In this document: positions 1 through 38,323 of the stretch, piece by piece | Numbering within the stretch: position 1 is the first letter of the stretch | Layout of the letters: the number at the start of each line of letters is the position of its first letter | Source of the DNA: a virus | Direction: 5' to 3' (one strand) | IMG/VR virus record: IMGVR_UViG_3300036770_003868 | Coordinates: 1-38,323 of that record | Length of the DNA stretch: 38,323 nt | Translations under genes and position numbers: made by a program | The notes under the pieces: generated by a model | What the model was told of the DNA's origin: nothing | What the model saw: the letters and a program-made list of their open reading frames with translations, nothing else | Databases searched by the model: none

Positions 1-127
1 TTGTCTCATACGATCCGCGCCTGCCTGGACACCTTCAGCTCGCCATTTACCGGATGGAAAGGGATCCCGCGCATATTGAGGATCTCAATCGCGCCGTGGG
101 CGAGTTCCTCGCCGAGGTGGAGAGTAT
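1..127. repeat. Terminal direct repeat, left copy
   Basis: These 127 bases are identical to 38197-38323. Both copies lie in the exonuclease gene in the same reading frame, so joining the ends restores one continuous gene. This is the typical assembler overlap of a circular contig (127 is a common k-mer size) and implies a circular or circularly permuted genome of 38,196 bp. A true short terminal repeat is the alternative, but it would have to sit inside a coding sequence. Confidence 0.95.
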
Positions 128-152
128 AATTGAGCAACTGGGAGGGATCTAA
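1..152 (+). CDS. YqaJ/lambda-type exonuclease, 3' end (continues from 37725)
   Basis: This is the C-terminal part of the exonuclease that begins at 37725. The frame starts at base 3 (GTC TCA TAC) and the stop is TAA at 150-152. Across the circle junction the full gene is 624 nt and 207 residues. This part holds the end of the nuclease fold and a short helical tail. The stop overlaps the ATG of the next gene (TAATG), so the two are probably translationally coupled. See the entry at 37725 for the catalytic motifs. Confidence 0.9.
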   Translation, partial: VSYDPRLPGHLQLAIYRMERDPAHIEDLNRAVGEFLAEVESIIEQLGGI

Positions 153-451
153 TGGTTATGGATATCATTGAGATAGAGCACCTGCACGACCAGGCGCGAC
201 GCGTGTCTGAGGAAATCTTATTTTTGGTCAACCTCAGCAACCGGTTTTCCACCGACGCGCGGGATGATGGAGACGTCTACTTAATGCTCCTGGAGACCGT
301 GTGCGAGCGGGCAAAGAACGTCTGGATCGACACTTTCCTGCACGAGGCCGCCGTTCTCCACGCCCGCCACCTATTCCCGGAAAGCCGCATCGATTACGCC
401 TCGGCGAGGCTTTGGGAGGCTGAGCAAGTGTTGATCAGGGGGGAGGCATGA
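152..451 (+). CDS. Hypothetical protein, 99 aa
   Basis: I do not recognise a family. The protein is mostly helical and acidic, with no membrane segment. Its ATG overlaps the exonuclease stop (TAATG); a second ATG at 158 is a possible start two codons later. Its TGA overlaps the next ATG (ATGA at 448-451). Its place next to the exonuclease suggests an accessory role in early DNA metabolism, which is inference only. Confidence 0.75.
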   Translation: MVMDIIEIEHLHDQARRVSEEILFLVNLSNRFSTDARDDGDVYLMLLETVCERAKNVWIDTFLHEAAVLHARHLFPESRIDYASARLWEAEQVLIRGEA

Positions 452-546
452 TCCGCTTTTCAGAGATTATCATCATGCTGGCCCCCCTGCTCCTGCTTTG
501 GGGCGCTATCCAGGTCATGAGGTATCACGATGAACACGACGGTTGA
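448..546 (+). CDS. Small membrane protein, 32 aa
   Basis: A 32-residue reading frame starts at ATG 448 and stops at TGA 544-546. A strong purine-rich ribosome site (GGGGGGAGG) precedes it, and it overlaps the previous stop as ATGA. Residues 5-24 form one hydrophobic helix (MLAPLLLLWGAIQV) with a charged C-terminus, as in small single-pass phage membrane peptides. It overlaps the following gene by 17 nt. Function is unknown. Confidence 0.6.
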   Translation: MIRFSEIIIMLAPLLLLWGAIQVMRYHDEHDG

Positions 547-703
547 TTTGCGGGCTCAGATCAAGATGCAGGCCAGCCGGTTGGCGGTGTGCATTGGAAA
601 GATCAACAAGCTCACCTCGGATCTGCACCACTCGCAGAAAGAGGTTGAGCGGCTGAAGGCTGAGGTGAAGAGGCTGCAGGATGAGTTGTGGGGGAAGGAA
701 TGA
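530..703 (+). CDS. Small coiled-coil protein, 57 aa
   Basis: The frame runs from ATG 530 to TGA 701-703. The protein is highly charged and helical. Its C-terminal half (SQKEVERLKAEVKRLQDE) has the heptad spacing of a coiled coil and ends in ELWGKE. The last codons also form the ribosome site of the next gene (GGGGGAAGGAATGA). The gene at 972 ends with a closely similar coiled coil (EVERLRTEVERLRAELGGK), so these two small genes may share ancestry. Function is unknown. Confidence 0.65.
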   Translation: MNTTVDLRAQIKMQASRLAVCIGKINKLTSDLHHSQKEVERLKAEVKRLQDELWGKE

Positions 704-975
704 TTACATTTATAGAAGAACTTCAAGAATTAGCATCGCAACCGCATGATGTAGCCGGGGCGCAAGAGTTAATTCGCAAAGCCGTATTTTGCTTACGGTT
801 AGCGCAACATCTTGACGCCAGCGTCAGCGAATTTTTAGACGCCTATCGGGCTTATAACAATGACGAATGCGACGACGAACTAGTCTCGGACGCTGAAAAT
901 GAAATGACGCGCGATTTGTATGCGTTCCGCCTGAGCTTGAAAGCGCCAAGGGCGGAGTTGGGGGGGAAGGAATGA
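700..975 (+). CDS. Hypothetical protein, 91 aa
   Basis: ATG 700 overlaps the previous stop (ATGA); an upstream in-frame GTG at 688 is less likely. The protein is acidic, helical and soluble. It ends in RAELGGKE, encoded by a GAGTTGGGGGGGAAGG stretch that doubles as the ribosome site of the next gene. The first ~200 bases of the gene are visibly more AT-rich than its neighbours, which hints at a separate origin. Family unknown. Confidence 0.7.
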   Translation: MITFIEELQELASQPHDVAGAQELIRKAVFCLRLAQHLDASVSEFLDAYRAYNNDECDDELVSDAENEMTRDLYAFRLSLKAPRAELGGKE

Positions 976-1217
976 GCGACACGAGCGAATTATTGGATTT
1001 CGGATGCACGAAGCGCGAGCTTATTGACGCTATCCACGCCGGAGCAAATCGCGCTGACGTGGCGCGCCTTGAAGGCGCCGTGTGGCGGCTATTCGACCGC
1101 GTCAGCGGCCTTCGCTTTTTCATGGACACGAAAGCGGAGCTGTTTGGAGAGGTGGAGCGGCTGCGAACTGAGGTGGAGAGGCTGCGGGCCGAGTTGGGGG
1201 GAAAAGCAAATGGATAA
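972..1217 (+). CDS. Hypothetical coiled-coil protein, 81 aa
   Basis: ATG 972 overlaps the upstream TGA (ATGA). The N-terminal half is a compact helical region. Residues about 55-78 form a coiled coil (EVERLRTEVERLRAELGG) like that of the 57-aa protein at 530. The stop (1215-1217) lies inside the next gene, whose ATG is at 1210, so this gene is translationally linked to the Tas-like gene. It could be a partner of that protein; nothing in the sequence proves this. Confidence 0.7.
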   Translation: MSDTSELLDFGCTKRELIDAIHAGANRADVARLEGAVWRLFDRVSGLRFFMDTKAELFGEVERLRTEVERLRAELGGKANG

Positions 1218-2001
1218 TCTTGAACCAGTAATTCGGCTGTCTCGCGATCTGCGAAACGCCGCTCACACTATGAGCGATGCAGAGGCGCGCTTTCTCGTTG
1301 ATGCATACTATCAGATGCAGGAAGATCGCATTCGCGATGATGGGCAGATCAGGTCAATGAGTGAGGAACCACATGCGGTTCTAGCTTATTTATCCGCGCA
1401 ACATGCAACGCTTGAGACCCAGATCAAGGGCGCGCTTGATCGTTACAGCATGAGCCGCCCGATTGGGATTTGGCTGCGCCAGCACAAAGGAATCGGCCCG
1501 GTTATCGCGGCTGGTCTCATGGCTCACATTGATATTCACAAAGCCCAGACAGCGTCTAACATTTGGCGGTATGCAGGCCTGGACCCGACGAGCAAATGGG
1601 AAAAGGGTCAAAAGCGCCCGTGGAATGCGAGCCTTAAAACCTTGTGCTGGAAGATTGGCGAAAGCTTTGTCAAAGTCTCCGGCATGACCGACGCTTATTA
1701 TGGACAGCTCTATGTTGCGGCTAAAGAGCGGGAGCTTAAGCGCAATGAGGAAGGCGGCAATGCTGCAACTGCGGCTGCGATTTTAGAAGCTAAGAAGTGG
1801 AAGGGCGACACAATAGCGAAGGCGGCGTATGAAAGCGGCAAGCTGCCCCCAGCGCATGTCCACGCCCGCGCGAAGCGGTGGGTCGTGAAACAATTCCTAT
1901 CAGACTTGCATAAGCGATGGCGCGAGCTCGAAGGCTTGCCCGTTGCTGACCCCTATCCCATCGCGCACATGAACCATGCTCATTTGCGGACGGGAACGTA
2001 A
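1210..2001 (+). CDS. tas: TIGR-associated protein, TasA-like (IS110/Nop-type core, no nuclease domain)
   Basis: The protein is 263 residues. Start ATG 1210 follows a GGGGGGAAAA site; an in-frame ATG at 1024 would overlap the upstream gene completely. Residues 85-160 resemble the C-terminal domain of IS110/IS116 transposases: GIGPVIAAGLMAHI at 94-107, YAGLDP at 121-126 and a basic helix NASLKTLCWKIGESF. A helical region precedes it and a basic helical tail follows (HARAKRWVVKQFLSDL, about 218-231), ending PYPIAHMNHAH. The N-terminal DEDD/RuvC catalytic domain of real IS110 transposases is absent, and I see no HNH or RuvC motif. Known: Tas proteins are Nop-domain proteins related to IS110 and to box C/D snoRNP proteins, encoded beside TIGR arrays. 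The array beginning at the stop codon of this gene makes TasA the best call. Expected role: RNA-guided DNA binding without cutting. Alternative: a domesticated transposase fragment with an unrelated repeat. Confidence 0.78.
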   Translation: MDNLEPVIRLSRDLRNAAHTMSDAEARFLVDAYYQMQEDRIRDDGQIRSMSEEPHAVLAYLSAQHATLETQIKGALDRYSMSRPIGIWLRQHKGIGPVIAAGLMAHIDIHKAQTASNIWRYAGLDPTSKWEKGQKRPWNASLKTLCWKIGESFVKVSGMTDAYYGQLYVAAKERELKRNEEGGNAATAAAILEAKKWKGDTIAKAAYESGKLPPAHVHARAKRWVVKQFLSDLHKRWRELEGLPVADPYPIAHMNHAHLRTGT

Positions 2002-2229
2002 GCCAAGAAATCAGAGACACCCATATCCTTCGAGCGAGCCACTCTGTTTGAGACACCCAGAACTAGAGAGCGAGCCACTTTGCTAGAGACACCCAAAGTT
2101 GAAGAGCGAGCCACCATAATAAAGACACCCATGGCGGCGAAGCGAGCCATACTGTCAGAGACACCCATAGCAGGAGAGCGAGCCAAGATTCATGAGACAC
2201 CCAGAAGTTTGGAGCGAGCCAAAGTCGTG
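1996..2229 (+). repeat. TIGR array: alternating 10-bp repeats and 8-bp spacers, period 36 bp
   Basis: Two 10-bp repeats alternate, GAGACACCCA and GAGCGAGCCA, identical at 7 of 10 positions. Each is followed by 8 unique bases. Six full 36-bp units fill 2014-2229 exactly. A degenerate repeat (ACGTAAGCCA, 1996-2005) overlaps the tas stop codon and adds a leading spacer. GAGACACCCA copies start at 2014, 2050, 2086, 2122 (first base A), 2158 and 2194; GAGCGAGCCA copies start at 2032, 2068, 2104, 2140 (first base A), 2176 and 2212. The 13 spacers are agaaatca, tatccttc, ctctgttt, gaactaga, ctttgcta, aagttgaa, ccataata, tggcggcg, tactgtca, tagcagga, agattcat, gaagtttg and aagtcgtg. Known: TIGR arrays are processed to 36-nt tigRNAs carrying two spacers of about 9 nt that pair with opposite DNA strands. 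The period and dual-spacer design match. The transcribed strand is assumed to be that of tas. Confidence 0.85.
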
Positions 2230-2237
2230 ATTGATCA

Positions 2238-2867
2238 ATGGGAATCCCTGCAATGACCCGTTCCCTGCGTGTTCTAGTGGCCTGCGAATATAGCGGGATC
2301 GTGCGCAACGCCTTTCTCGATCGCGGGCACGATGCCTGGTCGTGCGATCTGTTGCCCGCTGAGGATGGTAGTAACAGACATATCCGGGGCGATGTGCGGG
2401 ATATTTTGCACGAAGGTTGGGATATGCTCATTGTCGCGCACCCGCCCTGCACCCGTCTTTGCAATTCGGGTGTTCGGTGGTTATCAAAACCCCCACCGGG
2501 AAAAACCGTTCAGCAAATGCAAGTTGAATTGCAGGCTGGAGCGGAAATGTTTTCCCTTCTTTGGAATGCCCCTATCCCGCATCGGGCAATCGAGAACCCG
2601 GTCATGCACAAGCACGCTAAAGCATTGATCAAAAATTATCAGGAGCCCGCGCAAAGCGTTCAGCCTTGGCAATTCGGACATGGTGAGTGCAAGCGCACCT
2701 GTTTATGGCTGCACGATTTGCCGCCGTTAAAACCGACAAAGATTGTGGAAGGCCGTGACCAGCGCGTTCATCGCATGTCACCGGGTCCGCTAAGATGGAA
2801 AGAGCGTTCACGGTTCTATCCGGGAATTGCCGCCGCGATGGCCGATCAATGGGGTTCGCTACAATGA
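2238..2867 (+). CDS. DNA cytosine-5 methyltransferase-like protein, 209 aa
   Basis: The N-terminus VLVACEYSGIVRNAFLDRG followed by DAWSCDL has the Rossmann-type cofactor motif I of cytosine-5 methyltransferases. HPPCTRLCNSG (about residue 68) carries the Pro-Cys catalytic motif IV. IENP (about 118) sits where the family has motif VI ENV. No separate target-recognition domain is visible, and 209 residues is short for a complete enzyme; similar short proteins are common in phages. ATG 2238 lies 8 bp past the TIGR array; ATG 2253 is an equally possible start. The stop overlaps the next start (ATGA). It may methylate or otherwise modify phage DNA, or be degenerate. Confidence 0.75.
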   Translation: MGIPAMTRSLRVLVACEYSGIVRNAFLDRGHDAWSCDLLPAEDGSNRHIRGDVRDILHEGWDMLIVAHPPCTRLCNSGVRWLSKPPPGKTVQQMQVELQAGAEMFSLLWNAPIPHRAIENPVMHKHAKALIKNYQEPAQSVQPWQFGHGECKRTCLWLHDLPPLKPTKIVEGRDQRVHRMSPGPLRWKERSRFYPGIAAAMADQWGSLQ

Positions 2868-3061
2868 CCCGCCCCCGCCCTGACCGCGTTGCGCTTATGA
2901 TCGCCGACTACCAGTTGCGCTCCATCGCCCTCCTCCTGCGTAATCACCAATACGAGGAGGCCCAGCGCCTCGCCCTAGCGGCTTCAGACGCGGCGCAACT
3001 AGCGCTAGGGTGGATTGAGCGGCCGACGCACTTTGATGTGCCGAGTCATCTAAATGACTGA
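2864..3061 (+). CDS. Hypothetical protein, 65 aa
   Basis: ATG 2864 overlaps the methyltransferase stop (ATGA); a longer frame from 2795 would lie inside the methyltransferase gene. The protein is alanine- and leucine-rich and predicted helical (RSIALLLRNHQYEEAQRLALAASDAAQLAL), rather like a helical hairpin. It overlaps the next gene by 8 nt. Family unknown. Confidence 0.65.
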   Translation: MTRPRPDRVALMIADYQLRSIALLLRNHQYEEAQRLALAASDAAQLALGWIERPTHFDVPSHLND

Positions 3062-3206
3062 AGAGGAACTGGAGCGCCTGCGGATGCGAGAGGCCAATCT
3101 CTGGCGGCGGTTTGTTGCTGATACAACCAGTCAGGCAAGAGGTGAGTGGCGCAAGGCTCGGGAGGAGTACGAGGCGGCGTTGCGGCTAATGAAGCGTAGA
3201 CAATAG
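3054..3206 (+). CDS. Hypothetical small charged protein, 50 aa
   Basis: ATG 3054 to TAG 3204-3206. The product starts MTEEELERLRMREANLWRRF and is a highly charged, probably single long helix rich in Arg and Glu. It overlaps the upstream gene by 8 nt in the style of the whole operon, which supports it. It is the last gene before the hairpin-rich region and terminator. Function unknown. Confidence 0.6.
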   Translation: MTEEELERLRMREANLWRRFVADTTSQARGEWRKAREEYEAALRLMKRRQ

Positions 3207-3585
3207 GTCGCTTTCCGCTGCCCTCCCCTCTCGGGTTAGGTCGCGGTCTGGAGGGTCTGCTTTTCACCCCGGTATAACTGCCCTATCCGTAACGTGGACC
3301 GTACGCTCCCCACCAGATAGGCTGGCGCCTGAGGGGTTTGTTTTGGGCCGCTCTCTTCTGAGCGGTTGGCCGTCGCCAAGCAGTTGTCTCTCAGCCCGCA
3401 GAGGCATTCGAGCGGTCGGAACCCGCGTATAACGTTGCACGCGGTAAAGTGCCCGCCGGGGAATATCTGGTTTATTCACGGGAACCAGCAACCGGGGGTA
3501 GGCCATCGCTTACGAATGGGCTTGCAATCGTGGCGAGGGGCGGTTAGAAAATCCCCGGATCCACGGATGCTTGTACCATCCGTCC
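3207..3585 (+). ncRNA. Gene-poor, hairpin-rich region; candidate structured RNA
   Basis: About 380 bp between the last rightward gene and the terminator hold no convincing gene: the longest plus-strand frame has odd composition and runs through the terminator. The stretch contains many short perfect inverted repeats: CCGCTC/GAGCGG around 3348-3365, CCGCGT/ACGCGG around 3423-3444, CTGGTT/AACCAG around 3467-3488, GGGG/CCCC around 3537-3557 and GGATG/CATCC around 3564-3581. Such density suggests a folded RNA at the 3' end of the early transcript. It does not look like a tRNA or any RNA family I can name. It may equally be a packaging or control region. Confidence 0.4.
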
Positions 3586-3626
3586 GAGGCCGGGACGCCT
3601 ACCAGCGACCGGCCTCAATCTTTTTT
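3586..3626 (+). terminator. Rho-independent terminator of the rightward operon
   Basis: GAGGCCGG (3586-3593) pairs perfectly with CCGGCCTC (3609-3616) across a 15-nt loop, followed by AATC and six T (3621-3626). It ends the plus-strand operon just before the leftward lysis transcripts arrive from the other side. On the minus strand no T-tract follows, so it appears one-directional. Confidence 0.85.
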
Positions 3627-3676
3627 AAGCTGGCGTTAACTTTTGCGCAAGGGCAAAAACGGGCCGCGTTAATGCC

Positions 3677-3814
3677 CTACGCCCCTGGGCGGGGATACCA
3701 GATGAACCCCGCCAGGTAGATCGCCACTAGGTAAGCAATCATCAAAGCCCAACGCACCCGGCGCCCCCGCCAGCTTAACGGCCAGCGAAAGCGGGCGAAG
3801 TTAAGCCTTGCCAC
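3677..3814 (-). CDS. Putative small membrane protein, 45 aa
   Basis: The frame ends at TAG 3679-3677. The C-terminal half is a clear membrane helix (ALMIAYLVAIYLAGFIWY) preceded by an arginine-rich stretch, so it looks like a positive-inside single-pass protein. I chose GTG 3814, which has an AAGG site about 8 nt upstream and overlaps the preceding mini-gene by 14 nt; an internal ATG would leave only 21 residues. It is the last gene of the lysis cassette. Function unknown, perhaps holin-like. Confidence 0.45.
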   Translation of the reverse strand: MARLNFARFRWPLSWRGRRVRWALMIAYLVAIYLAGFIWYPRPGA

Positions 3815-3935
3815 CGAAGAAGCCTTTGATTGCGGTCCATACTTTGTTGAGGAACCACTTTGTCGGCCCCGCAAAGAACAGGACCGTCACGATCGCGGCA
3901 AGGTAGGTAATCAGATCAACGCCGAAGAAGGTCAT
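3801..3935 (-). CDS. Small membrane protein, 44 aa
   Basis: ATG 3935 overlaps the Rz1 stop (ATGA) and follows an AGAGGA ribosome site. The product has one membrane helix near the N-terminus (LITYLAAIVTVLFFAG), then an aromatic and basic amphipathic tail ending FFGGKA. Size and position at the end of the lysis genes fit a holin or antiholin-like mini-protein, but there is no diagnostic motif. Confidence 0.65.
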   Translation of the reverse strand: MTFFGVDLITYLAAIVTVLFFAGPTKWFLNKVWTAIKGFFGGKA

Positions 3936-4195
3936 GGTGTTTTCCTCTTGCAGAATGAAACCCAAGCGGCATCAGCCGCCACTACGTAACTTATAAGCTC
4001 GCCCGAGCTTTCGCGCGAGATCTTGGCGGGCTGAAGCGCCCTGCACGCTTCCGAGCGGGGAACCAGGTCGGCTTCCTTAATCAGATCCGCGCTAGTCGTA
4101 GAAGATGCGGGTGGCGACTTCGTTTGACACCCCGGAAGCATCAGACACCCTAGGAGCAGCATCCCGGGCAACAATAGCTTTATCAGCGTCGTCAT
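3932..4195 (-). CDS. Rz1: Rz1-like outer-membrane spanin lipoprotein
   Basis: The product is 87 residues from ATG 4195, with a GGAAAG site just upstream; a TTG at 4210 is a weaker start. The N-terminus is a lipoprotein signal (MTTLIKLLLPGMLLLGC, then LMLPGC): two overlapping lipobox candidates, LLGC and LPGC. The mature part is short and begins with Ser/Pro/Thr-rich sequence, as in o-spanins. The gene starts inside the Rz-like gene in another frame and extends beyond it, the classical Rz/Rz1 overlap. Known role: it joins the i-spanin across the periplasm and fuses inner and outer membranes in the last step of lysis, so the host is Gram-negative. Confidence 0.82.
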   Translation of the reverse strand: MTTLIKLLLPGMLLLGCLMLPGCQTKSPPASSTTSADLIKEADLVPRSEACRALQPAKISRESSGELISYVVAADAAWVSFCKRKTP

Positions 4196-4400
4196 GGGCT
4201 TTCCGATCAACCTCTTTCAGGACTGCGTAAGTGCGCGTTGTGGCTTGCGCCTCCCGCACTTCCGCCTTGGCCTTTTCCTCATTCCGAACGCGGGTTTTCT
4301 CGCGCTCCACATACCATTTCCCGGCGAGGATCCCGAGGGCTAAGAATATCGCCCAATCCGGGATCTTGCGCGCAAAGTCCACAATGCGGGTCCAGATCAT
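4092..4400 (-). CDS. Rz: Rz-like inner-membrane spanin
   Basis: From ATG 4400 the protein has 102 residues: an N-terminal membrane helix (WAIFLALGILAGKWYV, about residues 13-29), then a charged coiled-coil periplasmic domain (EREKTRVRNEEKAKAEVREA). A longer frame to 4616 would overlap the lysozyme gene. Its ATG overlaps the lysozyme stop region (TGA 4399-4397). An Rz1-type lipoprotein begins inside it at 4195, which confirms the spanin assignment. Confidence 0.82.
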   Translation of the reverse strand: MIWTRIVDFARKIPDWAIFLALGILAGKWYVEREKTRVRNEEKAKAEVREAQATTRTYAVLKEVDRKAHDDADKAIVARDAAPRVSDASGVSNEVATRIFYD

Positions 4401-5494
4401 TTGAGCGGCCTCGTGGCTTTGACCGTGCCCCACTTTTGCAACGCCTCGCCGATGCACATCACGATGAAGCCCGCCAGAAGCTCGGCCACGATTGGATCCG
4501 CGGCGGCGTTCAGAAGCGTCGTCGAGCCCGTCCAGGTTATCCAGAGGCGTCCAAAGATGATCAGCCAAAGGCCCCAGAACCGGCGTGAGAGGATCATGTT
4601 CTTCGCGCCGGACCAATCCGCGTCCGGGCCGCTGCTGGCCATAGACACCGCCTCGCGTTGACGCCGCTCAGGCGGGAGCACTGGCGGCGGCGGCGGGGGT
4701 GGTGGGGGCGGAGGCGGAGGCGGAGGGGGCGGCGGAGGCATAGGCGGCGGCTCCTCAATCACGATTGCAGGAATTTCAAGGACAGGTTCCGGAACCGGCG
4801 CCTCAATCGGGGGAGGCTCGGGAACAGGAAGCGGAACAGGATCCGGCAGCGGCGTCTGTTCCACAATTTCCGGCCATTTGATCGGCCACACCGGCTCGAA
4901 CCTGGGCGGCCCTACGTCCTGGCGCGCGCGCTCAAGCGTGGCCTCAAGCGTGGTTGTTTCCTCCCAGTCGATATTGCCCGCGGGATCGGATCGAAGCTTG
5001 ATGAGATTAGGGCTGCACGCATTTTCCCACGGCAGGCCCGACCACAGGCAGGCTTCCGCCAGTCGTCGACGATAGAGGCCGCGAAGGGGTTTGCCGCCAG
5101 CTCGGCAGGCGCGCGGGATCTCCAAGAGTGCGCCCGCGTAATCCTTGGCTTTGAGCTTAAGGCGGAGCGTTTCCAGAAGGCGGCCTAGATTATAGCAATA
5201 CGAGACGAGCGCATCGAATTGCCCTTGCGTGAGCGGCGTGTCTGGAATGTCTTGCCGGACATTGTGTGCGAACCGCTCCATCTCCTCGCGAAGCCTCACG
5301 TCCGCCTCGGCGATCGACATTGTCTGACCGGGGCCAACGCCTTGTGTGAACCCGTATCCGATGGTCCAAATGCCCACCACGTCCTGATAAGCGGCAGGCC
5401 GAAAAGCCTCAAAGTGGCGGATCAGCTTGGCGCACGCCTCGGAGGGCGTTAGCTCGGACGGCAATCTTGTCCGTGGTATCTCAATCCCGACCAT
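4397..5494 (-). CDS. Endolysin: GH24 lysozyme fused to polyproline linker and membrane region
   Basis: The protein has 365 residues from ATG 5494 (GTG 5497 is one codon upstream; GAGG lies just before). Residues about 15-150 are a T4-type (GH24) lysozyme: E29, D38 and T44 in HFEAFRPAAYQDVVGIWTIG keep the E-8-D-5-T spacing of the catalytic triad. A Pro/Glu/Val-rich linker follows (about 210-255), then about 19 consecutive prolines (4682-4738). The C-terminus has two hydrophobic segments (WGLWLIIFGRLWITW and AELLAGFIVMCIGEAL). It degrades peptidoglycan at lysis. Membrane segments after a proline spacer are unusual for an endolysin and suggest membrane tethering or a built-in holin-like function. 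The gene overlaps its neighbours on both sides. Confidence 0.85.
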   Translation of the reverse strand: MVGIEIPRTRLPSELTPSEACAKLIRHFEAFRPAAYQDVVGIWTIGYGFTQGVGPGQTMSIAEADVRLREEMERFAHNVRQDIPDTPLTQGQFDALVSYCYNLGRLLETLRLKLKAKDYAGALLEIPRACRAGGKPLRGLYRRRLAEACLWSGLPWENACSPNLIKLRSDPAGNIDWEETTTLEATLERARQDVGPPRFEPVWPIKWPEIVEQTPLPDPVPLPVPEPPPIEAPVPEPVLEIPAIVIEEPPPMPPPPPPPPPPPPPPPPPPPVLPPERRQREAVSMASSGPDADWSGAKNMILSRRFWGLWLIIFGRLWITWTGSTTLLNAAADPIVAELLAGFIVMCIGEALQKWGTVKATRPLK

Positions 5495-6488
5495 CACTGT
5501 CCTCGTCTGGTTTGTTGCTCACGGCTGTTTTCTGCGCTTCCGCAGCGTATGCAATGAGCCGTCGCATCTTGGCCTTAGCGCTCGCCCTGCCCCCTTGCGC
5601 GCCGACCTCCTGAGCCTTGATGCGTTTGCTCATTGCGATCTGGACGGATAGGAGGGACTGGGCGCCGACGCTCCCGCACATTTCAAGCAAGATCACCCAG
5701 AAGAGCGCAAAGGCGTCACGGAAGGCGATCCCGTCCCAGCCTTTTACGTAGCGATCGGGGAAGCGGAACACGGCAGGCAAGCCGGGATCTCCAACGCTTT
5801 CCGCCGTGGCGGTTGTCCTAGCGTTAAGGCGCTCCCCCTCGATTTTAGCAATCTGCTCGTCCAGGAGGTTTAGCTTTGTGCTGGCGTCCAGCTCGTATTG
5901 GCTAATATTAGCTTCAAATGCGCTGAGGTCGTCATTGCCTGCGATCCCGTCTGAGAGAACAAGGCGCATACTCTCCCGAGCGCCCGCAACCAGCCGGTCC
6001 CGATCGGCCCGAATCGCCGCTTTCTCAGTGTCGATCCTGGCAAGCCGCGTGTCAGCGCTTTCCACCGTGACGCTTTGCGTCTGTTCCACCGCCGCAGATT
6101 TCCGGTAGTGGTAATCATTGCCCTCGCTGACAAAGCCAAGGGCGGCGATGCAGCAGGCGATCAGGGCCATGACCCAGATCCCGCGAAGCGTTGCCGTCGC
6201 CGAGCTGGGCAGGCGCTGGGCTTTCATCCAGACGATCGCGAGGCCGCCGAAGATCACGAAGGTGCGGAACACGATGCCCGCCGCCTGGAAGGTCAGTTCC
6301 ATGCCCGGAGGCGCAAGGCTACGATAGAAGGCGCTATCCCATATGTAGAGCGTTACGCACGCAAGCGCGATTGCGCCCCAGAGCGCGGAAAGCGCCACTG
6401 TGCTGATCGTAAACGCGGGCGCATGATCGCGCAGCCACCGGCCCGCCGTGATGAGATCAGAGCGCCAGGTCATAGCTTCAGCATCCAT
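5481..6488 (-). CDS. Multi-pass membrane protein with coiled coil, 335 aa
   Basis: Family not recognised. There are three hydrophobic helices in the first 125 residues (about 27-50, 65-85 and 103-120), a long charged region (about 130-225) rich in Ala, Glu and Arg that looks coiled-coil, and a fourth hydrophobic segment near 250-285 (AFALFWVILLEMCGSVGAQ). The tail is basic. ATG 6488 overlaps the upstream gene; ATG 6473 (MTWRSD) is an alternative. Position between a holin-like protein and the endolysin suggests a lysis or membrane-remodelling role. Confidence 0.7.
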   Translation of the reverse strand: MDAEAMTWRSDLITAGRWLRDHAPAFTISTVALSALWGAIALACVTLYIWDSAFYRSLAPPGMELTFQAAGIVFRTFVIFGGLAIVWMKAQRLPSSATATLRGIWVMALIACCIAALGFVSEGNDYHYRKSAAVEQTQSVTVESADTRLARIDTEKAAIRADRDRLVAGARESMRLVLSDGIAGNDDLSAFEANISQYELDASTKLNLLDEQIAKIEGERLNARTTATAESVGDPGLPAVFRFPDRYVKGWDGIAFRDAFALFWVILLEMCGSVGAQSLLSVQIAMSKRIKAQEVGAQGGRASAKAKMRRLIAYAAEAQKTAVSNKPDEDSDGRD

Positions 6489-6829
6489 GAGAACAGTTCG
6501 GGGCTTTTGACCGCAACCGCGCCCAACGCCACGCCACCCGCTAGCAACATCTGAGGCGGCAAGCGGCCTAGTGCGCTTTGTCGAGGGACGGGCTGGCCCG
6601 TCTGATCCGCCACCACCTGGGAAAGCTGCCTTACGGCGCGCTCCACGTCAGCAACGGACATCTGCAAAGCCCGATGGCGGTCCATGGCTGCGACGTGCTC
6701 GTTTGACATTGCCGTGGCCAAGGTCGTCAGATCCCCCCGATCGGCCTTATGCTGTAGGTCCAGGCGCAGCAAATCCAACTCGCGCAGACTGGCCTTTGAG
6801 GATAGCTCAAGCCTGACAATGTCATCCAC
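6470..6829 (-). CDS. Coiled-coil protein with C-terminal membrane helix, 119 aa (holin-like?)
   Basis: The first 75 residues are charged and helical (SSKASLRELDLLRLDLQHKAD), probably coiled coil. Residues about 93-115 (QMLLAGGVALGAVAVK) form one C-terminal membrane helix. This arrangement resembles XhlA-like accessory lysis proteins, but I cannot assign the family. It is the first gene of the leftward lysis cassette, directly after the 580-bp control region. Confidence 0.65.
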   Translation of the reverse strand: MDDIVRLELSSKASLRELDLLRLDLQHKADRGDLTTLATAMSNEHVAAMDRHRALQMSVADVERAVRQLSQVVADQTGQPVPRQSALGRLPPQMLLAGGVALGAVAVKSPELFSWMLKL

Positions 6830-7108
6830 GCCCAGCCCCTAGACTTGCCCGCGACTGCTTTACCCTATTGTCAGGCAAGGAACAATGTGCAAGGCTCCTT
6901 CATCGGCCTTTTACCGGCCTTGATCACGAAATTCACACGGCCTGTTCACAAGGTCGTGATATGCCTGTTTATTAGGCTAAAATAAAGCCCTTGCACAACA
7001 ATTGACCAGCGGTAACGCCGCTGTGAGAGTTGTATCAAAACGCCGAAAACGCTTGCAATATCAACGTCTTGCGCCGGTCCCTCTAGTTACTAGACGCGCA
7101 CCAATTAA

Positions 7109-7141
7109 GGCGAGAATGTGGCGAGAATGTGGCGACAATGT
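7109..7141 (+). repeat. Three tandem 11-bp direct repeats (iteron-like)
   Basis: GGCGAGAATGT occurs twice in tandem (7109-7119, 7120-7130), followed by GGCGACAATGT (7131-7141) with one change. The 11-bp period places each copy on the same face of the helix, as expected for a protein-binding site such as a replication iteron or activator site. The surrounding non-coding DNA is AT-rich. Confidence 0.7.
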
Positions 7142-7208
7142 GTTATCACTAACAATTGAACAGGGGGTGTTGAAATCATTGGTAATAATTGGCCGCTGTA
7201 ACAATTCT

Positions 7209-7228
7209 AAGCGTATATTTAAACGCTT
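7209..7228. promoter_or_regulatory. Perfect palindrome, possible operator
   Basis: AAGCGT (7209-7214) and ACGCTT (7223-7228) form a perfect 6-bp inverted repeat around the AT-only centre atatttaa. A further AAGCG follows at 7234. The symmetry suits a dimeric repressor or an origin-binding protein. No protein can be assigned. Confidence 0.4.
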
Positions 7229-7312
7229 ATTTCAAGCGATATTTAGAGCGTTTTGGCCAGAATAGTGCGCTTTGAGGCGCAAGGCTTTGAAAGCGCTAGG
7301 ATTTTGGCGTTA

Positions 7313-7341
7313 TTGCTTTGTTTACCATTGCCGCATATATC
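7313..7341 (+). promoter_or_regulatory. Predicted sigma70-like promoter for the gene at 7411
   Basis: TTGCTT (7313-7318) and TATATC (7336-7341) are separated by exactly 17 bp. Transcription would begin near 7348, just before a strong hairpin. The match to consensus is fair, not strong. Confidence 0.45.
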
Positions 7342-7350
7342 TAGGCCATC

Positions 7351-7386
7351 GGCGGCGGAGACCCAGTCCCATAGGTCCCCGCCGCC
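7351..7386 (+). promoter_or_regulatory. Strong 5' leader hairpin
   Basis: GGCGGCGG (7351-7358) pairs with CCGCCGCC (7379-7386). After one mismatch the stem continues with GACC (7360-7363) and GGTC (7374-7377), leaving a 10-nt loop. It would lie at the very 5' end of the mRNA for the gene at 7411, well before its GGAG ribosome site, and could protect the transcript. No T-tract follows, so it is not a terminator. Confidence 0.6.
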
Positions 7387-7410
7387 ATCACCGCGAAATG
7401 GAGCTTCGCA

Positions 7411-8028
7411 ATGTCCTATAGCTATACCACGACTTCCGCGTCGGACAATAACACGGCGCAACTGGCTTGCTACGCCTTGACCGGCCTGGCGGTCATCCTC
7501 TCGGCAATGGCCTTCTGGTCACGCGGGTTTGTTCCCGCAGTTCTTATGACCGCCGCCTTCGCGGCGGTCAGCTTCCTCCTCGCCGGATCGGTCATCCGCT
7601 TCGCTGAGGCGCTCGCCAAGGGTCACACGATTACGGCGGGCCTGGTCGTTCTCATGGCGACCGTCTGTCTTTGCCTTGAGGCTGGTCTCACTCACTACGG
7701 CCTAGCCCACCTGAACGCTCAATACTCTATCGCCCCGAACTGGTCTCTCTGGCCCGCCAGCTTCGGCCTCTCAATCTTCAACGTGTTCTCGCAATACACC
7801 TTCGCCCGCGAACTCAAGGCCCACAAGCCGCGCATCGTGGTCAAGGAACGGGCCGAGCGGGTTGACGATTTCCTCGGAGAGCCTGGTTCCTACGCCGCCC
7901 ACGATGCGCGCATGAACAAGTGGGAGGCCCGGGTTGCTCAGGATCCTGAGCGGCCTAAAGCGGCGGACCCCAAGACCGCTGACATCCTCGCCACGATCGG
8001 GCGCAAGGTTATTGCTGGCGCCGCCTAA
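7411..8028 (+). CDS. Multi-pass membrane protein, 205 aa, single plus-strand gene
   Basis: Family not recognised. ATG 7411 follows GGAG by 7 nt. Four hydrophobic stretches fill the first 130 residues (about 18-36, 42-62, 73-92 and 110-128). The C-terminal 75 residues are charged and cytoplasmic-like. The gene stands alone on the plus strand between leftward virion and lysis genes, with its own promoter candidate, leader hairpin and strong terminator. That moron-like setting suggests independent expression, perhaps a superinfection-exclusion or host-envelope protein; this is inference. Confidence 0.75.
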   Translation: MSYSYTTTSASDNNTAQLACYALTGLAVILSAMAFWSRGFVPAVLMTAAFAAVSFLLAGSVIRFAEALAKGHTITAGLVVLMATVCLCLEAGLTHYGLAHLNAQYSIAPNWSLWPASFGLSIFNVFSQYTFARELKAHKPRIVVKERAERVDDFLGEPGSYAAHDARMNKWEARVAQDPERPKAADPKTADILATIGRKVIAGAA

Positions 8029-8047
8029 TTAGCTCATCACCCACTAG

Positions 8048-8078
8048 CCCCTCGGCTTATTGCCGGGGGGTTTTTTTT
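8048..8078 (+). terminator. Rho-independent terminator
   Basis: CCCCTCGGC (8048-8056) pairs with GCCGGGGGG (8062-8070) with one G-T pair and a loop of five, followed by eight T (8071-8078). It lies 20 bp after the stop of the plus-strand membrane-protein gene and ends that single-gene transcript. Confidence 0.92.
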
Positions 8079-8106
8079 GGTTTTGTGGGATCATGGATGC
8101 GCTTGT

Positions 8107-9612
8107 TTAATCGTCATCTTGTGGCCCGCGCTTTTCTGCTTCGCGCATCTTCCTCAGCATGCTGTTAAAATCGTCAGCAGCATATTGCTCATTACCTTTG
8201 CCGAAAGACGGAGCCAAATTGATATCTATGTCATCTTTGCCATGAACGGCATGTCCAATTGCGGATTGTCTAGCATGGTCAGACACTCTAACGTTTAAAT
8301 ATATCGTTCCACCTGGAACGTCTTTTGAAAGAGTTTGATATCTATAATTTCCCCGTACAGGAGAAACAGTCCAGCCTTCTTTTTTTGCTAGATACTCCAT
8401 AACTTGCGATGCTGCATATTCATCAACACCCACTTGCCAAATGTCATCAATGGTTGATGGATTTGGCTTTATCCATCCTTCTTCACTTGCCGCTTCTGCA
8501 AAAAAATCTTGAAATGTTGGAGCCTTTTTCTCGGGAGCATATTTTAAATTAGTATCCCTTCCATATTCTATAGCCGCGCCTTCTCGACGAATAATTTCCA
8601 TAGCTTCTGGAAAAACCGCATTAACATCTTCATCTTCGCCAATGCGGTCAATTAGGTCCTCTTCTGTGATTTTGCTCCAAGAATACTTTTCTGAGTCGCG
8701 TGAGTCCATGAAACGACTAATTTGTTCTTTTTTTGTGGGGGTATTTTCATCGTAAATTTTAACCATTTTTTCTTGTATGTCAGGCGGTATAAGATCCTGC
8801 GCCTGCGCTTTCTGGACAGGCTTGGGGACGTTGCCCAGGTTGCTCCCCATGCGCGTCCTGTCGATCGCGGCGCCTCGCGCTAGGCGTCCACCAACGGCCC
8901 CGCCTGCCGCGCCTAGCAGCGCGTTTCTAGCGCGTTCTTGCGGGGTCTCACCTTGAGTTGCGCCAAGCGCCCCGCCTAATCCACCGCCCAGCAACTCCGG
9001 CTGGCCTGCAAGCTGATCTATGATCGGCCCCCGGCTTGTGGACTGCATTGCCGGCGCCGCCGCCTGCATGGAGGCGCTGCGAGGCTGGGGGATCTCAGGA
9101 AGCCGCGCTGGCAACGTTGCCCTTGCGCCTTTGACCGCCGCCCCGCCCGGGATGAAGGACAAGCCCGCCAGGCCCATCTCCGTCACGCCAGCGGCCATCT
9201 CCGCAGGGTTGCCCGCCTCCGCCCCCAGACGCGTTGTGGTCAGGCCCCGCGCCATGGCATAAGCCGGGTCAAGCGCCTGTTGCGCCTGGGTGGCCGCTTT
9301 AAGCGGATCTGTGACCGCCGTTACAGGGAATTGCGCTAATGGCTCAACCATTTGGCGGACAACCCCGCCAATCTCCGGCGCCCGGCCCTGCATCAGGAAG
9401 TTGCCCGCGTAGTCCAGGCCTTGCGTGATCGCATTGCGAGCCTGCTGGACACGATCAACGGCAGGCTCACGGCTCTTGATAGGCCCGAGGCGAGGCGCCA
9501 ATCCTATTTGAGGCTGGCGCTTAGGCGCGCTTGCCAGAGCCTTGCGCGCTGTTTCCCTGCGCTGCTTTTCCGCCAGCAAAGCACGAGCATATTCCTCGGG
9601 CGCTACAGCCAT
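8107..9612 (-). CDS. Putative internal virion protein with AT-rich C-terminal domain, 501 aa
   Basis: The first ~270 residues are Ala/Gly/Pro-rich with low complexity, as in the upstream ejection proteins, and include glycine-zipper stretches (LLGGGLGGALGATQGETP, LLGAAGGAVGGRLARG). From about residue 275 to the end (8107-8790) composition changes abruptly: AT-rich DNA and an ordinary globular sequence. Its end, NVRVSDHARQSAIGHAVHG followed by DDIDINLAPS, resembles small domains attached to large polyvalent mobile-element proteins. It is the last gene of the virion operon. It may be an ejected protein carrying an effector domain. Confidence 0.7.
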   Translation of the reverse strand: MAVAPEEYARALLAEKQRRETARKALASAPKRQPQIGLAPRLGPIKSREPAVDRVQQARNAITQGLDYAGNFLMQGRAPEIGGVVRQMVEPLAQFPVTAVTDPLKAATQAQQALDPAYAMARGLTTTRLGAEAGNPAEMAAGVTEMGLAGLSFIPGGAAVKGARATLPARLPEIPQPRSASMQAAAPAMQSTSRGPIIDQLAGQPELLGGGLGGALGATQGETPQERARNALLGAAGGAVGGRLARGAAIDRTRMGSNLGNVPKPVQKAQAQDLIPPDIQEKMVKIYDENTPTKKEQISRFMDSRDSEKYSWSKITEEDLIDRIGEDEDVNAVFPEAMEIIRREGAAIEYGRDTNLKYAPEKKAPTFQDFFAEAASEEGWIKPNPSTIDDIWQVGVDEYAASQVMEYLAKKEGWTVSPVRGNYRYQTLSKDVPGGTIYLNVRVSDHARQSAIGHAVHGKDDIDINLAPSFGKGNEQYAADDFNSMLRKMREAEKRGPQDDD

Positions 9613-9613
9613 T

Positions 9614-11596
9614 CTAATACCCTAGGCGCCGAAGTTCTGCGTTTAATTCATCATCGCTCATGCGGGTTAAATCGCCCATTTCAGCGCTTGCCGCTTGCGT
9701 TGCCTGCGCGGCGTTAAGCAGACGCTTGAGCATTTCGTTTTGCTCTTGTTGCGTCGTCGCTCGTCCCAAGCGCAACAAAGCATCTCGGACTGGCCCGCTT
9801 TCAAACAGGCGTACCGCGCCACCCGTGCCACCCATGATCGCCGCCGCTGTTAGCAGGTTTCCGCCCGCAAGGCTGGTTGCAGCTCCCGTTAAAGCTGTCA
9901 GCAATACTTGTTGACCTGTTGGCGCCTGGCCCGCCTGCCTTGCCGCCGTGGCTTGGCCAGTTAACCTGAGAGCCCTTCGCAGACCATCAATAGCATCGCC
10001 GTCAGCGCCCTGAAAGAATACGCCAAGTTGTCTTTCAAGTCGGCCCAGCTCATTCTCAAAGGCGTTTGCATTAAACCGGCCAGGCTCTGTGATATCGCCG
10101 CCCTTTTGCAAAGCCCGTTGCAATATCGCCTGTCTGGCATTGGCTCGCCCTTCAGCAGTCAATCCATCATAAAGAAGTTGAGCTTTGCTTGTTTCCTTGC
10201 TGAACAACAGGTTTTTAACCTGCTCCGGAACCATTTCTCCTTTGTTGAGAACATTCTTCAGCGTGCTTACGTCAAGTTCATCAATCATCGCCGCTAGGTT
10301 TTGATTGGCGGTTTTCCATTGATCAAATTGAGCCTGTCCGCCTTGCTGCCGTATATAAGACCCCATGTCGTCGTTCAGCGCATTGTATACGTCCCGCATC
10401 ACCCGCGAACCTTCGTCCCGAATGCTTGCAAGGTCAGGGTTATCAAACATAGTTCGATAAGTGCGCCGCAGCGTTTCAATAGAATCCAGTTGCTTTCCGG
10501 TTAAGGCGCTGCGTGCAACCTGCAATTCCTGAATAATGGGCTGAAATGTTTCTGGATCGGCGCGTTGTAACCTTGCAATCTGGTCGCTGATCACTCGCTG
10601 CGCTGCGTTTGTCGGAACGGCTGGCCCAGTCGCCAAACCTGCAATGACCTGGTTCTTCTGATTTGTCAGGCGCGTTAGGTCGGCGCTCCTTTGTCCACGA
10701 AGGTCTGCAGAGATAGCCGCAAGCGTATCATCTCCAAGATCCGCGGGATTTACCCCGAAGTCATCGAGGGTTTGTCTCACCGCGTTAATTCTCTGCGTCT
10801 CCTGTGCTGCCCTTGGGCCGCTCATGCCAACAAACGGAATAGCCTCGCCTGCTCGCCGCACCGTTCCGCCGACAAAACCTTGAGGCGGAAGAATGTCCGT
10901 AGTGAACACATTGATGCCGCGCCTTTGCGCCTCCTGAACTGCTTGCGGAAGGGCTGCTTGCGGCGCCTGATATCGCGCGCCCGCTATGCGACCTCCTGCA
11001 AAGCCACCGCCAAGAGATGCTGCAAATTGGGCCGCCGTTCCTCCACCCGCTTGACGCGCCGCTTCCGCACCTGCACCCGCGCCAGCCGCGCTTGCCAATT
11101 GCTGCCCTGGTTGCGCCGCCAAGCTTGTGAGGACGTTGCGAGTTGCGCTAACGGCTCGCGGAGTTTGAGCCAATAGATTAAGCCCTTGCCGCGCTATGCC
11201 TATTTGACCGGCTGCGGGAACAAGCATTTCCGTTGCCGCTCCGGTCAGCTTCTCCATGCCCGTTTGAGGCTTGGGAACACCAACTTGGGTTAGCGCCTCG
11301 CTTGTCATCGTGCGCAGCGGTGGAGCGGCTGGAACGCCTGGGATCATAGACAACGCCGAACGCATCGGATCGTAAGCAATGCCCGCAAATCCTGCTGCAC
11401 CCTCCGCAAGTGCTCGGCCTTTTAACGCTGTTTGCCTACCCAGTTCTTTTCCAACGCCCGCAACCGTTTGCATGGGCGCTTTTTTTTGGGGTGCATTTTG
11501 AGCCCACGCCTCTCCAATCGCCGCTGCATCTTCAGGCGTATCCGCCTCAACCGTCAGCTTGCGACCATCGTCAAGCGTGAGCTTATAGCGTTTCAT
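9614..11596 (-). CDS. Putative DNA-ejection (internal virion) protein, 660 aa
   Basis: This large protein is rich in Ala, Gln and Gly. It starts MKRYKLTLDDGRKLTVEAD, a short N-terminal domain. A long helical middle region follows, with hydrophobic Gly/Ala segments (QLASAAGAGAGAEAARQAG, LTALTGAATSLAGGNLLTA). The end is MSDDELNAELRRLGY. Position after the tail hub and other Ala/Gln-rich proteins matches the ejection-protein cluster of P22- and T7-like podoviruses, whose products enter the cell with the DNA. There is no lytic transglycosylase motif. Assignment rests on order and composition. Confidence 0.65.
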   Translation of the reverse strand: MKRYKLTLDDGRKLTVEADTPEDAAAIGEAWAQNAPQKKAPMQTVAGVGKELGRQTALKGRALAEGAAGFAGIAYDPMRSALSMIPGVPAAPPLRTMTSEALTQVGVPKPQTGMEKLTGAATEMLVPAAGQIGIARQGLNLLAQTPRAVSATRNVLTSLAAQPGQQLASAAGAGAGAEAARQAGGGTAAQFAASLGGGFAGGRIAGARYQAPQAALPQAVQEAQRRGINVFTTDILPPQGFVGGTVRRAGEAIPFVGMSGPRAAQETQRINAVRQTLDDFGVNPADLGDDTLAAISADLRGQRSADLTRLTNQKNQVIAGLATGPAVPTNAAQRVISDQIARLQRADPETFQPIIQELQVARSALTGKQLDSIETLRRTYRTMFDNPDLASIRDEGSRVMRDVYNALNDDMGSYIRQQGGQAQFDQWKTANQNLAAMIDELDVSTLKNVLNKGEMVPEQVKNLLFSKETSKAQLLYDGLTAEGRANARQAILQRALQKGGDITEPGRFNANAFENELGRLERQLGVFFQGADGDAIDGLRRALRLTGQATAARQAGQAPTGQQVLLTALTGAATSLAGGNLLTAAAIMGGTGGAVRLFESGPVRDALLRLGRATTQQEQNEMLKRLLNAAQATQAASAEMGDLTRMSDDELNAELRRLGY

Positions 11597-11598
11597 TC

Positions 11599-13017
11599 TT
11601 ATTCTTCCTCAACGGAAATAACTCGCCCCCGACCCGTTCCCTGGCGTGGCGTAAACGGAGGTGGTGCGCCAGGTTCTCCGGGCCGCAGAAATAGACCGCC
11701 GCGCTGCGCTTGAGATTGCGTTGCGGCAGGTCCAATTCCTAGCAAGTTTTCAATTTGTGCCTGGCTTAACTGACCTTCTTTCGCCGCTGCATTTATTAGC
11801 CTTTGAAGTGACGATTTGAATTCTTGCGCCGCCTTCATTGCGGCTTCTGGTGTTTGAAGGCGGTTGCCCAGTCGCGTCATGGCTTTTTGCACTGATTGGC
11901 CTTCGCGATCACTGAGCGGTCCTAGTCCTTTCAATTGTTGCACTCCACCCAAGAAGGCTTGACCCGTTACTTGATCAAGCAGAACAAGCGCATCCGTCAC
12001 ATTATCCGGCGTTAAGTAAGCGGCAGGGTTGGCTGGATCAATTGAATACCGCGCAGCATTGAATTTCCCATATATGTTTTTGAAACCTGGGCTTGACATG
12101 AGCTGATCAATCAACCCAATGCCTTCTGAAAGCTGCCCAATTGTTTTTTCCGCTAATTGTTGTCTGTCTTGTAATTTCAGTTCAGCCGCAGCTTGTTTGT
12201 CCTCTCGTCGCGCTTGCGCTTCTTCTGACCGGAATGCAAGTTGCGCCGCCTGATAAGGCGTCAGAGAGCCTTCCGAAGATTGCGGCATTGGCGTCATGCC
12301 AGGAACTTTAACGAAGTTTCCTGATGTGGGATCGAACCGAAACATTGCCGGGTTGCCTTGCTCGTCCAAGCCTTCTTTGAATTCGGGTTTTGTTGTTTCC
12401 TCGCCCTTCGGGTTCATCACGGGCGGAGCGCCAAAGCCCTGACTCAGCATTGACCCAGGCGCTAGGACATTTGCCCCAAAGCCCGTTGCAAGCATCTTCC
12501 CGAACTCTTCCGGGTTTTGCCTAACCGCCATTTTCGCCCGCGCAGCTTCCTGAGGCGAGAGGCCCATGCCGTCGATCATCTGATCATATTGCGCCACCTG
12601 AGCGGCCAGCGCGCGTTGATCTTGTGCCGCCTGCACATTCTCGCGGCCACGCTTGGCGCTTTCTTCCGTGCGGAAAATATACTGAAGCGGCGTCATGCCC
12701 GTGTCGGGCGTGTACCCTAAAGGCCGCGCGATGGCGTTGAACAAACCAGGGCGACCGCGTGAGGATCGAGCCTCGGGCAATTGCATCGCCGGTTGCGACA
12801 AGGTGCGCTGCGTCGGAGCCTGTTGCATTGGCTGCGGTTGCGGTTGCGGTTGCGTCATCATGGGCACACGCTGGCCCATCATGGCCCGACCCGCTCCGGA
12901 CATAGGCATGTCCCGGCCCATGGCCGCAATCGCTGCAAGCTCATCCTCACGCATACGCGGGGAGACGTTTACACCCCGTCGATCCGGTACCCGCCGCCCG
13001 AACATTCCGCGCGCCAT
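11599..13017 (-). CDS. Putative internal virion / ejection protein, 472 aa
   Basis: The N-terminal 100 residues are basic and Met/Gln/Pro-rich (MMTQPQPQPQPMQQAP). The remainder is helical, with a charged coiled-coil stretch (EEAQARREDKQAAAELKLQ) and a folded-looking part around residues 290-420. It lies 2 bp upstream of the 660-aa protein, in the middle of the ejection-protein cluster. No family was recognised; the role is inferred from position and composition. Confidence 0.6.
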   Translation of the reverse strand: MARGMFGRRVPDRRGVNVSPRMREDELAAIAAMGRDMPMSGAGRAMMGQRVPMMTQPQPQPQPMQQAPTQRTLSQPAMQLPEARSSRGRPGLFNAIARPLGYTPDTGMTPLQYIFRTEESAKRGRENVQAAQDQRALAAQVAQYDQMIDGMGLSPQEAARAKMAVRQNPEEFGKMLATGFGANVLAPGSMLSQGFGAPPVMNPKGEETTKPEFKEGLDEQGNPAMFRFDPTSGNFVKVPGMTPMPQSSEGSLTPYQAAQLAFRSEEAQARREDKQAAAELKLQDRQQLAEKTIGQLSEGIGLIDQLMSSPGFKNIYGKFNAARYSIDPANPAAYLTPDNVTDALVLLDQVTGQAFLGGVQQLKGLGPLSDREGQSVQKAMTRLGNRLQTPEAAMKAAQEFKSSLQRLINAAAKEGQLSQAQIENLLGIGPAATQSQAQRGGLFLRPGEPGAPPPFTPRQGTGRGRVISVEEE

Positions 13018-13025
13018 GTCTCACC

Positions 13026-15389
13026 TCACCCAAACGGGGTCAAACCCGTAAAGCCGAAATCGGAAGTTCTAGTCGTCGTCCGCCCCGAGGTCGTGCCCTG
13101 CTGGTTCGTATTAACCAGGGTCGGAAGCTGGCCCAGAATGCTGTTGCGCACGCTCAATTCAAGCTGCAAGCGCTGCAGAGCGTCCGCCGCCTCGCGATCG
13201 AACTCCGCCCGCTGAGCAAGCAAGCGGGCCTGCTCAATCTCCCGTTCCGTCGCGCCAAGCCGCGCAAACTGGTCAACCGTCGCTTGCGCAAGCTGCGCCT
13301 GCTGTCCGGCAAACTGTCCAAGCAACCCGCCACCCTGTAGAGCCCTCTGCGCCGCCGCGTCTCGCGCCTGGGCGTTGGCAAGGTTCGCTTGCTGTTGAAA
13401 CTGAGCGTTGGACAACAAGCCCTGATTGAATGCCTCTGCGCCAAACTGGCCCGCCGCGTTCTGAGCCGCTGCGTTGAACTGCCCCGCCTGCTGCTGAAAG
13501 GCCGCCTGTTGTTGCGCAAACTCGTTCCGCGCCTGAGCATTCGCCTGGTCCACCGTAAGGCCCATTTGCGCAAGCTCGCTTGCGCGCCGGTTGACGGCCT
13601 CCTGATTGGCAAGCCCGGCTTGTTGAGTAAAGCCCGCCTGCGTCCGCGCAAATTCGTTCTGAGCCTGTGCATTCGCCTGATCAGCCGTGAGCCCCAGTTG
13701 CGCCAGTTCGGACGCGCGCCGGTTGATTGCTTCCTGATTTGCCAGTCCGGCTTGCTGTTGAAAGCCCGCCTGAGCTTGCGTGAACTGATTAGCCGCCCCG
13801 ACATTCGCAAGGCCCGCCTGCTGGGCAAGTTGCCCCTGCTCGATCGCCCGCTGGTTTTGCGCCGCGGCATTGAACTGTCCGGCCTGTTGCGCGAAGCCCG
13901 CCTGCTGCTGGGCAAATTCATTGCGCGCCTGCATGTTGGCTTGATCCGCCGTAAGCCCAAGCTGCGCCAGCTCTGAAGCCCGCTGATTGATTGCGGCCTG
14001 ATTTGCAAGCCCGGCCTGTTGCGCAAAGCCCGCTTGCGCTTGTGCAAATTGATTTTGCGCCCCCACGTTTGCAAGGCCGGTTTGTTGCGCCAATTGCGCT
14101 TGCTCTGCTGCGCGTTGATTAGCCGCCGCCTGATTTGCAAGTCCGGCCTGTTGCGCAAAGCCTGCCTGCTGTTGAGCAAATTCATTGCGCGCCTGAGCAT
14201 TGGCTTGTTCGACAGACAAACCAATCTGCGCCAGTTCTGAAGCCCGCTGATTGATCGCCGCCTGGTTCGCCAGGCTCGCTTGCTGTTCAAAGCCCGCTTG
14301 CGCTTGCCGCTGGGCGTTGATCTGCGCCACGTCCTGGCCAAGCAGACCAAGCCCCTGTTGAAATGCCTGATTGCGCAAGTTGGCTTCTGTGAGCGCCCGG
14401 TTCAATCCTGATTCAGCCGCAAACGCCCCCTCTCGGACCCCGTAACGTGATCCGCCAAAAGCGTTTTGCCCCGCCGCTTGCGCCGCCATCTGTGCGCGCT
14501 GTTGCGCGGCCTGCCGGTCAAACGCGGCCAGCGTTGGATTAACAAGCTGCTCTAGCTGCGGGTTCATGTACTCCCCAAGCAAGCCTAGACGGGTCCGGAT
14601 CTCTTCCGCCGGTCCAATCTGGGCCGCTTGCATACGCGCCGCTTCGCCAAGCTGAGGGGCGTTGATTTGCGCCGCTGGCCCTAGTTGAGCCGCTTGCATT
14701 TGCGCCGCTTCGCCAAGATTAACGCCGCCAAACATAGCCGCGGGGCCAAGTTGCGCCGCCTGCATACGCGCAGCTTCCCCAAGCTGAGGGGCGTTGACTT
14801 GTGCGGCTGGTCCAAGCTGCGCCGCCTGCATCTGCGCCGCATCGCCAAGATTGACACCGCCAAACATAGCCGCCGGGCCAAGCTGAGCCGCTTGCATCCG
14901 TTCGGCCTCACCCATCTGAGGGGCGCGCACCTGAGCCGCTCCGCCAAGCTGGGCCGCCTGCATGGTTTGGGCCGCGCCAAGCTGAGGCGCTCCGATTTGT
15001 GCAGCGGGCGCCATCTGCGCCGCTTGCATCGTTGAGGGAGTATAGCCCTGAAGCGCCCCGAGCTGGGCCGCCTGCGTCAGCGCCGGGCCTTGATTGACGC
15101 CCGTTTGAATCATGTTCTGCGCGTTGCTAAACAATCCCCCAATGTTCGCAAGGTTTTGATTGGCAAGCTGGCGCGCCTGCTGTTCGGCGCTGCTCAAGCC
15201 CGCCACCATTGGCCCGCTGTAGGCTCTGAACGGGTTAGCCTGATTATATTGCTGCAACGCGCTCAACATACCACCGGACAGGTCCTCAAAGCGACCTTGC
15301 GTCCACGGGTTAAGCGTCTGCTGTTGCGCGCTCGTCTGCTGCTGGTTAGACGTCTCAGTTGACTTCTTCGCGCTGCCGCTCAAGCTCAT
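13026..15389 (-). CDS. Repetitive Ala/Gln-rich internal virion protein, 787 aa
   Basis: Start ATG 15389 has a GGAGG site and overlaps the upstream stop (TAATG); a longer frame to 15479 lies inside the previous gene. Two repeat zones are clear. Residues about 130-270 contain ~16-residue units of the form AAQMQAAQLGPAAQ with APQLG or GGVNLG. Residues about 370-690 contain ~44-residue units (QQAGLANQAAINQRASELAQ then LGLTADQANAQARNEF). Hardly any aromatic residue or cysteine is present in the repeats, so an extended helical rod is likely. It may form part of the ejection core or tail tube. The DNA repeats are not identical, so they are old. Confidence 0.65.
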   Translation of the reverse strand: MSLSGSAKKSTETSNQQQTSAQQQTLNPWTQGRFEDLSGGMLSALQQYNQANPFRAYSGPMVAGLSSAEQQARQLANQNLANIGGLFSNAQNMIQTGVNQGPALTQAAQLGALQGYTPSTMQAAQMAPAAQIGAPQLGAAQTMQAAQLGGAAQVRAPQMGEAERMQAAQLGPAAMFGGVNLGDAAQMQAAQLGPAAQVNAPQLGEAARMQAAQLGPAAMFGGVNLGEAAQMQAAQLGPAAQINAPQLGEAARMQAAQIGPAEEIRTRLGLLGEYMNPQLEQLVNPTLAAFDRQAAQQRAQMAAQAAGQNAFGGSRYGVREGAFAAESGLNRALTEANLRNQAFQQGLGLLGQDVAQINAQRQAQAGFEQQASLANQAAINQRASELAQIGLSVEQANAQARNEFAQQQAGFAQQAGLANQAAANQRAAEQAQLAQQTGLANVGAQNQFAQAQAGFAQQAGLANQAAINQRASELAQLGLTADQANMQARNEFAQQQAGFAQQAGQFNAAAQNQRAIEQGQLAQQAGLANVGAANQFTQAQAGFQQQAGLANQEAINRRASELAQLGLTADQANAQAQNEFARTQAGFTQQAGLANQEAVNRRASELAQMGLTVDQANAQARNEFAQQQAAFQQQAGQFNAAAQNAAGQFGAEAFNQGLLSNAQFQQQANLANAQARDAAAQRALQGGGLLGQFAGQQAQLAQATVDQFARLGATEREIEQARLLAQRAEFDREAADALQRLQLELSVRNSILGQLPTLVNTNQQGTTSGRTTTRTSDFGFTGLTPFG

Positions 15390-15730
15390 TAGATGTCCCT
15401 CCGAAGCATGGGCCGCCAGCCAAGATTCCGAAGCACCCGCGCCCAGCCTTCCCGGCCTTCCGCCGTCAAGCCTGAGCATCCCAAGCGCCGCGCCAGATCC
15501 ACCGCGCTCGCCTCCATCTCGCGCAGTTCAGCCATTGAGCCGCCCGCAAGCCATACATGCAGCGTCTTTTGATCAAGGATCTGCGTCACCGCCGCGCTGC
15601 GCTTGCCCGGCCACAAAAGCGCATCACCGCTTGCAAGCTGCTCGTCCACATCCCGCAAGGTCTTACCCTCGCGCGCATGATCCAGCGCGCTTTGCAGGAT
15701 GGGGGCCAAAACGCCAAGGTCAGGTTTCAT
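15389..15730 (-). CDS. Conserved small phage protein, acetyltransferase-like fold suspected, 113 aa
   Basis: The protein has the pattern LLWPGKRSAAVTQI, then LHVWLAGGSMAELREME, then ARRLGCSGLTAEGREGWARV. I know this pattern from small phage structural-region proteins that look like shortened GNAT folds. It overlaps the hub gene by 4 nt (15727-15730) and the next gene by the TAATG junction. Its role in the virion is unknown. Confidence 0.6.
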   Translation of the reverse strand: MKPDLGVLAPILQSALDHAREGKTLRDVDEQLASGDALLWPGKRSAAVTQILDQKTLHVWLAGGSMAELREMEASAVDLARRLGCSGLTAEGREGWARVLRNLGWRPMLRRDI

Positions 15731-17325
15731 CGCGCGCCCCTTTGCGTGCCCTCAAAATTGAGAGGAGATAAGCGCCAAAATCCCGGCCCGCTATTGCTTT
15801 CAAGCCGTACCGCCATGAAGCGCCCGCTTGCCATAAAGTCAACCTTCTGGGAAGTCGTCAGCAAACTATACGGGCCGTAAGTGGCGTAGGAGGATTGAGG
15901 ATAAGCCTTTGTTTTGATCGACAGATTTACAACGCCCTGTTGATCGTCGAAATCCGGCCAAAGGCCCCGGACAAGCATGGTTTGCCCGCCCTCCGCCAGG
16001 CGGATGTCCCCGCTTTGAATAAAAGCGTTGATCAAGCCACCGTTCGCCGTGCGGCCTCGCTCATGCCAATAAACAAGCCCCGAGGCGTCCACCCCGACCG
16101 GATACTCAGACGGCGCCGCATCAAGAAAGGCCGTTCGCGCCAGAACATGCTTTCCCCAACCCTGCCCGAGCGTGCTGAAGTGGATCGCGCGGGAACATTC
16201 CAACCCGTCCCGGCTGTCCGGATAAAACCACCAGATTTCCCCATACTTGCTGATAGAGCCCGCAAAGATTTTTTCTTGCTGCACCGCCGCCAAGTTATCT
16301 TCAAACTCACGTTGAACCGGGCACACAAGGCGCTGAGGCTCGCCGCCGATCGGAGCGGCCAGGAAATCAAGGCTAGGCGTAATCCAATAAGCTGTCTGCC
16401 CAAGCATGGCGACTGCATTAGGCCCGACCAGTCCGGCATTGGCTGACTGGCGGGTGAAGCGGAATGTAACCGCTGGATCGCCTATGTATTGCTGAAAGAA
16501 GAGTTCCGTTTCCGACCAGATGAACGCCCCTTGAGCGGTCTTGATGGTCCGGATGAGACGTCCGTTTCCATCGAGGATTTGTTCGCCCGCATTGTTCGTC
16601 GCCGTCGTCGTCCAGCTATCAGGAGACTCAATATCACACCAGCGGATAGCCCTAGGGTTGAATAGATCAGTACTTTCTTCGTTGCATCCATAAGCCAAAA
16701 TCTGCCTTGAAGTGTCTGAAACTGAAATGGCGTAAACTTGCGTTGGGGCGTTTGGCAAGCGCTCTGCGGGCGCAGCAACATCATTCGTCCACCGATAAAT
16801 TGCCCCGCCTCTAGGGTTCGCTATGAGGTTCTGACCGTAACTGTCGAAGGTCCAGGTCAGCGGAAAACTATCGTTCGTCGTCGGCTCGCCGTAATCTCCA
16901 AGGCCATACGGCCCGACGCCATAGCCCAAGCCGCCTAAGCCGTTCTCATTGCCCGCCGTGAAGCTGCTTTCCAGAAGCGTTGTGGTTGAGCTGTCTTCCG
17001 CCAGAAGGTCGCCTTCATCCTCAAGAAGAAGCGTCTCATCTTCCGGCGTGATGTCGTATATCGTGCCGTCCTGCCAGACATAAAGGTTAGTGTGGGTTCC
17101 AATGGCAATGTTGAGCAAGCCAAGCCGATCGCGCCAAGCAAACAAGCCCCGAGCCTTGCCGGATACCGTGTCAACCGTGTTGGTTTCCCATCCGCCAATC
17201 ATCTGCGGTAATCCCGACCACCACCGCACAAGCGAGGCGTCTGACCAATTGCCCGTGTTTATCGCCGTCACCGTGTTATCAGTGACGACGCCTGGGCCGA
17301 TGGCGATCGGGATCCGGTTGCGCAA
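15727..17325 (-). CDS. Tail hub / packaged-DNA stabilisation protein, P22 gp10-like, 532 aa
   Basis: Beta-rich sequence with repeated aromatic motifs (GGWETN, LNIAIGTHTNLYVW, QILAYGCNEE, AFIWSETELFFQQY, EIWWFYPDS) is typical of the beta-propeller-like hub proteins related to P22 gp10. It starts at TTG 17325, with AAGG upstream and the previous stop overlapping (TAATTG); no nearby ATG fits. Known role of gp10: it joins the adaptor ring and the needle/fibres and closes the filled head. Position after the fibre genes and before the ejection proteins agrees. Confidence 0.7.
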   Translation of the reverse strand: MRNRIPIAIGPGVVTDNTVTAINTGNWSDASLVRWWSGLPQMIGGWETNTVDTVSGKARGLFAWRDRLGLLNIAIGTHTNLYVWQDGTIYDITPEDETLLLEDEGDLLAEDSSTTTLLESSFTAGNENGLGGLGYGVGPYGLGDYGEPTTNDSFPLTWTFDSYGQNLIANPRGGAIYRWTNDVAAPAERLPNAPTQVYAISVSDTSRQILAYGCNEESTDLFNPRAIRWCDIESPDSWTTTATNNAGEQILDGNGRLIRTIKTAQGAFIWSETELFFQQYIGDPAVTFRFTRQSANAGLVGPNAVAMLGQTAYWITPSLDFLAAPIGGEPQRLVCPVQREFEDNLAAVQQEKIFAGSISKYGEIWWFYPDSRDGLECSRAIHFSTLGQGWGKHVLARTAFLDAAPSEYPVGVDASGLVYWHERGRTANGGLINAFIQSGDIRLAEGGQTMLVRGLWPDFDDQQGVVNLSIKTKAYPQSSYATYGPYSLLTTSQKVDFMASGRFMAVRLESNSGPGFWRLSPLNFEGTQRGAR

Positions 17326-17451
17326 TTACTTGCCCTTCTTGCCCATAGGCTTCCCCTTGGGAGCCTTGTGCTCTTTCTTCTCCATCGCCGCTTGAGCGGC
17401 TTTCATTCCCTTCATTGTGTAAGGGAATTTCTTTCCATCGACGTTCGGCAT
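17326..17451 (-). CDS. Small basic phage protein, 41 aa
   Basis: ATG 17451 to TAA 17328-17326. The product begins MPNVDGKKFPYTMKGMKAA and ends in a lysine-rich tail (KGKPMGKKGK). Short proteins of this MP-x-V-x-GKKFPYT type recur among phage structural genes. It lies between the 46-aa basic protein and the hub gene, whose TTG start overlaps its stop. Function unknown. Confidence 0.75.
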   Translation of the reverse strand: MPNVDGKKFPYTMKGMKAAQAAMEKKEHKAPKGKPMGKKGK

Positions 17452-17452
17452 G

Positions 17453-17593
17453 TTATTTCCCCTTCTTCGGTTTGGACTTTCCCGCCGCGCTCAAGGCGAT
17501 CGCTACGGCTTGCTTTTGCGGCTTTCCCGCTTTCATTTCCGCACGAATGTTCGCGGAAACCACCTTGTTTGAAGACCCTTTCTTGAGCGGCAT
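17453..17593 (-). CDS. Small basic phage protein, DUF6496-like, 46 aa
   Basis: ATG 17593 to TAA 17455-17453. The sequence [20 protein letters not shown] followed by [20 protein letters not shown] is the pattern of a widespread family of short phage proteins (DUF6496 as I know it). It is strongly basic and might bind nucleic acid. It sits among tail genes, and 1 bp separates it from the 41-aa gene. Confidence 0.8.
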
Positions 17594-17596
17594 GTT

Positions 17597-18139
17597 CTAA
17601 CCTTTCAGGCTGATGGGACCCACGCCGAGCCAATCGCCCGCCGCGCTGTTAGCTACGATCATTTCATACATCGTCACCTTTTCCCCGCTCGTCAGCGGAG
17701 CAAGCTGGGCCGTCGAGTCGCCGAAGCGAGCAAGAAGGTTCTGAAGCATGGCCGCCAAGCGGTTGCGAAGATCTGTCACGCTCTCGTCAGGCTGAACAAA
17801 GGCCTGGAAGCTTGAAGGAATAACATCCGGAGCAACCGTCGCAGGCTTAGGGGCGTTGGAATAAATAGCGTTATCAATATCCATCTCAATGCCGGACTTC
17901 GTGCCGTCCACCGCCATTGTTCCTTGAACCCATTCGGTCAAAATCTCATCCGTCAGCTCGTTGTCAGGAATGAAGCTTTCCGGGACAGGAGGCTTAAGGA
18001 TCGCCGTTCCCGATCGCGAGAAGGTGTAGCCGTCTCGTGCGCCCGTCAAAGTCCAAGGGATCGAGCGCACAACGCCCGACAGTGAACCCATCGTGACTTT
18101 CTGAGGCTCTGCGAATGTCCAGTCGTAAAACGTGCTCAT
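17597..18139 (-). CDS. Hypothetical virion-region protein, 180 aa
   Basis: No family recognised. The N-terminal half looks beta-rich (TFSRSGTAILKPPVPESF). The C-terminal half holds a helix (VTDLRNRLAAMLQNLLARFG) and the end DWLGVGPISLKG. It lies between the tail-fibre accessory gene and the small basic proteins, so a baseplate, fibre-associated or head role is plausible. Confidence 0.7.
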   Translation of the reverse strand: MSTFYDWTFAEPQKVTMGSLSGVVRSIPWTLTGARDGYTFSRSGTAILKPPVPESFIPDNELTDEILTEWVQGTMAVDGTKSGIEMDIDNAIYSNAPKPATVAPDVIPSSFQAFVQPDESVTDLRNRLAAMLQNLLARFGDSTAQLAPLTSGEKVTMYEMIVANSAAGDWLGVGPISLKG

Positions 18140-18150
18140 TTTAAATCCCT

Positions 18151-18525
18151 TTAAATCCCTAGCGCTGAGAAGGATCCAATCGTTGTGTTCTTCGTCGTAT
18201 CGACCACCGTAACGGTTGAAGTGTCGGCTGTAGTCATACCGCTATCACGAAACGCCAGCGTGTCGCTATTTGCAACTGTGAGCGTCGTCCCGTTTGTGTA
18301 AGTCGTCCAAGCCCCTGAATTTTTGCTATATTGCTTTGTCCCGCCCGTGCCTCCGTCTACCAGATCAAGCCGGATGTTGCCGGGGTTAGTTGCCGGAACT
18401 GTAAGCGTCCGCGTTGCACTGGTCGCCGTTCCTGGAACCACCACGGACACAACGCCCCAATCCGTATTAACCGTGATTGGCTTTACGGAGCCCATCGAGG
18501 AAGCAAGCAGAGCGATTAGGCTCAT
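18151..18525 (-). CDS. Small beta-rich protein, 124 aa, probably fibre-associated
   Basis: ATG 18525 overlaps the fibre stop (ATGA) and follows GGAGG; a longer frame to 18552 would overlap the fibre gene needlessly. The sequence is rich in Thr, Ser and Val with almost no charged residues, beginning with a short hydrophobic stretch (MSLIALLASSMGS). It resembles Ig-like or bacterial surface-type beta domains. Position directly after the tail fibre suggests fibre decoration or cap. Confidence 0.65.
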   Translation of the reverse strand: MSLIALLASSMGSVKPITVNTDWGVVSVVVPGTATSATRTLTVPATNPGNIRLDLVDGGTGGTKQYSKNSGAWTTYTNGTTLTVANSDTLAFRDSGMTTADTSTVTVVDTTKNTTIGSFSALGI

Positions 18526-21500
18526 GTGACTGAGCCTCCCGAGACGACGCATTCCGTGGCGGATACGAAGAAAATTGAGGCCATGCCGTAAGCGGCGACT
18601 GTCCGGCTTCCCGTGGTAGACGTTCCATCCAGCCTCATTGTTGTAATCGTGCCGGCCGTGATCGTGCGGGAGCTTGAACCCGCGTAGACGACCACAACAT
18701 CCCCCGCAGCGAAGACACTGTTATTGATCGTGATGTTGCCCGTTAGCTGAATGGTCTTGTTGGCGCTTGCGCTTGTAAGCGTGCCCGTTGTCTCGCTTGA
18801 GGCGGCAATTCTTGCCAAAATTGTTGGAGCGGCTAGTTGCCCATTCGTGCGATTAAAGGACATATTTAGCGTAAGGTCGTTATTATAGACCACAAACGCA
18901 TTAGTTGCCGAAGTTCCTAAGTAACCGCGCACCGTCCCATTGTCTTTTAAAACAATGCTGTAATCGCTGGCAGTTGTGCGGTTAACGACGATCGGCTCTG
19001 CGCCGCTGGTTTGGAAGGTCTGCTGCGCCGTCCAAGTAATAGCCGTTCCGGGGAGGTTGCCTCCATGGTAAATGGTGTTCCCCGCTATTAACGGTACTGC
19101 TGAACTGTTTATGCTCAACGGCGTGGAAGAATATGAACCGCCAGAATAACGATTTACAAACAAACTTCCGTCAGCGTCATTATATCCAATATCGTATTTA
19201 ATTTCTGATGCTGTTGAAAACCGTAACCCGTTGTTGCTGCCCGCGACGACCCGAATGTTGACCGGGTATGACTGAGTCCAAGTAATAGCCGTTCCGGGGA
19301 GGTTGCCGGCGTCAAAAACGGTACTACCCGCAGCCGTTGTTAAAGCACCAGAAGTATTCAACACATAACGCGCCGTATTGTTTTGAAACAACACGAATGG
19401 GTAATTGCTATTTGTGCCTATTCCTCCTTGTTCCCCAGAGGGGCCATTTGTCCAATAGGCGCCAGAATAAGCGGTTCCGGTATAAACGATGTCCATTTGT
19501 CTTGTGTTATTGGACATGCCAATGCGAACTGAACCATTCGTATTTGTTGCTGTAGCATTTAAAGCATAACCATTTGTTGTTTGAAAATTCTGCACCGCCG
19601 TCCAAGTTAGCGCCGTGCCGGGGAGGTTGCCCGCGTGGTAAACGGTGTTGCCGCCCGCCGTTGGAGTTTGCGAAAATGCGACAACGTCGGAACCGTTAAT
19701 TGTGACCGCTGGCGTGCTGACATACCGTCCAATAACTAACAAGCCTGCGCCAAAACCGGATCCGGTTGCCGTAGACCAGATCGCCCATTTGTCGGTTGCT
19801 CCCGCTTGATTATTGTCAATAATCAAGCCCAAATTGTTTTGGGATCCTGTAATTAGAATGTGGCCAAGGTCAGAGCCCGGTGCGTTAAAGGTTTGTTGGG
19901 CGGTCCAACTAATTGCAGTGCCTGGAAGGTTGGCCGCATGGTAAACTGTGTTTCCATTGACTTGCAAAACATTGCTTGAAAGGAACGAGAATGAGGCCGT
20001 TCCGTTGTCGAAAAAGTCTAAATGTCCGCTTGAGTCGATTTCGATATCCCAAGCGTTAACATTGTGCCGAGATAGTCTGTAGGTTGGCGTTCCGGTCCAT
20101 GCCGTTAAATCTAGAACTGAATCACCGGTATTGATCGCCACCCCGCCGTTGTATCCCGGACCAACGTGCAACCGCGTTCCAGATGCGCTGGGGTTGATTG
20201 TTTGCGCCGCTGAAAACGTATTAGCCCCATCCAGATAGGGGATTTTCGTCCCGCTCGTCCCCGTGTCCGAGGCCATGAGGACGTTGGAGCCCTCAACCGC
20301 AATCCGGCCCGCACTGGCCCGCGTGATTGTTGTGTCTGTCGCGTGGCCGACATTGACCGCCGTAAACTGGGGGCTGTCTCCGGTCCCGAGCCCAAGATTA
20401 GTCGCAGCGCCCGCCGCCGTGCTGGCGCCTGTGCCGCCGTCTGCAACCGCAAGATCGGTAATCCCAGTGATTGAGCCGCCAGAAATAGAAACGGAGGACG
20501 CCGCCTGCGTGGCCATTGTGCCCAGCCCAAGCGTGGTTCGCGCCGTAGCTGCGTCCGCATCGTCTATGAGCGTTCGCGCGTAGCTGGTTAATGTGGTTGT
20601 CCCAGCTGTACCCGAGCCGGTGAAGTAAGGAAGCGCATCCGCCGCGCTGGTTACGCTCGCAAGCGCCGCAAGTTCGGGGTCATAGGCCTGGACATTGGTC
20701 CCGATCGCAAGCCCTAAGTTTGTGCGCGCCGTCGCCGCATCGCTCGCACCCGTTCCCCCGTCTGCAACCGCAAGATCCGTAATACCGGTTATAGAACCAC
20801 CAGAGATAGAAACGGAGGACGCCGCCTGCGTGGACATTGTGCCCAGCCCCAGGTTGGTCCGCGCCCCCGCCGCATCACTTGCCCCCGTGCCGCCATCTGC
20901 AACCGCTAGATCCGTGATGCCCGTAATTGAGCCGCCAGAGATAGAAACGGAAGAGGCTGCTTGAGTGGATATTGACCCGAGCCCGAGCGTGCTTCTAGCC
21001 GTTGAAGCGTCTACATCATCAATGAGAGTGCGCCCATAGCTGGTTAGTGTGGTTGTTGCAGCCGTGCCCGAGCCCGTGAAATAGGGAAGCGCATCTGCCG
21101 CGCTCGTAACGCCAGCAAGCGCCGCAAGCTCAGGGTCGTAGGCCTGGACGTTGGTCCCGATCGCCAGCCCTAGGTTTGTCCGAGCCGTCGCCGCGTCACT
21201 GGCCCCGGTCCCCCCGTCCGCGACTGCAATGTCCGTAATGCCTGTAATTGAGCCGCCGGAGATTGAAACAGAGGAGGCCGCCTGAGTGGCCATTGTGCCC
21301 AAGCCCAGATTAGTCCGCGCCGTTGCCGCATCACTTGCCCCCGTCCCCCCATCGGCGACCGCAAGATCCGTAATCCCGGTCACGCTCCCGCCCGTAATCG
21401 CTACGTTATTAGCGTACTGAGTGGCGATTGTCCCAAGGCCCAGAGTCGTCCTCTGCGCTGCGTTGTCCGCATCATCCACCAGCGCCCGGCCCGCCGCCGA

Positions 21501-22235
21501 GAAGTCAGCCATAGCCCAGGTTCCAGCCCCCGTTGAATAAGGAACCTTGTTCGCCGCACTCGTCAGCGCCGCAATCGCCGTCAAATCCGCATCAATCGGC
21601 TGAAAGCCCGTCAGATCAACCGTCGCCCATTCAACGGAACTCTCGCCTGCATTAACCCTAAGAAATTTAAGGGCATTGCCAGACAATGCGGGAAGGTTGC
21701 CAGCCGCCGCCGCCAGAACTGCTGCGTTAAGCTGCTGTAGCGTAACCGGGTGCAGGTTACTTGAGCCGTCCGCAACCAGCGTTATGTTGCCGGTCATCGT
21801 GCCGCCGGTGAGCTTTAGAAAGGTTGCGTCGACGTAAGCGAGCGAGGCGCCATCGTCCCCGACATAGACGTCTGTGCCGTTCGTAAAGACCATTCGGCTT
21901 TGAGCCGCGGGAACGCTCGCCGTCACCCCGCCCGCGCTGAACGTGACCGCTGCGGAACACGCATTTCGGACCAGATACCACTTTTCCACTCCGGGAATTG
22001 TGACCGTGAACCCACCCGCTCCGCTTAGCCAAAGCTGGCGCATCCGTGCTTGATCGCTGGTGTAGTTCGTCGAGGTCAGAGTGACGTTGCCGCTCACCGT
22101 GATTAACGCCACCCCGTCCATAGCCTCGTCGACCATGGTGAACACGTTGGAGTTGAGCGAGCTTCCCCAAGTATTTGTTTTATCGCCGGTTCCGATTAAT
22201 TCCAGCCGGTTGCGGGTTGTAGGTGTCGAGACCAT
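18522..22235 (-). CDS. Tail fibre protein, 1237 aa
   Basis: The N-terminus (RLELIGTGDKTNTWGSSLNSN) is the virion-attachment type found in podovirus fibres. A LHPVTLQQLNAA motif follows near residue 160. The shaft has several near-identical blocks (SISGGSITGITDLAVADGG, then TGASDAATARTNLGLG), and a second shaft has four copies of a YHAGNLPGTAITWTAQQTF-type unit. The C-terminal ~120 residues are beta-rich (TIQLTGNITINNSVFAAGDV) and are the likely receptor-binding or trimerising part. It determines host recognition. The repeated blocks at 20,400-21,400 are similar at DNA level and may recombine. Confidence 0.88.
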   Translation of the reverse strand: MVSTPTTRNRLELIGTGDKTNTWGSSLNSNVFTMVDEAMDGVALITVSGNVTLTSTNYTSDQARMRQLWLSGAGGFTVTIPGVEKWYLVRNACSAAVTFSAGGVTASVPAAQSRMVFTNGTDVYVGDDGASLAYVDATFLKLTGGTMTGNITLVADGSSNLHPVTLQQLNAAVLAAAAGNLPALSGNALKFLRVNAGESSVEWATVDLTGFQPIDADLTAIAALTSAANKVPYSTGAGTWAMADFSAAGRALVDDADNAAQRTTLGLGTIATQYANNVAITGGSVTGITDLAVADGGTGASDAATARTNLGLGTMATQAASSVSISGGSITGITDIAVADGGTGASDAATARTNLGLAIGTNVQAYDPELAALAGVTSAADALPYFTGSGTAATTTLTSYGRTLIDDVDASTARSTLGLGSISTQAASSVSISGGSITGITDLAVADGGTGASDAAGARTNLGLGTMSTQAASSVSISGGSITGITDLAVADGGTGASDAATARTNLGLAIGTNVQAYDPELAALASVTSAADALPYFTGSGTAGTTTLTSYARTLIDDADAATARTTLGLGTMATQAASSVSISGGSITGITDLAVADGGTGASTAAGAATNLGLGTGDSPQFTAVNVGHATDTTITRASAGRIAVEGSNVLMASDTGTSGTKIPYLDGANTFSAAQTINPSASGTRLHVGPGYNGGVAINTGDSVLDLTAWTGTPTYRLSRHNVNAWDIEIDSSGHLDFFDNGTASFSFLSSNVLQVNGNTVYHAANLPGTAISWTAQQTFNAPGSDLGHILITGSQNNLGLIIDNNQAGATDKWAIWSTATGSGFGAGLLVIGRYVSTPAVTINGSDVVAFSQTPTAGGNTVYHAGNLPGTALTWTAVQNFQTTNGYALNATATNTNGSVRIGMSNNTRQMDIVYTGTAYSGAYWTNGPSGEQGGIGTNSNYPFVLFQNNTARYVLNTSGALTTAAGSTVFDAGNLPGTAITWTQSYPVNIRVVAGSNNGLRFSTASEIKYDIGYNDADGSLFVNRYSGGSYSSTPLSINSSAVPLIAGNTIYHGGNLPGTAITWTAQQTFQTSGAEPIVVNRTTASDYSIVLKDNGTVRGYLGTSATNAFVVYNNDLTLNMSFNRTNGQLAAPTILARIAASSETTGTLTSASANKTIQLTGNITINNSVFAAGDVVVVYAGSSSRTITAGTITTMRLDGTSTTGSRTVAAYGMASIFFVSATECVVSGGSVT

Positions 22236-22492
22236 TACAGGGCACTCCCTTGTGCAAGCGGATACCAGGCCGCGCCATCACACCAAACCAGCGCCGCCGA
22301 ACCCGCGCCCGTGTCGCTACAGATCGCAACCGTATTGCGCCACCGCGTCACGCTAGGCAAGTCCGCCGCCGTCGCAAAGACCGCAAGCCGTGTCGGAGCC
22401 GTGGGAAAGTCCTGCCGGGCCTGCTGAGCTTCAATCTCAAGCCGGAAGCGTTGAGCCCATGCAGGGGCTGCGGGATCCAGCGTGAGCGTCAT
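22235..22492 (-). CDS. Hypothetical protein, 85 aa
   Basis: Family unknown. The sequence contains PTRLAVFATAADLPSVTRWR then VWCDGAAWYPLAQG. The final pattern of Trp and Gly resembles the short DG-x-W domains often found with phage fibres and adaptors. It overlaps the adaptor gene by 4 nt and meets the fibre start at 22235, so it is probably a connector or fibre-attachment protein. Confidence 0.65.
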   Translation of the reverse strand: MTLTLDPAAPAWAQRFRLEIEAQQARQDFPTAPTRLAVFATAADLPSVTRWRNTVAICSDTGAGSAALVWCDGAAWYPLAQGSAL

Positions 22493-23097
22493 ATGACCGC
22501 CCCGGTGTTATAGGGCCTGAGAATGCCCCGGTTCTGGAAGCGGTCCAGAGCGTTAATCTGCTGGATCGTGGCCGCGACTTCCTGAGCCCAAAGCCCGACC
22601 CGCTCGTCATTGACGAAGTACTCCTCAGCCTGGATTAAACTGGCTTTGAGATATAGATCAGGATGCGCCGTCAGAAGCCAATTTGTGGTGTTCGTGCTGG
22701 TCAAGGCCGGGATCGTTCCACGATAGCGCAGTCTCGCCGTGCCGTCCGTTGCGGGCCAGAACACAAAATTAGACCCCACAATCGAGTAGATTTCCGGCGT
22801 GGTCGTAACCGCTGGATCTTGCGCCTCAAGCATATCAATTGGGGTATATTCAAGGATCGTGTACGGATGCGCCAAAAGGCGAAGCGATCGGACTGCAAGG
22901 TAATCCAACGGGAGCGGAGAGACGCCCGCGGCGATCGTTATCGTCGTCGTGGTATCCATGGCCCGCGTATCAATCTCGCGATTGAACCGCGCTTCCGCCA
23001 AACGGATAAAATCAGGCGCCAAGGCCGCCACATCGGTTCGGTCGTGAAACCATGAAGTCAGAGACGCGACCAATTCCGAGTAGGTTCCAAGCGCCAT
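22489..23097 (-). CDS. Head-to-tail adaptor, P22 gp4-like, 202 aa
   Basis: The start of the protein (YSELVASLTSWFHDRTDVAA then LAPDFIRLAEARFNREID) and the motif TITIAAGVSPLPLDYLAVRS are characteristic of a podovirus adaptor family that binds beneath the portal. The second half has YLKASLIQAEEYFVNDER. ATG 23097 (MALGTYSE) is chosen; a start at 23112 is possible. Gene order portal, scaffold, capsid, two small proteins, adaptor, fibre is consistent. Confidence 0.72.
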   Translation of the reverse strand: MALGTYSELVASLTSWFHDRTDVAALAPDFIRLAEARFNREIDTRAMDTTTTITIAAGVSPLPLDYLAVRSLRLLAHPYTILEYTPIDMLEAQDPAVTTTPEIYSIVGSNFVFWPATDGTARLRYRGTIPALTSTNTTNWLLTAHPDLYLKASLIQAEEYFVNDERVGLWAQEVAATIQQINALDRFQNRGILRPYNTGAVI

Positions 23098-23099
23098 AT

Positions 23100-23456
23100 C
23101 TACACCCGCCAATCAGCCGTTCTAAGCTTCCGGTAATCTATGTCATTCAGCTTCTGTCGCGCTTTGTCCGCGTGCTCAGGGTTGAGATAATCCCACCCCT
23201 CCTCATTCTTCCACTTCTCTATGAGCGCAAAAGGAACGCTTGCCGCGCGCCTCATGAACTTGTCTTTGTCCGTTGACCACCCGTTATTCTCACGGGCCAT
23301 GCGCCCGTTGTGGTCAAGGATCGGTTCAACGTCCGCATAAAGGGCAAAGTCGCGTGACCCGTCCGGGTTATAACGGACAAACCATTGTGTTCCCGCCGCC
23401 GTGACCAAAAGAGGCCGGAAGCCGGACGGAATGAATTGCGCATCAGGCCGCTTCAT
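23100..23456 (-). CDS. Hypothetical head-region protein, 118 aa
   Basis: ATG 23456 (MKRPDAQF) overlaps the end of the previous gene by 14 nt; a longer frame to 23483 lacks support. The N-terminal half is beta-like with aromatic residues (TQWFVRYNPDGSRDFALYAD). The C-terminal half is helical and charged. No family recognised; position after the capsid gene suggests head completion. Confidence 0.65.
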   Translation of the reverse strand: MKRPDAQFIPSGFRPLLVTAAGTQWFVRYNPDGSRDFALYADVEPILDHNGRMARENNGWSTDKDKFMRRAASVPFALIEKWKNEEGWDYLNPEHADKARQKLNDIDYRKLRTADWRV

Positions 23457-23811
23457 CAATCTCCACAAACCCCTTAGCTTCAAGCGCCTCTGCTATTGGA
23501 CGCTCCAGAACCGTTGTTTCTTTCCAGGAAAAGGTCAGATCGCCTTTCCCGGGAATATGAACGCCCCGGCTGATTTTCTGGTGTCCCAGCTTCGTAATCC
23601 TCACCGTGACCTCAGGGGCCTTCTCCGCCGCCCGCAGAGCCTCTTGCGCTTTGATGATTTCCATCGCTTGCGCTTTTGCGACCTTGTTTCGGGCAATGTG
23701 CTCCCGGATCGCCTCCGTCCCGCGTCGCTTGTCGATCGGTATTCCTAAGCTCGCCGCCTCCTGGTAGAGCGCCGCGCGTTCTGCTTCGTCGTTTGGAATT
23801 TCATTCATCAT
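23443..23811 (-). CDS. Hypothetical head-region protein, 122 aa
   Basis: ATG 23811 (MMNEIPND) is chosen; the following codon is also ATG, and a start at 23841 is unlikely. The N-terminal 50 residues contain ALYQEAASLGIPIDKRRG then TEAIREHI, similar to the HeH/SAP-like helical motif used for nucleic-acid contact. The remainder is beta-like (VTVRITKLGHQKISRGVHI). It follows the major capsid gene by 60 bp. Function unknown. Confidence 0.65.
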   Translation of the reverse strand: MMNEIPNDEAERAALYQEAASLGIPIDKRRGTEAIREHIARNKVAKAQAMEIIKAQEALRAAEKAPEVTVRITKLGHQKISRGVHIPGKGDLTFSWKETTVLERPIAEALEAKGFVEIDEAA

Positions 23812-23870
23812 GAGTTGTTCCGAATAAGGGGGCGGGAGCACAACGCCCCCGCCCTAGTTTCTACCGCGTA

Positions 23871-24833
23871 TTAGGTCAGGTCGCGGATGACCGCTCCCAT
23901 CTTCTCGTTGCGAGCAACAAGGGACTTCTCAGCGACCATCATAAACCTGTCGTTGTCGCCGTTCTTCGCCAGCGTCTCCGTCGTGACGCCGCGATAAGTT
24001 CCAACCGCCCAGCCTGCCGGATCAATCAGAAGCACATCACGCGAAAGCCCGTAAGGGTGCGGGATGAACGAGACCGGCCCGAAGTCGCTGATGTACGTAT
24101 CAGCGGCCCCGAAGATCGTCGCCTGACCGGTGCCCTTCACTTCCGAGCGAATATCGGCAATGCCGGTGAAGGCCGAAGCAAGTTGCTTATGAGTACCGCT
24201 CATGTAGGCTTGCGAGTACTTCGCGCCGTTCGTGAAACCCGTCACCAGAACGCCCTTGAGAAGCGTTTCCGTGAAGGTGCGCTGCGTGCCGTTGGTCGCC
24301 GCCGACACGACGCCAGCCGAAGCCCAGCCGCCCGAGGAGCCACCAGAGCCCAAGCTGTCATTGGTCGCAACCCAGGCAAGGGCGCCCGCCGTCTTACGGG
24401 TGACGGAACCGGGGGTTTCCGCGACCGAGGCATAGTTCCCAATCATGCGGGCTTCCATGTCGCGGCGAAGCTCGATCCCGCGGATCATCTTCTGATAGTC
24501 CATTTCATCGGCACGACCAGCGCGGTCCGAGGACTGAACGGTTCCAGAAATTGAGCCATCTTTGCGGAAAATCTGAGCAAACACGGACACGCGCGCCGGC
24601 TGCGTGGCGGTCGTATGCGTGCCGATCTCGTCGCCTTCGTACTGAGCGTTGTTAGCGTCCGGGTTGGCAAGGGACTGAATCTGCCATTCGTGAAGAACAG
24701 ATTTAACCTTCGTCTTACCAATGTTGGAGGTAAACGGGGTTTCCTCCGGGGCGACCCGGTAAATCGTATCTTCCAGGTCCTCGCGCTCACCGACAACGGA
24801 GCCGCGAATAAGAGTGCCTGCGTTGACTGCCAT
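23871..24833 (-). CDS. Major capsid protein, SU10/DUF5309-like, 320 aa
   Basis: The sequence EEDLEDTIYRVAPEETPFTS-type start (GEREDLEDTIYRVAPEETPF), then KSVLHEWQIQSLANPDANNA, EGDEIGT and RKDGSISGTVQSSDRAGRAD, matches the capsid family called SU10 major capsid protein / DUF5309 (HK97 fold). The end KNGDNDRFMMVAEKSLVARN is also typical. A strong site (GGAAGTAGGA) precedes ATG 24833, fitting high expression. It follows the scaffolding gene by 4 bp. No delta domain or protease is visible; scaffold is separate. Confidence 0.88.
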   Translation of the reverse strand: MAVNAGTLIRGSVVGEREDLEDTIYRVAPEETPFTSNIGKTKVKSVLHEWQIQSLANPDANNAQYEGDEIGTHTTATQPARVSVFAQIFRKDGSISGTVQSSDRAGRADEMDYQKMIRGIELRRDMEARMIGNYASVAETPGSVTRKTAGALAWVATNDSLGSGGSSGGWASAGVVSAATNGTQRTFTETLLKGVLVTGFTNGAKYSQAYMSGTHKQLASAFTGIADIRSEVKGTGQATIFGAADTYISDFGPVSFIPHPYGLSRDVLLIDPAGWAVGTYRGVTTETLAKNGDNDRFMMVAEKSLVARNEKMGAVIRDLT

Positions 24834-24837
24834 GTTC

Positions 24838-25842
24838 CTACTTCCTTCTGAGCCGGTTCAGTTCAATGCCCTCTTCGATGCTAAGGACAGACTTCCCGGT
24901 AAGTTGTTTAAGCCGCTGTTGAGACGATGACACTTGCATTCCTTGCCCAGTTGGAGCCGCGGTGGGTCCCGCTTTCGGTTTTGGCGCTGCGGCTGGCGTT
25001 GACTTCGCAAGCTGCAAGCCTTTGCGATAGAGCATAGCGTCACGGGCGATCGCCATATCGCGCGCCCGGATCCAGCGAATGTCCTCAGGTTCATACCCCT
25101 CTTCCATCAGGAAGCTGAGCAGATCCTTCCGGAGTTGTTCGCCCTTGGCCGTATTGGCCGCCAGATCAGGCGCAATCGTCGGCAGAAGTTGCGTTTGCTC
25201 TTCCAGATGCCGCTTGAAAATCTCGGCTTCTGTCTGTCGCTTGCGAGTAACAAGATCCGCGTGGTCCTGAATTTCCTTGTCGCGGAGTTGCTGTTGCTCC
25301 AAAAACGCACCGGGGTCCGTTCGGGCCAGAAGCTGCGCTTCGTCCGAGGCAAACCACGCTTTCCACTGTTCAAGCCGTCCCTCCCGTTCGGAGATCCGGT
25401 CTTGTAATCCGTCCGTCAGGTTTTGAAGCTGCTGATGCTTGGCTTCATATTGACGCCGGATTTCCGCCGCCTGCTGTTGTGCTCTAGTTACCGCTGCGTT
25501 TCTCTGCTGCTCGTATCGGACAACCTCACGTTGAGCGTCCGGCGATAGCTTGGAGAAAGCCTCCTTGCCTTCTTTGTCCCAGAAATGCGGGGGCTCGATT
25601 GCCGGGCGATCCGGTTCGGCTGGTTCCGCGTCATCGTCTTGAGCGTTCGCCGTCTCCGGCTCGCTCTCCTCGCTTTCGGAAGCCTGGGAGACTTCCTCAA
25701 TCTCTTGCTCTGGCGCTGCGCTAGCCTCCGTCGCCTCTTCCTCGGGGACTGGACTTGCGCGCTGCTCTTGTATCCTTTGAACGGCCTGTTCGATCGTCAG
25801 GGGCGCTTGATCGGCAACCGCCGATTGCGTGGCTTCTGTCAT
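24838..25842 (-). CDS. Scaffolding protein, 334 aa
   Basis: The protein is highly acidic in residues 30-85 (PEEEATEASAAPEQEIEEVS) and then helical with Gln/Glu/Arg-rich coiled coil (RAQQQAAEIRRQYEAKHQQL). The short conserved segment FWDKEGKEAFSKLSPDAQRE is common in scaffolds of this capsid family. The C-terminus has a basic helix-turn-helix-like region (QQRLKQLTGKSVLSIEEGIE), as used by scaffolds to touch the coat protein. It sits between portal and capsid genes. Confidence 0.85.
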   Translation of the reverse strand: MTEATQSAVADQAPLTIEQAVQRIQEQRASPVPEEEATEASAAPEQEIEEVSQASESEESEPETANAQDDDAEPAEPDRPAIEPPHFWDKEGKEAFSKLSPDAQREVVRYEQQRNAAVTRAQQQAAEIRRQYEAKHQQLQNLTDGLQDRISEREGRLEQWKAWFASDEAQLLARTDPGAFLEQQQLRDKEIQDHADLVTRKRQTEAEIFKRHLEEQTQLLPTIAPDLAANTAKGEQLRKDLLSFLMEEGYEPEDIRWIRARDMAIARDAMLYRKGLQLAKSTPAAAPKPKAGPTAAPTGQGMQVSSSQQRLKQLTGKSVLSIEEGIELNRLRRK

Positions 25843-25845
25843 GGT

Positions 25846-26058
25846 TTATTGCCTCGGAAAGTGAGCGTTTATTCGCTCATCGTCAAGTAAAGATTGAAGT
25901 TCCGCTTCAAGCGCCAAAGCGCATTGCGCTTCAAGCAAACGCTTCCACGCAAGTTCCGGGGTATCCGCCCGTAGTAGATCTGCGGCCTTGCGCGCGTGCA
26001 TACGCTCAAACAATACCCGCAGAACTTTCATGGTTTCCGGATCAATGCGGGTTATCAT
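25846..26058 (-). CDS. Hypothetical protein, 70 aa
   Basis: This is a small helical protein (MKVLRVLFERMHARKAADLL), with no membrane segment or cysteine motif. It overlaps the portal stop by 4 nt (26055-26058) and ends 3 bp before the scaffold start. Small genes at this place are common in podoviruses; the function is unknown. Confidence 0.7.
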   Translation of the reverse strand: MITRIDPETMKVLRVLFERMHARKAADLLRADTPELAWKRLLEAQCALALEAELQSLLDDERINAHFPRQ

Positions 26059-28121
26059 TGGTCAAGTCTCCCGCCAGGCTGAAAGCCGCCAACGGTTGCC
26101 GGCGTGCTCAACCGGCCCATCTGAGCTTCCAGCGCCATCTTCTCGCGCGCCAGTTGCATTTCCTGAGCCATCTTCTCGCGTGCAAGCTGGCCCTCAAGCT
26201 CGGCCTTTTGCCGCGCCTGTTCCAGCTCGGCCTGTAGCCTCATCTGCTGCATTTGCATGTCCGCCTGAAGCTTTGTCTGGTCAAGCTGCGTCTGGGCGTC
26301 GAACTTCGCCTTGGCCGCGTCCATGTCGGCTTGCATCTTCGTTTGTTCTGGCGTCGGTCCTTGAGGCCCGGCCTGCTGCTGTTCGGCCTGGCTGGGGTTG
26401 CTAAAGAACAGATCCGCGCTCTTGAATCCGGCTCGTTCCGTAAACCTTTTCAATAGGTTATAAACATTATCCATGGAGACCAACCCGCCCGGGCCGCCCT
26501 GGATCTGAATGATTTGTTTCTGGAAATCCAAAAGCAAGCGCATATTTGCCAGCTCGGCTTCCTTGCCGCCCGACCCTACGCCAACCTCAATTTGCATGTC
26601 AGCCCGCGACCCGAAGGACGAGGGGTCAATATCAACCCACTTCCCCGAGAGCCTGACCTTCTCAGCGTGCGTTGAATGCACCCGCGCCAGCGAGTGGATA
26701 TTGACCATGAAGTCTTTGACCAGCGTCTCGGCCAGAACGCGCGCAATCATGCGGATCCGCTTTTGCGCCATCGTCATGAGCGCCTGAGCGCCGCGCGCCG
26801 TATCGTGAAGCGTGTCCGGGTTGAGCCCTTGCGCGTTCCTGACCACGCCCGATCGGCCCTCGCCCATAATCGAGGCGTACTCCAAAGCCATCTGAACATC
26901 GAAATTCAACGCCCCTGAAGATATGGGCCGCACCGCCTGGCCTGTCCGAGACCTGATCGGAGCGCCGGGTTCATTGCGCAGAATGTCATCAATGGTTGAG
27001 AAGCTGGACGCATCCTCGGAGACTTCAACACGCTGATTGAGCGCAAAGTATCCGGAATCAAGCATCAGGCGAAGGAGAGCCGTCTTGATCCTCTGGATCT
27101 CCACCAGCTTCTCGCCAAGAGAGATACCGTAAAAGCGGTGGCTTTGAATAAAGGGCGTTCCCGCGGCCAAACCAATGCGCTCAACCGGGCGCTTGTCCAG
27201 GATGATGTTGCAGTCCGCATCTGTGTGAACGAGGTAAAGCTGGCGCTTGCCGTTGCCTTCAACGTCCGTCCGCACCCAATGCTTATGAACCTTAACCTGG
27301 CGCATTTTGGGGTTAGCATTGCCTGCGCTGGCGTCCTGTTCACCCGCCACATCAAGCGCCATTTCAATATCTTCTTCGCCCCGATCGTAATGCGTCGGGA
27401 GACGCTCTACCAGTTCCGGATCAAAGCCCTGTTCAATCAGTTCCTGCGCTCGCGGGAAAAGCCGGACCACGACATAAGTCGCCTCGGATAAGTTAACCGT
27501 CTCGCGCGCAACTGACAGATTGCTCGGATTGACGTTCGCGGCCCGGATACAACCCATGTTGCGCGTCTGAGACACCCGCACATTAAACAGGGGCATTCCG
27601 TCGGGAGCGGGCTCCATAGGCTCAATTGATGTGGGGTTAATGCCCGAGGCGGCAAGAAGCTGGATCTGGCCCGCCGTTGCGCCTTCATAAGTCGTGTCGC
27701 TCGTCTCTTCCTTATCTTCCCACCAGGTCTCAATAATTCCCGTATCAATCAAAAGGGCATCTTTGAAAGCCGTATGCAGGAGGCGCCATCCCGGAAGCTT
27801 CTGAAAAGCAATATAATTGACGTACTCCGTCTCTTGCTTGGCCGCTTCCTCGTCCTCTTGGCTTTGCGGCAGGAAAGTCGCAACATCCTCCCCGCCCGTG
27901 AAGATTTCCATGAGGTCCGGAAGGACTGTCTCGACTGCGTCTGCAATGTCTGAGGCAACGGCCCGCGAACGATTGTTCAAAGCCGGAATGTCGTCCATCT
28001 CGCCCTTGTAGTACTTGAGCGCCGTCTTGCGCTTTTTCAGAAGCTCAGAGTTATTCTCAAAGCCGACGCTCTGAGCCTGTTCAATATGCAGGATGCTAAG
28101 AAGTTCCTCGTCGCTGATCAT
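26055..28121 (-). CDS. Portal protein, P22-like, 688 aa
   Basis: The sequence around residues 40-110 (NNRSRAVASDIADAVETVLP, MEIFTGGEDVATFLP) is typical of large podovirus portals. The middle part includes VAGEQDASAGNANPKMRQVK and the stem-like segment IQRIKTALLRLMLDSGYFAL. The C-terminal ~110 residues are Gln/Met/Glu-rich coiled coil (QMQQMRLQAELEQARQKAEL), matching the barrel at the inner end of P22-type portals. It forms the dodecameric DNA entry vertex and follows TerL by 1 bp. Confidence 0.88.
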   Translation of the reverse strand: MISDEELLSILHIEQAQSVGFENNSELLKKRKTALKYYKGEMDDIPALNNRSRAVASDIADAVETVLPDLMEIFTGGEDVATFLPQSQEDEEAAKQETEYVNYIAFQKLPGWRLLHTAFKDALLIDTGIIETWWEDKEETSDTTYEGATAGQIQLLAASGINPTSIEPMEPAPDGMPLFNVRVSQTRNMGCIRAANVNPSNLSVARETVNLSEATYVVVRLFPRAQELIEQGFDPELVERLPTHYDRGEEDIEMALDVAGEQDASAGNANPKMRQVKVHKHWVRTDVEGNGKRQLYLVHTDADCNIILDKRPVERIGLAAGTPFIQSHRFYGISLGEKLVEIQRIKTALLRLMLDSGYFALNQRVEVSEDASSFSTIDDILRNEPGAPIRSRTGQAVRPISSGALNFDVQMALEYASIMGEGRSGVVRNAQGLNPDTLHDTARGAQALMTMAQKRIRMIARVLAETLVKDFMVNIHSLARVHSTHAEKVRLSGKWVDIDPSSFGSRADMQIEVGVGSGGKEAELANMRLLLDFQKQIIQIQGGPGGLVSMDNVYNLLKRFTERAGFKSADLFFSNPSQAEQQQAGPQGPTPEQTKMQADMDAAKAKFDAQTQLDQTKLQADMQMQQMRLQAELEQARQKAELEGQLAREKMAQEMQLAREKMALEAQMGRLSTPATVGGFQPGGRLDQ

Positions 28122-28122
28122 C

Positions 28123-29409
28123 CTACACCGCCCCGAACGATTGAATTGTTAAACTCTGTATCACCTTCCGCGGCTCTTCGTAAGATATCGCCATTAACCC
28201 AAAAGCGTCCGCTGCGTGGCTTGACCAGTCGTGATCCGGACCTAAGCCAATCTCCCGCTTCTCGTCCTTCTTCTCATGATACCAACCCAAAGCAGAACGC
28301 AAGCCTTCCGTTTTGTCTTTGTTGAAGAATATCCGTGGAAACAACCGCCGAACGGTTGCGATCCGCTGCATGACAATCCCAGGCGGGGAATGCACTTTGC
28401 GCGTCTGAAAGCCCGATTGGCGCAATTGAGCTTCAAAATCCATGCCCGTTGGATTGTCTGCATGGGTCTGCGCCGCATCGTGCGGAACAACGCAAAACGC
28501 CTTCTCCCAGCCCCGATCGCGTAGCTCCTGCGTGTAATACCCCAGAACCTGCCCGACGCCCTCAATATGATCAAGGACGTTGATCCTCTGGGCCACAAAC
28601 TGGGCAATGACGATCGACATTGCATCGGCCTTCTTTCCCGGCCCGCCAATGTCCCAGAACGCATATATGCGCAAGTTTGGATCAACCGGGATGAAGTCAA
28701 TCCGCCCCTCGGCTTCAGCCTGGCGCAATGCCGAGGCGTAATAAGCCCCGGTCAAGATCGTTATATGTTCCCCTTCCCAGACATGGGGATAAGCGTCGGG
28801 ATCGTTCGCGAGATCACGCAAGCGCTCGTCTTCAAGCACACTCGGGAACCATGGATTATCGCGCCAATTAGCTTCTACGCTGACAATTTGCGGATCCTGA
28901 AGGTTCGCGGGTTCGCGAAAGAATTTGTCAACGGGATCGGATTTAAGACGCGGGTTCCAGCTGGCCCAGATTTCAGATTTATCCTTACGGATTGTAGGGC
29001 GAAGCATTCTCCACGAGCGATCGGACAGCGTCTGCGCTTCCTCGATCCAGGCAACGTCCATGCCTTCAAGAGACTTGATCGTCTCCGCCGTGTGATCCTG
29101 CATCCCCTGAAACAGAATGACCCCGCCGCCTGGCGTTCCTATCTCTGTTTTCAAAGGGGAAAAGAGCGAGCCGACTTGAAGGCTTTGAATTTTGTCCTCA
29201 ATCAACTTCTTTGCTGACTGAGCCAAGGACTTTTGCACTTCGCGGATGCAAACCACGCGGGTTCCCGGGTTCCTTATCGCCTGCTCAACAATCATCTCTG
29301 CGAAGAAATGGGACTTACCCGACCCGCGCCCTCCCCGCGCGCCCTTGTATCGCCGTGGCTTGAGTAATGGCGAAAAGACCCGTGCGGTTTCAATTGCGAG
29401 GGTTGACAT
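28123..29409 (-). CDS. terL: Terminase large subunit
   Basis: The packaging motor and nuclease, 428 residues from ATG 29409 (an in-frame TTG at 29421 is an alternative). Walker A GGRGSGKS is at 26-33, and Walker B DVAWIEEA ends in the acidic pair at 123-124. The RNase H-like nuclease half shows AFWDIGGPGKKADAMS and a final DHDWSSHAADAFGLM-type motif (DHDWSSHAADAFG) with acidic residues. It resembles the PBSX/P22-type terminases, which often package by a headful mechanism, consistent with circular permutation of this genome. Confidence 0.92.
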   Translation of the reverse strand: MSTLAIETARVFSPLLKPRRYKGARGGRGSGKSHFFAEMIVEQAIRNPGTRVVCIREVQKSLAQSAKKLIEDKIQSLQVGSLFSPLKTEIGTPGGGVILFQGMQDHTAETIKSLEGMDVAWIEEAQTLSDRSWRMLRPTIRKDKSEIWASWNPRLKSDPVDKFFREPANLQDPQIVSVEANWRDNPWFPSVLEDERLRDLANDPDAYPHVWEGEHITILTGAYYASALRQAEAEGRIDFIPVDPNLRIYAFWDIGGPGKKADAMSIVIAQFVAQRINVLDHIEGVGQVLGYYTQELRDRGWEKAFCVVPHDAAQTHADNPTGMDFEAQLRQSGFQTRKVHSPPGIVMQRIATVRRLFPRIFFNKDKTEGLRSALGWYHEKKDEKREIGLGPDHDWSSHAADAFGLMAISYEEPRKVIQSLTIQSFGAV

Positions 29410-29764
29410 GGATCGGGTCAACTATCCGCCGCTCAATCGCCTGTATCATGATCGGAGCCGTGGGATCGCCTTTAATTGTCAGAGGCAGAACTTTCCCGAG
29501 CAAGCCCAGAAACGCAACCGGCTGCTCTTCCGCCTGGCGCCTGAGATACCCAATCAAACCATCAGGCCCGCCCGCCTGATTGCCAGCCTCAAGGATCGCT
29601 TCTTTCAGCGCTCCCGTGACCTTGTTGGGCGCACCCTTCGGCCTGCCTTTGCTTATCGGAGGTTTCCGAAATGGCTTCGCCCGGACTGGTTCTCCGGGCG
29701 TTACCGTTGTTTCTATGATGGGCAATTCCCTTACGGTTGTAAGGGGTTGTTGCGGGCCGGTCAT
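29390..29764 (-). CDS. Putative terminase small subunit, 124 aa
   Basis: ATG 29764 (MTGPQQPL) overlaps the upstream stop by 2 bp less than the longer frame would. The middle has GRPKGAPNKVTGALKEAILE, a basic motif plus helix seen in small terminase-like phage proteins, followed by GLIGYLRRQAEEQPVAFLGL. It overlaps TerL by about 20 nt. Position and size fit TerS, which recognises the packaging start; there is no direct evidence for DNA binding. Confidence 0.68.
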   Translation of the reverse strand: MTGPQQPLTTVRELPIIETTVTPGEPVRAKPFRKPPISKGRPKGAPNKVTGALKEAILEAGNQAGGPDGLIGYLRRQAEEQPVAFLGLLGKVLPLTIKGDPTAPIMIQAIERRIVDPIHVNPRN

Positions 29765-29766
29765 GT

Positions 29767-30291
29767 TTACGCGGGCCTCCACCAGCAAGTTACCTTGCCC
29801 TTTAGAAGCGCTCCGGTGTCTCCCGAAGCGGCCCAGCCGTCCGCAACGTTCAGGTAAATTGAATGGCTGTCCACAACGTCAATGTGTTGCGTCGTGACAA
29901 CAATTTTATCCGTGGCCGTGCCATTGCAATCTGCTGCGGTCTGACCCGTTAGCAGGTTTTCAAACGCCGCCGTGCCGCCAAGAACCGCAACCGCGCCGCT
30001 GGCGATCGTTGTACCGACGCCCACATCAGGCGTGTCCGCCGTGATGTTGCCTTCCGTCTGCTTGATCGAAACGCTCATATGCGTTCCGAAGATATTGATC
30101 GCCCCCGCGGGAAGCGTGAGGATCAGTTTTCCAACGGCTAGGTTCGCGCCGCCAGCAATAGCCGGAAGCGTCGTGTCGATCGTGATTTCTGTTTTGTATC
30201 CCTCCGGCGTGCCGGTGGTGTAGGTTTGACAATAGGACGGGCAACCAACCCCTGCTTGAGCGTCCCGAGGCATTACGTTTTGACGAGCCAT
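29767..30291 (-). CDS. Putative structural protein, beta-rich, 174 aa
   Basis: The sequence is rich in Thr, Gly and Ala with alternating hydrophobic residues (GGANLAVGKLILTLPAGAIN, IFGTHMSVSIKQTEGNIT), as in beta-sandwich capsid decoration or fibre proteins. The end is KVTCWWRPA. It lies upstream of the terminase genes with two other beta-rich genes. Minor capsid or decoration protein is the best guess. Confidence 0.65.
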   Translation of the reverse strand: MARQNVMPRDAQAGVGCPSYCQTYTTGTPEGYKTEITIDTTLPAIAGGANLAVGKLILTLPAGAINIFGTHMSVSIKQTEGNITADTPDVGVGTTIASGAVAVLGGTAAFENLLTGQTAADCNGTATDKIVVTTQHIDVVDSHSIYLNVADGWAASGDTGALLKGKVTCWWRPA

Positions 30292-30306
30292 GTGTGCTTA
30301 CTCCGA

Positions 30307-30891
30307 TCAGGTCACGGTGGCGGAGAACGGTGTTGCTTCGGTTCCGCTAGTGGTCGTAATCCCGGTTACGAACCATTTGTCGGTCGCAAAGTCGATCAGC
30401 TCGATATAGTCGCCCACGGCCTGGCCGCCGGTGGTCGTGCCGTTGAGCGTGATTGTGTCACTATCAACCGCAGTCGGCCAAGGCTGGGCCAAATCCGGCG
30501 TGTCGCCCGTGCTGTTCGTGATGATGTTGCCATACATCACATCGTTGCCCGTCACCTTGATCAGGTGGTTAGACGTGTTGACCGCACCAACCAGGAACAG
30601 AAACCGCGTTCCCGAGCCGGTTGCGGCCGGGAGTGTCTGCGTGTACGCCGAGCCCGTGCCGTTCAACACAAGCACGCGATCGCCATGAGTGGCGGCGGTC
30701 AGCGAGGTTGAGCCGGTCAGCGACACGATGCGGGCCGCAACGGCTGCATTGCGAAGGCCAATCTCAAATTCGGCCAGCGTCATTTTCTTTGAGCCGCTGG
30801 TTCCGGCTGAAACGTCCACCACTGGGACAAGGTCGCTTGTGGTGCTGTCTGCACCCGTAAGCGAGGTTAAAGCACTGATTTTCGTTCCCAT
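30307..30891 (-). CDS. Putative structural protein (fibre/head-fibre-like), 194 aa
   Basis: The N-terminus KISALTSLTGADSTTSDLVP, followed by VVDVSAGTSGSKKMTLAEF, is a motif I know from N-terminal parts of phage tail or head fibres. The remainder is a Thr/Gly-rich beta domain (GTRFLFLVGAVNTSNHLIKV) of the kind that trimerises. The gene starts one base before the upstream stop. It could be a head fibre or a small tail spike. Confidence 0.7.
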   Translation of the reverse strand: MGTKISALTSLTGADSTTSDLVPVVDVSAGTSGSKKMTLAEFEIGLRNAAVAARIVSLTGSTSLTAATHGDRVLVLNGTGSAYTQTLPAATGSGTRFLFLVGAVNTSNHLIKVTGNDVMYGNIITNSTGDTPDLAQPWPTAVDSDTITLNGTTTGGQAVGDYIELIDFATDKWFVTGITTTSGTEATPFSATVT

Positions 30892-31278
30892 TTACGCCGC
30901 AAGCTCCTGATTGAGATAATCACCGTTTTCAAGGATCACATCTTCCGGATCGGCTGTTTCAAGCTCGATCGAGAAGGCGCCGAGCGTGCTCGACACTTCG
31001 TCCGCGATGATGTCGCCTAGTACGTAGGCTGTCACATCCCCGCTGTCTTTTGTCCCAAGGTTCAACCGGAACCGGCTGGGCGCGGTGAAATCTGTCGCAA
31101 GTGATTTATGGGTGGAGCCCGCCGCCGTGACCGCGCTTCCGAGCGTTGTCCACGTTCCGGCCAGATCCCGCTCAATCGTAAGGGAATTAGTCCCGGTCAT
31201 TGAAAGGACCAGGTCAAAGTCATCCAGCGCGAAGAAAGGTTGGGACGTTCCCGTGGCGGTGAAAACAACTTTCAGCAT
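30892..31278 (-). CDS. Putative structural protein, beta-rich, 128 aa
   Basis: The protein resembles a small beta-sandwich: VVFTATGTSQPFFALDDFDL, then SLTIERDLAGTWTTLGSAVT. The C-terminus is acidic (ELETADPEDVILENGDYL). No family assigned. It adjoins the fibre-like gene at 30891 and is preceded by a 55-bp gap (31279-31333) with no visible gene. Confidence 0.62.
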   Translation of the reverse strand: MLKVVFTATGTSQPFFALDDFDLVLSMTGTNSLTIERDLAGTWTTLGSAVTAAGSTHKSLATDFTAPSRFRLNLGTKDSGDVTAYVLGDIIADEVSSTLGAFSIELETADPEDVILENGDYLNQELAA

Positions 31279-31333
31279 GGCTCACCCCTTCGTTGCGCGC
31301 GATGATTAACGCGACCTTTACTCTCTGTCTAGG

Positions 31334-31543
31334 TCAATCCACGTCCACGCTGGACGGGCAAAACGTGTTGAACACCATCCAGAATGTTTGACCGTTGGCC
31401 ATGTATTGGCAATTCCAGGCCATGCGATAGGTCACGGTTTGCACCATTTCATACCGCCCGGTCCACATTGCCCTGACGGACGCTTCCGCCACGCTTGCCG
31501 CTGCCGCGCTCATGATTACCGTTGCGATCAGGATCTTTTTCAT
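31334..31543 (-). CDS. Small exported protein, 69 aa
   Basis: The protein starts with a classical signal peptide (MKKILIATVIMSAAAASVAEA), with likely cleavage after AEA. The mature part has about 48 residues with two cysteines (NCQYM and TFCPSS), which could form a disulfide in the periplasm. Its stop is just upstream of the structural genes. Small secreted proteins of this kind may alter the host surface; function unknown. Confidence 0.68.
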   Translation of the reverse strand: MKKILIATVIMSAAAASVAEASVRAMWTGRYEMVQTVTYRMAWNCQYMANGQTFWMVFNTFCPSSVDVD

Positions 31544-31803
31544 TTCCGCCTGCTCTTAGTTCCCTCGCAAGCCCATTCCTTTCGAGACAGACGAAGCGGG
31601 CTGTTGGGGTTTGCCGCGGCCTTTGGAAAATCCCGCATCTGGCCTGCCGATCGGGCGCAGTAAGCATCACCCTTTGACGTTCCCGGTTTAACACGCGGCC
31701 CGCCATCCTTGGCCGGTCCGGCCTGGCCGTAAGAGACTTTCTTGCCGCTTGAGGTAATTTTGACCTTGGCCTTGCCCTCTGCGGGCGTTTTCCGGTCCGG
31801 CAT
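31540..31803 (-). CDS. Small basic phage protein, DUF6321-like, 87 aa
   Basis: From ATG 31803 (MPDRKTPAEGK) the sequence contains KGDAYCARSAGQMRDFPKAA then NPNSPLRLSRKEWACEG, the signature of a family of short phage proteins (DUF6321 as I know it). A longer frame to 31905 would overlap the upstream gene. Two Cys and many basic residues might bind metal or nucleic acid. Overlaps the exported protein gene by 4 nt. Confidence 0.78.
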   Translation of the reverse strand: MPDRKTPAEGKAKVKITSSGKKVSYGQAGPAKDGGPRVKPGTSKGDAYCARSAGQMRDFPKAAANPNSPLRLSRKEWACEGTKSRRK

Positions 31804-31804
31804 G

Positions 31805-31972
31805 TTATTTCCCCTTCTTTTTTGGGGCTTTAGCCGTCTTGGCGCTTTCCCGGAACGCGGTTGCCGTAGGGGCGCCCTTTGTTCCCGGCGTCCGCATCTT
31901 TTCACCTGAGCCTGCCGCTATGCGCTCGCGCTTCGCGTGAATGTTTGCATACAGTCCTGGTTTGCTTGCCAT
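31805..31972 (-). CDS. Small basic phage protein, 55 aa
   Basis: ATG 31972 (MASKPGLYANIHAKRERIAA) with GSGEKMRTPGTKGAPTATAF. This is another widely seen short basic phage family, usually found beside the DUF6321-like protein, as here (1 bp apart). The lysine-rich tail (KAPKKKGK) suggests nucleic-acid contact or packaging inside the virion. Function unknown. Confidence 0.75.
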   Translation of the reverse strand: MASKPGLYANIHAKRERIAAGSGEKMRTPGTKGAPTATAFRESAKTAKAPKKKGK

Positions 31973-31973
31973 G

Positions 31974-32384
31974 TTACTCCCCCAGCTCAATCACCCACGG
32001 GCGCGGGATTTCCGCTTCATGGTAATCGTGTCCAATCCACAAATCAATCACGACTTGTTTTTGATCTTCAAGCAGGATCGCCACGCATCGCGGCCAGGTG
32101 CGGGTCGGCTTGTAATTGCCCCGAAATGCGGCCGTCCACATCTCTGCGACGGCATGGCGCGCAGCCTCCTCAATCAGGTGCTGAGCGTGGCGGCGCTTTG
32201 TTTTTCCCAGGTCCAATTCTTTAATGGTTTCCGTGACATGCGCCACGATCGCCAGGATGAACTCATCATCGATCATATGGGGGTAGAAAAGGGCTTGGGA
32301 TACGCGAGGGCCTGCTGCGAACAGGAGGCCAAGGAACGCAAACGCTACGACGCACGCAACTGGAATGAGGATATAGTCTGGCAT
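31974..32384 (-). CDS. Membrane-anchored hypothetical protein, 136 aa
   Basis: The N-terminus is a single membrane helix (YILIPVACVVAFAFLGLLFA). A soluble helical domain follows (TIKELDLGKTKRRHAQHLIE), then WIGHDYHEAEIPRPWVIELG. No family recognised. A GGAG site lies 8 nt upstream of ATG 32384. It is the first gene after the double hairpin and so the likely first gene of the late operon. Confidence 0.65.
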   Translation of the reverse strand: MPDYILIPVACVVAFAFLGLLFAAGPRVSQALFYPHMIDDEFILAIVAHVTETIKELDLGKTKRRHAQHLIEEAARHAVAEMWTAAFRGNYKPTRTWPRCVAILLEDQKQVVIDLWIGHDYHEAEIPRPWVIELGE

Positions 32385-32405
32385 GGTCCGGGCTCCGAAA
32401 AGGAA

Positions 32406-32483
32406 GCGGCCTCCCCGGGAAGCTAGGGAGGCCGCGAGCCCGCGTCGGCATAGCAGGTTGGGGGGGCTATGGGCCGACGCGGG
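32406..32483 (-). terminator. Double hairpin, probable terminator of the leftward early genes
   Basis: Two strong hairpins stand side by side in a gene-free gap. 32439-32483: CCCGCGTCGGC pairs with GCCGACGCGGG, extended by ATAGC/GCTAT after a 2-nt bulge. 32406-32435: GCGGCCTCCC pairs with GGGAGGCCGC. Read leftward, the second is followed by the T-rich TTCCTTTTC. There is no clean T-run, so it may instead be an attenuator or processing site between early and late genes. Confidence 0.6.
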
Positions 32484-32509
32484 ATGTCTAAGTTATAGCC
32501 TCGGAAACG

Positions 32510-32887
32510 TCAAGAATTGGTTTCCATGGCAACGATTTTCTGGCTGGTCCAATAGCCATTCCAGCCGACCGCCGCATCCTTGACGATCTCGTCCACCGCC
32601 TCGTTTACCTGCTCGATCGCCTGCACAATAGGATCTTGCTGGGGCTCTGAGGGGGTCTCTGTGAGCGCGGCGGGCTCGTCCGCTACGTGGGTAGCCTCCG
32701 GTGCTGCAATCACTTCTGCGATCATGCTAGCGCCTTCCAGCGCTCTTACGGCGCTTTCCAGTTCCCAAATCGCGCAATTGGCCTCCCCGAGTTGCGTTGT
32801 GAGCGCGGCAATGTCCGCGTTCACGCGATCGCGGGCGTGTACCGCCAGGGCGTGGCGTTCGCGCAGTTCGTTCAAAAGGGTCGTCAT
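32510..32887 (-). CDS. Coiled-coil protein, 125 aa
   Basis: The first ~55 residues form a coiled coil (ERHALAVHARDRVNADIAAL, QLGEANCAIWELESAVRALE). An acidic Pro/Glu/Thr-rich linker follows, then VNEAVDEIVKDAAVGWNGYW. A strong AGGAAGG site precedes ATG 32887. It is the last gene before the double hairpin. Family unknown. Confidence 0.68.
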   Translation of the reverse strand: MTTLLNELRERHALAVHARDRVNADIAALTTQLGEANCAIWELESAVRALEGASMIAEVIAAPEATHVADEPAALTETPSEPQQDPIVQAIEQVNEAVDEIVKDAAVGWNGYWTSQKIVAMETNS

Positions 32888-32917
32888 GGTAAAACCTTCC
32901 TGTTTGTGTGGGTTACG

Positions 32918-33316
32918 CTAGTACATCCGCCCGCCAAGGGGGGCGATACGCGGTTGCGCGGGTCCTGAGCGGACGCGCGCCTCGCATTCCGGGCAATAGT
33001 TTTTGCCGACTGGGGTTGCCTGCAAGCATTGACTGGCCTGCCCCTCGATGATCCGCCAGTATTGGCAAGTTGTGTTCCGCGCAGGCTTGCGCGCCCATGA
33101 GGCCACAACCTGGTGGCGGACATGCGCAACATAGGTTTTTTCCGAGCCGGGGATCCCGACCTTGCGCTTCTCCTGCGCCAGACACGAGCTCACATATTTG
33201 GCCTCGCACCCGACATTTTTGGCGATTTGCCAAACCGGCAAATAGGGGTCCGCCTCGTGCTGCGCTATGATCAGGGCTTTGACGCTTGGCCGCCCGTAAC
33301 CGCTCTCACCGCTCAT
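32918..33316 (-). CDS. Putative DNA-binding protein with HTH and Cys-rich end, 132 aa
   Basis: ATG 33316 (MSGESGYG) overlaps the RusA stop (ATGA); the frame to 33397 lies inside RusA. Residues about 20-60 (PVWQIAKNVGCEAKYVSSCL) look like a helix-turn-helix. The C-terminus has CQYWRIIEGQASQCLQATP and NYCPECEARV, a possible zinc site. It may be a transcription regulator acting on late genes; I cannot place it in a family. Confidence 0.6.
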   Translation of the reverse strand: MSGESGYGRPSVKALIIAQHEADPYLPVWQIAKNVGCEAKYVSSCLAQEKRKVGIPGSEKTYVAHVRHQVVASWARKPARNTTCQYWRIIEGQASQCLQATPVGKNYCPECEARVRSGPAQPRIAPLGGRMY

Positions 33317-33747
33317 TCGATCGTGCTCCCCTGAATTGTCACTTGCACCCGCCCCTTGGCGATCTTGCCCGACCAGTAGGCGGAAACGCCTACACAATTT
33401 TTGTCGTCGTCCGTGATCTGGCCTGCGAGCAGGTCCAGGATCGGCTTGATCCGGTTGTCGATGTCTGAGGTTGCCGTGGGCCGCCCGGCCAGGATCTGCA
33501 CCCGGTAAGGCCCGGATATCCGGCCCGGCCTCTGAGCCATCATTTCCACGAGCGAGCGGGCGCGCCAGCGCATGTAGGCCTGGGATTTTACCCGCCCGCC
33601 TCGGACGTTATTCAGGAACAGATTGTTCACGCTCGGGCAAAGATCCAGCTCCAAAACCACCGGAGCGCTAGCCTCCGCCTCGGGCACGTAATCCGGGATT
33701 GCGTAATCCCCGAGCCCCGCGCGGCCCAATTTCGGTTTATCCGTCAA
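33313..33747 (-). CDS. rusA: RusA-like Holliday junction resolvase
   Basis: 144 residues. SVNNLFLNNVRGGRVKSQAY is the RusA N-terminal motif, and TSDIDNRIKPILDLLAGQIT with DDDKNCVG carries the conserved aspartates of the catalytic centre. The family cuts four-way junctions, needed to resolve recombination and replication intermediates before packaging. It overlaps neighbours by 4 nt on both sides, within a replication operon. Confidence 0.87.
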   Translation of the reverse strand: MTDKPKLGRAGLGDYAIPDYVPEAEASAPVVLELDLCPSVNNLFLNNVRGGRVKSQAYMRWRARSLVEMMAQRPGRISGPYRVQILAGRPTATSDIDNRIKPILDLLAGQITDDDKNCVGVSAYWSGKIAKGRVQVTIQGSTIE

Positions 33748-34031
33748 GACAGCTCCTCCAGTTTGGCCGCGATGAACTTACGCGCCCGGGTTTTTTCTTC
33801 GAGGACGTCGACGACTTCCGTCCACGCCGGGAACCAACCTTTGCGCCATTGGGTTAACGTTTCGAAAACGACATCGCCGGGGAACTCCCGCAGACGGCGT
33901 GTCCACATCTCGGCCATGAGCGTAAACTCATCGCTCCCCCGGTTCTGATGGTTCGTGTCCAGCGCCAGGAGCGTAACCCACCGCTCAATCTGTTTCGCCG
34001 GGGCTGGGGCCAACGCCCCCCTCATAGCCAT
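33744..34031 (-). CDS. Putative helicase-loader-like replication protein, 95 aa
   Basis: I chose ATG 34031 (MAMRGALAPA), which has GAGG upstream and starts just after the DUF1376 stop at 34039. Longer versions (ATG 34103 or 34361) would overlap that gene by 65 or 323 nt. The sequence PGDVVFETLTQWRKGWFPAW then TEVVDVLEEKTRARKFIA follows the pattern of small phage proteins that come after DUF1376 replication proteins and are thought to act in helicase loading. No P-loop, so not a DnaC ATPase. Confidence 0.6.
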   Translation of the reverse strand: MAMRGALAPAPAKQIERWVTLLALDTNHQNRGSDEFTLMAEMWTRRLREFPGDVVFETLTQWRKGWFPAWTEVVDVLEEKTRARKFIAAKLEELS

Positions 34032-34038
34032 CTTTGCC

Positions 34039-34995
34039 TCACCAATCCGTGAGTTTTCTAAGAGGGACAACTTCGCCCCCACCACCTCGTCCTTCCACGT
34101 CATCGAACCAGTCGTCGGATCCGTTGGAAACCGGGTTACGGATTTCACGCTCGCGTGCACGCCGCAAAAAAGCAGCTGCGAGAGAAGGTTTTTCGTATTG
34201 GCCGCCACCCCCGCCTCCACCAGCTCGCGGGGCATGTCGGGCCCGGATGATGCCTGGAGCGCCATTGCGGATCCAGTTCCGCCAGGTTGATTGCCAGTTG
34301 AGCTTTGATCCTCGGGCCCCTGGCTGTGAATGCCAGTGATCGCGGAACTTATCGGCTTCATGGCGGATTTCCTCCTCGGTCAAATAGTCCCCATTCGGTG
34401 TGCGGTATTGGTAAGCCTCGGACGCCCAGTCAGTGGGCAGGGTCCAGTCCTCGGGGAGGCGTGTCCCGCGATTGGAAGAAACCTTCTTTTTGGAACAACC
34501 TTTAGGTTGTTCTTTTTCTTCTTCTTCTGGATCTGAGAGAAGGCTAGGGATAAGGCTAGGGTATGCTACAGTTTTGCTAGCGTTTTGCTGATGGCAAACG
34601 TCTAGCAAAGGGTCTAGCAAAATTGTAGCTTTGCTAGCCTCCTCGGACAATGATTTCAAGGCTTTAGCTTTTCCGCCCTTCGATCCAGCGGCTGCGCGCT
34701 CGTTTCTTTTGTCGTTTGCGCGCTTAAATTCCGACACGAGACGCGGGCTAATCCAGTAGCTATGCTGGAGAACAAAAAACTCTTGCAAGATGGGAATGAC
34801 GGTTCGCGTCATCGTCTCCGCATCGACGCGCATCATGCGCCGGATCCAGGCCTTGTCATCGGGTATGCGACACCCCGGCGTTTTCCATGCCAGGCGGAGA
34901 AGACGCATATAAGCGCCGTCTTCCTCAAGGCTGAGGTGCGCCGTTCCGCCCTCATACTTATTTACCCAGAGGGGTAATACCGGAAGCTCGCTCAC
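34039..34995 (-). CDS. DUF1376 replication initiation protein (lambda O-like position), 318 aa
   Basis: The N-terminus LPLWVNKYEGGTAHLSLEED, then GAYMRLLRLAWKTPGCRIPD, is the DUF1376 winged-helix family, which starts phage replication. The middle (about residues 120-175) is a low-complexity, hydrophilic linker encoded by unusually AT-rich DNA with repeated CTAGCAAA motifs. The C-terminal part has DKFRDHWHSQPGARGSKLNW and WRNWIRNGAP, as in O-type proteins, then a Gly-rich stretch of about 7 glycines. It overlaps the HTH gene by 4 nt. Confidence 0.85.
   Translation of the reverse strand: MSELPVLPLWVNKYEGGTAHLSLEEDGAYMRLLRLAWKTPGCRIPDDKAWIRRMMRVDAETMTRTVIPILQEFFVLQHSYWISPRLVSEFKRANDKRNERAAAGSKGGKAKALKSLSEEASKATILLDPLLDVCHQQNASKTVAYPSLIPSLLSDPEEEEKEQPKGCSKKKVSSNRGTRLPEDWTLPTDWASEAYQYRTPNGDYLTEEEIRHEADKFRDHWHSQPGARGSKLNWQSTWRNWIRNGAPGIIRARHAPRAGGGGGGGQYEKPSLAAAFLRRAREREIRNPVSNGSDDWFDDVEGRGGGGEVVPLRKLTDW
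34572..34637. other. Candidate replication origin inside the DUF1376 gene
   Basis: In 66 bp there are four copies of TTTGCTAG or its complement CTAGCAAA (34573-34580, 34602-34609, 34614-34621, 34630-34637), plus near matches (TTTTGCTG 34583-34590, GGCAAACG 34593-34600). The mixed orientation and AT-rich surroundings in a GC-rich gene resemble iterons in lambda O. It encodes only the low-complexity linker of the protein, as in lambda. Confidence 0.6.
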
Positions 34996-35195
34996 TTATG
35001 CACCCCCCAGCTTTCAACTGACACCGCCCGCTTTGTAGCCATCTCAATGAGCTTCTTTGACGGCTCGGACGGGGGGTTGATGCCCCGCCGCCATTTATTC
35101 ACGAGCCGCCGATCTTGACCGATCAAGCGGGCGAACTCAGCCTCGGTGAGGCCGGTTTGTGAGGAGAGCCAAGCGTCGAACAGGTTCTTGTACAT
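34992..35195 (-). CDS. HTH transcriptional regulator, Cro/XRE-like, 67 aa
   Basis: The sequence TEAEFARLIGQDRRLVNKWR then RGINPPSEPSKKLIEMATKR is a small helix-turn-helix domain of the XRE/Cro type; little else is present. An AGAGG site precedes ATG 35195. It is the first leftward gene beside the divergent control region and probably binds the operators there, acting as a Cro-like switch or an early repressor. Confidence 0.78.
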   Translation of the reverse strand: MYKNLFDAWLSSQTGLTEAEFARLIGQDRRLVNKWRRGINPPSEPSKKLIEMATKRAVSVESWGVHK

Positions 35196-35298
35196 GCCGC
35201 CTCTTAACCTTACTAATTTTTCGCGTCAAGCGACATTTATGCTTGCAATGCGTGTCGCTTCGTGAGACTAAGCACAAATCAGTTGGAAAGGGAAGCCA
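35196..35298. promoter_or_regulatory. Divergent early promoter/operator region
   Basis: The 103-bp gap lies between the HTH gene (leftward) and ERF (rightward). It holds a perfect inverted repeat AAGCGACA (35228-35235) and TGTCGCTT (35253-35260), 17 bp apart, a likely operator for the HTH protein. TTGACG on the minus strand (35229-35224) and TTGCAA on the plus strand (35243-35248) could be -35 boxes, but I see no good -10 partners. All genes radiate from here, so this is the early switch. Confidence 0.65.
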
Positions 35299-35877
35299 AT
35301 GACCACCAAACACGAGACACTCTCCGCCGCGCTGGCCGCCGCTCAGGCGGTCATGCCTACGGTTGTGAAAGACCGCGTCGCCAAAATCGGCCCCGGTCGC
35401 GAGTACCGCTATGCGGACCTTGCAACAATCTTGGCCACCGTCCGCCCTGTCCTGGGCGCGCACGGGCTGGCGCTGACCCAACGGACGCAGATCCGGGGCG
35501 ATGCTATCGTCCTGCTGACCGAGCTGCGCCACGCCAGCGGCGAGGTGCTCGACTCAGAGTATCCGGTCGCCGCGATCGGGGCGCGGCATCAGGACATGGG
35601 CGGCGCCCTTACCTACGCCCGCCGATATGCGCTCTGCGGCCTGATTGGCATTGCCGCCGACGAGGATGATGACGGGGCGACGGCCCCTGCCCCTGTGCCG
35701 GTTCGTGAACCTGCGATCTCTGCCGACCAAGCGCTGGAAATCAATGACATGCTGACCGAGTTGGGCGCAAACCGCGCTGCGTTCCTTAAGTGGGCGCAGG
35801 CGGATAGCGTCGAGCAGATCCCGGCCCGTAAATATGAGGCCGTTCGGAACAAGCTGTCAGCCAAGCGGGGGGCATAA
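35299..35877 (+). CDS. erf: ERF-type single-strand annealing protein, 192 aa
   Basis: YRYADLATILATVRPVLGAH, GLALTQRT and DMGGALTYARRYALCGLIGI are the conserved core of the ERF superfamily, followed by an acidic DEDDD stretch and a C-terminal helical region (NRAAFLKWAQADSVEQIPAR). A GGAAAGGGAAG site precedes ATG 35299. The protein anneals complementary single strands in phage recombination and probably works with the exonuclease at 37725. Three pentapeptide-repeat genes are inserted between the pair. The stop overlaps the next ATG (TAATG). Confidence 0.92.
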   Translation: MTTKHETLSAALAAAQAVMPTVVKDRVAKIGPGREYRYADLATILATVRPVLGAHGLALTQRTQIRGDAIVLLTELRHASGEVLDSEYPVAAIGARHQDMGGALTYARRYALCGLIGIAADEDDDGATAPAPVPVREPAISADQALEINDMLTELGANRAAFLKWAQADSVEQIPARKYEAVRNKLSAKRGA

Positions 35878-36521
35878 TGCCGGTTGAAATCAAACACCGT
35901 GATACGGGCGCGGTTCTGCACACCGTCCAGGCCGACACGCTACGCGGGGCGGACCTGAACGGAACGGACCTAGGCGGGGCGGACCTGAGCTGGGCGGACC
36001 TGAGCGGGGCGAACCTGCTTGGGGCAAACCTGGGCGGAACGGACCTGAGCGGGGCAAACCTGAGCGGGGCGGACTTGCGCAGTGCGAATTTAAACCGTGC
36101 CCTTTTGAGCAACGCGGATTTGCGCGGGGCGGACCTGCGCGGGGTAAATTTGCGCGAAGCGTACTTGTACGGGGCAAACTTGTGCAGGGCGGATTTGCGC
36201 GGGGCGGACCTGCGCGGGGTAAATTTGCGCGAAGCGTACTTGTACGGGGCGGACTTGCACCGGGCGGACCTAGGCGGGGCGGTTATTAACGCCGACAAGC
36301 TTGATCGTCTATTGGCCCGCGCTACGCGGGTCAGCGATGGTCACGAGTTTTTCCTCTTCGCGCTCCAAGACGGCCCACCGAAAATCAAAGCCGGATGCCG
36401 TTGGCTGACGATTGACGATTACCGCGCCCATATCGACGCTAATTATTCCGATACGGCCAAGGCGTCGGAAACTTTAGACATTCTAAGATATTTTGAATTG
36501 CGCGGCGCCGGGAGGGCGTGA
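35877..36521 (+). CDS. Pentapeptide-repeat protein 1, 214 aa
   Basis: A short N-terminal part (MPVEIKHRDTGAVLHTVQAD) is followed by about 23 tandem pentapeptides of the A(D/N)LXX type, which fold into a right-handed four-sided beta helix. A 75-residue C-terminal domain follows (RATRVSDGHEFFLFALQDG, then AGCRWLTIDDYRAHI), shared with the two genes downstream. Known: some pentapeptide proteins (Qnr, MfpA) mimic DNA and bind gyrase. Here the gene lies between ERF and exonuclease, so a role in recombination or topology is plausible but unproven. Overlaps on both sides suggest coupled translation. Confidence 0.85.
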   Translation: MPVEIKHRDTGAVLHTVQADTLRGADLNGTDLGGADLSWADLSGANLLGANLGGTDLSGANLSGADLRSANLNRALLSNADLRGADLRGVNLREAYLYGANLCRADLRGADLRGVNLREAYLYGADLHRADLGGAVINADKLDRLLARATRVSDGHEFFLFALQDGPPKIKAGCRWLTIDDYRAHIDANYSDTAKASETLDILRYFELRGAGRA

Positions 36522-37219
36522 TGCCAATTAAAATCAAACACCGTTTCACGGGCGCGGTCTTGCACACCGTCCAAGCCGACACGCTACTTAGAGCAAACTT
36601 GAGCGGGGCGAACCTGTACGGGGCGGACCTGCTCGGGGCGGACCTGCGCGGAGCGAACCTGTACGGGGCGGACCTGAGCTGGGCGGACCTGGGCGGGGCG
36701 AGCCTGAGCTGGGCAAACCTGAGCGGAGCAAACTTAGGCAGTGCAAACTTAAACCGTGCCCTTTTGAGCAGAGCGCGCTTAGACGGAGTGAAACTAAACG
36801 GATCGAACATGCTCGGGGCGGACCTGAGCAGGGTAAATTTGCGCGAAGCGTACCTGCACGGGGCAAACTTGTGCAGGGCAAACCTGCGCGAAGCGGATTT
36901 GCGCGGGGCGGACCTTGGCGGAGTAAACATAAACGGGGCGGATCTGCACGGGGCGTATCTGAGCGGGGCGGTTATCAACGCTGACAAGCTCGACCGGCTA
37001 TTGGCCCGCGCCACGCGGGTCAGCGATGGTCACGAGTTCTTCCTCTTCGCGCTCCAAGACGGCCCGCCAAAGGTCAAAGCCGGCTGCCGCTGGATGACGA
37101 TTGCCGATTACCGCGCTCACGTCGCCGCTAATTATTCCGATACGGACAAGGCAACGGAAACTTTAGACATTCTGACATATTTTGAATTACGCGGCGCAGG
37201 GGGACGTGATGCCAGTTGA
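36521..37219 (+). CDS. Pentapeptide-repeat protein 2, 232 aa
   Basis: ATG 36521 (MPIKIKHRFTG) overlaps the previous TGA (TGATG); GTG 36518 is one codon upstream. About 26 pentapeptides follow, some irregular (ARLDG VKLNG SNMLG). The C-terminal domain is nearly the same as in copy 1 (VSDGHEFFLFALQDGPPK). The gene arose by tandem duplication and has the longest helix of the three. The next ATG is inside its last codons (11-nt overlap). Confidence 0.85.
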   Translation: MPIKIKHRFTGAVLHTVQADTLLRANLSGANLYGADLLGADLRGANLYGADLSWADLGGASLSWANLSGANLGSANLNRALLSRARLDGVKLNGSNMLGADLSRVNLREAYLHGANLCRANLREADLRGADLGGVNINGADLHGAYLSGAVINADKLDRLLARATRVSDGHEFFLFALQDGPPKVKAGCRWMTIADYRAHVAANYSDTDKATETLDILTYFELRGAGGRDAS

Positions 37220-37694
37220 AATCAAAAACTTTACGGGCGCGGCCTTACATATTGTTGAGGCCGACACGCTACGCGGGGCGGACCTGAACGGAACGGACCT
37301 AGGCGGGGCGGACCTGCGCGGGGCAAATCTGCGCGGGGCGGACCTGAGCCGGGCCGACCTGTGGGGGGCGGACCTGAGCGGGGCAAATTTGGGCGGGGCG
37401 GACCTGAGCGGGGCAAATTTGGGCGGGGCGGACCTGACCAGAGCGAATCTAACCGGGGCAGTTATCAACGCCGACAAGCTTGACCGGTTACTGGCCCGCG
37501 CTACGCGCGTTATAGACGGTCATGATTTTTTCCTCTTTGCGCTTCAGGACGGTCTGCCAAAGATCAAAGCCGGCTGCCGCTGGATGACCATCGCCGAGTA
37601 CCGGGCCCATGTTGCCGCTAAGTATCCCGAGACAGACAAGGCGCGGGAAACGCTGAACATTCTTAATTATTTCGAGGCTTGCACATATGGCTAA
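37209..37694 (+). CDS. Pentapeptide-repeat protein 3, 161 aa
   Basis: ATG 37209 (MPVEIKNFTG) matches the starts of the other two copies; an upstream ATG at 37182 is inside copy 2. Only about 13 pentapeptides are present, so this copy has roughly half the helix length. The C-terminal domain is conserved (VIDGHDFFLFALQDGLPK, AGCRWMTIAEYRAHV) and ends YFEACTYG. The difference in repeat number points to recombination inside the 15-bp GGGGCGGACCTG-type DNA repeats. Confidence 0.85.
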   Translation: MPVEIKNFTGAALHIVEADTLRGADLNGTDLGGADLRGANLRGADLSRADLWGADLSGANLGGADLSGANLGGADLTRANLTGAVINADKLDRLLARATRVIDGHDFFLFALQDGLPKIKAGCRWMTIAEYRAHVAAKYPETDKARETLNILNYFEACTYG

Positions 37695-37724
37695 TGCTAA
37701 CGCTTATTATTGCGAGGCTTGCAT

Positions 37725-38323
37725 ATGAGTGACCTGACAACGCTCGTCCAGGGCTCACCGGAATGGCTGCACGCCCGCCTGGGCAAAGTCACCGCCTCCC
37801 GCGTGGCCGATATCGTAGCGCGCACAAAGACAGGATTTAGCGCCTCTCGCGCTACCTACCGCGCCCAGCTTGTGTGCGAGCGGCTGACTGGCTTGCCGCA
37901 AGATAGCTTTTCCAATGCCGCCATGGACTGGGGGCGTGAGCAGGAGGCTAACGCCCGCGCCGCCTACGAATTTGAGACAAGCCGCACCGTCGATCTGGTC
38001 GGCTTTGTGCAACATCCCTCTTATACCATGGCAGGCGCATCCCCGGACGGCCTCATCGGCCAGGACGGGCTCATCGAGATCAAGTGCCCGGCCACGGCAA
38101 CGCACATCGAGACGTTGTTGGGGAAAGCCGTGCCTGGTCGATATGTGGCGCAGATGCAATGGCAAATGGCCTGTACTGGCCGGGCGTGGTGCGACTTTGT
38201 CTCATACGATCCGCGCCTGCCTGGACACCTTCAGCTCGCCATTTACCGGATGGAAAGGGATCCCGCGCATATTGAGGATCTCAATCGCGCCGTGGGCGAG
38301 TTCCTCGCCGAGGTGGAGAGTAT
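37725..38323 (+). CDS. YqaJ/lambda-type exonuclease, 5' part (continues at 1-152)
   Basis: ATG 37725; GAGG is 8 nt upstream. Motifs of the YqaJ/lambda exonuclease (PD-(D/E)XK) family appear in order: GSPEWLHARLGKVTASRVAD, WGREQEANARAAYEF, ASPDGLIGQDGLIEIKCP (catalytic D and E-x-K), and YVAQMQWQMACTGRAW (the Q motif). The full length across the junction is 207 residues. It resects double-stranded ends so that ERF can anneal the exposed strand. The window end interrupts the gene only because the circle was cut here. Confidence 0.92.
   Translation, partial: MSDLTTLVQGSPEWLHARLGKVTASRVADIVARTKTGFSASRATYRAQLVCERLTGLPQDSFSNAAMDWGREQEANARAAYEFETSRTVDLVGFVQHPSYTMAGASPDGLIGQDGLIEIKCPATATHIETLLGKAVPGRYVAQMQWQMACTGRAWCDFVSYDPRLPGHLQLAIYRMERDPAHIEDLNRAVGEFLAEVES
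38197..38323. repeat. Terminal direct repeat, right copy
   Basis: Identical over 127 bases to 1-127 and in the same reading frame of the exonuclease. See the left copy; it should be counted once when the genome is closed. Confidence 0.95.

What the first reader, a model, noticed from the sequence alone, without database searches (positions are those of the whole stretch)
1210..2229. A phage-borne TIGR-Tas (TasA-type) RNA-guided DNA-targeting locus
A 263-residue protein with an IS110 C-terminal/Nop-like core but no DEDD, RuvC or HNH nuclease is followed, from its own stop codon, by an array of two alternating 10-bp repeats with 8-bp unique spacers and an exact 36-bp period. This is the architecture reported in 2025 for TIGR-Tas systems: 36-nt tigRNAs, each with two short spacers that pair with opposite DNA strands. 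Without a nuclease the complex should bind and block rather than cut. In a phage it might silence rival phages or plasmids, host genes, or the phage's own switch. What the sequence shows: gene, array, period. The family link and function are inferred from recognition, not a search.
Basis: partly seen in the sequence, partly recalled or inferred. Interest (0 to 1): 0.96.

Follow-up and report, generated by a model that had tools for sequence, protein, structure and literature searches.

The report
Phage RNA-guided DNA-binding system (TIGR-TasA)
This phage carries a genuine TIGR-TasA locus: a small nuclease-free protein plus six short two-part guide RNAs that should steer it to chosen DNA sites. 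In a relative living in a soil bacterium, one guide exactly matches a control gene of a phage parasite in the same cell, a first testable clue to what such systems are for.

Summary
Observation confirmed, identification supported. Window 1210-2001 encodes a 263-aa, all-helical Tas protein whose best sequence and fold matches in the PDB are TIGR-TasR (9mty) and TasH (21kl), ahead of IS110 recombinases. It has no HNH, RuvC or DEDD nuclease. The stop codon runs into a dual-repeat array: edge GAGCGAGCCA, loop GAGACACCCA, 8-nt spacers, exact 36-bp period, six tigRNA units. The contig is circular (127-bp terminal repeat), a 38.2-kb podovirus-like phage. At least 81 distinct relatives carry equivalent arrays, so it is a new member of a published family (Faure et al. 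2025), not a new kind.

Targets are the open question. The window's guides match neither its own genome nor any convergent IMG/VR target. Retained units in sister phages change about ten times more slowly than tas synonymous sites, while other units are swapped. In Acidobacteriaceae KBS 96, a TasA prophage guide matches exactly (16/16, no gap) the start of an excisionase/AlpA-like gene in a 10.2-kb tRNA-Glu-integrated, satellite-like element. A second guide matches the next gene (14/16, no gap). This post hoc pair suggests TasA silences rival mobile elements. It is a strong lead, not proof.

The parts
1210..2001 (+). tasA: 263-aa nuclease-free Nop-type Tas protein
   Evidence: phmmer to TasR/TasH; AF2 model and Foldseek; phrog_4285 1.8e-55; Transposase_20 3.5e-5
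2000..2005 (+). 5'-truncated edge repeat AAGCCA overlapping the tasA stop codon
   Evidence: truncated first edge repeat is described for TIGR arrays (PMC12045711)
2006..2031 (+). tigRNA 1: spacer A AGAAATCA, loop GAGACACCCA (2014-2023), spacer B TATCCTTC
2032..2067 (+). edge repeat + tigRNA 2: CTCTGTTT / GAACTAGA
2068..2103 (+). edge repeat + tigRNA 3: CTTTGCTA / AAGTTGAA
2104..2139 (+). edge repeat + tigRNA 4: CCATAATA / TGGCGGCG (loop AAGACACCCA)
2140..2175 (+). edge repeat (AAGCGAGCCA) + tigRNA 5: TACTGTCA / TAGCAGGA
2176..2211 (+). edge repeat + tigRNA 6: AGATTCAT / GAAGTTTG
2212..2221 (+). last edge repeat, full length; no terminator follows
37710..38322 (+). YqaJ/RecE-like exonuclease, upstream of tasA across the circular junction (continues into 1-151 through the terminal repeat); upstream also in the syntenic relative L016
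2238..2867 (+). next gene on the same strand: phrog_757 DNA methyltransferase-like (neighbour, not shown to belong to the system)

Best explanation
The locus is a phage-borne TIGR-TasA system. It is transcribed with its early operon and the array is cut into 36-nt tigRNAs, each carrying spacer A, the loop repeat and spacer B. A symmetric TasA dimer binds one tigRNA and opens DNA where spacer A pairs with one strand and spacer B with the other, so the site reads [A][0-2 nt][reverse complement of B]. With no nuclease it stays bound and bends the DNA, blocking transcription or replication. The likeliest purpose is silencing other mobile elements in the same host (rival prophages, satellites) rather than the phage's own genes. 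Shown here: protein family, array, period, conservation across phages, lack of self-targets. Taken from published work on relatives: processing, dimer, dual-strand pairing. Inferred: blocking as the outcome, and mobile elements as the target. I give about 0.95 to the family and binding mode and about 0.55 to mobile-element silencing.
For: TasR/TasH are the top hits by sequence and fold; the model is all-helical with no nuclease domain. Array anatomy matches PMC12045711. Arrays of the same kind lie beside tas in at least 81 distinct related loci with five or more units. No match to own genome beyond chance, and 1416 guides show no excess matches in 1.3 Mb around tas genes. Sister phages keep some units with spacers changing about ten times more slowly than tas synonymous sites while exchanging others. 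KBS 96: prophage guide 2 exactly matches an excisionase/AlpA-like gene of an integrated satellite-like element. Guide 5 matches the neighbouring gene with 2 mismatches at the spacer edge. Simulated guide sets gave two such matches in the element in 0.3% of trials and an exact one in 0 of 4000.
Against: No RNA or binding data for this phage. The window's six guides have no identified target. The exact KBS 96 match alone is not significant (expected 0.056 for six guides), and one comparable chance match fell in an unrelated genome. The only other lysogen searched in part, Halomonas NO4, gave no convincing target. Published TasR gave no protection against phage or conjugation in E. coli (PMC12045711).
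Confidence: 0.75

Rival explanations
1. TasA guides regulate host genes (shutting down host functions or defence genes) rather than other mobile elements.
For: The guides do not target the phage itself. The window spacers are AT-rich (38.5% GC against 57.8% for the genome), which would fit promoter or intergenic targets.
Against: In KBS 96 the only exact own-genome match lies in an integrated mobile element, not a host gene. In the sequenced 2.37 Mb of Halomonas NO4 no host-gene match stands out. Spacers turn over quickly between close relatives, unlike regulation of a conserved host gene.
Confidence: 0.2
2. TasA acts on the phage's own DNA, as an RNA-guided helper of recombination, packaging or a lysis/lysogeny switch (bending DNA for an integrase).
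For: Neighbours include a YqaJ exonuclease and an ERF annealing protein; published authors raise the integrase-helper idea (PMC12045711).
Against: No guide matches the phage genome better than permuted pairs, and no tas-flanking DNA of 100 relatives shows enriched matches. No integrase turned up among the window proteins scanned.
Confidence: 0.07
3. The protein is an IS110-type transposase remnant and the repeats are an unrelated tandem array.
For: Pfam calls it Transposase_20 and PHROGs calls the family 'transposase'.
Against: No DEDD domain, better fold and sequence matches to Tas than to IS110, and the gene-array pairing is conserved over dozens of phages with purifying selection on the protein (pN 0.13, pS 0.82 against L016).
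Confidence: 0.01

Closest known systems
TIGR-Tas systems, TasA subtype with dual-repeat array (Faure et al. 2025, PMC12045711; FpTIGR of Flavonifractor plautii)
   Same: Solo Nop-domain protein without nuclease; array of alternating edge and loop repeats with two spacers per 36-nt unit; located in a phage
   Different: 8-nt spacers rather than the usual 9; repeats begin GA rather than UG; last edge repeat is full and no terminator follows; array sits inside a gene operon
SpTIGR-TasH of Salicola phage CGphi29 (HQ634153; PDB 21kl, 9w04)
   Same: 36-bp period, 8-nt spacers, nearly identical edge repeat (AAGCGAGCCA), related Nop domain
   Different: TasH has an N-terminal HNH nuclease that TasA lacks
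TaTasR (PDB 9mty)
   Same: Homologous Nop core, dual-repeat array, CCA box at repeat ends
   Different: TasR carries an active RuvC domain; 9-nt spacers; UG box
IS110-family bridge-RNA recombinases (IS621, ISCro4)
   Same: Distantly similar RNA-binding domain (Foldseek E about 1e-3)
   Different: They have a DEDD catalytic domain and a single bridge RNA; neither is present here
Type IV and V-M CRISPR systems
   Same: Works-like comparison only: mobile-element-borne, bind without cutting
   Different: No Cas homology, no PAM, split guide that pairs with both strands

Membership tests
TIGR-Tas | Protein with a Tas-type Nop domain | tested here: met
   phmmer to 9mty E 3.5e-16 and 21kl E 1e-14; Foldseek top 11 hits all TasR/TasH
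TIGR-Tas | Adjacent array of two alternating 8-12-nt repeats with 8-12-nt spacers | tested here: met
   10/8/10/8 layout, six units
TIGR-Tas | 36-nt unit length | tested here: met
   exact 36-bp spacing of all repeats
TIGR-Tas | Edge and loop repeats share box motifs at both ends | tested here: met
   both repeats start GAG (AAG in both repeats of unit 4) and end CCA
[quoted passage not shown]
   AAGCCA at 2000-2005
TIGR-Tas | Array ends with a truncated edge repeat and a rho-independent terminator (typical, not universal) | tested here: not met
   last edge is complete; no terminator-like site downstream on the + strand; relatives L005 and L012 do show one
TIGR-Tas | Array processed to 36-nt RNAs bound by the protein | not testable with these tools
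   needs small-RNA sequencing of a pull-down
TIGR-Tas | Dual-strand, guide-dependent DNA binding | not testable with these tools
   needs biochemistry
TasA subtype | No HNH or RuvC domain | tested here: met
   only Transposase_20 in Pfam; all-helical model from residue 4
IS110 transposase | N-terminal DEDD/RuvC-like catalytic domain | tested here: not met
   absent from Pfam hits and from the all-helical model
CRISPR-Cas | cas genes and 25-36-nt repeats | tested here: not met
   repeats are 10 nt; no Cas domain in tasA or in the window proteins scanned
Capsid-forming PICI-like satellite (the KBS 96 target element, L656:1952-12132) | Integrase, divergent regulator, alpA/xis, replication gene, terS, own capsid genes; no large terminase, portal or tail; att repeats | tested here: inconclusive
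   int, XRE, HTH_17/excisionase, TerS, capsid, prohead protease found; att repeats at tRNA-Glu; the presumed rep gene has no family hit; induction untested

The most novel reading that the evidence does not exclude
Phage TasA systems are RNA-guided silencers of phage satellites and rival prophages: a helper phage carries short split guides against the excision/activation and replication genes of its own parasites, as seen in KBS 96, and refreshes the guide list unit by unit. That would give TIGR-TasA its first natural target and a biological role, and the window phage's guides would list rivals not yet sequenced.
Probability: 0.4. Interest if true: 0.85.

Novelty: new member of a known kind. 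Interest (0 to 1): 0.55.

Why it matters
TIGR-Tas was published in 2025 with no known natural target and no known role for the nuclease-free TasA. The window adds a complete phage genome with a compact, well-formed TasA locus. Its relatives supply a culturable lysogen (Acidobacteriaceae KBS 96) in which a specific guide-target pair can be tested directly. If it holds, a phage uses RNA-guided DNA binding against its own parasites.

Tried and rejected
(1) Self-targets: best matches of true guide pairs equal those of permuted pairs. (2) Guides of 80+ phages against tas-flanking DNA: exact and one-mismatch hits equal the permuted null in both orientations and all gaps; an apparent excess at gap 1 in the reversed orientation shrank to 54 distinct guides against 35-46 in permutations, and was not pursued. 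(3) The six window guides over IMG/VR: 39-120 or more exact matches each, of the order expected by chance for 16 specified bases; no stretch is hit by two guides. Two contigs of equal length (40,637 bp) were unrelated. (4) A striking every-third-base pattern in one guide family suggested wobble positions of a coding target; over all families the distances show no 3-base periodicity. (5) Halomonas NO4: one exact match of a GC-rich guide that also has 36 two-mismatch hits, inside a transporter-like ORF: judged chance. (6) Propionivibrio: one degenerate pattern covering two guides, no match. (7) Tas in plasmid records: none.

Full report
The ORF at 1210-2001 encodes 263 residues. From its stop codon runs an array of two alternating 10-bp repeats, GAGCGAGCCA and GAGACACCCA, separated by 8-bp spacers with an exact 36-bp period. 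Lag-36 self-identity is 0.67, against a maximum of 0.41 in 2000 shuffles. The contig ends share a 127-bp direct repeat, so it is a circular genome of 38,196 bp. Terminase, portal, capsid, endolysin and recombination genes mark it as a podovirus-like tailed phage; its terminase is nearest to that of a Bradyrhizobium prophage and EBPR podovirus 2.

The family is TIGR-Tas. By sequence the best PDB matches are TaTasR (9mty, E 3.5e-16) and SpTasH (21kl, E 1e-14). The AlphaFold model (pLDDT 83, pTM 0.82, all helices) matches TasR and TasH at E 2e-8 to 1e-7, with IS110 recombinases only at about 1e-3. Pfam reports only the IS110 C-terminal family and PHROGs calls the family 'transposase', which explains why such genes go unnoticed. 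No nuclease domain was found, so the subtype is TasA. The array fits the published description (PMC12045711): truncated first edge repeat, shared box ends, two spacers per 36-nt unit. It departs from the typical array in one point: no terminator follows, and the array lies inside an operon.

The pairing of gene and array is conserved. Searches of viral and genome contigs gave over 100 loci. After removing duplicates, 81 have five or more parsed units beside tas. The nearest relative, L016 (82% protein identity), keeps gene order and both repeats but shares no spacer. The protein is under purifying selection (pN 0.13, pS 0.82). Two relatives from actinobacterial phages (Peregrin, Morrissey) show no dual-repeat array beside the gene.

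Guide content evolves in a distinctive way. Sister phages that are about 87% identical over their genomes share some units in the same order while others are replaced at interior positions. In retained units the spacers differ at only a few percent of sites although tas synonymous sites differ at up to 33% (for example L088-L089 and L060-L069). This implies selection to keep particular guides, with two caveats: exchange of units by recombination could also keep them alike, and strongly diverged units are not counted. Spacers are AT-richer than their phage in 74 of 81 loci. Codon periodicity among guide variants was tested and is absent.

What do the guides target? The published cut geometry (8-nt 3' overhangs) fits a site that reads [A][gap][rcB] on one strand; this orientation is my derivation. 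The phage itself is not a target, nor is the DNA around tas genes. Exact-match scans of IMG/VR with all six window guides gave only chance-level, non-convergent hits.

A lysogen gave a lead. Acidobacteriaceae bacterium KBS 96 carries a TasA prophage with terminase, portal, capsid, tail fibre and integrase genes. Of its six guides, guide 2 (TAAAAGCA/TTCGATTC) has one exact, gap-free match in the 6.7-Mb genome, at 6,329,962-6,329,977. The site covers codons 9-14 of a small gene with an HTH_17/excisionase domain. Guide 5 (CTCCAGGT/ACTTACAA) matches, also gap-free, 0.9 kb away in the next gene of the same strand, with two mismatches at positions 1-2 of spacer A and a perfect spacer B.

Both sites lie in one element of about 10.2 kb, bounded by direct repeats at a tRNA-Glu gene. 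It holds an integrase, an XRE regulator, the excisionase-like gene, a terminase small subunit, an HK97 capsid and a prohead protease; no large terminase, portal or tail genes were found. This resembles a capsid-forming phage satellite. In Gram-negative satellites the AlpA protein activates the element (PMC6092414), so blocking the gene's start would silence it; that this gene is an AlpA equivalent is inferred.

How strong is it? The exact match alone is weak: 0.056 expected for six guides over the genome, and across 20 guide-by-foreign-genome tests one chance match appeared. The combination is rarer. In shuffled guide sets, two guides hit the element within two mismatches in 0.3% of trials and none of 4000 sets gave an exact match. 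Among 1884 guides from all loci the only exact match in the first 13 kb of that stretch is the co-resident prophage's own. The element was chosen after the match was seen, so these numbers are post hoc. Halomonas NO4, of which 2.37 Mb was read, did not replicate it.

Verdict: an authentic, well-formed member of a recently described family; ordinary in kind, but part of a clade that now offers a concrete, testable guide-target pair.

Noticed in passing
L656:1952-12132 (KBS 96 chromosome about 6,321,951-6,332,131): About 10.2-kb satellite-like element at tRNA-Glu with integrase, XRE, excisionase-like gene, TerS, capsid and protease; a further direct-repeat copy about 2.6 kb to the left hints at tandem elements.
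   Followed up: partly
L010, L011 (TasA proteins): TasA variants with an insertion of roughly 56 residues in the middle of the Nop-like core, and long arrays on both sides of the gene.
   Followed up: no
L014 (Rhodococcus phage Peregrin), L015 (Gordonia phage Morrissey): Tas homologues in cultured actinobacterial phages with no dual-repeat array next to the gene; could be the stem-loop array type.
   Followed up: no
81 tas loci: Spacers are AT-richer than the surrounding phage DNA in 74 of 81 loci (mean 48% against 55% GC), with A/T favoured at spacer position 1 and purines after it.
   Followed up: partly
L068/L070/L073/L074, L020-L023, L078/L084/L088: Sister-phage arrays share units in order, with interior gain and loss rather than one-ended growth as in CRISPR.
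   Followed up: partly
IMG/VR contigs L536-L655: Window guide 6 at gap 0 (AGATTCATCAAACTTC) recurs in a conserved coding stretch (DDRFIKLP) of AT-rich phages; probably chance.
   Followed up: partly
G003:C124:10573-10589: KBS 96 guide 4 has an exact match (gap 1) in the unrelated Propionivibrio genome; used as a reminder that chance matches occur.
   Followed up: no
window 35877-37694: Three consecutive genes of repeated 15-bp units encoding pentapeptide-repeat-like proteins, between the ERF and exonuclease genes; long antisense ORFs are a by-product of the repeat.
   Followed up: no
PHROGs family phrog_4285: Annotated 'transposase' (integration and excision); the window TasA matches it end to end, so members may be misnamed Tas proteins.
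   Followed up: no

What the first reader, a model, noticed from the sequence alone, without database searches (positions are those of the whole stretch)
1996..2229. Array geometry: 6.5 units of 36 bp, 13 unique spacers, degenerate edge at the tas stop codon
Repeat positions fit the 18-bp grid without a single indel. The first repeat (1996-2005) is degenerate at 4 of 10 bases and contains the tas stop. Two adjacent repeats in the middle (2122 and 2140) share the same G to A change at base 1, which flanks the only GC-rich spacer (tggcggcg). A conserved edge next to one odd spacer suggests that one unit was acquired or copied separately. If the first repeat base is counted as spacer, spacers are 9 nt, closer to the reported length.
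Basis: seen in the sequence. Interest (0 to 1): 0.75.

Follow-up and report, generated by a model that had tools for sequence, protein, structure and literature searches.

The report
TIGR guide array beside phage tasA
This phage carries a TIGR guide-RNA array next to a nuclease-free Tas protein; relatives show that such arrays change by swapping whole two-spacer cassettes, and in one soil bacterium such an array matches the control genes of a rival mobile element in the same chromosome.

Summary
The repeat grid is real: 13 ten-base repeats on an exact 18-bp grid (1996-2221), edge GAGCGAGCCA alternating with loop GAGACACCCA, enclosing 12 (not 13) unique 8-nt spacers, i.e. six tigRNA units. The adjacent 263-aa gene passes NCBI's TIGR-Tas model (212 bits, cut-off 100) and folds like TasH/TasR but has no nuclease domain, so this is a TIGR-TasA locus: a new member of a known kind. 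The 'degenerate' first repeat is the usual 5'-truncated edge; its overlap with the tas stop recurs in 57 of 82 relatives. The G-to-A change is ordinary: that base is G or A across the family.

Between related phages, shared blocks end at edge repeats, not loop repeats (424 against 38 unique breaks; all seven informative clades), with no end polarity: the A-loop-B pair is the inherited cassette. No self-target was found. In one relative, Acidobacteriaceae KBS 96, a unit matches (16/16) the excisionase-like gene of another integrated element in the same chromosome; two further units match partly within 1 kb. Silencing of rival elements becomes directly testable, but this rests on one genome and did not replicate in three others.

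The parts
1210..2001 (+). tasA: 263-aa Tas protein, Nop/IS110-like RNA-binding domain, no nuclease domain; stop TAA at 1999-2001
   Evidence: NCBIfam NF052498 TIGR_Tas_endo 212 bits (cut-off 100), residues 26-238; Pfam Transposase_20; AlphaFold model pLDDT 83 closest to TasH and TasR, Foldseek E 7e-8 and 4e-7
1996..2005 (+). first, 5'-truncated edge repeat (ACGTAAGCCA), overlapping the tas stop codon
   Evidence: stop at the same offset (3-4) in 57 of 82 relatives
2006..2041 (+). unit 1: spacer A 2006-2013, loop 2014-2023, spacer B 2024-2031, edge 2032-2041
2042..2077 (+). unit 2: A 2042-2049, loop 2050-2059, B 2060-2067, edge 2068-2077
2078..2113 (+). unit 3: A 2078-2085, loop 2086-2095, B 2096-2103, edge 2104-2113
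2114..2149 (+). unit 4: A 2114-2121, loop 2122-2131 (AAGACACCCA), GC-rich B 2132-2139, edge 2140-2149 (AAGCGAGCCA)
   Evidence: base 1 is G or A across the family
2150..2185 (+). unit 5: A 2150-2157, loop 2158-2167, B 2168-2175, edge 2176-2185
2186..2221 (+). unit 6: A 2186-2193, loop 2194-2203, B 2204-2211, terminal full edge 2212-2221
   Evidence: no terminator found on the + strand downstream

Best explanation
The feature is a dual-repeat TIGR array transcribed with and directly behind tasA. Six 36-nt tigRNAs (half edge - spacer A - loop - spacer B - half edge) would be cut from it and bound by a TasA dimer. Each tigRNA recognises a contiguous target of about 16 bp in which A pairs with one strand and B with the other (top strand = A + reverse complement of B, no gap). 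Because TasA lacks a nuclease, it should bind and bend the target and block transcription or replication rather than cut. The most likely target is another mobile element in the same cell: in the relative in Acidobacteriaceae KBS 96 the array matches the excisionase and replication genes of a second integrated element. Arrays evolve by gain, loss, duplication and exchange of whole A-loop-B cassettes with breakpoints in edge repeats and no leader-end polarity. Shown here: identity of gene and array, cassette evolution, absence of self-targets, one candidate target. Inferred: transcription, processing, binding and silencing, and that the window's array acts like that of KBS 96.
For: Tas identity by curated model and fold. 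A DNA pattern made only of the two repeats found 33 viral records, 28 with a tas homologue; arrays adjoin tas in 80 of 85 relatives. The validated SpTIGR array has nearly the same repeats (edge AAGCGAGCCA, loop AAGACAACCA) on the same grid. Cassettes: unique breaks at edge 424, at loop 38, 7 of 7 informative clades, although loops are the better conserved repeat in the largest clade; neighbour across a loop replaced in 8-16% of shared spacers, across an edge in 48-49%. No self or mutual targeting. KBS 96 target: exact 16-bp match of unit 2, none in 149 sampled genomes of the family, in a phrog_66 excisionase-like gene of an element with integrase, repressor, O-like replication gene and head genes beside tRNA-Glu; units 5 and 6 match 14/16 and 13/16 within 1 kb; score of the five other units reached in 0 of 3780 windows of the same genome, 0 of 500 letter-permuted sets, 7 of 400 mispaired sets, and not by wrong geometries. 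The tas element there is a separate prophage beside tRNA-Phe.
Against: No target for the window's own units was found; unit 4 matches in viral contigs (11 contigs, about 5 unrelated families) look like chance. The KBS 96 target is one case, about 0.02 to 0.06 likely by chance for the exact hit alone; no match of 15/16 or better near integrases of three other hosts. Units 1, 3 and 4 of KBS 96 have no convincing target. The array lacks the usual 3'-truncated edge and terminator. No RNA data.
Confidence: 0.8

Rival explanations
1. TIGR-TasA locus whose tigRNAs regulate or aid the phage's own DNA (own promoters, replication, integration) rather than rivals.
For: TasR bends target DNA about 180 degrees, and the authors suggest TasA may aid integrases (PMC12045711). 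TasA has no nuclease, so self-binding would be harmless.
Against: No A + rc(B) site better than 14/18 in the window; no excess of sites in TIGR phage genomes over mispaired or wrong-geometry controls. Spacers differ completely between relatives with 89% identical tas, unlike self-regulatory sites.
Confidence: 0.12
2. A static tandem repeat or repeat-coding sequence without a guide function; the antisense ORF 2063-2464 reads through it.
For: 36 bp is a multiple of 3 and a minus-strand ORF is open through much of the array. Phages of 98-99% identity have identical arrays.
Against: Spacer letters are near random in all eight columns while repeats are conserved. Whole two-spacer units are exchanged at edge repeats. 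The repeats co-occur with tas, and near phage relatives fetched over the region show neither.
Confidence: 0.02
3. Remnant of an IS110-family element whose transposase lost its catalytic domain; the repeats are by-products.
For: Pfam Transposase_20 and PHROG 'transposase' labels; weaker fold match to IS621.
Against: IS110 equivalog model scores 27.7 bits, cut-off 140, while the TIGR-Tas model scores 212, cut-off 100. The family has intact ORFs and arrays in 80 loci.
Confidence: 0.02

Closest known systems
SpTIGR-TasH of Salicola phage CGphi29 (PMC12045711; cryo-EM 9w04, 21kl)
   Same: 18-bp grid, 10-nt repeats, 8-nt spacers; edge AAGCGAGCCA (one base from the window's), loop AAGACAACCA (two bases); array downstream of tas in a phage
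   Different: TasH carries an N-terminal HNH nuclease; here it is absent. SpTIGR ends in a terminator; none is seen here
TIGR-TasA systems such as FpTIGR (PMC12045711)
   Same: solo Nop-domain Tas with a dual-repeat array; TasA binds 36-nt tigRNA
TaTIGR-TasR (PDB 9mty)
   Same: Nop fold (Foldseek E 4e-7), box-C-like CCA at the repeat ends
   Different: RuvC nuclease domain, 9-nt spacers, repeats starting UG
IS110 / IS621 bridge-RNA recombinases (8wt6)
   Same: shared RNA-binding domain
   Different: no DEDD recombinase domain, no single bridge RNA, NCBIfam IS110 cut-off not met

Membership tests
TIGR-Tas | Nop-domain Tas protein | tested here: met
   NF052498 212 bits against cut-off 100; Foldseek TasH/TasR E 7e-8
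TIGR-Tas | two alternating 8-12-nt repeats with short unique spacers (about 9 nt, 8 in SpTIGR) | tested here: met
   10-nt edge and loop, 8-nt spacers, 18-bp grid
TIGR-Tas | array next to tas | tested here: met
   array starts inside the tas stop region
[quoted passage not shown]
   1996-2005 keeps only the 3' half of the edge
TIGR-Tas | ends with 3'-truncated edge and rho-independent terminator (described as typical, not obligatory) | tested here: not met
   last edge 2212-2221 is complete; no + strand terminator-like site between 2221 and 3400
TIGR-Tas | 36-nt tigRNAs bound by Tas | not testable with these tools
   needs RNA sequencing
TIGR-Tas | tandem-spacer DNA binding on opposite strands | tested here: inconclusive
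   not testable for the window; in KBS 96 only this geometry with gap 0 gives the match cluster
TasA class | no nuclease domain | tested here: met
   263 aa, helical N-terminus, no HNH or RuvC in Pfam
IS110 transposase | DEDD domain and full-length match to the IS110 model | tested here: not met
   27.7 bits against cut-off 140, residues 43-128 only

The most novel reading that the evidence does not exclude
TIGR-TasA is an RNA-guided silencer used by prophages and phages against other mobile elements in the same cell: its tigRNAs are aimed at early control genes (excisionase, replication) of rival elements, and arrays adapt without an adaptation machinery, by non-polar exchange of A-loop-B cassettes through edge repeats.
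Probability: 0.55. Interest if true: 0.87.

Novelty: new member of a known kind. Interest (0 to 1): 0.66.

Why it matters
The discovery paper names the natural targets of TIGR spacers and the way arrays grow as open questions (PMC12045711). This window led to a family large enough to address both: arrays turn over as two-spacer cassettes with breaks in edge repeats, which supports the A-loop-B pair as the functional guide without any RNA data, and one genome-sequenced bacterium carries both an array and a matching rival element, so the target question can be tested at the bench.

Tried and rejected
Self-targets in the window: best 14/18, chance level. Targets among TIGR phages: no excess over mispaired, same-strand or swapped controls. 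Idea that allelic spacers differ at synonymous codon positions of a coding target: striking in a few families but not overall (within-spacer period-3 21 of 83, expected 25%; synonymous test z 1.26 for the true geometry). Search of viral contigs for the target of window unit 4: 11 contigs, 7 from one virus family, chance level. Search for the KBS 96 unit 5 target: 14 contigs, none homologous to the KBS 96 gene. Replication of the rival-element target in Halomonas sp. NO4, Propionivibrio and a Pyrinomonadaceae MAG, near integrases only: best 14/16, chance level for Halomonas and Pyrinomonadaceae, a small unexplained excess in Propionivibrio (4 against 0 and 0 in controls). Association of tas with the phrog_757 methyltransferase: 1 of 108 loci, so not a partner (the background part of that script failed). 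Base-1 G-to-A as a mark of a separately acquired unit: rejected. Known RNA families and tRNAs in the window: none. No PADLOC defence model matches Tas.

Full report
WHAT IS THERE. The window is a 38,323-base IMG/VR virus record. Behind the gene at 1210-2001 lie 13 ten-base repeats on an exact 18-bp grid: ACGTAAGCCA at 1996, then GAGACACCCA and GAGCGAGCCA in alternation from 2014 to 2221, with A instead of G at base 1 in the copies at 2122 and 2140. Twelve 8-base spacers lie between them, all different. The detector that finds this array finds none in shuffled sequence. Near phage relatives of the window (L272-L275, 48-83% identical in a protein 3.5 kb away) have neither tas nor array in the fetched region, and no tas was found in their records.

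WHAT THE GENE IS. The 263-aa product scores 212 bits against NCBI's TIGR-Tas model (cut-off 100) and only 27.7 against the IS110 model (cut-off 140). Its profile finds TasR, TasH, IS621 and ISCro4 among solved structures; its AlphaFold model (pLDDT 83) is closest to TasH and TasR (Foldseek E 7e-8 and 4e-7). No nuclease domain is detected, so it is a TasA. The array of the experimentally characterised TasH system of phage CGphi29 has edge AAGCGAGCCA, loop AAGACAACCA and 8-nt spacers on the same 18-bp grid (16 nt per tigRNA in PMC12045711), so the 10 + 8 reading needs no correction.

INDEPENDENT LINK OF REPEATS AND TAS. A scan of viral contigs for GACACCCA-N8-RAGCGAGCCA, which holds no tas sequence, returned 40 stretches in 33 records; 28 of them carry a tas homologue, against 0 of 9 records fetched through the window's terminase. 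Conversely, 80 of 85 tas loci have a grid array within 500 bases downstream or 700 upstream.

THE DEGENERATE FIRST EDGE AND THE G-TO-A CHANGE. In 82 relatives with an array at the tas stop, the stop codon lies at offset 3 or 4 of the first repeat in 57: the first edge is 5'-truncated and fused with the stop codon as a rule. The discovery paper describes 5'-truncated first edges as typical; it does not mention the stop codon in its main text. Base 1 of the repeat is G in 601 and A in 513 of 1180 repeats, so two A bases among the window's twelve mark nothing special.

HOW ARRAYS EVOLVE. Phages 98-99% identical over their length have identical arrays. At 89% tas DNA identity (L002/L003) spacers are near chance similarity while repeats are kept (a few slots by eye still look alike). 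Between these extremes lie clades with 91-99% identical tas in which arrays share some units and not others. Blocks shared by two arrays end at edge repeats far more often than at loop repeats: 1385 against 106 in all, 424 against 38 unique events, the same direction in all seven informative clades. In the largest clade the loop repeat is the better conserved one (0.89 against 0.80), so homology at the break does not explain the bias. When a spacer is shared, its neighbour across a loop differs in 8-16% of cases and across an edge in 48-49%. Duplications inside arrays lie at multiples of 36 bp apart from one AT-rich case. New units are spread evenly along arrays, and the order of shared units is kept (3536 pairs against 100): there is no leader-end growth as in CRISPR. 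The heritable unit is therefore edge-A-loop-B, which matches the 36-nt tigRNA. Why left-hand breaks at loops outnumber right-hand ones (28 against 3 in the largest clade) is not explained.

TARGETS. By the published rule (top strand = A + reverse complement of B; contiguous, gaps of 1-2 bp tolerated; the orientation follows from the reported 8-nt 3' overhangs and the C-5 rule) no site in the window matches its own units better than 14 of 18, and the units of all fetched arrays have no excess of sites in 3.7 Mb of fetched DNA over mispaired and wrong-geometry controls. A scan of one genome per species gave 15 relatives, among them Acidobacteriaceae KBS 96 with tas and six units (L377). Each unit was searched in its own 6.7-Mb genome with gaps 0-2. 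Unit 2 has one exact, gap-free target, TAAAAGCAGAATCGAA, absent from 149 sampled genomes of the same family. It covers codons 9-14 of an 86-aa HTH_17, excisionase-like gene (phrog_66). Around it are a second HTH_17 gene, a divergent HTH repressor, an O-like replication gene, an integrase beside tRNA-Glu, and major head protein and head protease genes: an integrated phage or capsid-bearing satellite. The tas gene lies in a different prophage beside tRNA-Phe, with integrase, terminase and portal.

HOW GOOD IS THAT TARGET. For six units the chance of an exact hit in this genome is about 0.02 (gap 0) to 0.06 (gaps 0-2). With the site fixed by unit 2, the other five units were scored within 1 kb: unit 5 matches 14/16 and unit 6 13/16, both gap-free, in the replication gene. 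No other 2-kb window in about 420 kb of the same genome (0 of 3780) and none of 16,400 windows of other fetched DNA reaches that score; 0 of 500 letter-permuted sets do, 7 of 400 mispaired sets do (mispairing keeps the exact half-match), and same-strand or swapped geometries score 0-1. This is good evidence from one genome. It did not repeat near the integrases of Halomonas sp. NO4, Propionivibrio or a Pyrinomonadaceae MAG, where only part of each genome was examined.

MECHANISM. Shown: gene and array identity, cassette evolution, lack of self-targets, one candidate target. Taken from PMC12045711: processing to 36-nt tigRNAs, symmetric dimer, opposite-strand pairing, DNA bending. Inferred: without a nuclease, TasA represses by occupying and bending early control genes of rival elements; the window's array does the same to elements not identified here.

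VERDICT. The window feature is an ordinary, well-formed TIGR-TasA locus, a new member of a known kind. Its value lies in what its relatives show about two questions that the discovery paper left open.

Noticed in passing
L377; L401:1501-1516; L402:19052 and 19237; L403:921-2150: Array of a TasA prophage in Acidobacteriaceae KBS 96 matches the excisionase-like and replication genes of another integrated element (tRNA-Glu) in the same chromosome: 16/16, 14/16 and 13/16.
   Followed up: yes
L171-L173 (G001), L198-L202 (G018), L174 (G002): Some phage records carry several separate TIGR arrays scattered over the genome, not only next to tas.
   Followed up: no
L376:3624-3957 and 4799-5025: Arrays up- and downstream of tas share one unit (TCTCCAGC / GCGAGAAT): cassettes seem to move between arrays of one locus.
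   Followed up: no
unit families of the L324-L344 clade: Variable positions in B spacers are uneven: columns 1, 4 and 7 change rarely (10 of 69), columns 2, 5 and 8 often (35); A spacers do not show it. Unexplained.
   Followed up: partly
1213 units: Slight excess of units whose A resembles the reverse complement of B (51 with 5 or more of 8 matching, about 31 expected), i.e. direct-repeat-like targets; related units inflate the count.
   Followed up: no
L455:8266, L456:3470, L457:10231: In Propionivibrio, 14/16 matches near integrases occur only in the true geometry (4 against 0 and 0), two of them for the same unit in similar sites.
   Followed up: partly
window 35877-37694: Three tandem genes with pentapeptide repeats (A(D/N)L motifs), close paralogues.
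   Followed up: no
window 18522-22235 and 13026-15479: Two large minus-strand genes with long internal repeats (GGTGASDAATARTNLGLG-type and AAQMQAAQLGPAAQ-type), probably virion proteins.
   Followed up: no
window 2238-2867: phrog_757 'DNA methyltransferase'-like gene directly behind the array; also next to tas in L002 but in only 1 of 108 tas loci.
   Followed up: yes
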